Assembly (NCBI RefSeq): GCF_016427565.1
Contig: NZ_JAELXT010000002.1
Span: 333,023 to 397,022 of the forward strand
DNA from: Microvirga splendida
GTDB taxonomy: Bacteria; Pseudomonadota; Alphaproteobacteria; Rhizobiales; Beijerinckiaceae
Direction: 5' to 3'
DNA length: 64,000 nt
The position numbers and the translations under genes are program-made. Each line of letters begins with the position of its first letter. Positions within the stretch are counted from its first letter, which is position 1. Under the pieces are notes generated by a model that was not told where the DNA came from, searched no databases, and worked only from the letters and a program-made list of their open reading frames with translations. Below are positions 1 to 64,000 of this stretch, in pieces.

Positions 1-242
1 TAGACGTTGGTCTCGACCGGGTTCGGCTTGATGTCCGAGAAGATCGCAGCCTTCAGGCCGGCGGAGGTCAGCTGATCGAGCGCCGCCTTCGTCATCGGTT
101 GCGTGGCGAGGAACGGGTCCGTGACGATGAGCGGCGCCTGCATGCCCACCGACTTGCAGGCCTCGGCCAGTTCGGAGATGCGGCCTGCGCCGAAACGGAT
201 CGCGGTGGGATAGCTCCAGTTGGAACGGGGAGACATGGTCAT
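1..242 (-). CDS. Iron-containing alcohol dehydrogenase, N-terminal part (cut by window edge)
   Basis: Only the first 80 or so residues are inside the window; the gene continues past base 1. They read MTMSPRSNWSYPTAIRFG, then a stretch with LIVTDPFLA and a conserved N-P-x-x-x-N at the edge, the usual start of group III Fe-dependent alcohol dehydrogenases (NAD-binding N-lobe; the metal-binding histidines would lie outside the window). A second in-frame ATG at 236 is possible; 242 is preferred because GAAAG lies just upstream. It begins 11 bases after the aldehyde dehydrogenase stop, so it is probably the last gene of the amine-catabolic operon and would oxidise an alcohol to the aldehyde used by its neighbour. 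Confidence 0.75.
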   Translation of the reverse strand, partial: MTMSPRSNWSYPTAIRFGAGRISELAEACKSVGMQAPLIVTDPFLATQPMTKAALDQLTSAGLKAAIFSDIKPNPVETNV

Positions 243-253
243 GATGCTTTCAA

Positions 254-1645
254 TCAGATCTGGCGGAGGTGGTAGGATTTCGGACGGGTGAGCGACTCGT
301 AGGCCAGCCGCGACAGGCTTGCGCCGCGGCCTGTGTCCTTCACGCCCGTCCAGGCGAGCGCAGGATCGAGATAGTCGCAGCGGTTCATGAACACAGTGCC
401 GGTCTCGAGCTTCTCGCCGATGGCTTCCGCCGCATCCACGTCGGATGTCCAGATGGCGGCCGAGAGACCATAAGGCGAGTCGTTCATAAGGCGGGTCGCC
501 TCCTCGTCGCCCTTCACCTTCATGATGCCGACCGTGGGGCCGAAGCTCTCCTCGCGCATGACGCTCATGGAGTGATCCACGTTCGTCAGCACCTGCGGGG
601 CGAGATAGGCGGTGTCGCCGGCATCCGCGGCAAAGCGCTTCGTGTCGATGTGCGCTGTCGCGCCCTTCGCCACCGCCTCCGCATTCTGCCTGCGCACGAG
701 GTCTGCGAAGCGCTTGTGCGCCATGGGGCCGAGCGTCGTCGCCTCCTCCAGCGGGTTGCCGAGCACGTACTTGTTCACGAGATCGACCGCGCCTTCGACG
801 AAGCGGTCGTAATGCTTCTCGTGCACGTAAATGCGCTCGATGCCGCAGCAGCACTGGCCCGAATTGAAGAAGGCGCCGTCCACCAGGTTCTCGATGGCAT
901 GGTCGAGATTGGCGTCCTCGCGCACATAGGCCGGGTCCTTGCCGCCGAGCTCAAGGCCGAGCGAGGTGAAGGAGCCCGCCGCCGCGCGCTCGATGGAGCG
1001 CCCGCCGGAGACGGAGCCGGTGAAGTTGCAGTGGTCGACCAGACCGTTGCTCAGAATTCGGCTCGTCTGGTCGTGGGAGAGATGCAGGTTCTGGAACAGG
1101 CCTTTCGGCATGCCAGCCCGGTCCATGGCCATCTGGAAGCGCTCGCCCGCCAGCACCGTCTGGGATGCATGCTTCAAGAGCACCGCGTTGCCAGCCATGA
1201 GCGCCGGCACGATGGTGTTGATGGCTGTCAGATACGGGTAGTTCCACGGGGCGATGACGAGCACGAGGCCCACGGGCTCGCGTTTGATCATGCGGCGGAA
1301 GCCCGCCTTCTCGTCATCGGCCGGAATCGGCTGCAGGCTCTTCTCGGCGATGCCGATCATATAGCGCGCCCGTTCCTCGACGCCGCGGAACTCGCCGCCA
1401 TAGCGCACGGGCCGGCCCATCTGCTGAGCGATCTCGGGCACCACCTCCTGGTTCATGGCGAGCAGCGCATCGAGGAAGGCCGAGACCTTGCTCGCGCGCT
1501 CCGCGATAGTGGTGCTGCGCCACGCCTTTTGCGCCTCGCGGGCGGAGGTGATCGCCGCATCGATGGCGGCCTCGGTCATGATGGGACGGCGGACGAGCTC
1601 GCGCCCGTCGATGGGGGAAATGCAGACGATATCGGTATCGGCCAT
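254..1645 (-). CDS. NAD(P)-dependent aldehyde dehydrogenase
   Basis: A 463-residue aldehyde dehydrogenase of the short type, which oxidises an aldehyde to a carboxylate. Visible motifs are the cofactor segment VIAPWNYPY, the nucleotide-binding FTGS, the conserved LELGGKDP with the general-base glutamate, the catalytic-cysteine block FFNSGQCCCG and the late EESFGP motif. The start at 1645 (MADTDIVCIS) was chosen because it matches the usual family N-terminus and has GAGG upstream; longer in-frame extensions have no family likeness. It lies 70 bases after the glutamine-synthetase-like gene and 11 bases before the Fe-alcohol dehydrogenase. Its substrate is inferred from context: a gamma-glutamylated amino-aldehyde or a free amino-aldehyde. 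Confidence 0.9.
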   Translation of the reverse strand: MADTDIVCISPIDGRELVRRPIMTEAAIDAAITSAREAQKAWRSTTIAERASKVSAFLDALLAMNQEVVPEIAQQMGRPVRYGGEFRGVEERARYMIGIAEKSLQPIPADDEKAGFRRMIKREPVGLVLVIAPWNYPYLTAINTIVPALMAGNAVLLKHASQTVLAGERFQMAMDRAGMPKGLFQNLHLSHDQTSRILSNGLVDHCNFTGSVSGGRSIERAAAGSFTSLGLELGGKDPAYVREDANLDHAIENLVDGAFFNSGQCCCGIERIYVHEKHYDRFVEGAVDLVNKYVLGNPLEEATTLGPMAHKRFADLVRRQNAEAVAKGATAHIDTKRFAADAGDTAYLAPQVLTNVDHSMSVMREESFGPTVGIMKVKGDEEATRLMNDSPYGLSAAIWTSDVDAAEAIGEKLETGTVFMNRCDYLDPALAWTGVKDTGRGASLSRLAYESLTRPKSYHLRQI

Positions 1646-1715
1646 GATGTGATGCCTCAAAGACCATGACCTGGCAGGCCATGGTCTTCTCCTGTGCTTG
1701 AGTCTCGAAAAGCTT

Positions 1716-3086
1716 TTAGATGATCTCGAAGTAACGGGCGAGCTGCCAATCGGTGATAGCCTTGCGCGCCTCGCGCTCCTCCCATTCGCGGGTTGCAGCA
1801 TAATGGTCCACGAAGGTGTCGCCGAAGAGCTGGCGCGCGGCCTGTGAGCCCTTGAGACGCTCGGCCGCCTCGCCGAGGGAGCGCGGCAGGGCCCGCTCCT
1901 TCGGGTGCTCGACCGCATAAGCGTTGCCCTGGACCGGCTCGCCCGGATCGACCCGGTTCTCGATGCCCCATAGCCCTGAGCCGATGGCGGCCGCGAGCGC
2001 GATGTAGGGATTGATGTCGGCGGCCGCGACCCGGTACTCGACCCGCTGCGACTTCTCGGAGCCTGGAATCACGCGCAAAGCCGTGGTGCGGTTCTCCACC
2101 CCCCAGGCGGAGTCGGTGGGCGCCCAGAAGCCGGGGATCAGCCGCGTGTAGCTGTTCACCGTGCAGGCCACCATGGCCAGGATCTCGGGCATCAGCTTCT
2201 GCTGGCCGCCCACGAACCAGCGCATGGTCTCCGACATGCCGTGTTTGCCGTTCGGGTCGTAGAACGCGCCCTTGCCGGTCTTGAGATCCTGCAGGGACGC
2301 ATGCAGGTGGCCGGACTGGCCTGGCCAGTCGCGCGACCACTTGGCCATGAAGGTCGCCATCCAGCCGCGGTGCTGGGCCAGGATCTTGGTGTAGGTCTTG
2401 AAGAGCGCCGCCTTGTCGGCCGCGCGCAAGGCGTCGTCGACGCGGATCGCCGCCTCGAGCACGCCGGGGCCGGTCTCCGTGTGCAAGCCCTCGATCTCGA
2501 AATCCATCTGCTTCGCCAGATCGAGCAGTTCGTGGTAGAAATCCGCATGCACGCCGGAGCGCAGCACCGAATAGCCGAAGAAGCCCGGCGTGATGTTCTT
2601 GAGGTCGCGGTAGTTCTTCTCCCGCACGGAATGCGGGGTTTCCTCGAACAGGAAGAACTCGAACTCGGCCGCGGCCGAGACCGCAAAGCCCATGTCCTCG
2701 GCTTTTCTGAGCACGCGGCGGAGCACGCCGCGCGGACAGGCCGCCTCCGCATAGCCCTCGAACTCCGCCAGAAAGAACGGAAGGTCGTTCTCGAAGGGCA
2801 CGAGCCGCATGGATTCGGGGATCACGCGCGCCGTCGCATCGGGATAGGCCGTGTGCCAGCCGGTCAGCGTGGTGTTGTCGTAGAGCTGATCGTTGGAGTC
2901 CCAGCCCAGCACCACGTCGCAGAAGCCGAAGCCTTTCTCGAGCGCGGACTCGAACTTGTCGCGGGCCATGTACTTGCCGCGCATGATGCCGTCCACGTCC
3001 GTGAGGCCGATCTTCACGAAGGGAAGATCGCGGCTGCGCACGTATTCCATGGCATCGGCGGCGTTCTTGATCTTGGGAGCGTCCAT
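1716..3086 (-). CDS. Glutamine synthetase family ligase (probable gamma-glutamylamide synthetase)
   Basis: A 456-residue glutamine-synthetase fold enzyme, close in length to the catabolic gamma-glutamyl-polyamine/alkylamide ligases (PuuA, IpuC, GlnA3/GlnA4 types) that join glutamate to an amine using ATP. Visible catalytic-domain signatures are AEFEFFLFEE (metal-binding glutamate), GPGVLEAAI, SGHLHASL (the His of the ATP/metal site), the arginine-rich SAWGVENRTTALRV and EYRVAAADINPY. No adenylylation-site tyrosine block of housekeeping GlnA was recognised. Context (amine-type permease upstream; aldehyde and alcohol dehydrogenases downstream; amidohydrolase nearby) argues for catabolism of a small amine rather than ammonia assimilation. 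The exact amine cannot be read from the sequence. Confidence 0.88.
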   Translation of the reverse strand: MDAPKIKNAADAMEYVRSRDLPFVKIGLTDVDGIMRGKYMARDKFESALEKGFGFCDVVLGWDSNDQLYDNTTLTGWHTAYPDATARVIPESMRLVPFENDLPFFLAEFEGYAEAACPRGVLRRVLRKAEDMGFAVSAAAEFEFFLFEETPHSVREKNYRDLKNITPGFFGYSVLRSGVHADFYHELLDLAKQMDFEIEGLHTETGPGVLEAAIRVDDALRAADKAALFKTYTKILAQHRGWMATFMAKWSRDWPGQSGHLHASLQDLKTGKGAFYDPNGKHGMSETMRWFVGGQQKLMPEILAMVACTVNSYTRLIPGFWAPTDSAWGVENRTTALRVIPGSEKSQRVEYRVAAADINPYIALAAAIGSGLWGIENRVDPGEPVQGNAYAVEHPKERALPRSLGEAAERLKGSQAARQLFGDTFVDHYAATREWEEREARKAITDWQLARYFEII

Positions 3087-3145
3087 ACGAAAAACCTTGA
3101 CCGCAATAGGAGAAAGGGAGCGCGCGCTTACGCGCTCCCGAAGGG

Positions 3146-4681
3146 TTAGTAGGACTTGTACTCGCTCTCGCCCTTGGTAAGCGCGAACTCCTCCTCCGGG
3201 GAGAGGATGAGCTTGTGCCGCCCGACGAGCAGGAAGTAGGCCATCATCACCGCGTAGTAGACCACGACGCCGATGACGGCGGTGCGGAAGACCGAGTCGG
3301 TGAGCTGGAAGTAGAGCGTCACCGCAGCGATCACCATGCAGATGACCGCACCCGCAACGCCGAACGGGCTCTTGTAGGGGCGATGCAGGTTCGGGAACTT
3401 CTTTTTAAGCACGACATAGGACATGCCTTGCATGAAGTAGGCCAGCATTGCGCCCGCCACCGCCATGTTCAGCAGCGTGCCGCCGATCAGGGCTCCGCCT
3501 GAATCCGCGCCGAGCGAGAACCAGATGATCAGCATCACCAGGAGACCCAGGATCGCCCCAGCGATCAGCGCAACGTAAGGGGTCTTGCGCTCGCCATGGG
3601 TCACCGACAACGCGCTCGGAAAGTAGCCTGCCCGCGAGAGCGAGTAGATCTGCCGGCCGAAGGCGAAGATGATGGTGTGGAACGAGGCAATGAGCCCGAT
3701 GACCGCAATGGCCGCGAGGATCTTCGCGATGTCCGTGCCGAAGAGGGTGCGGAACCCGTCGAGCAGCGGCTCTCCGGACTTACCCAACCCTGCTGCGCCC
3801 GGCGCAATGCCCGTGTTCAGGAAGAGCACGAGGAAAGCGGAGGCAATCAGCGTCAGGATGCCTGCGATGATGCCTTTGGGCATATCGCGCTGCGGATCGT
3901 GCGACTCCTCCGCCGCGAGCGGCAGTTGCTCGATAGCGAGGAACAGCCACACCGCGAAGGGCAGAGAGGCCAGAATGCTGCCGATGCCCATGGGCAGGAA
4001 CGGCCCGCCGCCGTTCGGCAGCTCAGCGCCGTCGGGGCCGATGTTCAGGGCCCAGCGCGAGAAGTCGAACTGGCCTGAGAACAGCACCGAGACGTAGAAG
4101 AAGCCCAGCACAGCAAGTGCGGCCACCGTGACCCCCACCGTGACCTTGAACGAGAGCTCGACGCCGATGATGTTGAGGCCGACGAACAGCGCGTAGCACA
4201 GCACCCAGTAGACGGGCTGGAAGGCCGGCGCCGTCTCGAAGATGGCCGACAGATACGAGCTGATGAAGAACACGATCACCGCAGGCGTGAGCACGAACTC
4301 GATGTTCTCGGCGATGCCCGTGACGTAGCCAGCCCACGGCCCCATGGACGTGCGGGCGAAGGAATAGGCGCCGCCCGTATGCGGCAGGGCCGGCGACATC
4401 TCGGCGAGCGAGAAGGTGAGGCCCAGATACATGATGGCGATGATGATCGTGGCGAAGAACATCGCCCCGAAGCCGTTGGCAAGGCCGAGATTCCAGCCCG
4501 AGTAATGGCCCGAGATCACCGCGCCGACGCCGAGCGCCCAGAGCGACCAGACGCGTGCGTGACGCTTGAGGCGCCGGGCCTCGAAGTAGTTTTGATCCAC
4601 CGTGGTGTAGGTGACGCCGGCGGCATTCTGCACACCGGCCGGCGGGGCGTGAACCCCAGGGTTTCCTTGTCCGACTGACAT
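3146..4681 (-). CDS. APC-superfamily amino acid/ethanolamine permease
   Basis: A 511-residue inner-membrane transporter with about twelve hydrophobic segments. The first membrane block (residues about 35-110, with SGHYSGWNLGLANGFG and LAEMSPALPHTGGAYSFAR) is the substrate-binding signature of the amino acid-polyamine-organocation family and resembles ethanolamine permeases most closely. The start at 4681 (MSVGQGNP) has a strong GGAGGAAG ribosome site six bases upstream; an in-frame ATG 48 bases earlier has none. It stands 59 bases upstream of the glutamine-synthetase-like gene in the same direction, so it probably brings in the amine that the ligase activates. Ethanolamine is the best guess by likeness; other small amines are possible. 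Confidence 0.87.
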   Translation of the reverse strand: MSVGQGNPGVHAPPAGVQNAAGVTYTTVDQNYFEARRLKRHARVWSLWALGVGAVISGHYSGWNLGLANGFGAMFFATIIIAIMYLGLTFSLAEMSPALPHTGGAYSFARTSMGPWAGYVTGIAENIEFVLTPAVIVFFISSYLSAIFETAPAFQPVYWVLCYALFVGLNIIGVELSFKVTVGVTVAALAVLGFFYVSVLFSGQFDFSRWALNIGPDGAELPNGGGPFLPMGIGSILASLPFAVWLFLAIEQLPLAAEESHDPQRDMPKGIIAGILTLIASAFLVLFLNTGIAPGAAGLGKSGEPLLDGFRTLFGTDIAKILAAIAVIGLIASFHTIIFAFGRQIYSLSRAGYFPSALSVTHGERKTPYVALIAGAILGLLVMLIIWFSLGADSGGALIGGTLLNMAVAGAMLAYFMQGMSYVVLKKKFPNLHRPYKSPFGVAGAVICMVIAAVTLYFQLTDSVFRTAVIGVVVYYAVMMAYFLLVGRHKLILSPEEEFALTKGESEYKSY

Positions 4682-4749
4682 CGACTCTTCCTCCAAGAAT
4701 AGTCTGCCTCTCGGGTCACGGCACGTCATGCGCCATGCCCATGATCAGA

Positions 4750-4844
4750 GCATCGGACCCAAAAGTGGATTCCACTTTTGGGACCTATCCGATGCCCCTT
4801 CTCAAGCGGCGCATCGTGCGGAACCGGAGGTCCACGCGATGCGC
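4750..4844. repeat. Two tandem palindromic hairpins between permease and amidohydrolase genes
   Basis: The first dyad, 4750-4795, has GCATCGGA/TCCGATGC outer arms and a perfect CCCAAAAGTGG-ATT-CCACTTTTGGG core. The second, 4809-4844, has GCGCATCG/CGATGCGC arms and touches the stop codon of the upstream amidohydrolase gene. This resembles an intergenic palindrome that is common in Hyphomicrobiales genomes. In the transcript it would form two stable hairpins and may separate expression of the permease from the gene before it. Confidence 0.75.
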
Positions 4845-5632
4845 TAGAGCGTCCGTGCCCCCTCCCTCAAAAGCGGCGCCAGACGATTGGCCCACGACGC
4901 CTGTCCGTCTTGTGTGCGGATCAGGTCGTTGCGGATTTCGATCATCAGCGGCGGCAGGCCACGCCTCTCGGCGTGGCGCTCCAGGGTGTGGAACACCCGG
5001 TCCGCTGGCGAATAGGGTTCGTTCATGCCGACGGTGAGCGCCGGATCCTGCCGGAGACCGGCCTCCACATGGCGGGCATAACGCTCGTCGCGGTTGAAGA
5101 TGAGGCCGACCTGCCAGGGGCGCGGCACGTCCCGGTAGACGGGCGTGAAGGAATGGATCGACACGATGGCGCCGATCTGCCCGGCCGCGTGGCGTGCATC
5201 GGCAAAGGCATCGACCGCATCGTGGAAGGCATCGTAGACTTCGCGTACCCGATAGGCCTGCTCCGCCGCGTCGAGGTCGAGGTTGCCCGGAATCGTGGTG
5301 CGCTCGCTCAAGGTCCAGATCGAATCCGGCGCGGACGGTTCGCGGTTGAGGTCGAGCACGAGGCGCGAGACGGTCGCGTGGATCAGCGACGCGTCGAGCA
5401 GCCGCGAAAGCTCCCTGGCCACGCCGAGCGCGCCGGGATCCCAGGCGATGTGGCTTTCGAGTGCGTCTGGCCCGAGCCCCAGGGTGCCGTAGCGTGCCGG
5501 CAGATGGTTGGAGGCATGTTCGCAGATGAGAAGGATCGGCGAGCACCCATGAGGGTTTTCGATGGCGGCAACCGGCTGCCCTGCCGTAGCGGCAGAGGCT
5601 CGACCGGCTGTCACCCGACTCGCCTGCGTCAT
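4844..5632 (-). CDS. N-formylglutamate amidohydrolase family protein
   Basis: A 262-residue protein of the N-formylglutamate amidohydrolase family (PF05013), zinc hydrolases related to carboxypeptidases. Family features seen are LLICEHASNHLP near residue 35 (metal ligands E and H), the HIAWDPGA block, SRLVLDLNR, the VSIHSFTPVY histidine and LMIEIRNDLI near the end. No histidine-degradation genes are nearby, so a role in classical Hut catabolism is not supported here. Beside a gamma-glutamyl ligase and two dehydrogenases it may instead hydrolyse an N-acylated (gamma-glutamyl) product, which is inference. Transcribed towards the permease, 162 bases away with two palindromic hairpins between, and divergent from the RpiR regulator. 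Confidence 0.87.
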   Translation of the reverse strand: MTQASRVTAGRASAATAGQPVAAIENPHGCSPILLICEHASNHLPARYGTLGLGPDALESHIAWDPGALGVARELSRLLDASLIHATVSRLVLDLNREPSAPDSIWTLSERTTIPGNLDLDAAEQAYRVREVYDAFHDAVDAFADARHAAGQIGAIVSIHSFTPVYRDVPRPWQVGLIFNRDERYARHVEAGLRQDPALTVGMNEPYSPADRVFHTLERHAERRGLPPLMIEIRNDLIRTQDGQASWANRLAPLLREGARTL

Positions 5633-5710
5633 GCGGTTCTCCGTCGACCTGCCCTGGGCAGGAATTGTCCCCGGTTGAACGCTTGATACGTTTCTTATCG
5701 AATTCTCACG

Positions 5711-5730
5711 TTCTGAAATTTCTGATACAG
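5711..5730. promoter_or_regulatory. Possible operator with GAAATTTC palindrome, upstream of the RpiR gene
   Basis: The 124-base gap between the divergent amidohydrolase and RpiR genes is AT-rich around 5690-5735 and holds the 8-base palindrome GAAATTTC (5715-5722) in the context CTGAAATTTCT-GATACAG. RpiR-type regulators often bind AT-centred TGAAA/TTTCA-like dyads, so this is the likeliest binding site for the adjacent regulator. A related string occurs at 60786-60809. Confidence 0.4.
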
Positions 5731-5756
5731 CTTTTGGGAAGCGTCAAGGAGGGGCT

Positions 5757-6644
5757 GTGAATCAATCCGGTATGGGCGACGACCATCGCCTCCCTCCAGC
5801 AGACCCGCCGAGCCTCGCCGAGCGCATCCGGCTGGACATGGAATCCTTCACGCCCAGCGAAAAGCGCGCCGCCCACCTGCTCCTGAGCCATTATCCCTTC
5901 GCCGGCCTCGACACGGTGGCCGAATTCGCCTCCCGGGCCGGCATCTCGGCCCCGTCGGTCCTGCGCTTCGTGACCCGGCTGGGCTTCGGCGGCTTCCCGG
6001 ACTTCCAGAAGCACCTGCGGGAAGAACTCGAGGCGCAGCTGCTGTCCCCGCTCGCCAAGGCAGGCCCCTCCGACAAGGGCCAGGGCGCTCCGGCTCTCGC
6101 GTCCTTTGCGGAAGCCGTGATCGGAAACCTGCGGGCGACGGTGGAGAACATCGCGCCGGCCGAGTTCGACGCGGTGGTGGCGCTCCTGTCCGATCCGCGC
6201 CGGTACATCCATTTCACGGGCGGGCGCTTCACGGGCGCGCTCGCGCGCTATGCGGAGAGCCATTTCCGCATCGTGCGCAGCCATGTGGACTTCATCGAGG
6301 GCCAGCCCGCCCTCTGGCGCGACCGGATGATCGAGATCGGCCGCAAGGACGTGATCGTCGCCTTCGACATCCGCCGCTACCAGGAGGATGTCACGGCGCT
6401 CTGCGAAACCGCCGCGAAACAGGGTGCGACGGTGGTGCTCCTGACCGATCCCTGGCTCTCCCCGATCGCTCGTGTCGCACGGCACGTGCTGCCGGCTCAC
6501 ATCGTCGCCCCGTCGAACTGGGATTCATCGGCCGGGCTTCTGCTGCTGACTGAGGCTCTCGTGGCGGCCGTGACCAAGCGCCTGTGGGAGACCGCAAAGC
6601 CGCGCATGGAGGCGGTGGAGCGGCTGCGCAACGAGCGATCCTGA
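5757..6644 (+). CDS. RpiR-family transcriptional regulator (HTH + SIS)
   Basis: A 295-residue regulator. Residues about 20-95 form the RpiR helix-turn-helix (FTPSEKRAAHLLLSHYPF, then GISAPSVLRFVTRLGFGGF), followed by a SIS sugar-isomerase-like ligand domain (residues about 140-280, with VIVAFDIRRY and the VVLLTDPWLSPIA strand). The GTG start at 5757 is preferred because AAGGAGG lies four bases before it; an in-frame ATG at 5772 is the alternative. It is transcribed away from the amine-catabolic cluster and very probably controls it. SIS domains usually bind phosphosugars, but RpiR members guarding amino-acid or amine genes are known. Confidence 0.9.
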   Translation: MNQSGMGDDHRLPPADPPSLAERIRLDMESFTPSEKRAAHLLLSHYPFAGLDTVAEFASRAGISAPSVLRFVTRLGFGGFPDFQKHLREELEAQLLSPLAKAGPSDKGQGAPALASFAEAVIGNLRATVENIAPAEFDAVVALLSDPRRYIHFTGGRFTGALARYAESHFRIVRSHVDFIEGQPALWRDRMIEIGRKDVIVAFDIRRYQEDVTALCETAAKQGATVVLLTDPWLSPIARVARHVLPAHIVAPSNWDSSAGLLLLTEALVAAVTKRLWETAKPRMEAVERLRNERS

Positions 6645-6647
6645 GGG

Positions 6648-7712
6648 CTATTCCGCAGCCGCGGTCCTGTCCCGCTGCAGCCAGCCGATCAGGAACGGCA
6701 GCACGAGGCCGATGCCGAGGAAGCGCACCAGGTGGTGGATGCCCACGTAAAGTGGGTCCAGCCCGAGAATGAGCGCGAGAACCGTCATGGCTTCGAGCCC
6801 GCCCGGCGCGAAGGCGACCAGCCCGTTGGCGAAGCTCACGCCCGCAATCCACGCGGCCATGCCGGCAAACAGCGCGGCCACCACCATGCCGACGGTGAAC
6901 GAGCCGAGCGCCGCGATGAAGGCGCGCTTCAGGGTCGCGCGCTGGATGTTGCGGAACCGCTCGGCGATGAAGAGGCCGATCAGCACGAGACCGCCCGTTG
7001 CGATGACCGGAGGGATCACGCCGGTGACCCATCCGGTCCCGTGGCTGACCGAACTCATCACCGTGGCGCCGAGCAGGATGGGAGCGGCAACCTTCAACTG
7101 CTTGAACACGGCTCCCAAGACCAATCCGCCGAGGAGGATGAAGGCCATGCCGCCCGGGCTCTCGACGGGGAAGCCTTCGCCGATCAGCGCGCCCGTGTTG
7201 CCGCCGTCGCCCGTGAGCACCACGAGGCTCGGCAGCAGGGCGATCAGCACGAACAGGCGAAAGTTCTGCACGATGGCGATGGAGGCGACCTCCGCCTTGC
7301 GCTCGGCCGCCACGGCAAGAACGGTGGATAGTGCGCCCGGCACGGAGGCCAGCACCGCATCGGCCCTGCGCCAGCCCGAGATACGCGTGAGCCACGCGGT
7401 CGAGGCCGCGGAGATCGCCACCACGCCGATCACCAGAAGAACGAGGCTGCCGGGATAGCGGCCCATGGCGGCAATGGCTTCCGGCGTCACCGCCGCGCCC
7501 ATGGCGGCGCCCGAGATCAGCATGGCTGCGTCGGCGAGAGCACGCGGCAGGGGCACGGCCCATCCGGTGAGGCCCCACAGGGTGGCCCCAATGGCAGCTC
7601 CCGACAGCCACGCCGCCGGAACGCCGAGCCAGTGGAACACGAGGCCGCCGAGGGCGGCGATCAGGATCTGGACGAGCTGGGCGAGAAAGGGACGCATCAC
7701 GGTGTTGCTCAA
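6648..7712 (-). CDS. AbrB-type integral membrane protein (PF05145)
   Basis: A 354-residue, very hydrophobic protein with about ten membrane segments in two similar halves. The duplicated AbrB signature is visible: LGVPAAWLSGAAIGA in the first half, and FAPGGLEAMTVLALILGLDP with the HHLVRFL motif in the second. Databases often call this family putative ammonia monooxygenase or AbrB regulator; neither name is supported by function, and a transport or membrane-sensing role is more likely. Its end lies three bases from the convergent RpiR gene. No partner gene in this window suggests a substrate. Confidence 0.82.
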   Translation of the reverse strand: MSNTVMRPFLAQLVQILIAALGGLVFHWLGVPAAWLSGAAIGATLWGLTGWAVPLPRALADAAMLISGAAMGAAVTPEAIAAMGRYPGSLVLLVIGVVAISAASTAWLTRISGWRRADAVLASVPGALSTVLAVAAERKAEVASIAIVQNFRLFVLIALLPSLVVLTGDGGNTGALIGEGFPVESPGGMAFILLGGLVLGAVFKQLKVAAPILLGATVMSSVSHGTGWVTGVIPPVIATGGLVLIGLFIAERFRNIQRATLKRAFIAALGSFTVGMVVAALFAGMAAWIAGVSFANGLVAFAPGGLEAMTVLALILGLDPLYVGIHHLVRFLGIGLVLPFLIGWLQRDRTAAAE

Positions 7713-7794
7713 TGGACGCCCTTCCCCCGCCCGTCAAATGTCGCTGGCGCGCACAGGCCATGCGATGGGCGAGTGTGCCGGCACGGAACGGCGC

Positions 7795-8997
7795 TTAAGC
7801 CACGAGCCGCGGCAGGGCCTCGCCGATGCGGCGGACCGCCTCTTCCACGTCCTCGGGCTTGCGCAGGTAGCACAGGCGCAGATAGCCCTCGCCTGCCTCG
7901 CCGAAGGCGGAGCCCGGCGCCAGGCCCACATTCGCCTCGTCGATGAGGCGGAAGGCGATGTCCTTGGAGCTGGTCGCGCCCTTGATCTTCAGGAACGCGT
8001 AGAAGGCGCCGCTCGGCGGCGGCAATTCCACGAGACCGGTTTCTGCGAGCCGTCCGACGATCTCGCGGCCCTGGCGGGCGCGGGCGATCTGGTCGGCCAG
8101 GAAGCTCTCGCCCTGCTCGATGGCCGCGACGCCCGCGCGCTGGATGAAGACCGGCGTTCCCGACGTCTGGTACTGCACCAGGTTCTCGATGACCTGCCCC
8201 AGGGCCGGCGAGGTCTCCAACCAGCCGAGGCGCCAGCCGGTCATGGCCCAGTTCTTGGAGAAGGTCTGAACGAAGATGATCTTGTCGTCCGGCTCCATCA
8301 CATCGCGGAACGAAGGCGTGCGCCCGTCGATGGTGAGAGACGGATCATGGATGAAGCGGCTGTAGATCTCGTCCGCCACGATCCAGAGCCCGTGTCGGCG
8401 GGCGAGATCGAGGGCCGCGCGAAGATCGGCATGGCTCGCCACCCAGCCGGTCGGGTTCGACGGCGAGTTGACCACGAGCACCCGGGTGCGCGGCGTGATC
8501 GCCTTCTCGAGCCCTTCGAAATCGAGGTGCCAGCCCTTGTCGTCGATGGTCATCGGCACGGGCACGGGACGCGCCCCAGCGATGGTGATGGCACCGGCGA
8601 AGTTCGGCCAGGCCGGCGTGGGGATCAGCACCTCGTCGCCGTTGCCCGCGAGCATGCGGAACGCGATCTGCATGGCCGGCATGCCGCCGGAGGTCACGAA
8701 GAACCGCTCGGGATCGAAGGCCTTGCGGTAGACCTGCTCGTGATAGCGGGCGATGGCCTGGCGCAGTTCGGGAATGCCGCGCTGATAGGTGTAGAAGGTC
8801 TCGCCCTTAGCCAGCGACTGGGCCGCCGCCTCGCAGATGAAGGAGGGGGTCGGCAGGTCGCCCTCGCCCACCCAGAGCGGAATGATGCCGGGCTTCAGCC
8901 GGCCGTAGCTGAACACGTCCACGATGCCGCTGGTCGGCGCCTGCTCCGCTTCGGGGCGCAGGCTGAGAACGGACGGGATCGGCGCGGACGCATTCAT
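7795..8997 (-). CDS. Class I/II pyridoxal-phosphate aminotransferase
   Basis: A 400-residue fold-type I aminotransferase of the aspartate/aromatic kind. It shows the usual order: substrate-entry YTYQRGIPELRQAI, VTSGGMPAMQ at the cofactor phosphate, the NSPSNPTG motif (Asn contacting the cofactor), ADEIYSRFIHD (Asp pairing with pyridine N), the FSKNWAMTGWRLGW block with the Schiff-base lysine, and a C-terminal arginine in GYLRLCYL. Start 8997 (MNASAPIPS) follows AAGGAAG; an upstream in-frame ATG lacks this. No pathway partner lies beside it, so the amino-acid substrate is unknown. Confidence 0.9.
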   Translation of the reverse strand: MNASAPIPSVLSLRPEAEQAPTSGIVDVFSYGRLKPGIIPLWVGEGDLPTPSFICEAAAQSLAKGETFYTYQRGIPELRQAIARYHEQVYRKAFDPERFFVTSGGMPAMQIAFRMLAGNGDEVLIPTPAWPNFAGAITIAGARPVPVPMTIDDKGWHLDFEGLEKAITPRTRVLVVNSPSNPTGWVASHADLRAALDLARRHGLWIVADEIYSRFIHDPSLTIDGRTPSFRDVMEPDDKIIFVQTFSKNWAMTGWRLGWLETSPALGQVIENLVQYQTSGTPVFIQRAGVAAIEQGESFLADQIARARQGREIVGRLAETGLVELPPPSGAFYAFLKIKGATSSKDIAFRLIDEANVGLAPGSAFGEAGEGYLRLCYLRKPEDVEEAVRRIGEALPRLVA

Positions 8998-9109
8998 GGG
9001 CAGCTTCCTTGGGATGGGGCGAACAGGCATGGCCCGTTCGCCCGCTCAAGGCAAGCGCCGAAGTTGTCTCATGACAAAAGGCAAAGAGTTCGATCGAAAC
9101 CGGTGATGA

Positions 9110-9544
9110 TTAGAGGCTGCGCCCGGTCTTCATCAGGTCGCGGATTTCGGTGAGCAGCTTCACGTCGGCCGGCACTTCGGGCGGCTTGTCGGCCGTGCCG
9201 GTCTTCGCGTCCTCCGTGCGGCGCAGGCGGTTCATGCCCTTGACCAGCAGGAACAGGATCCAGGCGATGATGATGAAGTTGATGGCAGCGGTGATGAAGC
9301 TCCCCCAGGCGAGCACGGCTCCCTGGTTCTTGGCTTCCTCGAGGGAGGCCGCCGTCACGTCGCCCGACAGGGCCGTGAAGTAGTTCGAGAAGTCGAGCCC
9401 GCCGGTGACGGCCCCGACGACGGGCATGAAGATGTCGCCCACCAGCGAATCCACGATCTTGCTGAAGGCAGCCCCGATGATGATGCCGATGGCCAGATCG
9501 ACCACGTTGCCGCGAAGGGCAAATTGCTTGAACTCGTTCCACAT
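9110..9544 (-). CDS. mscL: Large-conductance mechanosensitive channel
   Basis: A 144-residue MscL, the normal family length. The cytoplasmic N-terminal helix and pore-lining TM1 are visible in [20 protein letters not shown], the periplasmic loop follows, TM2 is [17 protein letters not shown], and a charged C-terminal bundle ends [12 protein letters not shown]. MscL forms a homopentameric emergency valve in the inner membrane that opens under osmotic downshock. It stands alone between the aminotransferase and VOC genes. Confidence 0.96.
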
Positions 9545-9601
9545 GGCCGGACCTCCTCCTGCTTGGCTGCCAAGCTTAAGCTGTCCGGCAACGGAGTTTC
9601 G

Positions 9602-10096
9602 TCAAGCGGTGCGGCTGGCGAGCAGGTTCTGCAGGTCCAGCCGGCGGGTGACCATCTGGAGTTCGCCCTCAGACGTTCTCGGCCACTGATCCAGCGGCCG
9701 GTCCACGTAGAGCTCGATGCCGTTGCCGTCGGGATCGCTCAGGTAGAGCGCCTCGCTCACTCCGTGGTCGCTCGCGCCCTGCAGCGGGATCCCGGCCTCG
9801 ACGAGCCGGTAGAGCGCATCGACCAGGGCCGCCCGCGTCGGATAGAGGATCGCCACATGGTAGAGCCCCGTGGTGCCGGGAGGCGGCGGGGAGCCGCCCT
9901 GGCTCTCCCAGGTGTTCAGGCCGATGTGGTGGTGATAGCCCCCGGCCGACACGAAGGCGGCCTGGGTGCCGTAGCGCTGCATCAGCTCGAAACCGAGAAC
10001 GCCGCAATAGAAGGCGAGAGCGCGCTCGAGATCCGCCACCTTCAGGTGGACATGGCCGATCCTGACGCCGGGGTCGATGGGCCGAGGGTTCGTCAT
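9602..10096 (-). CDS. VOC-family (glyoxalase/extradiol dioxygenase-like) protein
   Basis: A 164-residue vicinal-oxygen-chelate protein with two beta-alpha-beta-beta-beta modules. Likely metal ligands are the His in IGHVHLKVADLERAL, the HHHIGLNTWES cluster, GLYHVAILYP and the Glu in DGNGIELYVD, as in catechol 2,3-dioxygenase-like proteins. The start at 10096 was chosen for its AAGGAGAC ribosome site; it lies 11 bases after the DoxX stop, so the two are probably cotranscribed. Pairing with DoxX is frequent in proteobacteria, but the substrate is not known. Confidence 0.85.
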   Translation of the reverse strand: MTNPRPIDPGVRIGHVHLKVADLERALAFYCGVLGFELMQRYGTQAAFVSAGGYHHHIGLNTWESQGGSPPPPGTTGLYHVAILYPTRAALVDALYRLVEAGIPLQGASDHGVSEALYLSDPDGNGIELYVDRPLDQWPRTSEGELQMVTRRLDLQNLLASRTA

Positions 10097-10107
10097 CGCC
10101 GTCTCCT

Positions 10108-10542
10108 TCAGGCGGAACGCGTGGACAACGCGGGAGCAGCCTTGGCCGATCCGCCCTGAAGGGCGAATGCGCCATTGCCGAGCAGGGCCTGAGCCGCAAG
10201 AGCCGCGATCCAGAAAGCGAGGAATTCCCAGCCGCCGTTCGGGTTGCTGAAGAAGAAGCCGGCCTTGCCGTGAACGAACATGATGGCGCCGAGGAGGATT
10301 GGGATCAGGGCCAAGGACACCCAACGGGTGAACAGGCCGAGGATCAGGGCAATGCCGCCGACTGCTTCCGCCGCGATGGTGAGGTAAGCCAGCGCCGGGG
10401 GCAGGCCGAGGCTGCCGAAGAACTGGGCGGCGCCGGCAGGCGTGAACACGAAGAACTTCAGGCCGGCATGGGCCAGGAACAGGACGCCGAGCGTGATGCG
10501 CAGGATCAGCGCGGCGTAGGGAGCGGTGCGGGTGTCAATCAT
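10108..10542 (-). CDS. DoxX-family membrane protein
   Basis: A 144-residue protein with four hydrophobic helices. The DoxX signature LILRITLGVLFLAHAGLKF opens the protein, followed by FFGSLGLPPALAYLTIAAE and a third helix with GGIALILGLFTRW. Members are inner-membrane proteins linked to redox or thiol stress in some bacteria. It is transcribed with the VOC gene and divergently from the LysR regulator 100 bases away, which probably controls both. Confidence 0.88.
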   Translation of the reverse strand: MIDTRTAPYAALILRITLGVLFLAHAGLKFFVFTPAGAAQFFGSLGLPPALAYLTIAAEAVGGIALILGLFTRWVSLALIPILLGAIMFVHGKAGFFFSNPNGGWEFLAFWIAALAAQALLGNGAFALQGGSAKAAPALSTRSA

Positions 10543-10615
10543 CGAGAATCTCCTGAATGGTCCTCCGATATGACTTCAAACCCGCGACGTGATAATCCCA
10601 GCACTGGAATATCAA

Positions 10616-10634
10616 CTCACACCGAGAGAGTGAG
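10616..10634. promoter_or_regulatory. Inverted repeat CTCAC-N9-GTGAG in the doxX/LysR divergent promoter
   Basis: A perfect 5+5 dyad lies in the 100-base gap between the divergent DoxX and LysR genes, nine bases before the LysR start codon. A site here would suit autorepression by the LysR-type protein and control of doxX-VOC. The assignment rests on position and symmetry only. Confidence 0.45.
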
Positions 10635-10642
10635 ATCATCCC

Positions 10643-11557
10643 ATGCTCGACCGGGTCACCAGCATGCAGGTCTTCGTCCGGGTCGCTGCGCTCGGCAGCT
10701 TCTCGGCGGCCGCACGGGCGCTCAATCTCTCCCAGACCATGGTCACAAAGCATGTGGCGGCCCTCGAGGAGAGGCTCGGGGTCAAGCTGCTGCACCGCTC
10801 CACCCGCAGGCTGGTGCTGACGGAGGGCGGCCGCTCCTATCTGGCGGCCTGCGAGCGCATCCTGGCCGAGATCGAGGAGGCGGAGGCCTCCGCCAGCCTC
10901 GACCGGATCGAGCCGAGAGGGACATTGCGGCTCAACGTGCCCCTCACCTTCGGCTTCCGCCATATCGCCCCGGCCCTGCCTGAATTCACCCGTCTTCACC
11001 CGGCCGTCTCGTTCGATCTCGGCCTCGCTGACCGCTTCGTGGATCTCATCGAGGAGGGGTGGGATCTGGCGATCCGGATCGGGCGGCTGAAGGATTCGAC
11101 CCTTGTGGCCCGACGCCTTGCCCTCTGCCGCACGGTGGTCTGCGCCGCCCCTTCCTATCTGAAGGAGCATGGGACCCCGGAAACCCTCGACGACCTCGCC
11201 CGGCACAACTGCCTGGGCTACACCCTGCCGAGCACCATCGGGGCGAACCGCTGGACCTTCGGCCAGGACGGCGAGACCGTCGTGCCGGTGCAGGGCAACC
11301 TTCGCGCCAACAACGGCGACGCCCTGCTCGCTGCAGCCGTCGCCGGACAGGGGCTGATCTATCAGCCCACCTTCATCGTCGGCGATTGCCTGCGCGACGG
11401 CCGCCTCGTGCGCGTGCTCGGCGGCTATCCGACCTACCAGCCCGGCATTCATGCCGTCATGCCCTCCGGTCGCCAGGCCCCGGCCAAGGTGCGCGCCTTC
11501 ATCGAATTCCTGGCCCGGCGCTTTGCGCCGGAGCCCGAATGGGACCGGGGCCTGTGA
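10643..11557 (+). CDS. LysR-type transcriptional regulator
   Basis: A 304-residue LysR-family protein. The N-terminal winged helix-turn-helix is typical (FVRVAALGSFSAAARALNLS, recognition helix region MVTKHVAALEERLGVKLL, then HRSTRRLVLTEGG). The effector-binding domain starts near residue 92 (GTLRLNVPLTFG) and has RIGRLKDSTLVARRLA and the C-terminal PTFIVGDCLRDGRLV, closest to the DmlR/CrgA-like subgroup. It faces away from doxX-VOC, the classic layout for a LysR protein and its target operon. Confidence 0.92.
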   Translation: MLDRVTSMQVFVRVAALGSFSAAARALNLSQTMVTKHVAALEERLGVKLLHRSTRRLVLTEGGRSYLAACERILAEIEEAEASASLDRIEPRGTLRLNVPLTFGFRHIAPALPEFTRLHPAVSFDLGLADRFVDLIEEGWDLAIRIGRLKDSTLVARRLALCRTVVCAAPSYLKEHGTPETLDDLARHNCLGYTLPSTIGANRWTFGQDGETVVPVQGNLRANNGDALLAAAVAGQGLIYQPTFIVGDCLRDGRLVRVLGGYPTYQPGIHAVMPSGRQAPAKVRAFIEFLARRFAPEPEWDRGL

Positions 11558-11581
11558 TCAGCTGATGGTGGCCTTGTTATC

Positions 11582-11596
11582 CTTTAGCGGCTAAAG
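11582..11596. promoter_or_regulatory. 15-base palindrome CTTTAGCGGCTAAAG upstream of the hybrid kinase
   Basis: Seven-base arms around a single G form a perfect palindrome 33 bases before the start codon of the symporter-like hybrid kinase, in the 72-base gap after the LysR gene. Its size and position suit a repressor or activator half-site pair near the promoter. No known operator was recognised. Confidence 0.45.
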
Positions 11597-11629
11597 CTAA
11601 TCGACGTCTGTTTTCGAGGGTTCACGCCT

Positions 11630-14600
11630 ATGGTCGCCACCTGGGCCGTCGTGTTGTCGGCACTGGTCTATCTCTGCTTCCTGTTCACCGTGGCCTATTG
11701 GGGCGACAACTGGGGGCGGCGCTTCGTTCAGGGGCCGGCCCGCTCCACCATCGCGGCCCTCGCGCTCGCGGTCTATTGCACGTCCTGGACGTTCTTCGGA
11801 TCGGTCGGGCTTGCGAGCCATTCGGGCTTCGACTTCCTCGCCATCTATATCGGCCCGATCCTGGTGATCGGCTTAGGGTTCCCGCTCGTCGCCCGGGTGG
11901 TGCGGGTGGCGAAGACCCAGAACATCTCCTCCATCGCCGACTTCGTCGCCGCCCGCTACGGCAAGAGCGAGCGCGTGGCGGCCCTGGTGAGCCTCATCGC
12001 CCTCGTGGGCTCCGTGCCCTACATCGCCTTGCAGCTCAAAGCGGTCGCGTCGTCGCTCGACGTGTTCCTGACGGCAGCCAACGGCGAGTCCCTGACCCAA
12101 TTGCCGTTCCTCGGCGATCTCGCCCTTGTGGTCGCGCTCGTCCTGGCGGGCTTCGCCGTCGCCTTCGGCACGCGCCACACGGATGCGACCGCGCACCAGA
12201 ATGGCCTTCTGCTGGCCATCTCCATCGAATCCCTGGTGAAGCTGGTCGCCTTCCTGATCATCGGCGGCTACATCACCTTCGTGATGTTCGACGGCTATGG
12301 CGACATCGTCCAGCGCCTCGACGCGCAGGGCACCACCTCCGCCCTGATGGAGCGGACATCGGGCTTCGGCAGCTACATCACGCTCATCCTGCTCTCGACC
12401 TGCGCCACGCTTCTGCTGCCGCGCCAGTTCCATGTCACCGTGGTCGAGAACCACGACAACGCGGACCTGAAGCGCGCCGCCTGGCTGTTCCCGCTCTACC
12501 TCATCCTCATCAATCTCTTCGTCATTCCCGTCGCCCTGGCAGGCATGGCGGCCTTTCCCGAGGGGACCATCGACCGGGACATGACGGTGCTCGCGCTGCC
12601 GCTCATGGACAATGCCGGCACGCTCGCGGTGATCGCGTTCCTCGGCGGCTTCTCCGCGGCCACCGCCATGGTCATCGTCGATTCCGTCGCCGTGGCGGTG
12701 ATGATCTCGAACCATCTCGTCATGCCCATCGTCCTGCGGCGGCGCGCCTTCGCGGGCATCGACCCCGGCGGCTTCGTCATCGGCGTACGGCGTGTCTCCA
12801 TCGTCGTGGTGATCCTGCTGGGCTATGCCTACTACCGCGCGTCGGGAGAGGCAGCGCTCGCGGCCATCGGGCTCCTGTCCTTCGCCGCCATCGCCCAGGT
12901 GGCGCCTGCATTCCTCGGCGGCCTCATCTGGTCGCGCGGCACGGCGCTCGGCGCCAGCGTCGGCCTTGTGGTCGGCTTCACCACCTGGGCCTACACGCTT
13001 CTTCTGCCGAGCCTCGTCTGGGACGGCGTGTTCTGGTCGGACGTGGTGGTCACGGGCCCGTTCGGCATCACGGCCCTGAAGCCCACATCCCTGTTCGGGG
13101 TCGATCTGCCTCAGCTCACCCATGGCGTCGTCTGGAGCCTAACGCTGAACATCCTGTGCTACGTCGCCTTCTCCCTGTGGCGGCCGGTCACGGCCATGGA
13201 GCAGATCCAGGCCAACGTGTTCCTCGGCGAGGCCGCGGCTTCCGCGACACCGAGCTTCCGCCTGTTCCGCGCCAGCGTGAGCGTCGGCGAGCTGCGCGCC
13301 ACCGTCGCGCGCTATCTCGGCGAGGAGCGCACGTCCCGTTCGTTCGAAGGGTTCGCCCACAGCCGGGGCCAGAGCCTGGACACCCGCGCCGAGGCGGATA
13401 TCCATCTCCTGCGCTATGCGGAGCACCTTCTGGCCTCGGCCATCGGCACCGCCTCCTCGCGCCTTGCCCTGTCGCTGCTGCTGCGCCGCCGCACCGTCTC
13501 CACGGAAGCCGCCCTCAAGCTGCTCGACGATGCATCGGCGGCGATCCAGCACAGCCGCGATCTTCTCCAGCATGCCCTCAATTATGCCAAGCAGGGCATC
13601 ACGGTGATCGACAGCGACCTGCGTCTGCTGGCGTGGAACCAGGCCTTTCTCGACCTCTACGACATGCCGCCCAACTTCGTGCAGGTCGGGATCGGCATGG
13701 AGCAGATCGTACGCTACAACGCCTCGCGCGGCTCCTACGGGCCCGGCAAGATCGAGGATCTCGTGGCGGCACGCCTCCATTCCTTCCGCCACGATGTGGA
13801 GCCGGTGCGCCTCAGGCTCTATCCCTCCGGCAAGGTGATCGAGATCCGCTCGAACCTTCTGCCCGACGGCGGCCACGTGACCACCTACACGGACGTCACC
13901 GAGACCGTTCTGGCCGAAGAGGCGAGCCGTCGCGCCAACGAGACCCTGGAGCAGCGGGTGCGCGAGCGGACCGAGGAACTCACGCGCCTCAACGAGGCTC
14001 TCCGGAACGCCAAGGCGGAGGCTGACGAGGCCAACATTTCCAAGACGCGCTTCCTCGCCGCCGCCTCGCACGACATCCTGCAGCCGCTCAACGCGGCGCG
14101 CCTCTATGCCACGTCGCTCGTGGAGCGGGACCGCGAAGCCGGCGACGGAACGCTGGCCGAGAACATCGATGCATCGCTGGATGCCGTCGAGGAGATCCTT
14201 ACCGCTATTCTCGACATCTCACGTCTCGATACGGGCGCCATGAAGCCGCAATGGTCGAGCTTCCGCATCGACGAGATGTTCCGCCAGCTGCAGCGCGAGT
14301 TCGAGCCTGTCGCGAAGGCCAAGAACCTGAAGCTCACCTTCGTCCCCTCCTCCCTGACGGTGCGCTCCGACCGGCGCCTCATGCGCCGCCTGCTGCAGAA
14401 CCTGATCTCCAACGCGATCAAGTACACGCCTGCTGGGCGCGTGCTCGTCGGCGGGCGCCGGCGCGCCGGGCATCTCGTTCTCGAGGTCTGGGACACCGGC
14501 CTCGGCATTCCGACCTCCAAGCAGCGTGTGGTCTTCCGCGAATTCCAGCGCCTGGACCAGGGCATGAAGGTTGCGCGGGGCCTAGGGCTTGGCCTCTCCA

Positions 14601-15139
14601 TCGTCGAGCGCATCGGCCGCGTGCTCAAGCACCCGATCACGCTCAACTCCGAGGTCGGGCGCGGTTCGGTCTTCCGGGTCGAGGTGCCCGTGGTGGCGGC
14701 TCTGCCGGCCACGGCCGCAGCGCCCGAGCCGCCGAAAGCTCCGGCGACCGTGCTGTCGGGCCTGCGCGTGCTGGTCATCGACAACGAGCCCGCCATCCTG
14801 GAGGGCATGCGTCTTCTGCTCACGGGATGGGGGTGCGAGGTCTGGACGGCGTCGGATCTCGAGACGGCCCATCAGGCGCTGCGCACGCACAAGGGGCTGC
14901 CCGAAGTCATCATCGCCGATTACCACCTCGACGACACGGACGGGCTGGAGCTGATCAAGGCCCTGCGGTGGAAGACGCAGGTCGACACGCCCGCCGTGCT
15001 CGTGACGGCCGACCGCACGCCGGCCGTGCGCGAGGCCGCCGCGGCCATGAACATCCACGTTCTCAACAAGCCGCTGAAGCCTGCGGCCTTCCGGGCGCTG
15101 CTGACCCAATGGCGGGCCACCCGGGTGGCGGCGGAATAA
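11630..15139 (+). CDS. Symporter-domain hybrid sensor histidine kinase (CbrA-like with receiver)
   Basis: A 1169-residue inner-membrane sensor. Residues about 1-510 form a sodium:solute symporter-like domain of about 13 helices (early TSWTFFGSVGLASHSGFDF; later TFVMFDGYGD). A linker with SVGELRATVARYL resembles the STAC-type connector, then a PAS domain starts near 645 (GITVIDSDLRLLAWN). A short coiled coil leads to the HisKA box ASHDILQPLNAARLY (phospho-His near 816), the ATPase lobe (NLISNAIKYTP, DTGLGIP, GLGLGLSIVERI) and a receiver domain from about 1043 (LVIDNEPA, acceptor Asp in IADYHLDD, Lys in LNKPLKP). CbrA-type kinases couple solute transport or binding to carbon-nitrogen control. 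No separate response regulator lies beside it. Confidence 0.93.
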   Translation: MVATWAVVLSALVYLCFLFTVAYWGDNWGRRFVQGPARSTIAALALAVYCTSWTFFGSVGLASHSGFDFLAIYIGPILVIGLGFPLVARVVRVAKTQNISSIADFVAARYGKSERVAALVSLIALVGSVPYIALQLKAVASSLDVFLTAANGESLTQLPFLGDLALVVALVLAGFAVAFGTRHTDATAHQNGLLLAISIESLVKLVAFLIIGGYITFVMFDGYGDIVQRLDAQGTTSALMERTSGFGSYITLILLSTCATLLLPRQFHVTVVENHDNADLKRAAWLFPLYLILINLFVIPVALAGMAAFPEGTIDRDMTVLALPLMDNAGTLAVIAFLGGFSAATAMVIVDSVAVAVMISNHLVMPIVLRRRAFAGIDPGGFVIGVRRVSIVVVILLGYAYYRASGEAALAAIGLLSFAAIAQVAPAFLGGLIWSRGTALGASVGLVVGFTTWAYTLLLPSLVWDGVFWSDVVVTGPFGITALKPTSLFGVDLPQLTHGVVWSLTLNILCYVAFSLWRPVTAMEQIQANVFLGEAAASATPSFRLFRASVSVGELRATVARYLGEERTSRSFEGFAHSRGQSLDTRAEADIHLLRYAEHLLASAIGTASSRLALSLLLRRRTVSTEAALKLLDDASAAIQHSRDLLQHALNYAKQGITVIDSDLRLLAWNQAFLDLYDMPPNFVQVGIGMEQIVRYNASRGSYGPGKIEDLVAARLHSFRHDVEPVRLRLYPSGKVIEIRSNLLPDGGHVTTYTDVTETVLAEEASRRANETLEQRVRERTEELTRLNEALRNAKAEADEANISKTRFLAAASHDILQPLNAARLYATSLVERDREAGDGTLAENIDASLDAVEEILTAILDISRLDTGAMKPQWSSFRIDEMFRQLQREFEPVAKAKNLKLTFVPSSLTVRSDRRLMRRLLQNLISNAIKYTPAGRVLVGGRRRAGHLVLEVWDTGLGIPTSKQRVVFREFQRLDQGMKVARGLGLGLSIVERIGRVLKHPITLNSEVGRGSVFRVEVPVVAALPATAAAPEPPKAPATVLSGLRVLVIDNEPAILEGMRLLLTGWGCEVWTASDLETAHQALRTHKGLPEVIIADYHLDDTDGLELIKALRWKTQVDTPAVLVTADRTPAVREAAAAMNIHVLNKPLKPAAFRALLTQWRATRVAAE

Positions 15140-15153
15140 AGACGGTTTCCTTC

Positions 15154-15182
15154 GTCATCCCCGGACTTGTTCCGGGGATGAC
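15154..15182. terminator. Perfect hairpin between convergent kinase and racemase genes
   Basis: GTCATCCCCGGA and TCCGGGGATGAC pair in a 12-base stem with a 5-base loop, midway in the 57-base gap between two convergent genes. There is no T-run, so it may act as a bidirectional 3' stabiliser rather than a true intrinsic terminator. The GTCATCCCCGG arm belongs to the same repeat family as the elements at 21277, 29210 and 32812. Confidence 0.6.
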
Positions 15183-15196
15183 GCGAGAGATGCTCC

Positions 15197-15904
15197 TTAC
15201 GGCGTGTTAGCCGACCTCAGCGCCTCATCGACCGCCGCAACGGCATGGATGGTCGTGGTGTCGAACAGCGGCACGGCGCTGTCTTCATCCTTGACGAGCA
15301 GCATGATCTCGGTGCAGCCGAGGATGATGCATTGCGCGCCGCGCTCGATCAGGCGCGCGATAATCTCGCGATAGGCTTGGCGCGACTCCGGCCTGACCTG
15401 CCCGAGCACGAGTTCCTTGTAGATGATCTCATGGACGACCCGACGGTCGTCCTCATCCGGTACGATCACGTCGAGGCCGTGGCGCTGCTGCAGGCGGCCC
15501 TTGTAGAAATCCTGCTCCATGGTGAAGGCGGTGCCGAGGAGACCGACCCGCTCGAAGCCCGAAGCCTTGATCCTCTCGGCCGTGGGATCGGCGATGTGAA
15601 GCAGCGGGATGCTCACCGCCGACGTGATGTCATCCGCCAGGCGATGCATGGTGTTGGTGCAGACGACGATGAAATCCGCTCCGCCGCGCTCCAGCCGGAG
15701 TGCTGCTTCCTTCATCAATTCGGCAAGCTTCTCCCATTCACCGTCGTGCTGGAGCCGCTTGATCTCGTCGAAGTCGAACGAGAACATCAGGCATTGCGCC
15801 GAATGTACGCCGCCGAGCCGCCGGTTCGTCTCCTGGTTGATGATGCGATAATACTCGGCCGAGCTTTCCCAGCTCATGCCGCCGATGAGCCCAATGATCT
15901 TCAT
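15197..15904 (-). CDS. Aspartate/glutamate racemase family protein
   Basis: A 235-residue cofactor-independent racemase of the YgeA/aspartate racemase type. It opens with IGLIGGMSWESSAEYY, a family hallmark, and has both catalytic cysteines: VVCTNTMH near residue 83 and ILGCTEIMLL near 197. The DFDEIKRLQHDGEW segment fits the substrate loop. Such enzymes interconvert L- and D-aspartate or other amino acids in the cytoplasm. It follows the DsbA-fold isomerase gene by nine bases and ends the run of minus-strand genes from the beta-oxidation cluster. Confidence 0.9.
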   Translation of the reverse strand: MKIIGLIGGMSWESSAEYYRIINQETNRRLGGVHSAQCLMFSFDFDEIKRLQHDGEWEKLAELMKEAALRLERGGADFIVVCTNTMHRLADDITSAVSIPLLHIADPTAERIKASGFERVGLLGTAFTMEQDFYKGRLQQRHGLDVIVPDEDDRRVVHEIIYKELVLGQVRPESRQAYREIIARLIERGAQCIILGCTEIMLLVKDEDSAVPLFDTTTIHAVAAVDEALRSANTP

Positions 15905-15913
15905 CGCGGACCT

Positions 15914-16537
15914 TTATGGATTGGGCGTGTAGGGAGCGCGGCCGCTCGCAAGCGCATCGTCGAGCAGGTCGAGCCTGTCCTGACCCCAGAACACCTCGCC
16001 GTCGAGCACATAGGCCGGGGAGCCGAAGACATCGCCCGCCACGGCGTTCTCGAGGTTGAGCGCATAGATCGCCTCGGTGGTGCTGCCGGTGGCCACGTCC
16101 ATCAGCGTGGACGAGTCGAAGCCGGCCTGCTCCGCCAGTTCCGTGAGGACCAGCGGGTCGGCGAGGTTGCGCTCCTCCTCCCAGATTGCCGCGTAGGCCC
16201 GGCGCAGGAAGGGATCCGGGCTCTTGCCGGAGGCATTGATGGCGATCACGAAACGGTCCGCGAGGTTCACGTCGAAGGGCCAGTGCTTCGGGGTGATGTT
16301 GAAGGACAGCCCGCGCTTCTCGCGCCAGCGCTGGAGTTCCAGAATCCGGTAGCGCTGGCGGGCCGGATGGCGCTGGGGCAGCGGCAGGCCGCCGGTTTCC
16401 GCGAAGACACGGCCGAGAAAGACCGGCTTGTAATTGACCTCGACGCCGTGCCTCTGGACGATTTCCATGAAGGGCGCATGGCCGATATAGGCCCAGGGGC
16501 TCACGAGGGAGAAGTAATAGTCGATGATGCGGGGCAT
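15914..16537 (-). CDS. 2-hydroxychromene-2-carboxylate isomerase family (DsbA/kappa-GST fold) protein
   Basis: A 207-residue thioredoxin-fold protein. It begins IIDYYFSLVSPWAYIGH, where the Ser replaces the CxxC active site as in HCCA isomerases and kappa glutathione transferases. A helical insertion follows, then VFGSPAYVLDGEVFWGQDRL with the cis-Pro that contacts glutathione, and a final DLLDDAL helix. These enzymes perform glutathione-dependent cis-trans isomerisation in aromatic degradation, or act in glutathione detoxification. No naphthalene-type genes are nearby, so a specific pathway role is unsupported. Confidence 0.88.
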   Translation of the reverse strand: MPRIIDYYFSLVSPWAYIGHAPFMEIVQRHGVEVNYKPVFLGRVFAETGGLPLPQRHPARQRYRILELQRWREKRGLSFNITPKHWPFDVNLADRFVIAINASGKSPDPFLRRAYAAIWEEERNLADPLVLTELAEQAGFDSSTLMDVATGSTTEAIYALNLENAVAGDVFGSPAYVLDGEVFWGQDRLDLLDDALASGRAPYTPNP

Positions 16538-16589
16538 GGGTCCGATTCGGGGTTGGCAGGCCGGAGCGGCGATGCTCCAGCTTGAACCA

Positions 16590-17138
16590 TCAGGCCGCGC
16601 TCTTCAACGTCTCTTCCGCCATGAGGAAGGCTTCGACCTCGGGGGCCGCGACCGGCGTCTCCGCCTGCACGCCGATCTCGCCGAGAAGGCGCTCCATGGG
16701 GACGAAGCGCCGCTCCTTTCGGTCGTAGAGCCCTGCCCGCACGAGGGCGATGGCATTGAGGATGGGGCTGCCGTCCTTGTTCCGGGAAACGAGCCGGTGC
16801 TCCATGACCACATGGCTGTCCGACCAGGTGAGGATCCGCGTCTCCATCGTGAAGGCACGGAAAGGCTTCAACTCCCGCCGGAACCGGATCTGCCCTGCGG
16901 CCACCACGGGCACCCAGCCGTGCTTGAGAATGGGCCGCCACAGGCCGGAGCGGATCATGATGTCGGTGCGGCCGAGATCCATGAGCGTCCAGTAGCGTCC
17001 GTTGTTCATGTGCAGCGAGGTGTCGAGATCGTGCGGCCATACGCGGAAGGTCAGGCGCGACACGTCCCTTACCGGATTCAGCTTCGGCCGGACGAAGGAT
17101 GCGATGATGAGGTGGAGAACGCGAAGCCAGAGGTTCAT
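16590..17138 (-). CDS. Hot-dog fold thioesterase (4HBT/THEM6-like)
   Basis: A 182-residue hot-dog protein. The catalytic-region motif DLDTSLHMNNGRYWTLMDLG matches the 4-hydroxybenzoyl-CoA thioesterase family and especially the THEM6-like branch, which keeps an N-terminal hydrophobic helix (LWLRVLHLIIASFV here). Start 17138 overlaps the stop codon of the DinB gene as ATGA, implying coupled translation. Lying in the same direction as the beta-oxidation genes, it could hydrolyse acyl-CoA intermediates, but that is inference. Confidence 0.82.
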   Translation of the reverse strand: MNLWLRVLHLIIASFVRPKLNPVRDVSRLTFRVWPHDLDTSLHMNNGRYWTLMDLGRTDIMIRSGLWRPILKHGWVPVVAAGQIRFRRELKPFRAFTMETRILTWSDSHVVMEHRLVSRNKDGSPILNAIALVRAGLYDRKERRFVPMERLLGEIGVQAETPVAAPEVEAFLMAEETLKSAA

Positions 17139-17644
17139 GTGAGGCCGATCCCGGTCTGCCGTTGGTACGGGAGGAGATCGAGGGAAGGCGCCTCGAGGCC
17201 GAAGCCTGTCAACAGGCAATGCACCTGCCCGCGATGGTGGGTCTGATGGTTGAAGAAATGCGCAAGGGCCGGTGCCAGAGGCTGCTCGACATCCGTTGGG
17301 TTCGTGATCGTCCGGTAACGGAAGCGACCCACGAGATCGGCTTCGGAGAGACCATGGACATAAGCGACGATCCGCTCGTCCTCCTGCTTCCGCGCCGCAC
17401 GAAGCTCGGCGAAGTCCTCGAACAGAATGGCATCGAGCCGGTTCGGCGCCTCGCCCTCGCCTGTGAACCGCCTCATCCAGATGCGGTCGGCAACGAGAAG
17501 ATGGTTGAGGGTGCCGTGAACCGATTTGAAGAACGCCCCGCGATCGGCGCGATAATCCGCATCGGGCAATTGCGCGGCAACCTCATAGAGACGCTCGTTG
17601 CACCAGGCATTGTAGCCCGCCATCATGGCGAAGTGCTGTTTCAT
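17135..17644 (-). CDS. DinB-family four-helix protein
   Basis: A 169-residue DinB/YfiT-like four-helix bundle. Likely metal ligands are the His in GTLNHLLVADRIW and the two in FFNHQTHHRGQVHCLL, a typical DinB motif. Members are damage-inducible or thiol-transfer metalloproteins of mostly unknown substrate; no LexA box is visible upstream here. It follows fadB by 48 bases and overlaps the thioesterase start by four. Confidence 0.87.
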   Translation of the reverse strand: MKQHFAMMAGYNAWCNERLYEVAAQLPDADYRADRGAFFKSVHGTLNHLLVADRIWMRRFTGEGEAPNRLDAILFEDFAELRAARKQEDERIVAYVHGLSEADLVGRFRYRTITNPTDVEQPLAPALAHFFNHQTHHRGQVHCLLTGFGLEAPSLDLLPYQRQTGIGLT

Positions 17645-17659
17645 GCAGTTCCCCCTTAT

Positions 17660-17685
17660 GCCCTCTCCCCTTTGCGGGAGAGGGC
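17660..17685. repeat. Hairpin GCCCTCTCCC-N6-GGGAGAGGGC between fadB and dinB
   Basis: A perfect ten-base stem with a six-base loop lies seven bases downstream of the fadB stop and 15 bases before the dinB start. There is no T-run. The arms match the CCTCTCCC/GGGAGAGG part of the larger repeat at 34944, so it is probably a short member of that repeat family, able to act as an attenuator or mRNA stabiliser. Confidence 0.65.
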
Positions 17686-17692
17686 TATTAGG

Positions 17693-19897
17693 TCAAGCCG
17701 CCTTCTTGGCCGCAGCGCGTCCGTAGAAGGTCTCGCCGCTTGACGCCATGTCCACGACGATCTTCGGCGGCGCGAAGCGGTCCCCGTGCTTGGCCTGCAA
17801 TGTCCGGCACAGCTCCACGAAGGTCTTCGCGCCCATGAAGTCGATGTAGGACAGCGCGCCGCCCGTATAGGGCGCGAAGCCGAAGCCCAGAATCGAGCCC
17901 ACATCCGCCTCGCGCGGATCGGTGACGACGCCCTCCTCGACCGTGCGCGCCGCTTCCAGGGCCTGCGTGACGAGCAGGCGCTGTTTCAACTCGTCCATGT
18001 CGATGAGTTCGGCCGCCGCCGGGTTCACCTGCAGGTCCTTCAGGCCGGGCCAGAGACGCTTGGGTGCGCCTTCCGGATAGTCGTAGAAGCCCTTGCGGTT
18101 CTTGCGGCCGAAGCGTCCTTCCTTCTCCACGAGCGTGGTGAGAAGCTCCTCCTGCTCCGGGATGATGGCGGCCTCGCCCAGTTGCGCCTTGGTGGCGCGC
18201 AGGATCTTGAGGCCGAGATCGACGCCGACCTCGTCGTTGAGCGAGAGCGGCCCGACGGGCATGCCAGCCTGCTTGCCGGCCTGCTCGATCATCGTGGCCG
18301 GCACGCCCTGGGTGAGCATCAGATGGCCTTCGAGAATGTAGGCGAGCACGCAGCGATTGGCGAAGAAGCCGCGCGAGTCGTTGACCACGATGGGCGTCTT
18401 CTTGATCAGGCGCACATAGTCGAGCGCGGTGGCGAGCGCCTTGTCGCCCGTCTCCTTGCCCATGATGACCTCGACCAGCATCATCTTCTCGACCGGCGAG
18501 AAGAAGTGGATGCCGATGAACTGGCCGGCATTCTTCGACTGCTGCGCCAAGCCTGAAATCGGGAGCGTCGAGGTGTTGGAGGCGAAGATGCAGTCCGGCC
18601 GGATCGCAGCCTCAACTTGTCGGATCACCTCGGCCTTCACCTTCGGATCCTCGAACACCGCCTCGATGACGAGATCGCAATCCTTCAGATCTTTGTAGTC
18701 GGCGGAGGGCGTGATGCGCGCCAGCAGCGCGTCGCGGTCCGCGGTCTTGGCGCGGCCCTTCATGATCTGGTCGCTCATGAGCTTGTGCGAATGCGCCTTG
18801 CCCTTCTCGGCCGCTTCCACGTCCCGGTCGATGAGCACGACCTCGAGGCCCGCATTGGCCGTGACGTAGGCCACGCTCGCGCCCATGAAGCCCGCGCCGA
18901 TCACGCCGACCTTTTTGAGGCTCGTGGCCGGCACGTCCTTGGGACGGCGCGCCCCCTTGTTGAGGTCCTGCATGGAGATGAAGAGCGTGCGGATCATCGC
19001 CGCCGCCTCCTTCGAGCGCAGGATCTTGGCGAACCAGCGCGACTCCACCTTCAGGGCGAGATCCATCGGGAGCTGCAAGCCCTGGTAGACGGATTCGAGA
19101 ATCGCCCGGATCGCCGGGTAATTATCCTGCGTCTCGCGGCGGTAGATGGCGTTGGCCGGAGGCCAGATCTGCATGCCGGCGGCGGAATAGACCTTGTTGG
19201 AGGGCAGCTTGTAGCCCTTCTGGTCCCACGGTGCGACGGCCGACCCGCCTTGCTTGATCCAGTCCTTGGCGGCCTGCACGATCCCGTCGCGCGGCGCCAC
19301 CGCATGCACGAGGCCCATGTTGCGCGCCATCAAGGGGCGGATCTGCTCGCCCTTGAACAGCATCTGCAGGGCGTCGCCCGTCTGCATGAGGCGCGCCACG
19401 CGCTGCGTGCCGCCGGCGCCGGGGAAGAGCCCAACCTTCACCTCGGGCAGACCCACGCGGGTGGAATCCACATCCGACAGCACGCGGAAATGGCAGGCGA
19501 GCGCGAGCTCGAAGGCGCCGCCGAGGCACACGCCGTGCACGGCTGCGGCGAACGGCTTGCCGCAGGTTTCCAGCCGGCGATAGAGCAGCGAGAGCTTGCG
19601 GGACTCGTCGAAGAAGAACTGCATGGCAGCCTCTTCGCCCTTCTCCTTGGCCAAGCGCGCATACTCCGCGCCGAGGCCCTGGAGCATGGTGAGGTCCGCG
19701 CCGCCCGAGAACGCCTCCTTGCCGGAGGTGATGACGCAGCCCTTGATGGCCTCGTCGCCGGCAACCTTGTCGATGATCTGCTCCAGCTCGCCCATCACCT
19801 CGGGGGTGATGACATTCATGGAGCGGCCGGGCATGTCCCAGGTGGCGAGCGCGATGCCGTCGGCGTCGGTCTCGAAGCGGAAATTGGTGAAGTTCAT
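17693..19897 (-). CDS. fadB: Bifunctional enoyl-CoA hydratase / 3-hydroxyacyl-CoA dehydrogenase
   Basis: A 734-residue alpha subunit of the beta-oxidation complex. Residues about 1-190 are a crotonase domain (GGADLTMLQG oxyanion-hole region, GVCLGGAFELALACH, then LPEVKVGLFPGAGGTQR with the catalytic Glu). From about 325 comes the NAD-binding fold (KVGVIGAGFMGASVAYVT, DRDVEAAEKG) with FIGIHFFSPVEKMMLVEVI containing the dehydrogenase His, and the C-terminal helical domains (GFFANRCVLAYI and GFGFAPYTGG). It hydrates trans-2-enoyl-CoA and oxidises the hydroxyacyl-CoA. Gene order fadE-fadA-fadB, all in one direction, supports a fatty-acid oxidation operon. Confidence 0.95.
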   Translation of the reverse strand: MNFTNFRFETDADGIALATWDMPGRSMNVITPEVMGELEQIIDKVAGDEAIKGCVITSGKEAFSGGADLTMLQGLGAEYARLAKEKGEEAAMQFFFDESRKLSLLYRRLETCGKPFAAAVHGVCLGGAFELALACHFRVLSDVDSTRVGLPEVKVGLFPGAGGTQRVARLMQTGDALQMLFKGEQIRPLMARNMGLVHAVAPRDGIVQAAKDWIKQGGSAVAPWDQKGYKLPSNKVYSAAGMQIWPPANAIYRRETQDNYPAIRAILESVYQGLQLPMDLALKVESRWFAKILRSKEAAAMIRTLFISMQDLNKGARRPKDVPATSLKKVGVIGAGFMGASVAYVTANAGLEVVLIDRDVEAAEKGKAHSHKLMSDQIMKGRAKTADRDALLARITPSADYKDLKDCDLVIEAVFEDPKVKAEVIRQVEAAIRPDCIFASNTSTLPISGLAQQSKNAGQFIGIHFFSPVEKMMLVEVIMGKETGDKALATALDYVRLIKKTPIVVNDSRGFFANRCVLAYILEGHLMLTQGVPATMIEQAGKQAGMPVGPLSLNDEVGVDLGLKILRATKAQLGEAAIIPEQEELLTTLVEKEGRFGRKNRKGFYDYPEGAPKRLWPGLKDLQVNPAAAELIDMDELKQRLLVTQALEAARTVEEGVVTDPREADVGSILGFGFAPYTGGALSYIDFMGAKTFVELCRTLQAKHGDRFAPPKIVVDMASSGETFYGRAAAKKAA

Positions 19898-19913
19898 CTC
19901 ATCCTCCCTCGGA

Positions 19914-20024
19914 CCTCATCCTGAGGAGCCCGCATTGAGCGGGCGTCTCGAAGGATGGTCCAGTATGCTCTGGATCCGCATCCTCGCCCTTCGAGACGGC
20001 GCTTCGCGCCTCCTCAGGATGAGG
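19914..20024. repeat. Palindromic repeat (CCTCATCCTGAGGAG type) between fadA and fadB
   Basis: The 111-base element has complementary ends (CCTCATCCTGAGGAG and CTCCTCAGGATGAGG) and an inner pair GTCTCGAAGGATG / CATCCTCGCCCTTCGAGAC, forming one long imperfect hairpin. This is a familiar Hyphomicrobiales intergenic repeat. It nearly fills the 146-base gap between fadA and fadB and could uncouple their expression. Confidence 0.85.
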
Positions 20025-20043
20025 ATGCTTGCGTTGCGTTTCG

Positions 20044-21252
20044 TCAAACCCGCTCGATGATCGCAGCCGTGCCCATGCCGGCGGCGACGCACAGCGTCAC
20101 GAGAGCCGTCTGCTTGTTTGTGCGCTCCAGCTCGTCGAGCACCGTGCCGAGGATCATGGCGCCGGTGGCGCCCAGCGGATGGCCCATGGCGATGGCGCCG
20201 CCATTCACGTTGACCTTCGCCGGATCGAGATCCATCGCCTGCATGTAGCGCAGCACCACCGACGAGAACGCCTCGTTGATCTCGAAGAGGTCGATGTCGT
20301 CCTTGGTCATGCCGGCCTTGCGCAAAGCCAGCTCCGACACGTCGATGGGGCCGGTGAGCATAAGCGCGAGATCGGACCCGATGGAGGCAAAGCCCTTGAT
20401 GCGGGCGCGCGGCTTCAGGCCAGCCTTTTCGCCGCCCTCTCTGTTGCCGACGAGAACGGCAGCGGCGCCATCGACAATGCCCGACGAGTTGCCCGCATGA
20501 TGCACGTGGTTGACGAACTCCACGTCCGGGTGAGCCGCGATCGCCACCGCGTCGAAGCCGCCCATCTCGCCCATCTGCACGAAGGCGGCCTTGAGCTGGC
20601 CCAGCGACTGCATGTCGGTCTGCGGCCGCATGTGCTCGTCCTTCGCCAAGATGGTCAGGCCGTTGATGTCCTTCACCGGCACGACGGACTTGGAGAAGCG
20701 CCCCTCGTCCCAGGCTTTTCCGGCGCGCTTCTGCGAATCGACCGCGTAGGCATCGACGTCATCGCGCGAGAAGCCGTATTTGGTGGCGATCAGATCGGCC
20801 GAGATGCCCTGCGGCAGGAAGTAGTTGGGAATAGCGATGCCCGGATCCACCGGCCATGCGCCGCCCGAGGCGCCCATGCCGACGCGGCTCATGGATTCCA
20901 CGCCGCCGCCGATGGTGATGTCCTTCATGCCCGACATGACCTGCGCGGCGGCGAGCGCCACCGCATCGAGGCCGGAGGCGCAGAAGCGGTTGATCTGCAC
21001 GCCCGGCACCTCCTTGCCGAAGCCGGCTTTGAGCGCCGCCGCACGCGCGATGTCGCCGCCCGCCTCGCCCACCGGGTCGACGCAGCCGAGCACCACGTCC
21101 TCCACCAGCTTCGGGTCGAGATCGTTGCGCTTGCGGATCGCGTCGAGCGCGGTGACGGCGAGGTCCACCGCCGGAATCTCGTGCAGCGAACCATCCGGCT
21201 TGCCGCGCCCGCGCGGCGTGCGGACGGCGTCGTAGATATAGGCTTCAGCCAT
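20044..21252 (-). CDS. fadA: Acetyl-CoA C-acyltransferase (3-ketoacyl-CoA thiolase)
   Basis: A 402-residue thiolase of normal length. The nucleophilic cysteine is in [15 protein letters not shown] (residue about 89), and the other active-site blocks are [32 protein letters not shown] (catalytic His) and the C-terminal [16 protein letters not shown] (second Cys). The N-terminus [14 protein letters not shown] is also typical. It cleaves 3-ketoacyl-CoA to acetyl-CoA and a shortened acyl-CoA, working with FadB next door. Confidence 0.95.
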
Positions 21253-21276
21253 GGAGGCCTCCCAGAACGATCATGT

Positions 21277-21369
21277 GTCATCCCGGGGCTGCGGAGCAGA
21301 ACCCGGGATCGTTGGCAAAATTAGAACGCTGTACTCGTCATGCGATCCCGGCTCTTCGGCCGGGATAAC
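21277..21369. repeat. Palindromic repeat (GTCATCCCGG type) between fadE and fadA
   Basis: About 93 bases with GTCATCCCGGGGCTGCGG and CAGAACCCGGGATCG, then a second half with GCGATCCCGGCTCTTCGGCC-GGGATAAC. Both halves fold into hairpins, separated by an AT-richer middle (21318-21330). It lies in the 125-base gap between fadE and fadA and resembles the elements at 15154 and 34885. Confidence 0.75.
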
Positions 21370-21377
21370 GCTTGCTA

Positions 21378-23171
21378 TCAAAAGGCTTCCATCGGCAGCG
21401 CCATGGTGGTGTCCGCGCCCGTGGTGATGCGGGCAAGGCGCGTGGCGGTCTCAGGCATCATGCGCTCCATGTAGAAGCGGCCGGTGAGCAGCTTGGCGTC
21501 CATCCTGTCGGCCACGCCGTTGCCTTCGGCCTTCCTGCCTTGAGCGGCCTTCGCCATCTTGGCCCACATATAGCCCATGACCACGGTGCCGAAGAGATGC
21601 ATGTAGTCGGTGGCGCCAGCGCCGGCATTGTCGGGCTTCGCCATGGCGTTCTGCATGAACCACATGGTGGCCTGCTGGAGATGGCCGAGACCCTGCTGCA
21701 GCGGCGCGATATAGGACTGCAAGCTCTCGTCGCCCGCGTTCTCCTGGCAGAAGGCGCCGACCTCGTTGAAGAAGGTCATGACGGCGCGCCCGCCATCCTT
21801 TCCGAGCTTGCGGCCCACGAGGTCCATGGCCTGGATGCCGTTGGCGCCCTCGTAGATCTGGGTGATGCGGGCATCGCGCACGAACTGCGACATGCCCCAT
21901 TCCTCGATATAGCCGTGGCCGCCGAACATCTGCTGCGCCTTGACGGCATTGTCGAAGCCGAGATCCGTGAGCACGCCTTTCACCACCGGGGTCATGAGGC
22001 CCATGTAGTCCTCGGCCGTCTGGCGCTGCGCGTCGTCGGAGGAGCGGTGTGCGATGTCGCTGTTGAGGCCGGTCCAGACGATGAGCGCGCGGCCCGCCTC
22101 GTTGAAGGCCTTGATCGACATCAGCGTGCGCCGCACGTCCGGGTGCACGATGATCGGATCGGCGGGCTTGTCGGGGAACTTCGCGCCCGTGAGCGAGCGG
22201 CCCTGCAGGCGGTCTTTCGCATAGGCGACCGCGTTCTGATAGGCGACCTCGGACTGGGCCAGCCCCTGCACGCCCACCGCGAGCCGCGCCTCGTTCATCA
22301 TTACGAACATGGCGTTGAGGCCGCGGTTTTCCTGGCCGACGAGCCAGCCCTTCGCGCCATCGTAGTTCATGACGCAGGTGGCGTTGCCGTGGATGCCCAT
22401 CTTGTGCTCGAGCGATCCGCAGGAGACGCCGTTGCGCTCGCCGAGCGAGCCGTCCTCGTTGACGAGAACCTTCGGCACCACGAAGAGCGAGATGCCCTTG
22501 GTGCCGGCAGGCGCGCCCTCGATGCGGGCGAGCACCAGGTGGACGATGTTCTCCGCCATGTCGTGATCGCCGGCGGAGATGAAGATCTTGGTGCCGGAAA
22601 TGGCATAGGAGCCGTCGCCGTTCGGCACGGCCTTGGTCTTGAGCATCCCGAGATCCGTGCCGCAATGGGGCTCGGTGAGGTTCATGGTGCCGGTCCATGT
22701 GCCCTCGATCATCTTGGGCAGATAGGTTCGCTTCTGCTCCTCGGTGCCGTGCTCGATGAGCGCCGCGATGGCGCCTTGCGTCAGGCCCGGATACATGCCG
22801 AGCGCCAGGTTCGACGAGGAGACGAATTCCTGCATGATGGTGTTGAGGACGGACGGGAGCCCCTGCCCGCCGAACTCCTCCGGCGCCGCCAGGCCCATCC
22901 AGCCGCCGGCGGCATAGGCCTCGTAGGCTTGCCTGAAGCCTTTCGGCGTCGTGACCGTTCCGTCCGGGTTGCGGGTGCAGCCCTCCTGGTCGCCGGAGAG
23001 GTTCAGGGGCGCGAAGACCTCCTCGCAGAGCTTGGCGCCCTCGGCGAGGATCGCCTCCACCGTGTCGGTGGTCGCATCGGCAAAACCGGGCAGGTTGTTG
23101 TAGCGCTCGATGGGGAACACGTCGTTCAGAAGGAACATGACGTCTTCGACGGGGGCCTTGTAGACCGGCAT
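21378..23171 (-). CDS. fadE: Acyl-CoA dehydrogenase, 597 residues (FadE-like with C-terminal extension)
   Basis: An acyl-CoA dehydrogenase of the long (about 600-residue) type. FAD and substrate motifs are present: GWMGLAAPEEFGGQG, MNLTEPHCGTDLGMLKTKA, AISGTKIFISAGDHD, the MFGGHGYIEEWGMSQ segment and RDARITQIYEGANGIQ with the catalytic Glu. The final 130 residues form the extra helical domain of this subgroup. Start 23171 (MPVYKAPVED) matches family N-termini and has GGGAGA upstream; 18 further in-frame residues upstream look non-coding. It catalyses the first step of acyl-CoA beta-oxidation. A dyad at 23236 and the MerR-type gene lie upstream. Confidence 0.94.
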   Translation of the reverse strand: MPVYKAPVEDVMFLLNDVFPIERYNNLPGFADATTDTVEAILAEGAKLCEEVFAPLNLSGDQEGCTRNPDGTVTTPKGFRQAYEAYAAGGWMGLAAPEEFGGQGLPSVLNTIMQEFVSSSNLALGMYPGLTQGAIAALIEHGTEEQKRTYLPKMIEGTWTGTMNLTEPHCGTDLGMLKTKAVPNGDGSYAISGTKIFISAGDHDMAENIVHLVLARIEGAPAGTKGISLFVVPKVLVNEDGSLGERNGVSCGSLEHKMGIHGNATCVMNYDGAKGWLVGQENRGLNAMFVMMNEARLAVGVQGLAQSEVAYQNAVAYAKDRLQGRSLTGAKFPDKPADPIIVHPDVRRTLMSIKAFNEAGRALIVWTGLNSDIAHRSSDDAQRQTAEDYMGLMTPVVKGVLTDLGFDNAVKAQQMFGGHGYIEEWGMSQFVRDARITQIYEGANGIQAMDLVGRKLGKDGGRAVMTFFNEVGAFCQENAGDESLQSYIAPLQQGLGHLQQATMWFMQNAMAKPDNAGAGATDYMHLFGTVVMGYMWAKMAKAAQGRKAEGNGVADRMDAKLLTGRFYMERMMPETATRLARITTGADTTMALPMEAF

Positions 23172-23235
23172 TCGGATGTCTCCCAGGTCGTTTGCCGATA
23201 GGCATCTTCCCATATGGAAGGCCATCGGCCAAGCA

Positions 23236-23257
23236 GATAGTTCACATATAAACTATC
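23236..23257. promoter_or_regulatory. Operator-like dyad GATAGTT-N8-AACTATC upstream of fadE
   Basis: A perfect 7+7 inverted repeat with an 8-base spacer lies 65 bases upstream of the fadE start, in an AT-rich patch that also provides a plausible promoter for the beta-oxidation genes. Such symmetry marks a dimeric regulator site. Candidates are the neighbouring MerR-type protein or a TetR-type fatty-acid regulator encoded elsewhere. Confidence 0.55.
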
Positions 23258-23384
23258 CAGCCGCATTTGGAAGAGGCGGGCGCTAAATCTTCCGAGGGAG
23301 AGAAGGAAGGTTGTGCCCGGAGCGGAGGCTTGCCGGCCGCCCCGGGCCGGGCCCTGCCTGCACGACCTCGAGCGGACAAACAAA

Positions 23385-23428
23385 AAGCCCTCCGGTATCA
23401 GGGCGGAGAGCCTGATGCCGAAGGGCTT
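23385..23428 (-). terminator. Strong rho-independent terminator after the MerR gene
   Basis: Read on the minus strand, AAGCCCTTCGGCATCAGG pairs with CCTGATACCGGAGGGCTT (18 positions, two imperfect) around an 8-base loop, followed by TTTGTTTG. It sits 30 bases after the MerR stop and separates it from fadE. A T-run on the other side makes it potentially bidirectional. Confidence 0.88.
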
Positions 23429-23457
23429 GTTTTAGAGGGCTGCGCGAGGCGCGAGGA

Positions 23458-23869
23458 TCAGGCGGCAGCGGCCACGCCGGCGCGGCGGGCCTGGAGTTCG
23501 ACCAGGGCTTCCTCGATTTCCTTCTTCTGCTGCTCGAGATGCTGGATCTGGTCCTCGATCTGATCGAGCGACAGCTTGAGGTTCAGGGCGGGGCCGTTGC
23601 CCGACCGCTCTTCGGCCAGCATGGCGCGGATCTCGGTCAGGGTGAAGCCGAGCTGCTTGCCCTTCAGGATCACGGAGAGACGCTCCCGGTCGCGGGCGTC
23701 GTAGATGCGGGCGGTGCCATCCCGGCGGGGGGGACAGGAGGCCGCGATCCTCGTAGAAGCGGAGCGTCCGGAGGGTCACCCCGAACTCGCGTGCGAGGTC
23801 GCCGATCGTGTAGTACTTGGCGCCCTCTGCTTCATTGTCAGCTTTGGCGCCGATTGCGTATTGGTCCAT
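23458..23869 (-). pseudogene. MerR-family regulator interrupted by a +1 shift in a C7 run
   Basis: Two reading frames together give one MerR-type protein of about 137 residues. The first frame has the helix-turn-helix YYTIGDLAREFGVTLRTLRFYEDRGLLSP; the second has VILKGKQLGFTLTEIRAMLAEE and a coiled-coil dimer helix (LDQIEDQIQHLEQQKKEIEEAL). They differ by exactly one base, and the break coincides with seven consecutive C (minus strand; G7 near 23727-23733). With six, the sequence would read SPRRDGTARIYDARDRERLS, the normal wing. The protein resembles MerR regulators found beside acyl-CoA dehydrogenase genes. A sequencing error, a recent mutation or slippage are all possible. An alternative start is 23881. 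Confidence 0.8.
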
Positions 23870-24237
23870 GGAATGCCCCATCGTCTCAGTGTTCTCGGCT
23901 CGGTGCACAGCGCACATCCCCTTTGGTAACGAAATGATAGAACATATGTTTCAGAAGATGCAAGAGTATTACAAAGATCCTGTGCCGGTAGGGCAGCAGA
24001 ACCTGCCTCCTGCGGCATGACCAAAGGGAAGTTTCTGCCTCCCAAACGGGCAATCTGCCCCAAACCCTCTCCATTTAACGGGTTTTTTACTACGCCCGAC
24101 GAAAGCTGCGGCGTCGGATGAAGGGTCCGGAGGCGCCGTGATTCGCCTCCTGTCGGCACCCTTTGCTCGCCGGGCGGACATCGGCACGGGGCCCTGGTTC
24201 GTCTTGAGGAGTTCCAGCGTATCCCCGCGAGCCTGCC
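23870..24237. other. Intergenic stretch between the MerR gene and the SEL1 protein
   Basis: No convincing gene was found in these 368 bases. The left part (23930-23975) is AT-rich and holds the perfect palindrome AACATATGTT at 23941-23950, preceded by GATAG, a half-site also seen in the dyad at 23236; it probably contains the MerR promoter and perhaps its own operator. The remainder is GC-rich leader before the SEL1 gene. A 28-codon reading frame at 23934-24020 lacks a ribosome site. Confidence 0.5.
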
Positions 24238-27200
24238 ATGAGACGACACGTCCTCTCACGCCTTGACGACCTGGACCGCGATGCCCGCGCGCTGGCGGCC
24301 GCCGCCGCGCGCCGGGCCGGTCTGAGCCTCGAGGAATGGGCCGCCGCCGTGCTCGACCCGCAGGACGAGCCTGCGCTGCGCCCACGCCCCCCGCAGCGGA
24401 GGGCCGGCAGCGATCTCGATGCCCTGATCGCCCGCATGTCGCCTGCGTCCCGTCCCGAACCGACAAGAGATTACGAAGCCCTCATGGCCGCCATTGCGGC
24501 CGAGAGCGAGCGGCAGGCCCAGGATCAGACTGCACGGACGGCCATCGCTCTGGAGTCGATGGCAAGCTGGATCGAGCAGGCCGAGACCCGCCTCGACGAG
24601 GCGGCCCGCGCGTCCGCGGACCAGCAGGACCGCATCGCGGCGATCCTGTCCCAGGCCCTGTCGTCCCTGAAGGAGCGCCTCGATACGGTCGAGCGCCGGG
24701 TCGCCTCCGAGCAGGCCCCTCCGCCGCGCATCGAATTTCCCACCGAGGAGGCGCTCAGAGCCCTCGCTCCCGTATCCGAGACCCTATCCGGCCTGCGGGC
24801 CGACATGACCCGGCTCGCCGCCCGCCTGGAGCAGCCGGCCCCGGACGTCTCGCCGGCCGTCGAGACGATCCGCGCCGAGATCGACACGCTGCGCTCCGGC
24901 ATGGAGCATCTGGCGACCCGCCGGGACATCGCCGCCCTCGGCACATCCCTCGGATCCATCGCCAGGGATCTCGGGCAGGGGCCGACGGGCAAGGACCTGC
25001 ACAGTCTCGCGGGCTCGATGAGCGTCGTCTACGAACAGGTCCAGACCCTCTCCGAGCAGGTCAACCACGAGCTGCATCAGCACCTCGGCCTGGGGATCGA
25101 CCGCATCGCGGAGAAGATCGACCGTATGGCCGGAACGGGCGTCGACCGCACGGTGATCGACTTCCTGAGCGGCCAGATCGTGGACCTGCGTCACGACCTG
25201 GCAAGCCGCGCCGAGCCGGAGCAGATGGCCCGGCTCTCCGGCGAGATCGAGACCCTGAGCCGGCAGATCGCCGAGATGCGCCTTCACCAGGTCGGCAAGG
25301 GCGACCTCACCGCCCTGAAGCGGTCACTCGACGATGTCTGCTCAGCCCTCTACGTCACCGCCACGGCCCAGGACACCAGCAAGGTTCCGGAACTGCTGGA
25401 AAGCGTGGACCGCCGCCTCGATCTCCTGGTCCGCCGCCCGGAGCCTAAACCGGCCGATCTCGCGCCGATCGGCGAGCAGCTGGCGCTCCTGACCGAGCGC
25501 ATGGCCGCCCTGTCCGGCAGCCGCTCCCCCGAGGGCGAAGCGTCAAGCGGAATGGAGGAGCGCCTGTCGGTCCAGATCAGGGCCCTGGCCGAGCGGGAGA
25601 CGCTTTCCCATGAACCGCTCCTGCAGCGGTTCGACCGGATCGAGCAGGAACTGCGCCAGCTCGACCGGCGGGCCGAGCCCGCCGGCGTGGCCCAGATGCT
25701 CCGCACCATCGAAGAAAAGCTCGACCGACCTGCCGCTCCACCGGCAGGCCTCGACGCCCTGGAGCGGCAGGTCGCGGCGCTTGCGGAGCGCCTCGGGTCC
25801 GTGCCCGGCGAGCCGCTGCACAAGGCCCTGGAGGCGGCGGCCGGAATCGCCGAGCGCGCCGCCCGTGCCGCGTTGAACGACATCCGACCCGCCCTGCCGG
25901 ATGCCGGCGATCTGGACGCCCTCAAGCACGGCTTCGTCGAGCTGAAGGCCCTTCACACCCGCTCGGACAGGAAAACCCAGGAAACCCTCAGGTCGGTCCA
26001 TGAGGCCCTTGAGGCGCTGGCGTCCCGCCTGCCGGGCCAGGCAGCTACGGGGGCCGCCCCCCTGCCCCTCCCAGCCTCCGAACAGCCGCCCTCGGAACTG
26101 CCGCCAGCGGACCGTCTCGAAGCGGCTGTGCGCAAGCTTCATGCGGTCACCCTGTCCCGGGTCGAGGACACCACGCTCAATATTCCCAACGCTCCCGTGC
26201 ATGACCCGAAACCGGCAGAGGCAACGCCCATTGCTGCGGCGGACGAGGATGCCGGACTTGTGCGCGCGAGCTTCATCGCGGCGGCCCGAAGGGCTGCGCA
26301 GAATGCCGGGCCGGAGACCGCGGAGCCTTCCCTCGTGCAGGAGGCAGGCCTGACGGGCGAGAAGGATGACGGCGAGGCCGGAACGGTTGCGCCGCAGCCT
26401 TCCCTCTTCGAGCGCCTGCGCCGGACCTTCGACAACCACAGCCGTCCGCTCCTTCTGGGGCTTGCGTTCCTGGTCCTGGCTGCCGGCACCGCACAGATCC
26501 TGTCGGGCGGGCCGGGCGCTCCGTCCGGCGCTTCGGCAGGTGCCGCGCAGTTGGTCCAGGCTCCCGAGCCGGAAGCCCCCGACACGCCGGCGGCTCCTGC
26601 GGCCAAGCAGGAGTGGAGCCTGTTCCAGACATCGAGCCTTGCCGCACAGCCCTCGAGCCAAGCGTCCTTGGGCCCGGCCCTTCCGGCCGCCGGCCGGTTC
26701 CTCGTGGACCCGGCGACAATCGGCGCAATCCCGGACGAGGTTCCGGCGGGCCTGCGGCAGGCGGCCCTGTCCGGGGATGCGGCGGCGCTCTACGAGATCG
26801 GAGCTCGGCTGACTGAGGGACGCGGCGTGGCCGAGGACCTGCCGACGGCCATCCGGCTCTTCGAGCGCGCCTCCCAGGCGGGCCTCCCGCCGGCCCAGGA
26901 GCGCCTTGCCAGGATGTTCGAGAAGGGTCTCGGGGGCGGGCGCGATCTCAAGCAGGCCGTCTTCTGGTATGAACGGGCGGCCATGGGCGGCCATGTCCGG
27001 GCCATGCACAACCTCGCGACCCTGGTGGCGTCGGGCGCCGCCGGCAAGCCCGATTACGGCGCGGCCCTGCGCTGGTACAGCGAGGCCGCCGAGGCGGGCT
27101 TCCGCGACAGCCAGTTCAACACGGGCCTCCTGCTCACCCGCGGCATCGGGGCCAAACCCAATCTGCCCAAGGCTTTCCAGTGGTTTTCCCTCGCGGCCGC

Positions 27201-27393
27201 CCAGGGCGATGCGCAGGCCGCCCGCAAGCGCGATGAGCTGGCCGCTCGCCTGAGCCCGGCGGAGCTGGAGAACGCCAAGGCGGCGGTCGATCGCTGGCGC
27301 CCGCGCGCCGTGGACCCGGTCGCCAACGAGGCCCCGGCCACTGCTCCGGAATGGACGGCCGCCCTGGATCGATCTTCACCCGACAGGAGTTGA
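24238..27393 (+). CDS. Coiled-coil, single-pass membrane protein with SEL1 repeats (PodJ-like architecture)
   Basis: A 1051-residue protein. Residues about 1-640 are charged and heptad-rich (many E-R-L stretches), predicted coiled coil. About 640-735 is Pro/Ala-rich. One membrane helix lies near 738-758 (PLLLGLAFLVLAAGTAQIL), then a Pro/Ser-rich periplasmic linker and about four SEL1/TPR-like repeats from 840 to 1010 (AALYEIGARLTEGRGVAED, AVFWYERAAMGGHVRAMHN, ALRWYSEAAEAGF, AFQWFSLAAAQGD). The layout matches PodJ-like polar organisers of alphaproteobacteria, which anchor cell-pole or envelope complexes. That role is inferred from architecture only. It stands as a single gene. Confidence 0.8.
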   Translation: MRRHVLSRLDDLDRDARALAAAAARRAGLSLEEWAAAVLDPQDEPALRPRPPQRRAGSDLDALIARMSPASRPEPTRDYEALMAAIAAESERQAQDQTARTAIALESMASWIEQAETRLDEAARASADQQDRIAAILSQALSSLKERLDTVERRVASEQAPPPRIEFPTEEALRALAPVSETLSGLRADMTRLAARLEQPAPDVSPAVETIRAEIDTLRSGMEHLATRRDIAALGTSLGSIARDLGQGPTGKDLHSLAGSMSVVYEQVQTLSEQVNHELHQHLGLGIDRIAEKIDRMAGTGVDRTVIDFLSGQIVDLRHDLASRAEPEQMARLSGEIETLSRQIAEMRLHQVGKGDLTALKRSLDDVCSALYVTATAQDTSKVPELLESVDRRLDLLVRRPEPKPADLAPIGEQLALLTERMAALSGSRSPEGEASSGMEERLSVQIRALAERETLSHEPLLQRFDRIEQELRQLDRRAEPAGVAQMLRTIEEKLDRPAAPPAGLDALERQVAALAERLGSVPGEPLHKALEAAAGIAERAARAALNDIRPALPDAGDLDALKHGFVELKALHTRSDRKTQETLRSVHEALEALASRLPGQAATGAAPLPLPASEQPPSELPPADRLEAAVRKLHAVTLSRVEDTTLNIPNAPVHDPKPAEATPIAAADEDAGLVRASFIAAARRAAQNAGPETAEPSLVQEAGLTGEKDDGEAGTVAPQPSLFERLRRTFDNHSRPLLLGLAFLVLAAGTAQILSGGPGAPSGASAGAAQLVQAPEPEAPDTPAAPAAKQEWSLFQTSSLAAQPSSQASLGPALPAAGRFLVDPATIGAIPDEVPAGLRQAALSGDAAALYEIGARLTEGRGVAEDLPTAIRLFERASQAGLPPAQERLARMFEKGLGGGRDLKQAVFWYERAAMGGHVRAMHNLATLVASGAAGKPDYGAALRWYSEAAEAGFRDSQFNTGLLLTRGIGAKPNLPKAFQWFSLAAAQGDAQAARKRDELAARLSPAELENAKAAVDRWRPRAVDPVANEAPATAPEWTAALDRSSPDRS

Positions 27394-27496
27394 AAACAGG
27401 CAGGCTCTGTCATCATTCGTTCAGACCATGACCGTTACATCGCCTGCATGATGCTGTAACAACGACGTGGCTGCACCGGCCATTGGGGGAACCGGG

Positions 27497-28426
27497 TTGC
27501 AAATCTATTTGCCGATCGCTGAGATGCCTGTGAGCGTTCTCCTCATCCTCGGGATGGGTGCGGCGGTGGGCTTCATATCAGGCCTGTTCGGAATCGGCGG
27601 CGGCTTTCTCATGACGCCGCTCCTGATCTTCCTCGGCATTCCGCCCGCGGTCGCGGTCGCCACGCAGTCGGCGCAGATCGTCGCCTCCTCCACCACCAGC
27701 GTGCTCAGCGCGCTCAGGCGCAACGCCCTCGACCGCAAGCTCGGGGCCATCCTGGTGGCGGGCGGCCTCGTCGGGTCGGCGCTCGGCGTCTGGTTCTTCG
27801 CGGCGGCGCGGCGCGCCGGCCAACTCGATCTCGTGATCGTCGTCTCCTACGTGACCCTGTTCACCGTCGTTGGCAGCCTGATGCTGAAGGAGAGCATTCG
27901 GGAATTCTGGCACAGGCGGAAGGGCGGCACGGTGCGCCTGCGCCGCAAGGCCGGCGAGCATGCGGCCTATCTCGGCTGGCCCCTGCGCATGCGCTTCTAC
28001 CGCTCCAAGCTCTATGTCAGCGTCATTCCCGTCGTCGGGCTGTCGCTGTTCATCGGCTTCGCGGGCGCGCTGCTGGGCATCGGCGGCGGCTTCATCGTGG
28101 TGCCGGCGCTCCTCTACATCTTCCGCGTGCCCACCACGGTGGTGGTCGGCACCTCCCAGCTCCAGATCGTCTGCACCACCCTCGTGGCCCTCATCCTCCA
28201 CGCGATCACCAACCAGGCGGTGGACATGGTGCTGGCGATCCTGCTCATCGTCGGCGGCGTGTTCGGCGCCCAGTTCGGCGCCCGGATGGGGCGCCATCTG
28301 CGGGCGGAGCTGTTCCGCTTCCTGCTCGCGCTCCTGCTGCTGGCCGTGGGCCTGCGCTTCGGGCTCGAGCTGGTGCTGCAGCCGGAGGAGCCCTTCTCCA
28401 TCTCCGTGCAGGAGGTGCGCTCATGA
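27497..28426 (+). CDS. TauE/SafE-family anion exporter
   Basis: A 309-residue membrane protein with eight or so helices in two related halves. The repeated family motif is clear: GFISGLFGIGGGFLMTPLLI near residue 30 and FAGALLGIGGGFIVVPALLY in the second half. The TTG start at 27497 gives the usual family N-terminus (M)QIYLPIAEMPVS and follows GGGGG; a GTG 30 bases earlier is an alternative. TauE/SafE proteins move sulfite, sulfonates or similar anions across the inner membrane. It overlaps the next gene by four bases (ATGA), and that pairing is common in alphaproteobacteria. Confidence 0.87.
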   Translation: MQIYLPIAEMPVSVLLILGMGAAVGFISGLFGIGGGFLMTPLLIFLGIPPAVAVATQSAQIVASSTTSVLSALRRNALDRKLGAILVAGGLVGSALGVWFFAAARRAGQLDLVIVVSYVTLFTVVGSLMLKESIREFWHRRKGGTVRLRRKAGEHAAYLGWPLRMRFYRSKLYVSVIPVVGLSLFIGFAGALLGIGGGFIVVPALLYIFRVPTTVVVGTSQLQIVCTTLVALILHAITNQAVDMVLAILLIVGGVFGAQFGARMGRHLRAELFRFLLALLLLAVGLRFGLELVLQPEEPFSISVQEVRS

Positions 28427-29184
28427 GGGCTCTCGCCATCCTCCTGCTCGTGCTGGCCGGCCTCGTTCCCGCCCGCGCCGAGACCCTGATCACGTCCCTG
28501 TCGAACCATCGGGTGCTGATCAACTCCAACTATACCGGCACGCAGATCGCCGTGTTCGGCGCCATCGAGCGCGATGCCCAGACGGTTGCCCGCGCCACGA
28601 CCTACGACGTGGTCGTCACGGTGCGCGGCCCGCACCAGTTCCTGACCGTGCGCGAGAAGGAGCGCCTCGGCCCGGTCTGGATCAACCAGGAACAGCAGAA
28701 GTTTCCGTCGGTCCCCGCCTACATCTCCGTGATGACCTCCCGGCCCATCACGGAAATCACCAGCGAGCAGCTGCGCCAGCGGCAGAAGATCGGCCTCGAG
28801 TCGATCATCAACGCCAACGATTTCACCTATGCCCGCGACGGCGCGGACAAGCCGTTCCGCGAAGCGCTGCACCGCCTGAAAACCCAGGAGGGGCTTTATA
28901 TCGAGGACGAGCGCGGCGTGACCTTCCTGACCTCGGACATCTTCCGCGCGGCCATTCCCCTGCCGGCAACGGCACCGCCCGGAAACTACGAGGTGGATGT
29001 GACGCTTTTCGCCGACACGGTGATCCTGGCCCGCACGAGCACCAGCTTCGAGCTCGTCAAGACGGGCTTCGAGGAGCGGATCGGCGTCGTGGCCCGCGAC
29101 TGGTCGCTGCTCTACGGCCTCGCAACGGCTGCAATCGCCATCTTCTTCGGCTGGCTCGCCAACGTGATCTTCAGGAGAGACTAG
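28423..29184 (+). CDS. TIGR02186 family membrane-anchored protein
   Basis: A 253-residue protein with a signal peptide (ALAILLLVLAGLVPARA), a periplasmic beta-rich region and one C-terminal membrane helix (LYGLATAAIAIFFGWLANVIF) ending in RRD. ETLITSLSNHRVLINSNYTG and VVTVRGPHQFLTVREKE are typical of the alphaproteobacterial TIGR02186/PF09608 family of unknown function. Translational overlap with the TauE-type exporter suggests that the two work together, perhaps as an accessory subunit facing the periplasm. Confidence 0.85.
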   Translation: MRALAILLLVLAGLVPARAETLITSLSNHRVLINSNYTGTQIAVFGAIERDAQTVARATTYDVVVTVRGPHQFLTVREKERLGPVWINQEQQKFPSVPAYISVMTSRPITEITSEQLRQRQKIGLESIINANDFTYARDGADKPFREALHRLKTQEGLYIEDERGVTFLTSDIFRAAIPLPATAPPGNYEVDVTLFADTVILARTSTSFELVKTGFEERIGVVARDWSLLYGLATAAIAIFFGWLANVIFRRD

Positions 29185-29209
29185 CCGGAGGCTGCTGCGG
29201 TCCCCCGAT

Positions 29210-29306
29210 GTCATTCCCGGAAGGACGCGCAGCGAGGGGGAAGGGAATCCATGGCGCCGAGGGTGTGACTGGGTCCCCTTCCCGGCCTGCGGCCGCCGGG
29301 GATGAC
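29210..29306. repeat. Palindromic repeat (GTCATTCCCGG type)
   Basis: Ends GTCATTCCCGG and CCGGGGATGAC are complementary, and an inner pair AAGGGAATCC / GGGTCCCCTTCC continues the hairpin. A second copy with the same plan is at 32812-32909. Together with the next element it fills the gap between the TIGR02186 gene and convergent pdeM. Confidence 0.85.
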
Positions 29307-29315
29307 ACCCACCAC

Positions 29316-29402
29316 GTCATGGCCGCACTTGTTGCGGCCATCCACGTCTTTGAACCACGGCGCCATGAAGACGTGGATACCCGGGACAAGCCCGGGCATG
29401 AC
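29316..29402. repeat. Palindromic repeat (GTCATGGCCG...CGGGCATGAC type)
   Basis: GTCATGGCCGCACTTGTTGCGGCCATCCACGTCTT forms one hairpin, and AGACGTGGATACCCGGGACAAGCCCGGGCATGAC closes both a second hairpin and, through CACGTCTT/AGACGTG, the whole element. It is a different repeat subtype placed directly after the previous one, ending 12 bases before the pdeM stop. Confidence 0.8.
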
Positions 29403-29414
29403 GCATTTTGAAGT

Positions 29415-30116
29415 TTAGTCCCGGCAGAGCATGGACTTCGCAATGGCGAAGATCCGCTCGGTGCCGATGAGATGCGCGGTGAAGCCGTTGGCGAAGAGCG
29501 GCTTGAAGGCGGCATCGCAGGCGTTCAAGCCGCCCGCATAGGCGCCCAGCGCCGGCATCACGCATCGGCTCCCATCGGTGAGAAAGCAGCGCCGCCGCGT
29601 GGAGCGCCCCCGCATCACCACCTTGCCCACCGGGTGCAGATGGCCGGCGATCTCAGCCTGCTCGCCGGCCACGGGCTCGTGGCGCAGGGTCAGCGAACCG
29701 AGCGCCATCTCCTCCACCACCTGCCCGCCGATGCTGTCGGGGAGAATCCGGTCGTGATTGCCCGTCACCCAGATCCAGTCGCGGCCCTGCTGCACCTCAG
29801 CAAGCGTCGTGCGCTCCTCCCCGCCGAGTCGGTCCGGTCCGCCGATGTCGTGGAAGCTGTCGCCCAGCGCGATGACGGTCTTCGGGTTGAAGCGGAACAC
29901 CGCGTCGGAGAGCGCCAGAAGCGTCTCGCGGGTGTCGTAGGGCGGCAGCATCATGCCGCGCCGGGCGAAGGACGAGCCCTTCTCGAAATGCAGGTCGGCC
30001 ACGAGCAGCGCATCGTGGGCCGGAAGGTACATCGCCCCCGTCAGGTCGAGCAGCGCCGGCTGGCCCTTCAGCCCGATCTCGTGTGTTGTCTCTTTGTTCT
30101 TTCGCAATGCCGTCAC
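29415..30116 (-). CDS. pdeM: Ligase-associated DNA damage response endonuclease (MPE)
   Basis: A 233-residue calcineurin-type metallophosphoesterase. Metal motifs appear in order: LLVADLHFEKG, ALGDSFHDIGG, VTGNHDRILP and AGHLHPVGKV, the last two with the paired histidines. This is the MPE component of the bacterial MPE/Lhr-Core/Exo/Lig cluster; characterised relatives are Mn-dependent DNA nucleases. The GTG start at 30116 overlaps the helicase stop codon (GTGA), so translation is probably coupled to the Lhr-like helicase. Confidence 0.93.
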   Translation of the reverse strand: MTALRKNKETTHEIGLKGQPALLDLTGAMYLPAHDALLVADLHFEKGSSFARRGMMLPPYDTRETLLALSDAVFRFNPKTVIALGDSFHDIGGPDRLGGEERTTLAEVQQGRDWIWVTGNHDRILPDSIGGQVVEEMALGSLTLRHEPVAGEQAEIAGHLHPVGKVVMRGRSTRRRCFLTDGSRCVMPALGAYAGGLNACDAAFKPLFANGFTAHLIGTERIFAIAKSMLCRD

Positions 30117-32755
30117 GCCAAAGCCTCGTCGAGAAGCGCCGCTTCCGCCTCGGCCAGAATCTCGTCCGCGTTGTCGCTATAGACGCGCTCGCGGCCGATC
30201 TCCAGCATGACGGACACGCTTAGGGGAGAAACCCGGTCGAGCGGCTTGTGGATGATTCGCCCCCGGATGCGCTCAAGCATCATGCCGAGGCGCCTCACGT
30301 CGAGGAGTCCCGTTGCCGCATCCGCCCTGGCGGCGCGCAACAGAACGTGATCGGGCTCGTGCTTGCGCAGCACGTCATAGACGAGATCGGTGGAAATCGT
30401 CACCTGCCGCCCGGTCTTCTTCTCCCCCGGGAACCGGCGCTCGATGAGACCCGCGATCACCGCGCATTGGCGGAAAGTGCGCTTCATGAGGGAGGATTCC
30501 GCGAGCCAATCCTCGAGGTCGTCTCCCAGCATGTCCTCGGAGAACAGTTCGTCCATGAAGCCGGGATCGCGTGCGGCGCGGCCTGCGATGTCGCCCGAGG
30601 CATAGACCGCGATGCCGTAATCGTTGGCGACGAACCCAAGGGGTTTAAGCTTGGCGCGCTCCAGGCGTCGGGTGAGCAGCATGCCGAGCGTCTGGTGCGC
30701 AAGCCTGCCCTCGAACGGAAAGCAGGTCATGTAGAAGCGATTGCCGCGCGGAAACGTCTCGACGAGCAAATCCCGCGGCCCCGGCACGATGGAGCGGCGC
30801 CGCTGCTGCACCAGCCATTCGGTCATCTGCGGCGGCAGGCGGTCCCACTCGAACGGATCGGCCAGGATTTCCCGCACACGCGCCGCAAGAAACGTGGACA
30901 GCGGAAACTTGCCGCCCTCGTAGGACGGGATCATCGGATCGGTGCCGGCGCCCGCGCGGGTCGCCAGCACCTCGTCCTCGGAGATGCCCTCGAAGCGCAG
31001 CACCTCGCCGGCGAACAGAAACGTGTCGCCCGGCGTGAGCGTCTCGGCGAAGTACTCCTCGATCTCGCCCAAGATTCTTCCGCGCGGCAGCACAGTACCG
31101 GGGCGCGAGCGCATGGACTTGCCGAGCCGCACCTTGATCATGCTCGACTCGACGATGGTGCCGACATTGAGCCGGTATTGCTGCGCCACCCTGGCATCGC
31201 GCACGCGCCACAAACCGTCATTGCCCCGCACGATCTTGGCGAAGCGCTCATAGGCACGAAGCGCGTAACCTCCCGTCGCGACGAAAGCCACGCACGCCTC
31301 GAAATTCTCCCACGTCAGCCCCGCATAGGGTGCGGCGGAGCGCACCTCCTCGTACAGGTCCTCGAGGCCGAACGGCCCGGCGCAGGCCATGCCGAGAATG
31401 TGCTGGCACAGCACGTCCAATGCGCCGATGCGCGCATCCGGCGTGTCCTGGGCGGCCTCGTGCACGGCATCGAGCGCAGCGCGGCATTCGAGAATCTCGA
31501 AGCGGTTGGCCGGCACGAGATAGGCCTCGGACGGCTCGTCCATGCGATGGTTCGAGCGGCCGATGCGCTGCATGATGCGGGACGCCCCCTTCGGCGCGCC
31601 CACATTCACCACGAGATCCACATCGCCCCAGTCGATGCCGAGATCCAGCGTCGCCGTGCACACCACCGCCTTCAATTTTCCAGCCGCCATTGCCTCCTCG
31701 ACGCGCCGGCGCTGCGCCACGTCGAGGGAGCCGTGGTGGAGCGCGATGGCGAGATTGTCGTCGTTGAGCTTCCACAGCTCCTGGAACGTGTATTCCGCTT
31801 GCAGGCGCGTGTTGACGAACACGAGCGTCGTCTTGTGCGTGCGGATGAGACCGTAGATCGCCGGCATCGACAGCGAGGCCGTGTGGCCGGCAAGCGGCAG
31901 GCGCTCGTCGAGGTCGAGCATGCGGATGTCCGGCTGCGCGCCGCCCTGCACCACGACGAGGTCGGCGAGCGCCTCCTTACCCTCCCCTTGAGGGGGAGGG
32001 TCAGCCGTCAGGCTGGGGTGGGGTGGCAGCGCGACATTCGCAGATGTGGAGTTTCCCACCCCCTCCCGCACCTCCGGTGCGACCTCCCCCCTCAAGGGGG
32101 AGGTGTTCGCGGCGCGCTGCGGCGCCAGATAGCGCCGCAGGTCGTCCGGCTCGCGCACCGTCGCCGACAGCCCGACCGCTGTCGCCTGCGGGGCGATGGT
32201 CATCAGCCTTGCCAAGCCCAGCGACAGCAGGTCGCCGCGCTTCGAGGTGACGAGCGAGTGCAGCTCGTCCAGCACTACCCGGCGCAGATTTTGGAAGAAC
32301 TCCTGCGCCTCCGCATGGGCCAGAAGCAGCGCCAGCTGCTCGGGCGTGGTGAGCAGAATGTCCGGCGGGCGCTCGATCTGGCGGGCGCGCTTGTGCGAGG
32401 GCGTATCGCCCGTGCGAGTCTCGATGCGGATTGGAAGCGCCATCTCGGCCACCGGAACTTCCAGGTTGCGGGCGACATCGGTGGCGAGCGCCTTCAGGGG
32501 CGAGATGTAGAGCGTGTGGAGCCCGCGCCTGTCCTGGGCCGTGCCCCGGCCCGGCCCCCGCTCGGCCAGCTCCACGAGGCTCGGCAGGAACCCGGCCAGC
32601 GTCTTGCCCGCCCCCGTGGGCGCCACGAGCAGCACGGAGCGCCCTTCGCGCGCCTTGGCGAGCAGGTCCAGCTGGTGCGCCCTCGGCTTCCAGCCACGGC
32701 TCTTGAACCAGTCACGGAAAGTTTTGGGAAGAAGGGTGGCGGAGGCTTGAGACAT
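30113..32755 (-). CDS. Ligase-associated Lhr-Core DEXH-box DNA helicase
   Basis: An 880-residue superfamily 2 helicase of the Lhr-Core type (usual length about 810-840). Motif I is VAPTGAGKTLAGFLPSLV (residue about 42), motif II VLDELHSL, motif III LSATVREP, motif V region ATLDLGIDWGDVDLVVNVG and motif VI QRIGRSNHRMD, followed by the winged-helix and Lhr-specific C-terminal domains (GDTFLFAGEVLRFEG). It is a 3'-5' ATP-driven translocase in the MPE/Exo/Lig repair cluster. About 42 residues near 217-260, rich in Pro and Gly, are encoded by a palindromic repeat inserted in frame (31980-32104); they fall between motif III and the ADLVVVQGG strand, probably in a surface loop. Confidence 0.94.
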   Translation of the reverse strand: MSQASATLLPKTFRDWFKSRGWKPRAHQLDLLAKAREGRSVLLVAPTGAGKTLAGFLPSLVELAERGPGRGTAQDRRGLHTLYISPLKALATDVARNLEVPVAEMALPIRIETRTGDTPSHKRARQIERPPDILLTTPEQLALLLAHAEAQEFFQNLRRVVLDELHSLVTSKRGDLLSLGLARLMTIAPQATAVGLSATVREPDDLRRYLAPQRAANTSPLRGEVAPEVREGVGNSTSANVALPPHPSLTADPPPQGEGKEALADLVVVQGGAQPDIRMLDLDERLPLAGHTASLSMPAIYGLIRTHKTTLVFVNTRLQAEYTFQELWKLNDDNLAIALHHGSLDVAQRRRVEEAMAAGKLKAVVCTATLDLGIDWGDVDLVVNVGAPKGASRIMQRIGRSNHRMDEPSEAYLVPANRFEILECRAALDAVHEAAQDTPDARIGALDVLCQHILGMACAGPFGLEDLYEEVRSAAPYAGLTWENFEACVAFVATGGYALRAYERFAKIVRGNDGLWRVRDARVAQQYRLNVGTIVESSMIKVRLGKSMRSRPGTVLPRGRILGEIEEYFAETLTPGDTFLFAGEVLRFEGISEDEVLATRAGAGTDPMIPSYEGGKFPLSTFLAARVREILADPFEWDRLPPQMTEWLVQQRRRSIVPGPRDLLVETFPRGNRFYMTCFPFEGRLAHQTLGMLLTRRLERAKLKPLGFVANDYGIAVYASGDIAGRAARDPGFMDELFSEDMLGDDLEDWLAESSLMKRTFRQCAVIAGLIERRFPGEKKTGRQVTISTDLVYDVLRKHEPDHVLLRAARADAATGLLDVRRLGMMLERIRGRIIHKPLDRVSPLSVSVMLEIGRERVYSDNADEILAEAEAALLDEALA
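31980..32104. repeat. Palindromic repeat inserted in frame inside the Lhr-Core helicase gene
   Basis: About 125 bases begin CCTCCCCTTGAGGGGGAGGG and end CCTCCCCCCTCAAGGGGGAGG, each end a hairpin and the two ends mutually complementary; inner GGGTGGGGTGG and CCACCCCCTCCC also pair. The element has no stop codon in the helicase frame and encodes residues such as TSPLRGEVAPEVREG and PPHPSLTADPPPQGEG. The same type occurs in frame in the exo gene (36460). Confidence 0.9.
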
Positions 32756-32811
32756 GAATCCTCAAGATAGGGCCCCTGGAATGGTTCCGCTATGGCCGGG
32801 CACACTCCCTT

Positions 32812-32909
32812 GTCATTCCCGGCCGCAGCGCAGCGGAGGGGAAGGGAATCTACTCACCCGTGCTGAACCATGGATCCCCTTCCCTCGCCTGCGGCTCGCC
32901 GGGGATGAC
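32812..32909. repeat. Palindromic repeat (GTCATTCCCGG type), second copy
   Basis: Same plan as the element at 29210: GTCATTCCCGGCCGCAGCG at one end, GCTCGCCGGGGATGAC at the other, inner AAGGGAATC and GGATCCCCTTCCC pairing. It lies in the divergent gap between the Lhr-like helicase and the SDR gene (32756-33023), so one or both promoters must fit around it. The rest of this gap shows no gene. Confidence 0.85.
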
Positions 32910-33023
32910 AACGGCGGCACAGCCTCAGAACATGTGAACGCCTTCCGATGGCCGCTTGCCATCCGGCCCGGGATCGCCTCAGCTCAACCCACGCCAACCA
33001 CGACACAGAGAAGACGAAACCCC

Positions 33024-33842
33024 ATGCCGCACGTCACCCAGTTCCAGAACGCCGTCGCCGTCGTCACCGGAGGCACGCAAGGGGTCGGCGAGGCCATCGC
33101 CCGCACGCTCGCCGAACGGGGCGCCAAGGGCATCGTCATCTGCGGCCGCAACGAGGAGCGCGGGCATGCGGTGGCCCGCGAGATCTCCAACCAGGGCTGC
33201 CACACGGAGTTCGTGCGCGCCGATCTCGAAAGCGTCGAGGAGGCACGCCAGGTCGTGGCGCGGGCCGACAGCGTCTTCGGGCGGGTCGACGTGCTGGTGA
33301 ACGCCGCCGGCATCACCGACCGGGGGACCATCTTCGACACCACCCCGGAACTCTTCGACCGCATGTTCGCGGTCAATGTGCGCGCGCCGTTCTTCCTGAT
33401 GCAGGAGGCCGCGAAGATCATGCGGCGGGAAAAGATCGAGGGCACGATGGTCAACATCCTGTCCATGTCGGCCCATGGCGGCCAGCCCTTCATCTCGGCC
33501 TATTGCGGCTCGAAGGGCGCGCTCGCCACGCTGACCAAGAACGCCGCCTTCAGCCTGATGCCGTGGCGCATCCGCGTGAACGGCCTCAACATCGGCTGGA
33601 TGAACACGCCCGGCGAGGACCGGATCATGAAGACCTATCACGGGGCGCAGGACGGCTGGCTGGAAAAGGCAGCCGCCGAACAGCCCTTCGGCCGCCTCCT
33701 GGACCCGCGGGAAGTGGCCCGCGCCGTGGCGTTCCTGACATCACCCGAGTCCGGCATGATGACCGGCTCGATCATCGACTTCGACCAGTCGGTGCTGGGC
33801 TGCTACGAGAGCGCACCGCATCCCTCGACGCCGGCGCAATGA
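33024..33842 (+). CDS. Short-chain dehydrogenase/reductase
   Basis: A 272-residue classical SDR. The Rossmann start is VAVVTGGTQGVGEAIARTLA, then LVNAAGITDRG (NNAG position), the catalytic serine in NILSMSAHGG, and Y-x-x-x-K as AYCGSKGALATL; a C-terminal AVAFLTSPESGMMTGSIIDF is typical. Start 33024 (MPHVTQFQ) places the nucleotide motif at the normal distance. It would use NAD(P)H to oxidise or reduce an alcohol/ketone; substrate unknown. It ends one base before the convergent methyltransferase gene and interrupts the DNA-repair cluster. Confidence 0.9.
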   Translation: MPHVTQFQNAVAVVTGGTQGVGEAIARTLAERGAKGIVICGRNEERGHAVAREISNQGCHTEFVRADLESVEEARQVVARADSVFGRVDVLVNAAGITDRGTIFDTTPELFDRMFAVNVRAPFFLMQEAAKIMRREKIEGTMVNILSMSAHGGQPFISAYCGSKGALATLTKNAAFSLMPWRIRVNGLNIGWMNTPGEDRIMKTYHGAQDGWLEKAAAEQPFGRLLDPREVARAVAFLTSPESGMMTGSIIDFDQSVLGCYESAPHPSTPAQ

Positions 33843-33843
33843 G

Positions 33844-34833
33844 CTACCGCTGCATCACGCACAAAAACCCGGGAACCGGCACGCCGCGATCCTCCCGGGT
33901 CGACACCGGCTCGAAGAGCACGATGGTGAAACCCACCGCCTCGGCAAGTTCGCGCACATAACTCTCGCTGTGAGCATAGCGCGCATCCGCGCCGAGGATG
34001 AAGCCCTCGCCTTCATGGGCCTGAACCGTGAAGGCGAGGAGCCCTTCGCGCTTCAGAACTCGGTGCGCCTCGCGGAACGCCGCATCGAGCGCCGCCATGT
34101 AGACGAACACGTCGGCCGCCACCACGAGATCGGCCTCGGCGGTTGCGCGGCCCTGCAGGAACGCGACGAGCTCGCCCTTATGCAGGGCATCGTAGAGCGT
34201 CGTCTTCTCCGCCTTCTCCAGCATGCCGGGAGACAAGTCCACGCCTTCGATGGACGTGCACAGCCCGGCGAGCGCCTGGGCCATCAGCCCAGTGCCGCAG
34301 CCCAGATCGAGGGTGAGGCCGAAGCGGTGCTCCCGATCCCGCTCGGAGCAGGCGCGGCGTAAGGCGCCAGCGATCAGCTCCGGCCCACGATAGGCAAGGC
34401 TTCCGGTCAGGTGCCGGTCGAATTTCGGCGCGTAATCGTCGAAGAGCGCCCGCACATAGCCTTCCGTGATGGCCTCACCGGGCGGCAATGCGCCGAGCTT
34501 GGCGAGGTCGAGGCGCACGCCCAGCTCGTCGGCAGCCTCCAGGGCGAGCGCCCGGCGCAAGGCGCCTACCGCTTCCTCCCGCTGACCCTGCTCGGCCAGC
34601 GAACGTCCCAGCATGGCATGGGCGGGGGCAAAATCCGGCGCCAGCTCCAGCACCTGCCGGGCGAGATCGGCCGCAGCCTCGAAATCGCGCTCGTCGAAGG
34701 CGGCGCGGGCATATTCGTAACGGCGGTCGGCGCGAAAATCGCCGGTGGATCGGGCGGTGGAGGCTGGCGGCATGGCTTTTGGATGCGGGAGAGCGGAGAG
34801 GCTGTCAATGGCGGGCAGCAGGCGCCCATACAT
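33844..34833 (-). CDS. TPR-containing class I SAM-dependent methyltransferase
   Basis: A 329-residue protein. Residues about 35-105 form two tetratricopeptide-like repeats (YARAAFDERDFEAAADLARQ, AHAMLGRSLAEQGQREEAV). The methyltransferase core starts near 168 with LTLDLGCGTGLMAQALA (SAM motif I), then IEGVDLSPGMLEKAEK and the motif VVAADVFVYMAALDAAFRE. The conserved YAPKFDRHL just before the core is typical of this TPR-methyltransferase group. Start 34833 has GGGGAAG four bases upstream; an internal ATG at 34773 is possible. The substrate is unknown; the TPR part suggests a protein partner. Confidence 0.85.
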   Translation of the reverse strand: MYGRLLPAIDSLSALPHPKAMPPASTARSTGDFRADRRYEYARAAFDERDFEAAADLARQVLELAPDFAPAHAMLGRSLAEQGQREEAVGALRRALALEAADELGVRLDLAKLGALPPGEAITEGYVRALFDDYAPKFDRHLTGSLAYRGPELIAGALRRACSERDREHRFGLTLDLGCGTGLMAQALAGLCTSIEGVDLSPGMLEKAEKTTLYDALHKGELVAFLQGRATAEADLVVAADVFVYMAALDAAFREAHRVLKREGLLAFTVQAHEGEGFILGADARYAHSESYVRELAEAVGFTIVLFEPVSTREDRGVPVPGFLCVMQR

Positions 34834-34884
34834 GCACTTCCCCGCGCCTCGTAGGAAGAGAGCGCCGCTCCTGTCTTCCCTGCC

Positions 34885-34922
34885 CCGTCATCCCGGACGG
34901 CAAAAGCCGATCCGGGATCGCG
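34885..34922. repeat. Short palindrome (CGTCATCCCGG type)
   Basis: CGTCATCCCGGACGGC and GCCGATCCGGGATCGCG give a compact hairpin just upstream of the methyltransferase start, a shortened relative of the element at 21277. Together with the next repeat it occupies most of the first 240 bases of the 602-base gap between methyltransferase and exo genes. Confidence 0.6.
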
Positions 34923-34943
34923 TGCAGGATCGGACGCGGGTGT

Positions 34944-35067
34944 CCCTCCCCCCTCTGCGGGGGAGGGTGGCGAGCGGAGCGAGCCGGGAGAGGGGACGTC
35001 CGGTCGAGCACGGCCCCTCTCCCGACCTGCTGCGCAGGCCACCCTCTCCCGCTAAAGGGGAGAGGGA
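34944..35067. repeat. Palindromic repeat (CCCTCCCCC/GGGAGAGGG type), intergenic
   Basis: Begins CCCTCCCCCCTCTGCGGGGGAGGG and ends CCCTCTCCCGCTAAAGGGGAGAGGG-like hairpins, with inner GGGAGAGGGGACG pairing GCCCCTCTCCCG. About 124 bases, the intergenic counterpart of the in-frame elements at 31980 and 36460. It ends 12 bases before the LexA-box promoter at 35079. Confidence 0.85.
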
Positions 35068-35078
35068 AGGTGGCGCAT

Positions 35079-35122
35079 GTTCTCATTTTGTTCTTGACAG
35101 CTGCCTTAAGCTCGGCTATATC
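35079..35122 (+). promoter_or_regulatory. SOS-box promoter upstream of the exo-lig side
   Basis: A perfect alphaproteobacterial LexA box, GTTC-TCATTTT-GTTC (35079-35093), directly abuts a strong sigma-70 promoter: TTGACA (35094-35099), 17 bases, TATATC (35117-35122). Transcription would start near 35129 and run towards exo and lig. LexA bound here would block the -35 region. Confidence 0.85.
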
Positions 35123-35128
35123 GTTGTG

Positions 35129-35400
35129 CATTCCCGCCCTTCGAGGGGCGCGCTCGCGAGGCGTCGCAGGAGTGGGGTGGGAAGCGGTCCCGCCGCAGGT
35201 CTCGCACACCTGTGATCGCGGGTGGCCGATCCTGGCTCCGACCAGGTCCGCTGAAACAAACCGCGCGTGACGAGCAGTCTGGCTCTCACCTTCCACACAA
35301 CCATCGAGCCGGGCTGCACGAAGCGCCACCCTCGATCACCCTGACGGCTCGCAGCACCCGCTGCGGGCCACAAGGTGCTGGTTCGGCGTTATCCCTCGGC
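35129..35400 (+). ncRNA. Candidate structured RNA or long leader under SOS control
   Basis: About 270 bases follow the SOS promoter without a convincing reading frame (the longest from a near-by GTG is 29 codons). The sequence folds into several GC hairpins: CGCCC-TTCGA-GGGGCG (about 35139), GGTGGGA-AGCGG-TCCCGCC (about 35172) and CCTGG-CTCCGA-CCAGG (about 35232). GTTGTG at 35123 is complementary to CACAAC at 35296. It carries none of the conserved strings of 4.5S RNA, RNase P RNA or tmRNA. It could be a small RNA or the untranslated leader of exo-lig. Confidence 0.4.
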
Positions 35401-35428
35401 CTGACATCGACAAGCCGGACCCTATATT
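35401..35428 (+). promoter_or_regulatory. Possible second promoter giving a near-leaderless exo mRNA
   Basis: CTGACA (35401-35406) and TATATT (35423-35428) are 16 bases apart. The predicted start point falls at or within a base or two of the exo ATG (35436), and no ribosome site precedes that ATG. This would give basal, LexA-independent, near-leaderless expression. Confidence 0.4.
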
Positions 35429-35435
35429 CCCAACC

Positions 35436-36599
35436 ATGGCGCTGCGTTCCACCGACATCCTCACCCAGACCCCGCAAGGGCTCTACTGCCCCCTTGGCGA
35501 CTTCCACATCGATCCGGTCCGGCCCGTGGAGCGGGCCCTGATCACCCACGGCCATTCGGACCATGCGCGCTCGGGCCACCGCTCCGTCATGGCGACCCGG
35601 GAGACCCTGCGGATCATGGGGGTGCGCTATGGCGAGGACTTCGCCGGCTCGACCCAGGAGGCCCCCTTGCGCGAGAGCATCCGCATCGGCGACGTGACCG
35701 TGCGGTTTTCGCCGGCCGGCCATGTGCTGGGCTCGGCGCAGATTGCCATCGAGGCCGGCGGCACCCGCATCGTCGTGTCGGGCGACTACAAGCGCGCCGA
35801 GGATCCGACCTGCCTGCCCTACGAGGTCGTGCCCTGCGACGTGTTCATCACCGAGGCGACCTTCGGCCTGCCCGTGTTCCGCCATCCCGACACCCGGGGC
35901 GAGGTGCGCAAGCTCCTCGATTCCGCAGCCCTCTTTCCCGAACGCGCCCATATCGTCGGGGCCTATGCGCTCGGCAAGGCGCAGCGGGTCATGGCGCTGC
36001 TCCGCGAGGAGGGCTACGAAAAGCCCATCTATCTCCACGGCGCCATGGAGCGCCTGACCGAGCTCTACAAAGCCGAGAGCATTCCCTTGGGCGAAACCCC
36101 GAAGGTCGTGGCTGCAGAGCGCTCGAAGCTCGCCGGCGCCATCGTGATCTGCCCGCCCTCCTCGATCCAGGACCTCTGGTCCCGGCGCTTTCCCGATCCC
36201 GTCACCTGCTTCGCCTCCGGCTGGATGCGGGTGCGGGGGCGGGCCCGGCAGAAGGGCGTCGAGCTGCCGCTCGTGATCTCCGACCATTCCGATTGGGACG
36301 ATCTGTGCCGCACGATCCAGGAGACCGGCGCCGGCGAGGTCTGGGTCACGCATGGGCAGGAGGATGCCCTGGTCCATTGGTGCACCACCCACGGCATCCG
36401 GGCGCGGCCCCTGCACATGCTGGGCTATGGCGACGAGGGCGAGGCGGAGGAGGCTGCCCACCCTCCCCTTGAGGGGGAGGGTCGCGAGCATCGCGAGCGG
36501 GGTGGGGTGGAAACACCAACCTCGGAAAGCGACGGCGCCGATCACCCCACCTCGGCTCTTCGAGCCGATCCTCCCCCTCAAGGGGAGGATATGGCATGA
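35436..36599 (+). CDS. Ligase-associated DNA damage response exonuclease (MBL fold)
   Basis: A 387-residue metallo-beta-lactamase/beta-CASP nuclease, the Exo part of the MPE/Lhr-Core/Exo/Lig cluster. The zinc motif ITHGHSDHARSGH lies near residue 37, followed by FSPAGHVLGSAQI, VVSGDYKRAEDP and the beta-CASP-side LVISDHSDWDDL and WVTHGQEDALVHW. Relatives are usually about 335-345 residues. Here the last 45 or so (AHPPLEGEGREHRERGG to DPPPQGEDMA) are encoded by a palindromic repeat that also supplies the stop region, and this tail is probably not functional in catalysis. The stop overlaps the ligase start (ATGA). Confidence 0.93.
   Translation: MALRSTDILTQTPQGLYCPLGDFHIDPVRPVERALITHGHSDHARSGHRSVMATRETLRIMGVRYGEDFAGSTQEAPLRESIRIGDVTVRFSPAGHVLGSAQIAIEAGGTRIVVSGDYKRAEDPTCLPYEVVPCDVFITEATFGLPVFRHPDTRGEVRKLLDSAALFPERAHIVGAYALGKAQRVMALLREEGYEKPIYLHGAMERLTELYKAESIPLGETPKVVAAERSKLAGAIVICPPSSIQDLWSRRFPDPVTCFASGWMRVRGRARQKGVELPLVISDHSDWDDLCRTIQETGAGEVWVTHGQEDALVHWCTTHGIRARPLHMLGYGDEGEAEEAAHPPLEGEGREHRERGGVETPTSESDGADHPTSALRADPPPQGEDMA
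36460..36590. repeat. Palindromic repeat inside the 3' end of the exo gene
   Basis: CCCTCCCCTTGAGGGGGAGGG at the start and CTCCCCCTCAAGGGGAGGAT at the end are complementary; inner GGGTGGGGTGGAAA and ATCACCCCACCTCGG also pair. The reading frame stays open across all 131 bases, giving a Pro/Gly/Glu-rich C-terminal tail, and the coupled ligase start lies six bases beyond the element. Confidence 0.9.
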
Positions 36600-38344
36600 A
36601 CCGCTTCGCCGCCCTCCTCGACCGCCTGGGTTACGAGCCGCGCCGCAACGCGAAGCTGCGGCTGCTCACGGACTATTTTCGCCATACGCCCGATCCCGAT
36701 CGCGGCTATGCGCTCGCGGCCATGACCGGCGCGCTGATGTTCAAGGAGGCCAAGCCCGGCCTGATCCGGGGCCTGGTTGAAGAGCGGACCGACCCGGAGC
36801 TGTTCCGGATGTCCTATCACTATGTGGGCGACCTCGCGGAGACCGTGGCCCTGATCTGGCCCGCTCCGGGGCATGATGCAGCGGCGAAAGTAGACGGCAC
36901 GCCCACTATCGGCCACAACAACCCGCCGCCCCATGTGCCGACCCTCACCGAGGTGATCGAGACGCTGGCGACCACGAGCAAGAGCGACCTGCCGGCCCGA
37001 GTGGCCGGGTGGATGGATGCGCTGGACGAAACCGGGCGCTGGGCGCTGATCAAACTGATCACCCGGGAGCTGCGGGTCGGCGTTTCGGCGCGGCTCGCCA
37101 AGACGGCCGTTGCCCAACTCGGGCAGATCGAGCCGGACGAGGTCGAGCTGGTCTGGCACGGGCTGGAGGCTCCTTATGAGGATCTCTTCGCCTGGGTCGA
37201 AGGCCGCGGGCCAAAGCCCGAATCCGGCAACCCCGCGCCGTTCCGCCCGTCCATGCTCTCGCATCCGCTGGAGGACGAGGACTTCGCGAAGCTCGAGGCG
37301 TCCGAGTTCCTGGCCGAATGGAAATGGGACGGCATCCGCCTCCAGGCCGCCTCCGGTCACGGCAGCGACGGCCGCCCGGTGCGGCGCATCTATTCCCGCA
37401 CCGGCGAGGACGTGTCGCGCGCCTTTCCCGACCTCGTGGACGCGCTCGACTTCGAGGGCGCCATCGACGGCGAGTTGCTGGTCGTGCGCGAGGGCCGGGT
37501 GCAGAGCTTCAACGTGCTCCAGCAGCGGCTGAACCGGAAGGCCGTGACCCCGAAGCTCATCGCGGAATTCCCCGCTCACCTGCGCGTCTACGACATCCTG
37601 TTCGAGGGCGAGGAGGACCTGCGCTCCCTGCCCTTCGCGGAACGGCGGCGGCGCCTGGAGGCGCTGGTCGCCCGGCTCGACGATCCGCGCATCGACCTCT
37701 CGCCCATGGTGCCGTTCACAACCTGGGAGGATCTCGCCGCCGCCCGCGCCGATCCGGCCTCGGTCGGGGCCGGGCCCGATGCGGATGCCATCGAGGGCTG
37801 CATGGTGAAGCGGGCGAACAGCCCCTATCTCCCCGGCCGCCCGAAGGGCTACTGGTACAAGTGGAAGCGCGATCCGTATCTCGTGGACGCCGTGATGATG
37901 TACGGCCAGCGCGGCCACGGGAAGCGCTCATCCTTCTATTCCGACTACACCTTCGGCGTCTGGCGCGACGGGCCCGGCGGCGAGGAGCTGGTGCCGGTGG
38001 GCAAGGCCTATCACGGCTTCACCGACGAGGAGCTGGTGAAGCTCGACCGCTTTGTCCGCAACCACACGGTCAAACGCTTCGGCCCGGTGCGCGAGGTGGA
38101 ATACGGCAAGGACAAGGGGCTCGTGCTGGAGGTCGCCTTCGAGGGGCTGCAGCGCTCGACCCGGCACAAATCCGGCGTCGCCATGCGTTTCCCCCGCATC
38201 AACCGCATCCGCTGGGACAAGCCTGCGGCGGAAGCCGACCGGATCGAGACCTTGGAGAAAATCCTGGAGCGGGGCGAAAAGGAGGTTCATCCGTTGAAGG
38301 AGGACCAAGCCGAGCGGCCAGGGAAGAAGCGGAAGGAGGCGTGA
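36596..38344 (+). CDS. ATP-dependent DNA ligase (repair-cluster type)
   Basis: A 582-residue ATP-dependent ligase of the cluster-associated type (TIGR04120-like). The N-terminal DNA-binding domain is helical. The adenylation motif EWKWDGIRLQ has its nucleophilic lysine near residue 243; later nucleotidyltransferase motifs are RIYSRTGEDVS, FEGAIDGELLV, EGCMVKRANSPY and WYKWKRDPYLVDAV; the OB-fold ends with KSGVAMRFPRINRIRWDKP. It seals nicks by lysyl-AMP chemistry, here translationally coupled to Exo (ATGA overlap). A weakly conserved spacer at about 98-113 (TPTIGHNNPPPHVP) is normal in the family. Confidence 0.95.
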   Translation: MNRFAALLDRLGYEPRRNAKLRLLTDYFRHTPDPDRGYALAAMTGALMFKEAKPGLIRGLVEERTDPELFRMSYHYVGDLAETVALIWPAPGHDAAAKVDGTPTIGHNNPPPHVPTLTEVIETLATTSKSDLPARVAGWMDALDETGRWALIKLITRELRVGVSARLAKTAVAQLGQIEPDEVELVWHGLEAPYEDLFAWVEGRGPKPESGNPAPFRPSMLSHPLEDEDFAKLEASEFLAEWKWDGIRLQAASGHGSDGRPVRRIYSRTGEDVSRAFPDLVDALDFEGAIDGELLVVREGRVQSFNVLQQRLNRKAVTPKLIAEFPAHLRVYDILFEGEEDLRSLPFAERRRRLEALVARLDDPRIDLSPMVPFTTWEDLAAARADPASVGAGPDADAIEGCMVKRANSPYLPGRPKGYWYKWKRDPYLVDAVMMYGQRGHGKRSSFYSDYTFGVWRDGPGGEELVPVGKAYHGFTDEELVKLDRFVRNHTVKRFGPVREVEYGKDKGLVLEVAFEGLQRSTRHKSGVAMRFPRINRIRWDKPAAEADRIETLEKILERGEKEVHPLKEDQAERPGKKRKEA

Positions 38345-38346
38345 CG

Positions 38347-38799
38347 ATGCTCGACGTGGAAACCCTCTCGGAAGCGAGCGTGACCCAGCAGGTGAACGGC
38401 CGGCTCGTGGTGGAAACCGACGGCCAGGGCTTCATCGAGATCACCGAGGCCCTGTCGCGCTGGGTGTTCGGCACCGGGGTCCTGAACGGCCTGCTGACGG
38501 TGTTCTGCCGCCACACCTCGGCCTCGCTGCTGATCCAGGAGAATGCCGACCCGGACGTTCGCCAGGACCTCATGGCGGCCCTCGACCGGCTGGCCCCACG
38601 CGATGCCGGCTACGTTCACGCAACGGAAGGGCCGGACGACATGCCGGCCCATATCAGGACCATGCTGTCCGAGGTGTCGCTCAGCATTCCCGTGGTGGAC
38701 GGCCAGATGGTGCTCGGCACCTGGCAGGGGGTCTACCTCGTCGAGCACCGGGATCGGCCGCACACCCGCGACCTGATCGTCCATCTGATCGGGGCGTAA
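38347..38799 (+). CDS. YjbQ/UPF0047 family protein
   Basis: A 150-residue YjbQ-type protein, annotated in many genomes as secondary thiamine-phosphate synthase because of weak activity in E. coli. Family motifs are FCRHTSASLLIQENADPDV (metal His), the YVHATEGPDDMPAHIR loop with further His, and the final GTWQGVYLVEHRDRPHTR. ATG 38347 is preferred because AGGAGG lies seven bases before it; a GTG at 38341 overlapping the ligase stop is possible. It is probably cotranscribed with exo-lig, though no repair role is known. Confidence 0.9.
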   Translation: MLDVETLSEASVTQQVNGRLVVETDGQGFIEITEALSRWVFGTGVLNGLLTVFCRHTSASLLIQENADPDVRQDLMAALDRLAPRDAGYVHATEGPDDMPAHIRTMLSEVSLSIPVVDGQMVLGTWQGVYLVEHRDRPHTRDLIVHLIGA

Positions 38800-38801
38800 T
38801 C

Positions 38802-38817
38802 CACATGATTGCATGTG
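38802..38817. promoter_or_regulatory. Small dyad CACATG-ATTG-CATGTG between yjbQ-like and LuxR genes
   Basis: A perfect six-base inverted repeat with a four-base spacer lies three bases after the YjbQ stop and 111 bases before the LuxR response regulator. It is too short for a terminator (no T-run) and could be an operator for the regulator gene. Confidence 0.3.
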
Positions 38818-38927
38818 ACGCCTCCGTAGTTTCCCTTAGAATAGCGGAGAATGGCGTTTGCCGCCTTGCCATATCCTCAAGGATGCGGCTAAGGCACAAG
38901 GCAAGCGTCTCGTGGGAGTAGGCACAC

Positions 38928-39599
38928 GTGCAAAGTCAGTCCACCACGATCATCATTGCCGACGACCATCCGCTGTTTCGCGGCGCGCTGAGGCAGTCCG
39001 TCGCCTCCATCATGCCCCAGGCCCGGGTGATGGAAGCGAGCGGCATGGATGACCTGAACGCCACCCTCTCGCAGGAACGCGACGTCGACCTGATCCTGCT
39101 CGACCTGACCATGCCGGGCGTCCAGGGCTTTTCCGGCCTGATGTCGCTGAGGGCGCAGTATCCCGAGTTGCCCGTCGTGATCGTGTCCGCAACGGAAGAG
39201 CCGACCGTGATCCGCCGGGCCATGGATTTCGGCGCCTCCGGCTTCATCCCGAAATCAATCGACATCGACAGCATCGGCGGCGCGATCCAGGCGGTGCTGG
39301 CCGGCGACACCTGGACCCCGCCGGACGTGGACCTCTCGGCGACGGAGGATGCGGAGACCGCCGATCTCGTGCGCCGTCTCGGCACCCTGACCCCGCAGCA
39401 GGTGCGCGTGCTGACCATGCTGTCAGAGGGCCTGCTCAACAAGCAGATCGCCTACGAGCTCGGCGTCTCCGAGGCCACCGTGAAGGCCCACGTCTCGGCG
39501 ATCCTCGACAAGCTCGGGGTCGACAGCCGCACCCAGGCGGTCATCGCCGCCTCCAAGATCGGCGTGACCCAGCGCCCCTCCCAGGCGGGCGTGGATTAA
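38928..39599 (+). CDS. NarL/LuxR-type response regulator
   Basis: A 223-residue response regulator. The receiver domain has the acidic pair in IIIADDHPLFRGAL, the phosphoacceptor Asp in LILLDLTMPGVQGF, the Thr/Ser switch in VVIVSATEEP and the Lys in GFIPKSIDID. The LuxR helix-turn-helix follows residue 150 (LTPQQVRVLTMLSEGLLNKQ, ELGVSEATVKAHVSAILDKL). The GTG start at 38928 has GGGAG upstream. No partner kinase is adjacent. Its TAA stop overlaps the stop of the convergent esterase gene within TTAA. Confidence 0.93.
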   Translation: MQSQSTTIIIADDHPLFRGALRQSVASIMPQARVMEASGMDDLNATLSQERDVDLILLDLTMPGVQGFSGLMSLRAQYPELPVVIVSATEEPTVIRRAMDFGASGFIPKSIDIDSIGGAIQAVLAGDTWTPPDVDLSATEDAETADLVRRLGTLTPQQVRVLTMLSEGLLNKQIAYELGVSEATVKAHVSAILDKLGVDSRTQAVIAASKIGVTQRPSQAGVD

Positions 39600-40537
39600 A
39601 GACCCTCGATAAAGGCATCGATCCGCGACAGCGCCTGCTCGGCGAGCGCGCTGTCGAAGCGAATGAACACGTGGGCACCGCCCGGCCAGACCGCGAGGTC
39701 GGCCTTGTTGCCCGCCGCCACCCAGCGGGACGCCATGAACAGCGTGTCGTCCAGAAGCAGGTCGCGGGTGCCCACCGAGAACAGCGCAGGCGGCAGGCCC
39801 TTCAGATCCGCATAGAGCGGCGACACCGCAGGATCGCGCCGGTCGAGATCCGGGCCGCAGAAATTGTCCGCGAAAATCTTGACCCCGGGAGTATTCAGGA
39901 TGAGCGGCTCGTCGCCCCAATTGGCCGCACTCGGGGTCAGGCTGACGTCGTAGCAGCCGGCGAAGAGGTTGGCGCCCCTGAACGGGGTGAGCCCATGCTT
40001 GTCACGAAGGCGCAGCAAGGTCAGGGCCGAGAGATGGGCTCCGGCCGACTCGCCGCCGATGAACAGGCGCGAGGTGCCGAACCGGCTCTCCGCCTCGCGG
40101 ATCAGCCAGAGGGCCGCCGCCTCGCAATCGTCGGGACCGGCCGGAAATGGATGCTCGGGCGCCAGCCGGTATTCGACGGACACCACCGCGAGCCCGCACC
40201 TGTCGGCCAGCCGGTCGAGCCAGGGGTCCTGCTCGTCGGCGGTGCCGATGGTCCATCCGCCGCCATGGAGGTGGAGATAGGCGCCCCGCGGGTTCTCCGG
40301 GGCGATGATGCGTAAGGTAAGCGGCCCGCCCGGTCCGTCGATGGTGATGAGCTTGGCCTTGCTGCTCAGGGGCATGAGCGGGAAGGCCCCAAGGCCCTTG
40401 CGCCGGTTCTCCCGGATCAGGGCGGGAGGCGCCTCCCAATAGCGTCCAAGCTTCGAGAGCTTGGCCACGATCTCGGCATTCTGGGCACGGATCTCCTCAC
40501 TGACGGCGGAGGGATCGAAGAGGGCGGGGTCGATCAT
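39596..40537 (-). CDS. Alpha/beta hydrolase (hormone-sensitive lipase/esterase family)
   Basis: A 313-residue esterase of family IV (HSL). The oxyanion motif LHLHGGGWTIG is near residue 78, the nucleophile elbow is IGGESAGAHLSA, the acid lies in the VGTRDLLLDD segment, and the histidine is in WPGGAHVFIRF. Start 40537 (MIDPALFDPS) is the likely one; a TTG further upstream would add 21 unlike residues. Such enzymes hydrolyse short acyl esters in the cytoplasm. No pathway neighbours. Confidence 0.9.
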   Translation of the reverse strand: MIDPALFDPSAVSEEIRAQNAEIVAKLSKLGRYWEAPPALIRENRRKGLGAFPLMPLSSKAKLITIDGPGGPLTLRIIAPENPRGAYLHLHGGGWTIGTADEQDPWLDRLADRCGLAVVSVEYRLAPEHPFPAGPDDCEAAALWLIREAESRFGTSRLFIGGESAGAHLSALTLLRLRDKHGLTPFRGANLFAGCYDVSLTPSAANWGDEPLILNTPGVKIFADNFCGPDLDRRDPAVSPLYADLKGLPPALFSVGTRDLLLDDTLFMASRWVAAGNKADLAVWPGGAHVFIRFDSALAEQALSRIDAFIEGL

Positions 40538-40631
40538 GCGGAACTCGGGTTGGGTTGCGTTCGTCGCCGGCCCCTGCGATGAAGCACACGCAAAGCTCAA
40601 GGTCCATTACGCTTTCTGACGAGATGAGTGC

Positions 40632-40895
40632 ATGTCCAACCTGAACCGTTTTCTCGGCGGCTCCCCCGGCTCGGTGCTGGCGAAGCTGATCTTCCTGTCG
40701 CTCCTCGTCGGCGCCTTCCTGGCCTTCCTCGACATCACGCCCCTCGGGCTGATCGAGGGCTTGTTCAACTGGATCGCCTCGGTTCTCGATCTCAGCTTCG
40801 AGACCGTGCAGGAGGTCGGCCTCTGGATCCTGTATGGCGCCGTCATCGTGGTCCCGCTCTGGCTGATCTCCCGCCTGTTCGGCAGCCGGCGCTGA
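40632..40895 (+). CDS. Small membrane protein (DUF6460-like)
   Basis: An 87-residue protein with two hydrophobic helices (AKLIFLSLLVGAFLAFLDI and VGLWILYGAVIVVPLWLI) and a basic C-terminus (RLFGSRR). The SNLNRFLGGSP start and LGLIEGLFNW linker match a small family common in Hyphomicrobiales, of unknown function. It lies eight bases before the MATE gene and is probably cotranscribed. Confidence 0.8.
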   Translation: MSNLNRFLGGSPGSVLAKLIFLSLLVGAFLAFLDITPLGLIEGLFNWIASVLDLSFETVQEVGLWILYGAVIVVPLWLISRLFGSRR

Positions 40896-40903
40896 GACCC
40901 GCC

Positions 40904-42241
40904 ATGGACGGCTCACCGAGCACGCAGCGGCTGGACATCTCCCATTACCGCATCCTGGCGCTCGCGCTGCCGATGACCCTGTCGCATGTGACGACGCCCC
41001 TCTTGGGGCTCGTCGACGCGACGGTGATCGGCCGCTTGGGCGAGGCGCATCTTCTGGGCGCGGTGGCGCTCGGCGCCGTCATCTTCGACTTCGTGTTCTG
41101 GAGCTTCGGGTCGCTGCGCATGGCCACAGCCGGCCTCACGGCCCAAGCGACGGGCGCCGGCAACCGGCACGAGGTCGATGTGACGCTCGCCCGTGCCTTT
41201 CTGGTGGCGGCAGCCACCGGTCTCGTGCTGATCCTGCTGCAATGGCCCATAGCGGCCTTCGCGTTTTCCATGGCGGGTGCCAGCGAGGCGGTGACCGAGG
41301 CGCTCTCGACCTATTTCTTCATCCGCATCTGGTCCGCCCCCTTCACCCTGGCGAACTACGTCATCCTGGGCTCCACCCTGGGACGCGGCCGCACGGATCT
41401 CGGCCTGTTCCTGCAGGTGGCGATCAACGTCATCAACATCCTGCTCACCATGGCGCTGGTGCTGGGTCTCGACCTCGGCATCGCAGGCGCGGCCATCGGC
41501 ACGGCGCTGGCGGAGGTGCTGGGCGTGGGCCTGGGCATCGTCGTGCTGCGGCGTCTCGGATCGAACCCGTTCGCCGTCACATGGCCCGAGGTGCTGAACC
41601 GGGCCGCGATGGTGCAGACGCTCGCCATGAACCGGGACATCATGATCCGCAACGTGGCGCTGATCCTCGCGTTCTCGATCTTCAGCGCGCTCGGAGCCCG
41701 CTCCGGCGACGTGACGCTCGCGGCGAATGCGGTGCTCTACAACATGTTCCTGATCGGCGGCTATTTCCTCGACGGCTTCGCCACCGCGGCCGAGACCCTG
41801 TGCGGCCAGAGCATCGGCGCCCGCGACGAGCGCAGCTTCCGCCGCGCCACCCGCTTGAGCCTGGTCTGGAGCCTCGGCTTCGGCCTTGCCGTCTCGGCGC
41901 TCTTCCTGATCGGCGGCGGGCCGTTCATCGACTTCGTGTCGACCAATCCGGACGTGCGGGCTTATGCACGCGACTATCTCGTCTTCGCAGCCCTGACGCC
42001 TCTTGTCGGCGCAGCCGCCTTTGCCTTCGACGGCATCTACACGGGCGCGACCTGGACCCGCTCCATGCGCGACCTGATGGTCGTCGCCTTCGTGGTGTAT
42101 GCCGGCATCCTTCTCGCCGCCGGCAGCCTCGGCAACACGTCGCTCTGGATCGCGCTGCTCGTTTTCTTGGGCGCGCGAGGCCTTGGGCAGTTCATGCTCT
42201 ATCCGAGGCTGGCGAGGAAGACCTTCGCCAGCCTCGGCTGA
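40904..42241 (+). CDS. MATE-family multidrug efflux transporter
   Basis: A 445-residue transporter with about twelve membrane helices, of the DinF-like branch. Signatures are ALPMTLSHVTTPLLGLVDAT at the N-terminus (LG-LVD motif), GRGRTDLGLFLQVAINVINI and GYFLDGFATAAETLCGQSIG in the second half. MATE proteins expel cationic drugs or organic compounds by Na+ or H+ antiport. Start 40904 (MDGSPSTQ) gives the normal length. It follows the DUF6460 gene closely. Confidence 0.93.
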   Translation: MDGSPSTQRLDISHYRILALALPMTLSHVTTPLLGLVDATVIGRLGEAHLLGAVALGAVIFDFVFWSFGSLRMATAGLTAQATGAGNRHEVDVTLARAFLVAAATGLVLILLQWPIAAFAFSMAGASEAVTEALSTYFFIRIWSAPFTLANYVILGSTLGRGRTDLGLFLQVAINVINILLTMALVLGLDLGIAGAAIGTALAEVLGVGLGIVVLRRLGSNPFAVTWPEVLNRAAMVQTLAMNRDIMIRNVALILAFSIFSALGARSGDVTLAANAVLYNMFLIGGYFLDGFATAAETLCGQSIGARDERSFRRATRLSLVWSLGFGLAVSALFLIGGGPFIDFVSTNPDVRAYARDYLVFAALTPLVGAAAFAFDGIYTGATWTRSMRDLMVVAFVVYAGILLAAGSLGNTSLWIALLVFLGARGLGQFMLYPRLARKTFASLG

Positions 42242-42250
42242 AGACAGAAC

Positions 42251-43336
42251 TCAGAACTCTCCGCGGGCAATCGCGGCAGCGTCGCGTCCGAGCGCCTGCG
42301 CCAGCGATGTATTCTCGCTCTCAAGCGTCTTCACCAGACCACTCTTGATGTCGCCGACGAGGCCCGGACCCTTGTAGACCATGGCCGAGTAGAACTGCAC
42401 GAGGCTGGCGCCCGCGCGGATCTTCGCCCATGCGGTCTCGGAGGAATCCACGCCGCCGACGCCGATGAGCGGGATCTTGCGTTCGACCCGCAGGAAGGAC
42501 TCGGCCAGAAGCCTCGTGGAGGGAACGAACAGAGGCTTGCCCGAGAGGCCGCCCGTCTCCGAGGCCAGGGCTTTCTCCTGCAAGGTGTCGGGCCGGGCGA
42601 CGGTCGTATTGGACACCGTGAGCCCCTCGATGCCGCGCTTGAGCACCGTGGCGACGATGGCGTCGAGCGCATCGAGCGAGATGTCCGGCGCGATCTTCAG
42701 GAGCACGATCGTCTTATGTCTGCCCTTCTCGACCCTGTCCCGCGCCTCCATGCTGCGAGCGAGAAGATCGTCAAGAAACGCCTCGCCCTGCAGATCGCGC
42801 AGGCCCGGCGTGTTGGGCGAGGACACGTTGATGGTCAGGAAGTCGGCAAGCCCGCACAGGCGCTGGATGCACTGGACGTAATCGGCGATGCGATCGGCCG
42901 ATTCCTTGTTCGCCCCGATATTGACGCCCACGATGCCGGGTCGCCCGCGTCGCTGCGAAAGGCGCCGGCAGGCGACGTCGAGCCCGTCGCTGTTGAGGCC
43001 GAAGCGATTGATCACCGCTTCGTCTTTGGCGAGACGGAAGACGCGCGGTCGCGGATTGCCCGCTTGCGGCTTCGGCACGACGCCGCCGAGTTCGACGAAG
43101 CCGAACCCGAGACCGAGGAGCTGATCCGGCACCTCGCATTGCTTGTCGAACCCGGCCGCGAGCCCGATGGGATTGGGGAACGACCGGCCGAACACGTCGA
43201 CCGAAAGACGGGGATCGTCCGCAGGCGCGGGCATCACCGGCATCAGGGAAAGGCCCCTGATCGTCAGCTGATGCGCGGTCTCGGCATCGAGCGCATGCAG
43301 CGCCGGCCGCGCAAGGGAGAACAGCGCGCCGATCAT
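42251..43336 (-). CDS. pyrD: Quinone-dependent dihydroorotate dehydrogenase (class 2)
   Basis: A 361-residue class 2 enzyme. The N-terminal membrane-contact helix ([19 protein letters not shown]) is followed by the FMN barrel: [56 protein letters not shown] with the catalytic Ser, [36 protein letters not shown]. It oxidises dihydroorotate to orotate in pyrimidine synthesis, passing electrons to quinone. Start 43336 overlaps the DUF952 stop (ATGA), so the two are coupled. Confidence 0.96.
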
Positions 43337-43677
43337 GCGTCGAGATCCGGAAACACGTGCTGGCCATCGTCGCCCAAAGGCAGCGGCTTCACCCATCGCA
43401 CAGCCGATAAAGGCAGGTGAGCGTAGAGATGCGGGAAGAGATCCCCGCCACGCGAAGGCTCATAACGCAAGGCGGGCCCGAGTGAGTCGGCATCGATGGC
43501 GATCAGCAGAAGATCGCTTTGACCGGCAAAGTGTCTCATGGCCGTCTCGTGAACCTGTTCGGCGGTTGAGAAGTGGAGGTACCCATCTTGTATGTCGATG
43601 GGCGCTCCCGAGAAGAAACCGGCCGCTTCAGCCTCGCGCCAGAGCAATGCCGGGCATATTTTGTAGATAATGTGCAT
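43333..43677 (-). CDS. DUF952 family protein
   Basis: A 114-residue DUF952 protein. Family features are [39 protein letters not shown] and [13 protein letters not shown]. Its structure class is an ADP-ribosyltransferase-like fold, but no activity is established. A DUF952 gene directly before pyrD is a recurrent alphaproteobacterial arrangement; the overlap with pyrD implies coupled translation. Start 43677 (MHIIYKI) fits the family; an upstream TTG is less likely. Confidence 0.87.
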
Positions 43678-43791
43678 GAAAAACCGATTAGTCGTGCGTC
43701 GCTTCAGGAGCAACCCTGATTAGACATATTGTCTCAAGAGGCGGGAGCCCGTTGTCTATGCCTTAGAACAATCTTAATTCCTATTCATAGG

Positions 43792-43820
43792 TTCGCTTTC
43801 AGTTATTCGCTTCTAGCGAA
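43792..43820. promoter_or_regulatory. Operator-like TTCGCT sites before the HTH/S24 regulator
   Basis: A perfect dyad TTCGCT-TCT-AGCGAA (43806-43820) ends ten bases before the regulator's ATG, and another TTCGCT stands at 43792-43797. The surrounding 90 bases are AT-rich, unlike the window in general. Position and symmetry suggest autoregulation by the HTH/S24 protein. Confidence 0.5.
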
Positions 43821-43830
43821 GGTTTTTACG

Positions 43831-44463
43831 ATGTTGTCCCACGAACGCGTTTGGGCTGCTATCGATGCGTTAGCATCACGTCATGGCATGACCGCATCGG
43901 GCTTGGCCCGCAAGGCCGGTCTCGATGCAACAAGCTTCAACAGGTCGAAACGCGTCAGCCCCGAGGGCCGGGAGCGCTGGCCTTCGACGGAGTCGATCTC
44001 GAAGATCCTGAAAGCCACCGGAGCAACGCTCGAGGATTTCCTGCGCCTCGTCGAACCCACCGGCTCCCTGCGCCGTTCCATGATCCCGCTGATCGGCATG
44101 GAGGAAGCCGCCTCTGGGAAGATCCTCAACGAGGACGGCACGCCGACGGAAGGCTCCGGCTGGGACGAACTCGAGTTCCCGGACTTCGGCCAGGAGAAGG
44201 TCTTCGCCCTCGAGGTCACCGGCGACACGCTCGCGCCGCTCTACCGGGACGGGGACGTGCTCATCGTGTCGCCCACCGCCAGCACCCGAAAGGGTGACCG
44301 GATCGTGGTGTGCACCACGAACGGGGAGATCCTAGCCAAGGAGCTCAAGCGCCGCTCGGCCAAGACCCTGGAGATGACCTCCCTCGTGAGGGACCAGGAG
44401 GATCAGGCGATCCCTACCGAGGAGATCGCGTGGACAGCCCGGATCATGTGGGCCAGGCAGTAA
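43831..44463 (+). CDS. HTH/S24-domain transcriptional regulator (LexA-like fold)
   Basis: A 210-residue repressor-like protein: N-terminal helix-turn-helix (VWAAIDALASRHGMTASGLA, then GLDATSFNRSKRVSPEGR) and C-terminal S24/LexA-like domain (FALEVTGDTLAPLYRDGDVL, later ILAKELKRRS with the general-base lysine). In LexA the nucleophile lies in G-D-S-M; here the equivalent is G-D-T-L, so Thr replaces Ser and self-cleavage may be lost. Start 43831 (MLSHERVW) fits the family and places the dyad just upstream. It is not LexA itself: the DNA-binding part differs. Confidence 0.87.
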   Translation: MLSHERVWAAIDALASRHGMTASGLARKAGLDATSFNRSKRVSPEGRERWPSTESISKILKATGATLEDFLRLVEPTGSLRRSMIPLIGMEEAASGKILNEDGTPTEGSGWDELEFPDFGQEKVFALEVTGDTLAPLYRDGDVLIVSPTASTRKGDRIVVCTTNGEILAKELKRRSAKTLEMTSLVRDQEDQAIPTEEIAWTARIMWARQ

Positions 44464-44467
44464 GCCG

Positions 44468-46189
44468 TCAGGCGGCGCGATCTTTCAGGAAGGCTTCGTG
44501 CTCGCGCACGAGTTCGCCGTCGAGCGCCTTGCGGATCAGCGCCCGACTCTCCTTCACGCCGTAGAGAGCGACGAACGAGCCGAAGCGCGGACCGCGCGGT
44601 TCGCCAAGCAGCACCTGATAGATCGTGTTGAACCACTCGATGGACACGCCCGGGCGCTCGGGCGTCGCGCCCTTGGCCTTGAGATCCTGGTAGCGCGGCT
44701 CCGCGCGGCCGACATTGTAGATCTCTTCCTGGATCGCTTCCGCCGTTGCGGGACGCTCGCCTGCCTCGAAGGATCCGAGCACCTCCTCCAGGCGCCGCAG
44801 GGAAGCAGCCTCGACCTCGTCCGCCAGGCGATAGGTCTTCTGCGGCTTCACGAAATCCTCGAAGTAGCGCACCGCGCGCTTCACGAGGCTGTTGAGGCGC
44901 GGGTGCGTTTCGGGCGAGACGCCTGGCGCATAGCGGCGAATGAAGCCCCAAAGCACGCCGGGATCCTCGGAATTCGCCACCGCCACAAGGTTGAGCAGCA
45001 TGGAGAACGAGATCGTCGTGCCGGGCTGGTTGGAGCCCTCCGAAGACACCAGTTCGGGTGCCGGCGGCTCGCCGCCATGGAGATGCCAGACCGGATTCAT
45101 CAGGCGCGCCTTCGCGTCCTGCGCCGGATACTTCTCCAGGAAGGTCAGGTAGTCGTCCACCTGGCGCGGAATCACGTCGAAATAAAGCTTCTTCGCCTCG
45201 CGCGGCTTGTTGAACATAAACAACCGGAGGCTGTCCGGCGTGCCGTAGGTGAGCCACTCGTCGATGGTGAGGCCGTTGCCCTTGGACTTGGAGATCTTCT
45301 GGCCCTTGTCGTCGAGGAAGAGCTCGTAGTTGAACCCTTCCGGCGGCAGGCCGCCGAGCGCCTTGGCGATCTCTCCCGAGAGCTTCACGCTGTCGATCAG
45401 ATCCTTGCCGGCCATTTCGTAATCGACGCCGAGCGCCACCCAGCGCATGGCCCAATCGGGCTTCCACTGCAGCTTGGCATGGCCGCCGGTCACCGGCGTC
45501 TCGAAGCGCTCGCCCGTCTCGGGATCGCGCCACACGATGGTGCCGGCATCGAGCCTGCGCTCGTCGAGCGGCACCTGCATCACGATGCCGGTCTTCGGGT
45601 GGATCGGCAGGAAGGGCGAATAGGATTGCTGGCGCTCCTCCCGCAGCGAGGGCAGCATGATCGCCATCACCGCATCGTAGCGCTCGAGCACCGTGAGCAG
45701 CGTCTTGTCGAACTTGCCGGCCTTGTAGCACTCGGTCGCGGACATGAACTCGTAGTCGAAGCCAAAGGCGTCGAGGAACTCGCGCAGGCGCGCATTGTTG
45801 TGATGCGCGAAGCTCTCATGCGTCCCGAACGGGTCCGGTACCTGGGTCAGGGGCTTGCCGAGGGAGGCAGCTACCAGCTCCTTGTTAGGGACATTGTCCG
45901 GCACCTTACGCAGGCCGTCCATGTCGTCAGAAAATGCGACGAGGCGGGTCGGGATGGCGTCGCCCGTCAGCACCCGGAAGGCATGCCGCACCATGCTGGT
46001 GCGGGCCACCTCGCCGAAGGTGCCGATATGAGGCAGGCCCGAGGGGCCGTAGCCGGTCTCGAACAGAGCCTCCTTCTTGCCCGTTTTCTTGAGACGCTCG
46101 ACGAGCTTGCGGGCCTCCTCGAAAGGCCAGGCATTGGCGGTCTGGGCGGCTTCAATCAGGGCAGGATCGAGAGACAGGGTTCGGGACAT
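44468..46189 (-). CDS. lysS: Lysine--tRNA ligase, class I
   Basis: A 573-residue class I lysyl-tRNA synthetase, the type used by archaea and alphaproteobacteria in place of the class II enzyme. The HIGH-like motif [15 protein letters not shown] lies near residue 47, and the KMSKS-like [11 protein letters not shown] near 294; the long C-terminal helical domain ends [11 protein letters not shown]. It attaches lysine to tRNA-Lys in the cytoplasm. It ends four bases from the convergent HTH/S24 gene. Confidence 0.96.
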
Positions 46190-46293
46190 GGGCCTAAGTG
46201 CTTAAAGGAAATGCTTCCAGAAGCGCGGCACACTAGGGATCAGACCCGCGAGGGTCAATGCGGTAAACCCTTCCCTTGATGGCTCGGAAAGCC

Positions 46294-47178
46294 TCAGTAG
46301 GGACTCGTCGGGAAGAAGCGCAGGTAGAGCTCGGCGTATTTCCCCTCCCGCCAGAGCTGCTGGAGCGCGAAATCGAGAGCCCGCCGCAGGGCTTCATCCT
46401 CGGTCCGCGTGATGAAGCCGATGCCCTCGCCGAAGAAGCGGCTTTCCAGATAGGGGCCGCCCGAGAAGTCGCAGCATCCCGCCGCCTCCTCGCCGCCGAT
46501 CCAGAGGGAAAGGCCGAGCCCGTCGGCAAACAGGTAGTCGATCTCACCGGCCTTGAGGGCGGCCTGCGCCGCCGCCAGCTCCGGATAGGGCTTGAGGGTA
46601 GCTCCTCCCATGAAGGCTTTGGCGTAGGCCTCATGGGCCGTGCCGCCGACGACGCCGAGGGTCTTGCCCTGCAGCGCCTTGGCGTCGGGCACCGGCAGGC
46701 TCTTGTCCTTGCGGACGGCAAAGCGGGCCGGGATCTTGAAATAGGGGCCGGTCACGGCAAAGCGGCGCCGCAGATCGGCCGTGATGGGGATGGCGGCTGC
46801 CACTACGTCGCCCTGCTTCTCGCCGAGGGCCTCCAACAGCGTATCGAAGCGGCGCACCTGCACCGTGCAGGTCAGGCCTAAGCGCTCGCAGGCCGCCCGG
46901 GCGAGTTCCACCGACAGCCCGGTCGGGTTGCCGTCGAGGCCGGGAAAGTGGAGCGGCGGAAAATCGTCGTCGACCAGGAAGCGGATCGTGCGGGTGGCCG
47001 GCAGCTCCGGGCGCTCGAGCTGGGTCCGAGGATCCCAGAAATTCGGGATGTTCACCCCTTGAGCCTGAACCGCGCCGGCCGTGAGCGCCGCCGCCAGGGG
47101 CAGAACCACCTCGGCCCACCCGAGGGGCTTGATCTTGCGGCAAAGGCGGGCGACCAATGTAACGATATTTAGGACCAT
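46294..47178 (-). CDS. Periplasmic solute-binding protein (ABC family 3)
   Basis: A 294-residue exported binding protein. After a basic, hydrophobic leader ending AGAVQAQG, the mature part shows the family 3 start TIRFLVDDDFPPLHF, then LSVELARAACERLGLTC, VVAAAIPITADLRRRFAVT and LGVVGGTAHEAYAKAF, with the C-terminal LDFALQQLWREGKYAELY. Such proteins bind polar amino acids or related solutes. No permease or ATPase gene is adjacent, so it may serve a distant transporter or a sensor. Start 47178 was chosen over a GTG 21 bases upstream. Confidence 0.85.
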   Translation of the reverse strand: MVLNIVTLVARLCRKIKPLGWAEVVLPLAAALTAGAVQAQGVNIPNFWDPRTQLERPELPATRTIRFLVDDDFPPLHFPGLDGNPTGLSVELARAACERLGLTCTVQVRRFDTLLEALGEKQGDVVAAAIPITADLRRRFAVTGPYFKIPARFAVRKDKSLPVPDAKALQGKTLGVVGGTAHEAYAKAFMGGATLKPYPELAAAQAALKAGEIDYLFADGLGLSLWIGGEEAAGCCDFSGGPYLESRFFGEGIGFITRTEDEALRRALDFALQQLWREGKYAELYLRFFPTSPY

Positions 47179-47246
47179 CAGGGCGACATTCTCTTGCACT
47201 TGGCTTTGCGCTGCTCAGGAATGCCTAAGGGAAGCACCCGACGCTC

Positions 47247-49130
47247 ATGAGGCAGGGTCTAGCGGACAGGGCCGCACAGTCAACAGCGCTGCCGATCGAG
47301 ATCGGGTTTCTCAGCCATCACGGGCATGCCCCGGAAGTCCTGTGGCAGGCCGCCGCCTTCGCCCAAGCCGCTGGGGTATCGGCCGATGAATATCTTATCC
47401 GGGAGGGGCTGATCCCGGAGGATGAGTTCTACCGAGCCCTTGCGGCCGAACTCGGCCTGCCGTTCTTGGCAAGCCCGCGCCTGTCGCCGAAGGTGCGCTA
47501 TCCGGAAAGCATCCTGGCCGGCATCGCCCCTCTCGCCCGGCCAAAACCGGGCTTCGTCTCGGCGCCCCGGGGCTCCGCTTTGGCTCACCTGATCAGGAGC
47601 CGTTCCGCCGGTCGGCTGCTGGCCATCACCACGCCCACACGGCTGAGAAAGGCCGTGTTTCGGGCTCAAGCCCCGCTCATCGCCCGGCGGGCCGCCCATG
47701 ACCTGGCCGACAAGGCTCCAGACCCGGCGACCGGCATCAGCTACGGGCAGATCGCCCTCCTGTTCGTCGTCCTGACGCTGATCTCGTTCGGTCTCTTCCA
47801 TGCGCCCGGACCTGCCATCGGCGTTCTCGGCGCAGCGATGGGCCCCCTGTTCCTCGGGGTTATCGTTCTCCGGCTCGCCACATCGGGGTTGAGCAATCCG
47901 GTCGAACCCTTGGCCCAGCCGCCCCGTGCCGAGGACGCGGATCTGCCGGTCTACACGATCATCGCCGCCCTCTATCGGGAAAAGCGCGTCGTCGCCCGAT
48001 TTCTGGAAGCCCTGGCGCGGCTCGATTATCCGGCCGCCAAGCTCGACATCAAGCTCGTGCTGGAGACCGACGACCGTGAGACGCCGGAGGCTCTGCGCTC
48101 TATCGCCCTGCCGGGCAATGTCGAAATCCTCATCGCCCCGCCTGGCGAGCCGCGTACCAAGCCCCGCGCGCTCAATGTCGCCCTGCCGCTGGCGCTGGGC
48201 CGCTACACGGTGATCTACGACGCGGAGGACGTGCCCGATCCGGGGCAGCTGCGCCTGGCCGTGGCCCGCTTTGCCGACGCCCCGTCGCGCATCGCATGCC
48301 TGCAGGCGCGGCTGACCATCGACAACACCGACGACACCTGGCTCACACGGCTCTTCACCATCGAATACGCGGCGTTGTTCGACGTGCTCAATCCGGGTTT
48401 GGCGGAGATCGGCAGTCCCATCGCCCTGGGCGGCACCTCGAACCATTTCCGCACCCCAGTGCTTCGAAGAATCCATGGCTGGGATGCCTGGAACGTGACC
48501 GAGGATGCCGATCTCGGCATTCGCCTGGCGCGGCTCGGCTATGAGGTGAAGGACCTCCCCTCATCCACCCTCGAGGAGGCACCAGGCACCCTGATACTTT
48601 GGATGCGCCAGCGGACGCGATGGATGAAGGGCTACGTGCAGACCGCCGCGAGCCATACGCGCAGGCCCTGGATCATGCTGCGCCAGCTCGGGTTCTGGCG
48701 TTTCTCCGGCGCTCTTGCGTTGACCTGGGGAGCCGTGCTCAGCGCTCTGGTCTATCCGCTGTTCACCGGGTTGTATCTGGCGTCATGGCTCGTCGAGACC
48801 GAACAGGTCCAAGCCCTGCGCTGGACGACAGCGGTCAACGCCTATGCGCTGACGCTGTTCGTGTCCGGTGCATTCGCGATGGTCGTTCCCGCCTGCGTCG
48901 CCCTGCACAGGCGCGGACTCTGGCGGCTTATGCCGTGGATCCTGCTGCTGCCGCTCTATTACGGCCTCGTCAGCGTTGCTGCCTGGAGGGGTTTATGGGA
49001 GCTGGCCGTCGCGCCGTTCCGCTGGAACAAGACGAGCCATGGCCTCGCCCGCACCTCGCGGGCCGGGCTTTTTCAGAAGCACCAAGCCAGCCCGGCGGTC
49101 ACCAGATCGGTGAACACGGCGCCACCATAG
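47247..49130 (+). CDS. Membrane glycosyltransferase family 2 with MshEN-like N-terminus
   Basis: A 627-residue protein. Residues about 25-100 (AAAFAQAAGVSADEYLIREG, IPEDEFYRALAAELGLPFL) resemble the N-terminal domain of type II secretion ATPases (MshEN/GspE-N). Two membrane helices follow (about 170-215), then a processive GT2 domain: YTIIAALYREKRVVARFLEA, ETDDRETPE, TVIYDAEDVPDPGQLR (DxD-like), GGTSNHFRT, the acceptor TEDADLGIRLARLGY, and RQRTRWMKGYVQT (Q/RxxRW), with further helices at the end. It probably makes or exports a cell-surface polysaccharide. Some MshEN domains bind cyclic di-GMP. Confidence 0.88.
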   Translation: MRQGLADRAAQSTALPIEIGFLSHHGHAPEVLWQAAAFAQAAGVSADEYLIREGLIPEDEFYRALAAELGLPFLASPRLSPKVRYPESILAGIAPLARPKPGFVSAPRGSALAHLIRSRSAGRLLAITTPTRLRKAVFRAQAPLIARRAAHDLADKAPDPATGISYGQIALLFVVLTLISFGLFHAPGPAIGVLGAAMGPLFLGVIVLRLATSGLSNPVEPLAQPPRAEDADLPVYTIIAALYREKRVVARFLEALARLDYPAAKLDIKLVLETDDRETPEALRSIALPGNVEILIAPPGEPRTKPRALNVALPLALGRYTVIYDAEDVPDPGQLRLAVARFADAPSRIACLQARLTIDNTDDTWLTRLFTIEYAALFDVLNPGLAEIGSPIALGGTSNHFRTPVLRRIHGWDAWNVTEDADLGIRLARLGYEVKDLPSSTLEEAPGTLILWMRQRTRWMKGYVQTAASHTRRPWIMLRQLGFWRFSGALALTWGAVLSALVYPLFTGLYLASWLVETEQVQALRWTTAVNAYALTLFVSGAFAMVVPACVALHRRGLWRLMPWILLLPLYYGLVSVAAWRGLWELAVAPFRWNKTSHGLARTSRAGLFQKHQASPAVTRSVNTAPP

Positions 49131-49240
49131 CGCCACCACAGAAGGCCGCCGGAGGCCACCAGGCACAGGATTGCTGCCGCGACGAGGCCCACGCGGGCCC
49201 GCTGCTCCTGCCGATCGGTATGCTCGGTCTCTGTGCTCAT
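49073..49240 (-). CDS. Putative 55-residue single-pass membrane protein
   Basis: A short reading frame starting MSTETEHTDRQEQRARVG, followed by a hydrophobic helix (LVAAAILCLVASGGLLWW) and ending LVTAGLAWCF. GGAGCAGGGA lies directly before the ATG. Charged N-terminus plus one helix is a sensible small membrane protein. It overlaps the 3' end of the glycosyltransferase gene antiparallel by 58 bases, which lowers confidence. No family was recognised. Confidence 0.5.
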   Translation of the reverse strand: MSTETEHTDRQEQRARVGLVAAAILCLVASGGLLWWRYGGAVFTDLVTAGLAWCF

Positions 49241-49305
49241 TCCCTGCTCCAGAGGGTGCCTCTGCAGGAGCAGATATAGAGTGCTTTGGCCTTTGGCGGA
49301 AGAGA

Positions 49306-51495
49306 TCAGGCCTCAAGCCAGTTCCTGAGCCGGGACAGGCGCGGCTCCTCTTCCGAGCCGACGGCCTGGACGAGGGCGGCGCGGCTGCCGACGAGGATCA
49401 CCAGACGGCTTGCACGCGTCACCCCCGTATAGAGAAGCTTGCGCCGCAGCATCGAGACCTGCTGCAGGGCGACCGGAATGACCACGGCCGGATATTCGGA
49501 GCCCTGCGCCTTGTGGATCGTCACCGCGTAGGCGAGAGCCAACTCGTCGAGTTCCTGAAGGGAATAGACCACCAGCCTGTCGTCGAAAGCGACGGTGAGT
49601 TCGCCATGGTCGCGCCGCACCTCGCGCACGATGCCCACCTCGCCGTTATAGACATCGCGCTCGTAATCGTTGCGCACCTGCATGACCTTGTCGCCAGGCC
49701 CAAAACTCCAGCCTGCCCGGTGCAGGCTCTCGAGGCCCGGCGGATTGAAAAGCTGCTGCAGTTCTCCGTTCAGCATATGCGTGCCGAGCCGTCCACGGTT
49801 CATGGCGCACAGCACCTGCACGTCCCGCACCGGATCGAGGCCGAAGCGTCGCGGAATGCGGTCTCGGATCAGGATGGTCATCTTGGCCATGGCCTCGGCC
49901 GGCGTGTCGGCCTCGACGAAGTAGAAATCAGAATCCGGCTGATGCCCAAGATCCGGGACGAGCCCGCGGTTGATGGCATGAGCTGTCGTGATGATGCGGC
50001 TCTCCCGCTCCTGCCGGAACACTTCCCTCAGGTGCACCACCGGTACGGCATGGGATGCGATAATGTCGGACAGGATCTGCCCGGGGCCGATGGACGGCAG
50101 CTGGTCCACGTCGCCCACGAGCACGAGCGAGGCTTCGTCCGGCAAGGCGCGCAGCAGCGCGGCCATCAGGCGGATGTCGAGCATCGAGGCCTCGTCGACC
50201 ACGAGGAGATTGCAGTCGAGCGGCATCTTGGCATTGCGCCGGAAGCCGCCTTCAGAGGCCTCCAGCAGGCGGTGGACGGTCTTGGCCGGAAAGCCCGTGC
50301 TTTCCGACAGCCGCTTCGCAGCCCGCCCGGTCGGTGCACAGAGCGCAATCGTCAGCCCGTGCTGCGCGCACAGATGCGTCAGACTCCTGATCAGCGTCGT
50401 CTTGCCGACGCCGGGCCCGCCGGTGACGACGAGCACTTTCGAGCGGAAAGCCTTGGCCAGCGCCTCGCGCTGGCTCGGCGAATAGGACACGCCGATGGCG
50501 GCTTCGGCTTCTGCGATCACCTGCTCGCTGTCGAACCCGTTCCAGGGGTGCAGCCCCTGTGCGATCTCCTTCACGCGCTGGGCGATGAAGAGCTCGGCGC
50601 CGTAGAGGCCTTTCAGGAAGATGCTGCGGCACCCATCGAGTTCGTCGGCGATCAACTGGCCTGCCGCACATTGTGCATCGAGCACCGGCTTCAGTTCGGC
50701 TTCTGTTATTTCGAGCAGGCGGCTGGCCTGCCGCAGCAGTTCCTCGGCCGGCAAGCCGCAATGCCCTTCCCTCACGGCCTCGGAGAGGACCTGTGACAGA
50801 CCGGCCTGCAGCCTGATGGCGGCGGTGGGCTCCACATCGAGCTGCAGCGCCACCTGATCGGCGAGCGCGAACTCGAAGCCGGGGATGTCGAGGACGAGCC
50901 GGTAGGGATTGGCCTTGACGATGTCGATCGCCCCGACGCCATAGGCGCGGTAGATGCGCGTGAGCAGAAAGCCGCCGATGCCATGGGCGTTGAGGAAAGC
51001 TGCGATGTCCTTCAGCGCACGATGCTCGGCCCAGGCCTCGCCGATGCTGAGCGCCTTGGCCATCGCGATGCCATGCACGCGTGTCAGCTCGTGCGGCTTC
51101 GTCTCGATCACATCGAGGATGCGCGCGCCGAACGATGCGATGAGCCTCTGGGCAAGAGAGGGCCCGACGCCTTTCAGGAGGCCGGAGCCGAGAAAGCGCT
51201 GCAGGTCTTCCGCCGTGGTCGGCGCCGTGGTGACGAGTTCGCTCGCGCGGAACTGGACCCCGTGGTTGCGGTCGTGCAGCCAGCCGCCGCTTGCGTCCAC
51301 CACCTCGCCGATGGCGACCGACGGCGCATGACCTACGACGACAACGGGCTTGCGATGTCCGCGCGCTTTCACGCGCAGCACGCAGAAGCCGGTTTCATCG
51401 TTGTGGAACGTCACCCGCTCGATGGAGCCGACGAGATATTCGGAGAGGAGCAGCGCCTCCTGATCGGAAGCAGCCATGGCGGAGGATTTCGGCAT
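49306..51495 (-). CDS. RecD2-type ATP-dependent DNA helicase
   Basis: A 729-residue superfamily 1B helicase of the RecD2/TraA-like kind, without RecB/RecC partners. The N-terminal part has helix-hairpin-helix-like motifs (FLGSGLLKGVGPSLAQRLI, LTRVHGIAMAKALSI). Walker A is VVTGGPGVGKTTLIRSL near residue 355, then PTGRAAKRLSESTG, motif II LVVDEASMLD, motif III LVGDVDQLPSIGPGQ, and C-terminal VTIHKAQGSEYPAVV and YTGVTRASRLVIL. RecD2 unwinds DNA 5' to 3'. It follows the putative annealing-protein gene by 91 bases on the same strand, so it may share its SOS promoter. Confidence 0.93.
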   Translation of the reverse strand: MPKSSAMAASDQEALLLSEYLVGSIERVTFHNDETGFCVLRVKARGHRKPVVVVGHAPSVAIGEVVDASGGWLHDRNHGVQFRASELVTTAPTTAEDLQRFLGSGLLKGVGPSLAQRLIASFGARILDVIETKPHELTRVHGIAMAKALSIGEAWAEHRALKDIAAFLNAHGIGGFLLTRIYRAYGVGAIDIVKANPYRLVLDIPGFEFALADQVALQLDVEPTAAIRLQAGLSQVLSEAVREGHCGLPAEELLRQASRLLEITEAELKPVLDAQCAAGQLIADELDGCRSIFLKGLYGAELFIAQRVKEIAQGLHPWNGFDSEQVIAEAEAAIGVSYSPSQREALAKAFRSKVLVVTGGPGVGKTTLIRSLTHLCAQHGLTIALCAPTGRAAKRLSESTGFPAKTVHRLLEASEGGFRRNAKMPLDCNLLVVDEASMLDIRLMAALLRALPDEASLVLVGDVDQLPSIGPGQILSDIIASHAVPVVHLREVFRQERESRIITTAHAINRGLVPDLGHQPDSDFYFVEADTPAEAMAKMTILIRDRIPRRFGLDPVRDVQVLCAMNRGRLGTHMLNGELQQLFNPPGLESLHRAGWSFGPGDKVMQVRNDYERDVYNGEVGIVREVRRDHGELTVAFDDRLVVYSLQELDELALAYAVTIHKAQGSEYPAVVIPVALQQVSMLRRKLLYTGVTRASRLVILVGSRAALVQAVGSEEEPRLSRLRNWLEA

Positions 51496-51586
51496 CGATC
51501 AGAGAGACCATGAGCGCCGGGACGCCACTGGATAAGAGAAAGGGCGAGACGGCATTGTCCCGTCTCGCCCATGATCAAAGCGGAAT

Positions 51587-52258
51587 TTAGGCCGCCTTCT
51601 TGGTCGGCCAGCCGAGTTCGACGAGCCGTGCCTTGGCATAATCGCGGATCTCGTCGCGGATGCCCTCCGGCAATTCGGCGAGCACCTTCTGCGTGTCGGC
51701 ATGGAGCATCAGGTCCGTGACCGCGTTGATGGTCTTGGCCTTCTTGATCTTCGCCCTCAGGTCGTCCTCGACCTTGCCGTCGGCGGCAGCGGCCTCGATC
51801 CTGCCCTTCTGCGGCTGGGTGTCGGTCTTCTCGAGCTCCACGTGCGGATCGGTGAAGCCCGGACGGCCCTGTTTGAACTCGTCCGCCTCTTCCTCGGAAT
51901 AGACATAGCCGTGCAGCTCGATGAGCTTGAGGATCACGCGGTCCTTCGCGCGCTTCTCGGCCATGGCATACACATAGGCTGCCTGCTTGCCCGAGACGCG
52001 GTAGTTCACGCCGATCAGCGCCTCGCCGATCGACCATTCGACCCGATCGCCCATGCGGCCGGTGACCTGGATCACTGCCTCGTCGCGCTCGGCGCGAATG
52101 ATCTTGGGCTCGTCGAAGACCACGTTGGCTTGGGCGGCGATGCGCTCAAGCGTCTTGTGGTAGACCACGGCCGTTCCCTGGACCCGCCAGACATTGCCGG
52201 CCATCGGTTCGCCGAACTTGGCCAGCACCTCGGAGATTTTCTTATCGGTCGTATTCAT
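51587..52258 (-). CDS. Putative single-strand annealing protein (Rad52/ERF-like), SOS-controlled
   Basis: A 223-residue protein. No exact family was recognised, but the core GTAVVYHKTLERIAAQANV, followed by strands VIQVTGRMGDRVEWSIGEA, then AAYVYAMAEKRAKDRVILKL and ELHGYVYSEEEAD, follows the pattern of Rad52/ERF/DdrA-type annealing proteins (beta sheet then a long helix with xxExRAxxRAxL). The C-terminal 70 residues form a separate helical part with many Lys/Glu. A perfect LexA box 75 bases upstream supports a DNA-repair role. Rad52-like function is inference; similar proteins occur in alphaproteobacterial phages. RBS AGGATCGAGG precedes the ATG. Confidence 0.55.
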   Translation of the reverse strand: MNTTDKKISEVLAKFGEPMAGNVWRVQGTAVVYHKTLERIAAQANVVFDEPKIIRAERDEAVIQVTGRMGDRVEWSIGEALIGVNYRVSGKQAAYVYAMAEKRAKDRVILKLIELHGYVYSEEEADEFKQGRPGFTDPHVELEKTDTQPQKGRIEAAAADGKVEDDLRAKIKKAKTINAVTDLMLHADTQKVLAELPEGIRDEIRDYAKARLVELGWPTKKAA

Positions 52259-52332
52259 CCTCGATCCTACCTTTTATCAGGGCCCGCACATCGGCTCACG
52301 CTCTTGTCGAAATCGTCTTCTGCGGCTGGCGT

Positions 52333-52347
52333 GTTCGTTTTTTGTTC
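52333..52347 (-). promoter_or_regulatory. LexA (SOS) box upstream of the annealing-protein gene
   Basis: GTTC-GTTTTTT-GTTC on the plus strand, a perfect GTTC-N7-GTTC site, 75 bases before the 52258 start. On the minus strand the -10-like GCTATAG overlaps the box. The rest of this 362-base divergent gap (52259-52620) is AT-rich and holds no gene. Confidence 0.85.
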
Positions 52348-52509
52348 TATAGCAAATTTCAGTTTCCAGGTCCAATTCGGGTACAGCACCCGTGACGTTT
52401 TATCTGATAAATATCAGCAACTTAATGAGTGTGCCATTTTGTCCCAATCGCCAGCTTCTTCTCTTCAGGTCACGAGCCCTGCTCAAGCGATCCGATGAAG
52501 CGTCATGAT

Positions 52510-52541
52510 TTGACCATATGCATCTTGTTCTATATATGTTC
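52510..52541 (+). promoter_or_regulatory. SOS-box promoter of the TnsA-like gene
   Basis: TTGACC (52510-52515), 17 bases, TATATG (52533-52538) form a good sigma-70 promoter; a perfect LexA box GTTC-TATATAT-GTTC (52527-52541) covers the -10. It lies 80 bases before the start at 52621, divergent from the box at 52333. Confidence 0.85.
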
Positions 52542-52620
52542 TCATCGTCAGAATGGCAAAAATCCGCTGGATCTCACGGACGCCTAACTGCCTGTCATAA
52601 CCGCCACCCTGGAGGACCGG

Positions 52621-53271
52621 ATGTCCGCGCAAGCGATCCTCGACCTTTCGGATCGACGCCCCGCCCGCCGTGGCGGCGCCCGCCGGGCTGCCAAGCGCCC
52701 GGCGACGCCCCTCACACGAAACGCCCTGGTCGCGGACTTCCTGGCGCTCTGCGAACTGGATGCGGATGTCGAGTCCCTGCGTGCACCCGCCGACCCGGCC
52801 ACCTTCGCCATCGGTGACGAGGCAATCGAGCATGTGGCCGATTTCGAGATCGTGCGCGACGGCTCGGCTTATCTGGTGGACGTGGTGACGGACGACGATC
52901 TTCTGATCCATCCCCTGCGCGCGGCTTCGATCCATGGCATCACCGCCGCCGACGGTCGCCCCTTCCTGATCGAGACGGCGGCAAGCATCCGGGCGGAGCC
53001 GCGCTTTACCGCCATGCGGCTGATCATGGCCTGCAAGCGCACGCCGGTGACGGCGGGCGACCGGGTGCGTATCCTGCACCAACTCGACGAACTCGGCACC
53101 ATGCGGCTCGTCGATTGCGCCAGCGCCGTCATGAACACGCAGGACGGTGTCGCGGCCGTTCTGGCGCTCGCCTGCGAGGGTTTGGTTGCGGTCGACATCA
53201 ACCGCCCGATCCTGCCCGAGACACAGGTGCGCCGGCGCCGCCTCCCCTTCGCAGACCCGTTTGCGTTTTAA
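52621..53271 (+). CDS. SOS-controlled protein of unknown function, TnsA-nuclease-like core
   Basis: A 216-residue protein. Residues 1-35 are basic (RRPARRGGARRAAKRP). The centre, AIEHVADFEIVRDGSAYLVD followed by VVTDDDL, recalls the nuclease fold of TnsA (H-x-PDF...liDvK), but the catalytic lysine position appears to be Val, so activity is uncertain. The C-terminal half (RILHQLDELGTMRLVDCASA, AVLALACEGLVAVDINRPI) looks like a winged-helix domain as in TnsA C-termini. GGAGG precedes the ATG. It has its own LexA-box promoter, and its stop overlaps that of the convergent phosphoesterase in TTAA. TnsA likeness is tentative. Confidence 0.6.
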   Translation: MSAQAILDLSDRRPARRGGARRAAKRPATPLTRNALVADFLALCELDADVESLRAPADPATFAIGDEAIEHVADFEIVRDGSAYLVDVVTDDDLLIHPLRAASIHGITAADGRPFLIETAASIRAEPRFTAMRLIMACKRTPVTAGDRVRILHQLDELGTMRLVDCASAVMNTQDGVAAVLALACEGLVAVDINRPILPETQVRRRRLPFADPFAF

Positions 53272-54269
53272 GACTGCGCCGCGTGACGCTCCACCGCCTC
53301 GCCCAGCAGCGAGCGTACGATGGCGCGCACGGCGTCCGAGGTGCTGTCGGCGGTAAACTTCGCCTCGATCTCGTCGCGGATGATCGAGCCGTCGCCGCTG
53401 CGCTTCAGCTCGGTTGAGGATTCTGCCTGAAGCAGGGTGACGAAGGCGCTCTCCACCTCGCGCGCCACCAGCGCCTCGTCGGCGGCGTCGACGACGCGTC
53501 CGGTGAGATCGAACACGTTGCTCTCGAAGGGCAGCGCCTGCGCTTCCAGTTCGCCGCTGCCATCCAGAACCCAGGCGCGCGGCACGTGATCCACGAGATC
53601 GACGGATTGGCGCGTGATGTTGCCGGGGTTGAGCCAGCGCGTGCGGCCCGCAAGAACGGCCTTCTGCGTCTTATGGATGTGCCCGTTGATCAGCACATCG
53701 CAGCCCTCGACCGCGAACGGCGGAACGGCACCGGGATAGCCCCCGTCGAAGGCGATATCGTGATGCGTGAACCAGGCCTGGAGATCGACACTGGTGAAAG
53801 AGCCGCGCGCATCGGTGGGAATGGCCTGGCCGTAGGGCGTCATGCCGACGCCGACCCGGCGGGTTCCGATCTCGAACTCGGCCACAGGCGCGGATGTCGC
53901 CACCACGTCGACCACATCGCAGAGACCCAGCAGCGCCAGCGAGTCGCTGTCGGTGAGCGTCGTGTGCTGGATGTCGTGGTTGCCCACGTTCACGAGGGGC
54001 CGGTGGCGAAAGCCTTTCAGCACGCGGATGAGCTGGTTCTTGAGCGCCACATCGGTCTCAACCGGACGGTCGAAGAGGTCGCCGAGAATGACAACGGCGA
54101 GCTGCCGCTCGTTGGCGATGGACACGCAGCGCTCCAGCTTGCCGAGCACGGCCTGAGGCCACACCGCATCCTTGCGCCGACCCGGACGCCGCGAGCCCAC
54201 ATGCGGGTCCCCGATCACGAGAATGCCGTTGCAGGCAAAAGAGGGAAGACGATCTCCGGTCAGGATCAT
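53268..54269 (-). CDS. SbcD/Mre11-like metallophosphoesterase
   Basis: A 333-residue calcineurin-like nuclease. Metal motifs: ILVIGDPHVGSRRPGR (D-x-H near residue 20), VILGDLFDRPVE, VNVGNHDIQHT and INGHIHKTQ. A beta-rich cap and a charged C-terminal part (VAREVESAFVTLLQAESSTE) follow, in place of the Mre11 capping domain. Its start overlaps the stop of the Rad50-like ATPase gene (ATGA), the typical pairing of SbcC-SbcD or phage gp46-gp47, but in the order ATPase then nuclease. It probably cuts or resects DNA ends together with that ATPase. Confidence 0.88.
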   Translation of the reverse strand: MILTGDRLPSFACNGILVIGDPHVGSRRPGRRKDAVWPQAVLGKLERCVSIANERQLAVVILGDLFDRPVETDVALKNQLIRVLKGFRHRPLVNVGNHDIQHTTLTDSDSLALLGLCDVVDVVATSAPVAEFEIGTRRVGVGMTPYGQAIPTDARGSFTSVDLQAWFTHHDIAFDGGYPGAVPPFAVEGCDVLINGHIHKTQKAVLAGRTRWLNPGNITRQSVDLVDHVPRAWVLDGSGELEAQALPFESNVFDLTGRVVDAADEALVAREVESAFVTLLQAESSTELKRSGDGSIIRDEIEAKFTADSTSDAVRAIVRSLLGEAVERHAAQS

Positions 54270-56083
54270 GCGGTGAGCCGCTCCGTGGGCGAATGGGCGT
54301 GGTGGTCGAGCAGGGTCTCAGGTCTAACGGGCGAACCGCAGGTGGGGCACAGCCCGCCGGTCTCCTCGACGAGGCGCGCCATCTCGGCCTGCAGGGATGT
54401 CAGCCCCTCGTCGACCTGAGCCATGCGGCTTCCGGCAATCCGGGAGGCTGCATGAAGATCGTTCATCCGCTTCAGGATATTTTGTGCCGAGGCGGTGTTT
54501 TCAAGGGCCGGCACGGCCTGCGGCAGGCCATGCAACGCGTCCAGCCGCGCTCGGGCACGCGTCAGATCGCGGCCGAGCTGCAGCACCTGCCGCCCGATGC
54601 GCTCACGCTCGCGGGCGCGCTCGACCGTACGGGTGAGATCGGCAAGCCGCTCCGCGGGAGGAAGCATCTCGGTAATGCGGGCGCGCGCCTCGGCCGTCGT
54701 CAGTCGCCGACGCGTCGTGGCAAGCTGCGCCGCATGCTTCTGCAGCTGCTCCAGCCGTGCCGCCTCCATGGTGAGATGCTCCGCCTGCCGGCGCGCAGCG
54801 GACAGCTTCTCCTTCAAAGGCTCGAGTTCGGCGAGCCCATCGAGCGTCTCGCTCAAAGCGATCAGCTCCCGCTCGCCGTTTCGCACGAGATCGTTGTCAC
54901 GGCGGCAGCGCTCACGGTGGATGACCAGCATGTCGCGGATATAGCCAGCCTCCTGGCCGATGGAGAGAACCGCAGAGCGGCGCGACGGCGTTTCGCCCAG
55001 CAGGAAAACGGGGAATTTCTGATGCGCGATGTGGACGTCGAGATCCTCGACCTTGCGGATGCGGATGAGATCGGCGACCCAATCCGGCACCGCGCGCCCA
55101 CCGGTCTCGTAGCGCATGCCCTGCGCCTCGACGACGGAGCCATCGGCCTCATGCAGGGACCAGATGTTGACAGGCGAGCGGCGCGGCTGGCGCGTGAAGC
55201 GCAAAAGGCGGTTTCCGGCGACGCCGATCTCCACCATGGCGGATTTCGCGCCGGCGCGCACGAGGCTGTCGCGGGCCTCGCCGTAGAACACCGCCCGCAG
55301 AGCACGGATGAAGGTGGACTTGCCGCGGTTGTTCGGCCCGATGAGCGCATTGACGCCGGGGCCGAGATGCAGCGTCGCATCCGTATAGGCCTGCACGTTG
55401 ACGAGGCGGATGAAGCGCAGCCCCGGCTGGGCATCGTCCCAAAGCTGGCCGGTGTCGGAGGACAGCACCTCGACGCCGGTGGCGGGCTCGCCGACGATGC
55501 GCGCGATATGAAACTTGCCGGAGAACTGCGACAGGTCATGATGCGAGACCGCAAGGCACTGCACGCCAAGGCGTGCCGCGCCGTCTTCCAGCACCGTGTA
55601 GAAGGACGACACGCGCTCCGGCGCGATCCAGCAATCCGCTTCGTCCAGCGCCAGGAAGCGCGCGACATCCGCCTTGACCACGGCGATCAGGCGCAGGGCC
55701 ATGCCGATGACGTTGGTGAGCGCGCCGCCATTGTCCTCCAGCACGTCCTCAAGCGAGCCGTCCGGGCGCCGCACGCAGATGTCGAGGGAGGCAAGGCCCC
55801 GCTCTGTCGACAGTTCCAGAGCCACAGGCTTCTCGCCGGGCAGCACCTCCTGCACGAGGGCCGTCAGCAGCGTCTCGAAGGCCGCAAGGCTGCGGCGGCT
55901 CGCCGAGCCATGAACAGCCTCGATGAAGGCTTCCACCTCGTCTTTGACCGCAAGGCGGCCCTTGGCGAATTCGATCTCGCGCGTCAGCTCGTTGACCCGC
56001 GTGCGGATAGCATCGCGCCGCCCTTCGAGGCGCGCGAGCGATGCCTCAGCGCGGCCGACATCGTGAGTGGCAGAGGCCAACAT
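54266..56083 (-). CDS. Circularly permuted Rad50/SbcC-like ATPase
   Basis: A 605-residue ABC/SMC-type ATPase with its halves exchanged. Residues about 1-60 are coiled coil. The C-lobe motifs come first: signature-like LEDNGGALTNVIGMALRLIA (about 115), Walker B RFLALDEADCW (about 143) and H-loop LAVSHHDLS (about 178). The N-lobe follows: FIRLVNVQAYTDATL, Walker A ALIGPNNRGKSTFIRAL (about 248) and the Q-loop region KFPVFLLGETPSRR (about 355). A long coiled coil ends at LCPTCGSPV (about 579), equivalent to half of a zinc hook. In normal Rad50/SbcC the order is Walker A, coil, hook, coil, signature, Walker B. It starts by TGATG overlap with the small coiled-coil gene and ends overlapping the nuclease gene. 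Confidence 0.87.
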   Translation of the reverse strand: MLASATHDVGRAEASLARLEGRRDAIRTRVNELTREIEFAKGRLAVKDEVEAFIEAVHGSASRRSLAAFETLLTALVQEVLPGEKPVALELSTERGLASLDICVRRPDGSLEDVLEDNGGALTNVIGMALRLIAVVKADVARFLALDEADCWIAPERVSSFYTVLEDGAARLGVQCLAVSHHDLSQFSGKFHIARIVGEPATGVEVLSSDTGQLWDDAQPGLRFIRLVNVQAYTDATLHLGPGVNALIGPNNRGKSTFIRALRAVFYGEARDSLVRAGAKSAMVEIGVAGNRLLRFTRQPRRSPVNIWSLHEADGSVVEAQGMRYETGGRAVPDWVADLIRIRKVEDLDVHIAHQKFPVFLLGETPSRRSAVLSIGQEAGYIRDMLVIHRERCRRDNDLVRNGERELIALSETLDGLAELEPLKEKLSAARRQAEHLTMEAARLEQLQKHAAQLATTRRRLTTAEARARITEMLPPAERLADLTRTVERARERERIGRQVLQLGRDLTRARARLDALHGLPQAVPALENTASAQNILKRMNDLHAASRIAGSRMAQVDEGLTSLQAEMARLVEETGGLCPTCGSPVRPETLLDHHAHSPTERLTA

Positions 56084-56379
56084 CAACGCTCGTCTCCAAG
56101 TTGCCTGAGGCGCGTCTCGACTTCGCGCAGGGCTACGCCGAACTCCTCCGCGAGCTTGGCGTTTCGTGCCTGGGCCTCGTCGATCAAGCCTTGGATCTGC
56201 GCCTCGTCGTCGGTTCCGAGCTCTGCCTTGGCGAGTGCGCGCGCCTCTTCGAGTTCACGCGCCAGACGCTCGACCTCGCCCTCGGCCCTGATCCGCTCGG
56301 CGCGCAATTTATCGAAGGTCTTGCGCATCTCCTCCAGGCGGCGGAGCTGGTCTGTTTCGAGGCGTGACAGGCTGGTCAT
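56083..56379 (-). CDS. Small coiled-coil protein coupled to the permuted ATPase
   Basis: A 98-residue protein that is almost entirely heptad-rich helix (LETDQLRRLEEMRKTFDKL, AEGEVERLARELEEARALAK, LAEEFGVALREVETRLRQLG), with a short break near 55 (GTDDEAQ). No family was recognised. Its stop TGA shares a base with the ATPase ATG (TGATG), so it is the first gene of a three-gene operon (coil, ATPase, nuclease). It could supply a missing coiled-coil strand or an assembly partner for the permuted ATPase; this is inference. Confidence 0.8.
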   Translation of the reverse strand: MTSLSRLETDQLRRLEEMRKTFDKLRAERIRAEGEVERLARELEEARALAKAELGTDDEAQIQGLIDEAQARNAKLAEEFGVALREVETRLRQLGDER

Positions 56380-56557
56380 GGAATCGCGGCTCCGCTGCAG
56401 GTGAATGGTCGAGCTTCAGTTATCGTCAGCGCTATTTCGTCGCAACGACTTTGCCTCTTTTTGGTCTGGATCGGGGACGATGTCTTCAATCCTGGCACCC
56501 GACCCTCCACATAGTATCCGTTACTCCAAGATTACAGTCTCAAACAGCGGACTTTGC

Positions 56558-56597
56558 TTGACACAGAGCCCGCCGAGGCTATGTTCTTGTTTTGTTC
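56558..56597 (+). promoter_or_regulatory. SOS-box promoter of the three-gene small-protein operon
   Basis: TTGACA (56558-56563), 16 bases, TATGTT (56580-56585), with a perfect LexA box GTTC-TTGTTTT-GTTC (56583-56597) overlapping the -10. It lies in the 293-base divergent gap between the coiled-coil gene and the gene at 56673. The rest of the gap is AT-rich and carries no gene; a separate promoter for the minus-strand operon was not identified. Confidence 0.85.
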
Positions 56598-56672
56598 ACA
56601 TCATCTGTATGCGTCGTGGATGTGACCTCATTAGGGCGGTGCTGAACGGCCCTTGGCATCAAGGATCTCGTG

Positions 56673-57278
56673 ATGAGCGTCATGACGGAAGAGCGGCCGA
56701 TTTTCGAGAACGAGGAATGGCTCGTGAGCGAGAGCGGCCTCGAGCACAAGCGGACCGGCTATTTCATCGACCGCGACAGCCTCGGCCAGCGGCGCGAGGA
56801 CGGGCTGTGGTCGTGGCCGCTGCACATGGCGGAGAAGAGCTGGTGCGGCATGCAGCCGTTCTCGGAAGCCTTCACCTGCGCGCTCTCGGTTTTCGGCGTG
56901 AGTGCGGGCGTGGAGCTGGCGCAGAGCCTGAAGGTCGCGCGCTGCGAAGTCTCGCCCTGGCCGAAGGCCGCGCGGGCCCATGCTGGCTCCGTTCCGGCGG
57001 TCCCGCGCCCCTTGCATTCCGAGGGCCGAAACCCCATTTTATTGAAGCCGCGCCCTTCGCATAAACCCTTGAATAGCCAAGGTTTTCAGAGCCCGGCCGA
57101 AGCCTGGCGCATTCGCACCGAATTGGGTGCGCGCCTCGTCCTGAAGAACCCGCGTCAACGTTCCGAACGCCTGAACCCGGCCCGTGAAGCCAGTCCCTCC
57201 TGGCAGGCGCCGCGCCGGATTCGAAAGACCGGAACGAAGCTCGTTCGGCTGCTGCAGGCAGCCTGGAACATACGGTGA
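56673..57278 (+). CDS. Unknown protein, first gene of an SOS-controlled operon
   Basis: A 201-residue protein not recognised. The first 95 residues look folded and acidic/aromatic (ENEEWLVSESGLEHKRTGYF, DGLWSWPLHMAEKSWCGMQP, FTCALSVFGVSAGVELAQSL); the last 105 are basic, Pro/Arg-rich and low in hydrophobic residues, probably disordered and DNA- or RNA-contacting. Start ATG 56673; a GTG directly before it is also possible. The LexA-box promoter 75 bases upstream implies induction by DNA damage. The next gene starts six bases after its stop. Confidence 0.65.
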   Translation: MSVMTEERPIFENEEWLVSESGLEHKRTGYFIDRDSLGQRREDGLWSWPLHMAEKSWCGMQPFSEAFTCALSVFGVSAGVELAQSLKVARCEVSPWPKAARAHAGSVPAVPRPLHSEGRNPILLKPRPSHKPLNSQGFQSPAEAWRIRTELGARLVLKNPRQRSERLNPAREASPSWQAPRRIRKTGTKLVRLLQAAWNIR

Positions 57279-57283
57279 GATCA

Positions 57284-57697
57284 ATGCCGAACTTTGGGCT
57301 CGAAGAGATCATGCGCACCGGCGCAAGCGCTTTTCAGGGCGACATCTCCGGTGCGGAGAATCCGGCGCCTGAAACGGCGGACGAATTCGCGCAGCATGTG
57401 ATCGAGACGATCTGCCATGCCAGCGTGACGCCCGCCATCGGACGCCGCACGTTCGAGCGCTGCATGCGCGCGCTGAGCGTCGGCTCCACGGTGCGCGTGG
57501 GCTTTCGCCACCCGGCGAAGGCCGAGGCCATCGATAGGGTCTGGCGCGAGCGTGAGCGCCTGTTCGACGAATACACGGCAAGCCCGGACAAGCTGCGCTT
57601 TCTCGCAACGCTGCCCTGGATCGGCCCCGTGACGAAACACTCCCTGGCCCGCCGGCTCGGCATCCATGCCGCGCATGGAGAGCGGGCCGTTGCCTGA
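57284..57697 (+). CDS. Small protein with helix-hairpin-helix-like C-terminus
   Basis: A 137-residue protein, second in the SOS operon. Residues 20-110 are helical (ETADEFAQHVIETICHASV, AKAEAIDRVWRERERLFDEY). The segment LATLPWIGPVTKHSLARRLG resembles a helix-hairpin-helix DNA-binding motif as in HhH-GPD glycosylases, where a continuing catalytic half would follow; here the protein ends 12 residues later (HAAHGERAVA), so it may be a truncated relative. A GTG at 57275 overlapping the previous stop is an alternative start. Confidence 0.65.
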   Translation: MPNFGLEEIMRTGASAFQGDISGAENPAPETADEFAQHVIETICHASVTPAIGRRTFERCMRALSVGSTVRVGFRHPAKAEAIDRVWRERERLFDEYTASPDKLRFLATLPWIGPVTKHSLARRLGIHAAHGERAVA

Positions 57698-57725
57698 AAC
57701 GAACAACAAGAAGAGGTATCAACCC

Positions 57726-58001
57726 ATGGCTAAGGTTCGCGCAAGCGATGTCGGCTTCTGCGTTGTCGACGGCAACGCCAATGTCATCGCAGACAATCTC
57801 GTCCACCGCATCCGCGAAGCCGCCGCGGATATGGAAAGTCAGGTCAACCGGCTCTACCGGGGACGCAGGGCCTACGATCTCGAGGTGGGCACCAAGGACG
57901 ATCTCGAGAAGGCCATCGAGCAGCTCACCTACATGGCGCGCACCCTGCGCGAAGTGAAGGACGAGCAATCGAAGGTGGTCTATCTCCAGGCGGCCGAGTA
58001 A
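57726..58001 (+). CDS. Unknown 91-residue protein, last gene of the SOS operon
   Basis: A short mostly helical protein: MAKVRASDVGFCVVDGNANV leads into helices with REAAADMESQVNRLYRGRRA and DDLEKAIEQLTYMARTLREV. AAGAGG lies upstream of the ATG. No family was recognised. It is followed 17 bases later by a perfect intrinsic terminator that ends the operon begun at 56673. Confidence 0.7.
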   Translation: MAKVRASDVGFCVVDGNANVIADNLVHRIREAAADMESQVNRLYRGRRAYDLEVGTKDDLEKAIEQLTYMARTLREVKDEQSKVVYLQAAE

Positions 58002-58018
58002 ATTCACCATTGCCTTCG

Positions 58019-58049
58019 AATAGCGGTGATCCCCATCACCGCTATTTTT
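58019..58049 (+). terminator. Perfect rho-independent terminator
   Basis: AATAGCGGTGAT (58019-58030), a CCCC loop, and ATCACCGCTATT (58035-58046) form a 12-base perfect stem followed by a T5 run. It ends the SOS operon, 31 bases before the convergent methyltransferase stop. Confidence 0.95.
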
Positions 58050-58079
58050 GTATGCGCTGGCGCTCTGAGCTGATCGCCG

Positions 58080-58889
58080 TCACGCTTTGACGGCGCTGAT
58101 GAACAGCACAAGAGGCGCATGCTGATACCAGCGGTTCAGCCATGCATGCTCGCGCGCCAGCTCCTCCCTTGGCCGCGGCTCCTCCATCTTCACGATCCGT
58201 AATCCCGCTTCGCTGACGGCGTTCACGTAGTCGGAGAGCGTCAGTGGAAAGCGCGGCACCTCGAAAGGCTCGTCATACGCAACGAGCTTGGCGGTCTGGG
58301 GACGCCGGCCGAACCGCCAGCGCTCGATGAAGGGCGTTCTCTCGAAATAGCGGCCGACACGCAGGCCCTGGTAGGATCCCTCCTCGTCCGTCAGCCACTG
58401 GAGGGCAGGAGTGATGAAGCAGGGGTGCAGAACGCTGAAGCACAGGCTCCCGCCGGGCTTCAGAACCCGGCAAGCCTCACGCATGGCAGACGGAAAGTCC
58501 GGGCCATCCATGAGCGCCATGGTGGACACGGCGCAGTCGAACTGTTCGTCGTCGAAAGGCGAGAGCTTGCTGAAGGAGCCAAGCTCATAAGCGATGCCGA
58601 GAGGCTCCTCCGCCTCCGTCTGGCGGGCACGCTTGATCATCTCAGGAGAGAGGTCGATCCCGGTCATGATTCCGCCGCGCTGCGCGAAGCGGCGCGTGTT
58701 GGAGCCTTCGCCGCAGCCCAGATCGATGACCTGCTGCCCCGCGATGGACGGCATGAAGTCCAGAAAGGCCGGAAGCGTATAAAGCTCGCGGTAGAAGTCG
58801 AAGCCGGACCGCACCTCTTCGGTCCAAAGGGCGGCATTGCGATCCCACGCAGCGGCGACAGCCGCTTCGTTCAAGGTCTCATCGTTCAT
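58080..58889 (-). CDS. Class I SAM-dependent methyltransferase
   Basis: A 269-residue methyltransferase. SAM motif I is VIDLGCGEGSNTRRFAQRGG near residue 55, then MTGIDLSPEMIKRAR, post-I acid, FDCAVSTMALMDGPDF (motif II) and ACRVLKPGGSLCFSVLHPCF (motif III), the UbiE/Coq5-like pattern for small-molecule substrates. Start 58889 (MNDETLNEA) follows GGAG. The long C-terminal part with FERTPFIERWRFG is typical of a group of proteobacterial methyltransferases of unknown substrate. Confidence 0.88.
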   Translation of the reverse strand: MNDETLNEAAVAAAWDRNAALWTEEVRSGFDFYRELYTLPAFLDFMPSIAGQQVIDLGCGEGSNTRRFAQRGGIMTGIDLSPEMIKRARQTEAEEPLGIAYELGSFSKLSPFDDEQFDCAVSTMALMDGPDFPSAMREACRVLKPGGSLCFSVLHPCFITPALQWLTDEEGSYQGLRVGRYFERTPFIERWRFGRRPQTAKLVAYDEPFEVPRFPLTLSDYVNAVSEAGLRIVKMEEPRPREELAREHAWLNRWYQHAPLVLFISAVKA

Positions 58890-58987
58890 GGCAGGCTCCG
58901 GAGGCTCAGCGTGGCTGCTCCTGTTTAGCCCATTCGCCCCGTCCCCGACATCGGGAGGCAATCAACTCGTCTCTTGTGTTTCACGTG

Positions 58988-59002
58988 GAACAAATATAGA
59001 AC
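58988..59002 (+). promoter_or_regulatory. LexA (SOS) box upstream of ssb
   Basis: GAAC-AAATATA-GAAC, a perfect box read on the minus strand as GTTC-N7-GTTC, 105 bases before the ssb start and 99 bases before the divergent methyltransferase start. TATAGA inside the box is a likely -10 for ssb. Confidence 0.85.
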
Positions 59003-59106
59003 AATAGGTGATGCCCACCTTGGGGCAGGAATGTGCAACCGACCTGAAAACGTGCGGCATTCGTGATGCCCCAGCCGTTCAGGAGAGATGAAATGGAGAG
59101 GCCATC

Positions 59107-59607
59107 ATGGCTGGATCTGTGAACAAGGTGATATTGGTGGGCAACCTGGGTCGCGACCCTGAGGTCCGCCGTCTGGGCAGCGGGGATCCGGTGGTGAACC
59201 TGCGGATTGCCACCTCCGAGACCTGGAAGGACAAGGCCACGGGCGAGCGCAAGGAGAAGACCGAGTGGCACTCGGTGGTGATCTTCAACGAGAACCTGGC
59301 CCGTGTGGCCGAGCAGTACCTGAAGAAGGGTTCCAAGGTGTACCTGGAGGGCCAGCTGCAGACCCGCAAGTGGACCGACCAGCAGGGCGTGGAGAAGTAC
59401 TCGACCGAGGTGGTGCTGCAGCGGTTCCGCGGTGAGCTGACGATCCTGGACAGCCGCGGCGGCGGTGGCGCCTCCGAGTACAGCGACGAGGAGCAGGGCC
59501 AGATCGCCAGAGGCGGCGACTTCGGACGGTCCTCGCCGATGGAGCGCAGGCCCGAACCGGCGGGCGCTTCCCGCCACAGCGACTTCGACGACGACATCCC
59601 GTTCTGA
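59107..59607 (+). CDS. ssb: Single-stranded DNA-binding protein
   Basis: A 166-residue SSB. The OB-fold occupies residues 1-115 ([58 protein letters not shown]), followed by a Gly/Glu-rich linker and the acidic tip DDDIPF that binds repair proteins. It coats single-stranded DNA in replication and repair. The LexA box upstream makes it part of the same regulon as the genes at 51.6-58 kb. Confidence 0.96.
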
Positions 59608-59651
59608 CGAGACGCACAATCGAGGTCTTCCGAGATCTTCCGAGGTCTTCG

Positions 59652-59678
59652 AAATCCGGGCTCCACGCCCGGATTTTT
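59652..59678 (+). terminator. Rho-independent terminator after ssb
   Basis: AAATCCGGGC and GCCCGGATTT pair in a 10-base stem with a 5-base loop, followed by T-rich sequence. It lies 44 bases after the ssb stop and just before the end of the convergent HARP-like gene. Confidence 0.92.
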
Positions 59679-59696
59679 CATGTCCCGGCGCAGGCC

Positions 59697-60611
59697 TCAA
59701 ACGTCGGCAGAGGCTTTCCGCGCCTCGTATCGCGCGCGTTGCATGCGCTCCACCTCGCGCAGCTTGCGCGCCCTCTCCCGCAGCTCCTCGCGGCTGGCCC
59801 ACCACCAGCCTCGGACCGCGCGAAGCTCAGGGTCGTCCTCCGCACGCGACGGCCTGGTGCGATAAACCTCATGCAGGGTCGGCATGCGCCAGCGGGCCCA
59901 GACGTAGCCGGATTGATCGGTCCGCATGTGCGGATACAGATCGGCCACTTCAGCATCCTGAATAGGTTCGCCTTCGATATCCTCGAAGACCACGATGCCC
60001 CAGCGATCGGTCGACACCGGAAAGCCCAACGGCGGCAGGTCGTCTCCCGGCACGGGATAGCGCCTGCGGCGGCGCTCCGCCTGAACCCGGCCCGACGGCT
60101 CGGACACGTGCGCTTTCTGCTCCTCGCGCCGCTTCTGGCGGGCGGCGGGTTCGTTGCGCCGCGCCGCCTCCTCGATGTCCTCCCAGCGCGCTTTCAGGTC
60201 CTCGTAGGATCGGAACGGCACCCGCCAGATGCGCTCCTCGGGATCCCAGGCGGCCCAGGGAATGGAGCGAAGCGCCTCCACGATGGTGCGGGAATAGGGC
60301 GTGCGCACCCTCAGGTCGTCTGCGATCGTGAGATAAGGGCTCTCCAGGGGCTCGAACGCGAAAGCATCCCGTCCCTTCTCATCGGCGTGCCGATCCAGGT
60401 TCTGCAGTTCCTGCGCCACCCAGACATCGAGGCGCTGGACTGCCGTGGTGCCGGGCACGAACCAGTGCTGCTCGGCTGCGCGCCATCGGGCCCGCGGGAA
60501 GGCCTCACGAAAGCGCCGCACCAGATCCCGGTCGTAAGGAAAAACCGCACAAGCCCCCGGTTTCTCCTCGTCATCGGACGGCATGACCCGGAATGCGGAC
60601 GCAATCTCCAT
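59697..60611 (-). CDS. Protein with two HARP-like repeats
   Basis: A 304-residue protein. Two tandem modules of about 40 residues share the HARP (HepA-related, SMARCAL1-type) pattern: FPYDRDLVRRFREAFPRARW then HWFVPG (about 24-60), and TPYSRTIVEALRSIPWAAWD then IWRVPFRSYEDLKARW (about 105-145). A basic linker follows (RQKRREEQKAHVSE), then a second folded part (WGIVVFEDIEGEPIQDAEVA, YPHMRTDQSGYVWARWRM) and a charged C-terminal helix. No helicase motifs are present. HARP domains help annealing helicases bind DNA; here the gene lies convergent with ssb. Start 60611, or GTG 60641. Confidence 0.65.
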   Translation of the reverse strand: MEIASAFRVMPSDDEEKPGACAVFPYDRDLVRRFREAFPRARWRAAEQHWFVPGTTAVQRLDVWVAQELQNLDRHADEKGRDAFAFEPLESPYLTIADDLRVRTPYSRTIVEALRSIPWAAWDPEERIWRVPFRSYEDLKARWEDIEEAARRNEPAARQKRREEQKAHVSEPSGRVQAERRRRRYPVPGDDLPPLGFPVSTDRWGIVVFEDIEGEPIQDAEVADLYPHMRTDQSGYVWARWRMPTLHEVYRTRPSRAEDDPELRAVRGWWWASREELRERARKLREVERMQRARYEARKASADV

Positions 60612-60886
60612 GGAGGACCGGCTCTTCACATCATGATGCACGACACCCTGAAGTCACAACAGCCGTACAGGGGATTTGATCCCGCCCCCCATTCAAGGCC
60701 TCTGCCCGGGGCCCGGAGCAAGAATGAGTCACACCCAAAATTCAGCTTTCAGGAAGCAATCTCGTGTATTGTCCTGGCCGATCTCCTGAAATTTCTCAAA
60801 ATGATACAGTATTTATTCAATCGTTCTGATCGGGACCGGGCCCTTTCCTCTCCGGCAGAACTCCGTCCTTGAGGGCCCGGAAGACC
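60612..60886. other. Divergent promoter region between HARP-like and GGDEF-EAL genes
   Basis: No gene is visible in these 275 bases. The stretch 60785-60830 is AT-rich and holds CTGAAATTTCT-N6-GATACAG (60786-60809), close to the string at 5713-5730 before the RpiR gene, and the likely promoter for the GGDEF-EAL gene. Confidence 0.5.
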
Positions 60887-63817
60887 ATGACGAAGCCCCT
60901 TGCCGTGCCTCCCTCCCCCTCCTGGTCGGCGGCCGAGCGCCTCGCGGCGCTGCGCAGCTTTGCTGTTGTGGGAACGGAGCCCGAGAGGGCTTTCGACGAC
61001 CTCGCCAGGGTTGCGGCTCATGTGTGCGGAACGCGCATCGCCCTGATCACCTTCGTGGATGAGCATCGGCAATGGTTCAAGGCTGCGGTCGGGGTCGACC
61101 TGCGGGAGACTTCCCTGGACACCGCCTTCTGCGCCCAGGCCATCCTGCAGACGGACCCTTTCATTGTGCCGGATGCCCTGCGGGATCCGCGCTTTGCCTG
61201 CAACCCCTTCGTGCAGGGGGAACCCGGGATTCGCTTCTACGCCGGCGCCGTCATCAGAACGGATGAGGGCCTGCCTCTCGGAACCGTCTGCGTTCTCGAT
61301 CCGCAGCCGAGACCCGAGGGCCTGACGCAGGAACAGCAGGATACGCTCGCGATGCTCGCCGGTTCGGTCATGAACCTGCTCAGGCTCAGACGGGCCGAGC
61401 AGACCATCGCCCAGGAACCGCGATCCTTCGCCAAGCTCGCAGACGCGCTGCCGCACATGATCTGGTCGGCCCAGGCCGATGGGCAGGATGAATATTCCAA
61501 CAGGCACTGGTATCAGTTCACCGGTGCGCCGGCCGGCAGTTCCACGGGCCTGGGCTGGATCGAGATGCTCCATCCCGACGACCGCGACCCGACCTGGGCC
61601 CGGTGGCAGCACTCGGCCCGCACCGGCGAGCCTTATGAGGCGACCTGCCGTCTGCGGCATCATTCAGGCGAGTATCGCTGGATCCTGGCTCGGGCCCTCC
61701 CCTCCTGCGACGCACAGGGCAGGGTCGAGCGCTGGTTCGGCACCTATACGGACATCCATGACTGGAGATCGGCCGAGAGGGCTTCAGCCGAGAGGCAGGA
61801 GCAGTACAAGGCCCTCCTGGAGGCGAGCGCCGTGGTGCTGTGGCTCGCCGGCCCCGATGGAAGGCTGACGCATCTCGAAGGCACCCTGGAGATCGGTGGC
61901 CTCGTCGGCGATGCGTATGCAGGCCAGGGATGGCTCGACTTCGTCCATCGCGACGACGTGGCCAGGGTCAAAGCCGCGTGGCTGTGGGCGGTCTCCTCCG
62001 GTGTTCCGTATCAGAACGAGTTTCGGATCAGGCTTGCCGACGGCGACTACCGCTGGATGGTTGCCAATGCGGTCGCCCTGCGGAACCCGGATGGAACCAT
62101 CCGCGAATGGGTGGGCAGCGTTGCAGATATTCACGACCGCAAGCAGGTCGAGGAGCGACTGCGGGAGAGCGAGGAGCGGCTGCGCCTAGCCCTCCATGCC
62201 GGGCGCATGTTCGCCTGGGAGCAGGATCTCCGGACGGACTACATCACCCGCTCCCAGAATGCGGTGTCCCTTCTCGGCGTCGGCTCCGGCCCGCTGGCTG
62301 ACTTTCTCGACAAGGTGCATCCCGAAGATCGGGTGCTGCGCCAGCACTTCGCCCAGGTGGTGAAAACCCAGGGATCCTACACGTCCGAGTTCCGATACAT
62401 CCTGCCGAGCGGAAAGGTGCTCTGGTTCGGCTCCCGCGCCGAGCTCGCCTCACCCGATCGCGTGGTCGGCGTCACCTTCGACATCACGGAGCGCAAGGCC
62501 GCGGAAGAAGAGATCTGGCGGGCCGCCAACCACGATTCACTCACCGGACTACCCAACAGGGGGCTGTTTCACCGCTGCCTCGAGCAGGCTCTGGCGAGTG
62601 CCGAAACCAGCAGGACAAGCATCAGCCTCCTCCTGATCGACTTGGACGACTTCAAGGACGTGAACGACACCCTCGGTCACGATGCCGGGGATGCTCTGCT
62701 GCAGGAGGCGGCCCGCCGCCTCGCCGATCTTGTGCATCCCTCCGATACCGTCGCGAGGCTGGGAGGCGATGAGTTCGCGGTGCTCCTCGCCCAGCCGTCG
62801 ACGCTGAAGGAGGCCGCAGAGTTTGCGCAGAGCCTCATCGAAAAGCTGCGTGAGCCGTTCACCTACAAGCGGCGCACCGTCTCCAGCCGGGCCAGCATTG
62901 GCGTGGCGGCGTTTCCGGAGCACGATTCCGACCCCGCCGGGTTGATGAAGAGCGCCGACATCGCGCTCTACCGGGCCAAGGCGCAGGGCCGGAACCGGGT
63001 CCTGACCTACTCGCCCGTCATGCGGCGCGAGATCGAAAAGCGCGTCTCCCTGGGAGCCGAACTGCGCGAGGGTCTGGCCCGCAACCACATCGTTCCGTTC
63101 TATCAGCCCAAGATCTGCCTTGCGACCGGACGGATCGTCGGCTTCGAGGCGCTGGCGCGCTGGGAGCACCCGACGAAGGGCATTCTGGGGCCGGCCTTCT
63201 TCGGAGCCGCCTTCGAAGATGCGGATCTCGCCCCGGCCATCCGGCGGCAACTGGTCACGAAGGTTGCGGCCGACATGCGCCGCTGGGACGACGGCAACCT
63301 GCCCTTCGGGCGCGTTGCCGTGAACTTCTCATCCGCGGATTTCAGCCAGCCCCGGCTGGTGGAAGAGATCCTGGAGGTTCTTCAGGGCGCTCAAGTCAGT
63401 CCTGAGGCGTTCGAAGTCGAAATCACCGAGACCGTGCTCCTCGGCAGAAGCTCCGAGTGCATATCGGCTATCCTCAAGCAGTTTCGCAGCAACAGCATCG
63501 GCATTGCCCTGGACGATTTCGGAACCGGCTACGCCTCTCTCATGCATCTCAAGCAGTTCCCAGTCGACCATGTGAAGATCGACCGGACCTTCGTCGAGGA
63601 CCTCGATCAGGACACGGACGACGAAGCGATCGTCGCAGCCATCGCGGGCCTCGGGCGGAGCCTGAACATGAAGATCACGGCTGAAGGGGTGGAAACACCT
63701 GACCAGGCGCAACGCCTCAAGCGCCTCGGCTGCCACTATGCGCAGGGATTTCTGTATTCCGAAGCCGTTCCCGGCACGAAGGTTCCCGGACTGCTGGAGC
63801 GCTTCCATGGGAACTGA
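60887..63817 (+). CDS. GAF-PAS(3)-GGDEF-EAL cyclic di-GMP protein
   Basis: A 976-residue soluble sensor. Order: GAF (about 25-170; ALITFVDEHRQWFKAAVG, DTAFCAQAILQTD), three PAS/PAC modules (about 185-300, 310-425, 440-545; each ending like GTYTDIHDWRSAE, GSVADIHDRKQVEE and GVTFDITERKAAEE), then GGDEF (DSLTGLPNRGLF, RLGGDEFAVLL near 625) and EAL (GFEALARWEHP, ITETVLLGR, DDFGTGYASLMHLKQFPVDH, KIDRTFV). Both active sites look intact, so it may make and break cyclic di-GMP. The ATG at 60887 follows GGAAG; a TTG 18 bases earlier is possible. Confidence 0.94.
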   Translation: MTKPLAVPPSPSWSAAERLAALRSFAVVGTEPERAFDDLARVAAHVCGTRIALITFVDEHRQWFKAAVGVDLRETSLDTAFCAQAILQTDPFIVPDALRDPRFACNPFVQGEPGIRFYAGAVIRTDEGLPLGTVCVLDPQPRPEGLTQEQQDTLAMLAGSVMNLLRLRRAEQTIAQEPRSFAKLADALPHMIWSAQADGQDEYSNRHWYQFTGAPAGSSTGLGWIEMLHPDDRDPTWARWQHSARTGEPYEATCRLRHHSGEYRWILARALPSCDAQGRVERWFGTYTDIHDWRSAERASAERQEQYKALLEASAVVLWLAGPDGRLTHLEGTLEIGGLVGDAYAGQGWLDFVHRDDVARVKAAWLWAVSSGVPYQNEFRIRLADGDYRWMVANAVALRNPDGTIREWVGSVADIHDRKQVEERLRESEERLRLALHAGRMFAWEQDLRTDYITRSQNAVSLLGVGSGPLADFLDKVHPEDRVLRQHFAQVVKTQGSYTSEFRYILPSGKVLWFGSRAELASPDRVVGVTFDITERKAAEEEIWRAANHDSLTGLPNRGLFHRCLEQALASAETSRTSISLLLIDLDDFKDVNDTLGHDAGDALLQEAARRLADLVHPSDTVARLGGDEFAVLLAQPSTLKEAAEFAQSLIEKLREPFTYKRRTVSSRASIGVAAFPEHDSDPAGLMKSADIALYRAKAQGRNRVLTYSPVMRREIEKRVSLGAELREGLARNHIVPFYQPKICLATGRIVGFEALARWEHPTKGILGPAFFGAAFEDADLAPAIRRQLVTKVAADMRRWDDGNLPFGRVAVNFSSADFSQPRLVEEILEVLQGAQVSPEAFEVEITETVLLGRSSECISAILKQFRSNSIGIALDDFGTGYASLMHLKQFPVDHVKIDRTFVEDLDQDTDDEAIVAAIAGLGRSLNMKITAEGVETPDQAQRLKRLGCHYAQGFLYSEAVPGTKVPGLLERFHGN

Positions 63818-63880
63818 GTTTTTGCGCCGCGGGCGAGCGCCACTCGATTCATTCTACGCTCGTTACGGTGTCTTACAAAG

Positions 63881-63915
63881 CAAAGCCCCTGCGGTTTTCA
63901 CCGTCAGGGGCTTTG
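63881..63915 (-). terminator. Terminator hairpin after tRNA-fMet
   Basis: CAAAGCCCCTG and CAGGGGCTTTG are perfectly complementary, extended by CGGT/ACCG, with T-rich sequence on the minus-strand side. It lies 10 bases after the tRNA end and 64 bases after the convergent GGDEF-EAL stop. Confidence 0.88.
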
Positions 63916-63924
63916 GTATGATGT

Positions 63925-64000
<76 letters not shown>

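Follow-up and report, generated by a model that had tools for sequence, protein, structure and literature searches.

What kind of DNA-processing pathway is encoded in a stretch of Microvirga splendida DNA where perfect GTTC-N7-GTTC boxes lie among genes for an ATPase, a nuclease and a phage-type protein? The window, by which we mean the whole 64-kb stretch analysed, had been read as holding an SOS-controlled recombination module. The clustering, the boxes, the ATPase/nuclease pair and the likely annealing protein of this original prediction all stand; its TnsA label found no support, and ssb and RecD2 are not fixed members. Our analysis indicates that the cluster is probably a LexA-controlled DNA-break repair module combining a circularly permuted Rad50 (cpRad50), an Mre11/SbcD-type metallophosphoesterase (MPE), a small coil protein and a phage-type, predicted Rad52-like annealer. 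Gene order, the permutation, the conservation of motifs and boxes, co-occurrence and purifying selection are directly established for this module, whose features and neighbours are as follows.

49306-51495, minus strand: RecD2 helicase (TIGR01448, 791 bits; cut-off 500)
51587-52258, minus strand: ssap, phage-type protein, 223 aa (viral relatives, predicted structure)
52333-52347, plus strand: LexA-type box of the ssap unit, perfect GTTC-N7-GTTC, kept in 41/41 Microvirga loci
52527-52541, plus strand: LexA-type box of the tnsA-labelled unit, perfect GTTC-N7-GTTC, kept in 41/41 Microvirga loci
52621-53271, plus strand: tnsA-labelled protein, 216 aa, conserved with the cluster
53268-54269, minus strand: Mre11/SbcD-type MPE, 333 aa (Pfam Metallophos, motifs)
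54266-56083, minus strand: cpRad50, circularly permuted Rad50/SbcC-type ATPase by sequence, 605 aa (motifs, alignment, profile search, model)
56083-56379, minus strand: small coiled-coil protein, 98 aa, first gene of its operon (position, phage parallels)
56583-56597, plus strand: LexA-type box common to the divergent coil-cpRad50-MPE and sp1-3 operons, perfect, kept in 41/41 loci
56670-58001, plus strand: three small genes sp1-sp3 together (gene calls)
56670-57278, plus strand: sp1, 202 aa, conserved N-terminal domain of ~70 aa (tblastn-type locus matching)
57275-57697, plus strand: sp2, 140 aa, likely helix-hairpin-helix protein (PADLOC OGG, HHH_5)
57666-58001, plus strand: sp3, small protein, likely start at the ATG at 57726
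58988-59002, minus strand: LexA-type box of ssb, perfect GTTC-N7-GTTC, kept in 35/36 Microvirga loci (those whose fetched stretch included ssb)
59107-59607, plus strand: ssb with its own box (PF00436, 1.9e-37)

In the usual description, a Rad50 or SMC protein is a single chain that ascends one arm, passes through a hook or hinge and returns. The Rad50/SbcC order of N-lobe, coil, hook, coil and C-lobe in one chain is not found in cpRad50, in which the C-lobe occupies residues 1-212, the N-lobe residues 214-375 and a CxxC motif residues 579-582 near the C-terminus. All five Rad50-type ABC head motifs were found: the first half of the protein carries the signature (G119-G120), Walker B (D147-E148) and the H-loop (H181), and the second half Walker A (G249-S256), the Q-loop (Q355) and the zinc hook motif (C579/C582). 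G120, D147, E148, H181, G249, G254, K255, Q355, C579 and C582 are invariant in 25/25 homologs, the two cysteines being indicative of a predicted zinc hook, and the permuted order (C-lobe motifs, then N-lobe motifs, hook last) recurs in all 25 aligned homologs, eight of them plasmid-borne. A PDB profile search aligned cpRad50 residues 127-207 with what we take to be a Rad50 C-half chain and residues 225-265 with Rad50 residues 4-44, the assignment of Rad50 chains to N-half, C-half or hook being our assumption throughout. The lobe profiles gave no match to E. coli SbcC. The AlphaFold model of cpRad50 has a pLDDT of 81.5; in its VIA list, V-ATPase and SMC coiled-coil entries score equal to Rad50, and the absence of other folds from such lists carries no weight as evidence. 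Judged by its sequence, this ATPase belongs to the Rad50 type in circularly permuted form, which the original prediction missed: an SbcCD-like pair is indeed present, but its ATPase is not an ordinary SbcC, and the swapped lobe order rules out an ordinary SbcCD operon.

The cpRad50 and MPE genes overlap at an ATGA junction. The MPE matches Pfam Metallophos at 1.1e-6 (29.7 against a cut-off of 21.5), and its motifs DPH, GDLFD, GNHD, HHD and NGHIH are retained in most of 17 aligned sequences and degenerate or lost in the Pseudomonas plasmid MPE. It scored 14.4 bits against NCBIfam sbcd (TIGR00619), under the cut-off of 77.65, and the ORF that follows cpRad50 in Vibrio, Alteromonas and Aeromonas was not identified as an MPE by tblastn. 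On the other side of cpRad50, a small coil-type ORF lies directly upstream in 11/11 distant loci read; the coil protein itself was matched by tblastn in only one of eight plasmid loci. Phage loci likewise carry a 78-aa coil gene before the C-half (27/27), and the coil protein probably represents, as a chain of its own, the distal part of Rad50's descending arm. The arm beyond the N-lobe varies in length between about 200 and more than 400 residues among homologs, yet the homolog with the longest arm (L022) still has a coil of 101 aa, so simple full-length antiparallel pairing fails for some homologs.

The nearest phage relatives found for cpRad50 are three-part split Rad50s consisting of an N-half ending in CPxC, a coil and a C-half (phrog_16465, phrog_18563 and phrog_15167), for example in Bacillus phage vB_BboS-125 and also in Microcystis phage Mvi-JY20. 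In Magritte, Tunturi_5 and a 485-kb uncultured phage the stretch read contained the C-half and no matched N-half, and the far end of Magritte gave no N-half match either. Pattern searches of limited reach found no fused permuted form on viral contigs, and no unfused intermediate of the order coil, C-half, N-half was found. Carriers of cpRad50 account for 23 PLSDB records, all predicted non-mobilizable and many of them megaplasmids, and plasmid-borne homologs surround the set in the tree. Compared with the phage split order, the bacterial operon looks rotated, with its C- and N-halves fused. Most likely, the head genes come from a split Rad50 operon of a phage or megaplasmid. Its cyclic order would have been N-half, MPE, coil, C-half, and a rotation, for instance by tandem duplication and loss, would have left the C-half fused to the N-half. 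On balance we favour a history in which a phage-type split operon was rotated, became megaplasmid-borne across proteobacteria and was taken onto the Microvirga chromosome, where it would serve as a LexA-driven break-repair pathway of the Rad50-Mre11-Rad52-like kind, its arm closed by a second, separate coil chain.

Relatives of ssap occur at no fewer than 80 viral-contig loci and in 51 phage records. Among 80 listed viral loci, YqaJ relatives lie near five and ssb relatives near seven, and in Bradyrhizobium phage BDU-MI-1 an ssap relative follows a YqaJ exonuclease gene. For this protein the phage derivation proposed earlier has support, and for the ATPase halves it is likely. The best-listed structural matches of the ssap model (pLDDT 80.7) are the annealing proteins Rad52, Mgm101, Sak and Red-beta, all at Z <8; unlike these, ssap has no Pfam match, and its identity to solved annealing chains is about 6-15 percent. 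Foldseek returned no match at E 1e-3 or better, one dsRBD scores 7.3, and a phage relative shows a sub-threshold RecT match. The predicted structure, at middling scores, suggests that ssap is likely a single-strand annealing protein with a Rad52/Sak/Mgm101-like fold, in agreement with the role first given to it.

The boxes claimed for four transcription units are all present, perfect and exactly where they had been placed. Counting both strands, the window holds six perfect boxes; 100 dinucleotide shuffles averaged 1.20, and all of them stayed below six. Summed over the 41 Microvirga loci there are 174, against 11.4 for a mononucleotide shuffle and 41 for the reversed pattern. As read from the sequence, the box lies about 75 bp from the predicted start of ssap, about 80 bp from that of the tnsA-labelled gene and about 105 bp from that of ssb, and the shared divergent box about 73 bp from the sp1 start and about 204 bp from the coil start. 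The other Microvirga loci have boxes at the same places, and LexA-type boxes are kept across genera. Within the same genome, two recA genes also have boxes upstream, as does an imuA-like gene; other box-bearing stretches read there adjoin genes without a known SOS link, and a box alone therefore proves nothing. The accessible text of PMC3323433 gives GTTC-N7-GTTC as the alphaproteobacterial LexA motif. The motif evidence points to likely LexA control of the module's units.

The genes are clustered rather than scattered, as had been predicted. The eight genes from ssap to sp3 keep the same order and strand in 41/41 other Microvirga loci fetched (L104-L144), and a shorter gene set with boxes is also found in Methylobacterium and Aurantimonadaceae, with the ssap/tnsA-labelled genes adjoining the ATPase operon in 7/8 Methylobacterium loci having enough flank. 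Across Hyphomicrobiales the cluster is rare: one of 198 other Hyphomicrobiales genomes sampled gave a strong cpRad50 match. Microvirga are soil bacteria. Neither ssb nor RecD2 could be retained as a core member. The fetched stretch included ssb in 36/41 Microvirga loci and 0/12 Methylobacterium loci, making it, its own box aside, a neighbour in part of the set only. RecD2 lies directly downstream in the window, as originally described, and adjoins the cluster in just 27/41 Microvirga, 2/2 Aurantimonadaceae and 0/12 Methylobacterium loci; a box sought within 300 bp upstream of it was found at 0/27 loci.

In the break-repair reading, the coil would supply the missing distal descending arm, and coil, C-lobe/N-lobe and hook would together make up a single Rad50. 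Broken ends would be bound, tethered and trimmed by a pair of these heads and two Mre11-type subunits, after which the annealing protein would pair the complementary single strands bared by resection, possibly assisted by SSB and, where present, RecD2. Damage would lead to LexA cleavage and a joint rise of all units. Alternatively, cpRad50, MPE and coil might be this lineage's stand-in for housekeeping SbcCD, acting on hairpin and protein-blocked ends, with the annealing protein an unrelated passenger. Consistent with a stand-in, 48 Microvirga genomes contain no SbcC or SbcD above cut-off; the controls exceeded the cut-off in only 1/14 (SbcC) and 8/14 (SbcD) genomes, so that the SbcC search has supporting weight only, and another SbcD-like protein (about 395-472 aa) occurs in 12/48. 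Moreover, cpRad50 is found without ssap nearby in 8/8 plasmid loci (L001-L008) and in YIM 77505, and also in Sabulicella, Roseococcus, Acidithiobacillus and one Methylobacterium. We nevertheless regard the stand-in as unlikely, given that ssap and cpRad50 are both present in the same 43/48 Microvirga genomes, agree in presence or absence in 48/48, and are near neighbours, both with LexA boxes, in three groups.

The ATPase has a match to the PADLOC LmuB model (5.3e-10), and this, with the many megaplasmids among the 23 PLSDB carriers, could point to anti-phage or anti-plasmid defence of the SMC/Rad50 kind (Lamassu, Wadjet-like). The match, however, spans residues 238-588 only and leaves the C-lobe outside, and the locus sits in one order, with LexA boxes and recombination genes, in 43/48 Microvirga genomes rather than in a variable setting; we regard defence as highly unlikely. 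Among the other nine proteins PADLOC listed no Lamassu partner. Scarcely credible is a decaying phage or plasmid replication-recombination remnant, still expressed and without host use: each of the ten genes has a dN/dS well under 1, the cpRad50 frames are free of stops at all places listed, the boxes are conserved, and no significant phage structural family was found among the ten proteins scanned, even though the phage-type SSAP family, the phage split Rad50 relatives and the plasmid-borne homologs that surround the set phylogenetically would suit such an origin.

The preferred break-repair module shares with Mre11-Rad50/SbcD-SbcC the ABC head motifs, the CxxC hook motif and an adjoining Mre11-type phosphoesterase gene, and differs in its swapped lobes, a chain that stops at the hook, a separate coil and LexA boxes. 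With the phage split Rad50 it has in common the same three pieces, an N-half ending in the hook motif and a coil gene before the C-half; phages, however, encode the halves separately, with the N-half leading, whereas here the coil comes first and the C-half is fused to the N-half. Mimivirus-type Mre11/Rad50 fusions, in the accessible text of PMC3175470, are likewise sporadic, plasmid- or virus-linked variants, but join an N-terminal Mre11 to a C-terminal Rad50; "circularly permuted" refers there to the T4 genome only. Our search of the open-access literature, with subscription papers and bioRxiv mostly outside it, found no natural circularly permuted Rad50/SbcC in the accessible text of PMC3175470, PMC3323433, PMC6473078, PMC10853773 and PMC7824862 or in the search results.

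With a natural family whose chain is interrupted at the hook and joined at the head, one can test whether the signal between hook and head depends on an unbroken arm. The module is also a likely counterpart in bacteria, with SOS-type regulation, of Mre11-Rad50 together with Rad52. It further offers a circular permutation that can be traced in operons through splitting, rotation and fusion, and a candidate annealing protein for genetic work in Methylobacteriaceae, to which it is native.

The TnsA-like label of the 216-aa protein found no support. The protein has no notable Pfam or NCBIfam match, a PDB sequence search up to E 10 likewise gave nothing, and its D74...D87-x-V stretch lacks the Lys expected in the D..(E/D)xK core, which we take to be the TnsA nuclease active-site motif. 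A family profile search gave no informative name among 120 of 274 matches listed. Distant relatives precede an AAA/M41 ATPase in Rhizobium tumorigenes and lie about 1 kb before an AAA ATPase on a Microvirga VF16 plasmid; the stretches read around them have no annotated Tn7 genes. As for the small proteins, sp1 was matched in 41/41 Microvirga, 12/12 Methylobacterium and 2/2 Aurantimonadaceae loci, while sp2 (0/12 Methylobacterium loci) and sp3 were matched only in Microvirga. Residues 74-138 of sp2 match PADLOC OGG at 1.8e-6. In M. massiliensis sp1 and sp2 are fused, the fusion scoring 19.5 bits against HHH_5 (under the cut-off of 27), and in M. pudoricolor sp3 is fused to sp2.

The set in the window unites a circularly permuted Rad50-type ATPase (cpRad50; 54266..56083, minus strand), a conserved gene cluster, conserved LexA-type boxes and a common pattern of presence and absence. 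cpRad50 matched only Bacillus phage vB_BboS-125 (two records) among 50,697 phage records at E 1e-3, and the Rad50 of this phage is spread over three genes, namely an N-half that ends in GGICPLC, a coil of 78 aa and a C-half. The same order was found in 27/27 viral loci retrieved through the C-half, many of them near-identical and one being vB_BboS-125 itself, each with CPxC within the last 45 residues of the N-half. In Microcystis phage Mvi-JY20 a metallophosphoesterase gene stands between the N-half and the coil, and the C-half comes last. On phage proteins, the models phrog_16465 and phrog_15167 correspond to the N-half and the C-half, respectively; on cpRad50 they align at 223-495 and 3-184, opposite to the phage order. 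Lobe profiles derived from cpRad50 scored the phage halves under comparison at 42-76 bits for the C-lobe and 39-73 bits for the N-lobe; these halves came from 6 of the 27 viral loci, BboS-125, Mvi-JY20 and Magritte (C only). The same profiles gave 27 bits on the N-lobe of JWF, 6.3 and 11.9 bits on T4 gp46, and zero matches on E. coli SbcC. cpRad50 falls outside SbcC as that family is defined, because its lobe order differs.

Because of the phage orders, including that of Mvi-JY20, the reversed PHROG positions and the lobe-profile scores, we read the bacterial order coil, C-N, Mre11/SbcD-type metallophosphoesterase (MPE) as the order N, MPE, coil, C after rotation and fusion of C to N. The route that we favour would be a tandem duplication followed by loss. 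In a 25-row tree, in which several long branches leave the deeper joins unsure, Microvirga, Methylobacterium, Rhizobiales YIM 77505 and Antarcticirhabdus group together (94/96), drawn open inside; a Bosea plasmid neighbours the Microvirga-containing group (97/92), and the other plasmid rows fall outside.

The source genome is 5.2 Mb, with Microvirga as nearest protein relatives. A genus search found cpRad50 in 43/48 Microvirga genomes, the window's own counted and one (G233) matching by a 64-residue piece only, and ssap, encoding the phage-type, likely annealing protein, also in 43/48; the same five genomes lack both. Of the 42 further positive genomes, 41 (all but G233) were compared, and in these ssap, the tnsA-labelled gene, MPE, cpRad50, coil and the small genes sp1, sp2 and sp3 keep identical order and strands (41/41), with adjacent recD2 in 27/41 and ssb inside the fetched stretch in 36/41. 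Microvirga sp. VF16, whose genome is complete, has the locus on its chromosome. A named-genome scan yielded 53 loci, whose Microvirga rows, mostly the same genomes again, were left out of the counts. The 12 Methylobacterium loci all carry cpRad50, coil and sp1, 9 carry MPE, 7 carry ssap with the tnsA-labelled gene, and none carries sp2 or sp3; of the five without ssap, four are cut by a contig edge, and the fifth (L189) has no ssap within 8 kb. In both Antarcticirhabdus and one Aurantimonadaceae MAG the set occurs minus sp2/sp3, the ssap/tnsA pair is inverted and recD2 is present, and YIM 77505 has just the coil-cpRad50-MPE trio and sp1. The set is a lineage trait and does not extend across the order, because a Hyphomicrobiales sample (n=199, own genome included) gave a strong cpRad50 match in one other genome and the weaker matches were mostly SMC-sized frames (about 1,150-1,180 aa).

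Several further loci deserve mention. In Sabulicella (L192) and Roseococcus (L193), about 4 kb separates cpRad50 and MPE from an ssb that has a perfect box, and a distant relative of RecD2 is likewise about 4 kb away; we regard this layout as echoing the Microvirga neighbourhood independently. A 1.57 Mb plasmid of Methylobacterium aquaticum carries an ssap relative, and an ssap-bearing viral contig (L028) also has an sp3 relative inside the fetched stretch. Another contig of the window's own genome holds a second, diverged coil-cpRad50-MPE set (L022, G000:C33, 6878-10725; 31-37 percent identity; ATPase 816-826 aa, longer arm). After the N-lobe of the L022 ATPase, the arm (residues ~400-790) looks like ~40-residue repeats with proline breaks, their number varying among homologs. 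The genome also encodes a distant paralog of the tnsA-labelled protein (L242, G000:C60:2406-2999; 35 percent). Database copies of ssap (51587-52258) carry the name 'trna delta-isopentenylpyrophosphate transferase', likely a propagated misannotation.

GTTC-N7-GTTC is described as the alphaproteobacterial LexA motif in PMC3323433. All four boxes named in the original prediction were found in the window exactly as written, and perfect boxes there number 6 against 1.20 expected. The genes were also as described, except that the TnsA label was unsupported by Pfam, NCBIfam and PDB sequence searches and that the 300 bp upstream of recD2 contain no box. Perfect boxes lie upstream of ssap, the tnsA-labelled gene and coil/sp1 in 41/41 Microvirga loci each, and upstream of ssb in 35/36. 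The Methylobacterium counts are 7/7 for ssap and the tnsA-labelled gene and 12/12 for coil/sp1, and Aurantimonadaceae have boxes at all three units in 2/2 loci. The GTTC halves are constant while the 7-base spacers vary, with 28 versions in Microvirga within 400 bp of ssap (neighbouring tnsA box included) and 11 at coil/sp1. The 41 Microvirga loci hold 174 boxes, compared with 11.4 after shuffling and 41 occurrences of the reversed pattern; the latter count means that the box background is not nil. Among 20 further box-bearing stretches of the own genome, chosen for AT-rich spacers, boxes stand close upstream of two recA genes and an imuA-like gene, and others near genes without known SOS link, e.g. 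for an RTX-repeat or radical-SAM protein.

The set is likely under LexA control and likely performs MR-type end processing, the ssap protein likely anneals single strands, and coil is likely an arm piece of Rad50. The set probably works in the manner of Mre11-Rad50 plus Rad52.

Next to ssb, the protein at 59697-60641 (minus strand) gives a weak HARP-domain match (PF07443, 22 bits vs cut-off 25). The two recA genes with a close upstream perfect box are L254 (G000:C16) and L267 (G000:C24). A further perfect box (35079-35093) precedes, by about 340 bp, an ORF for a ligase-associated DNA damage response exonuclease (TIGR04122); the box's 15-mer occurs in identical form at least four times in the genome.
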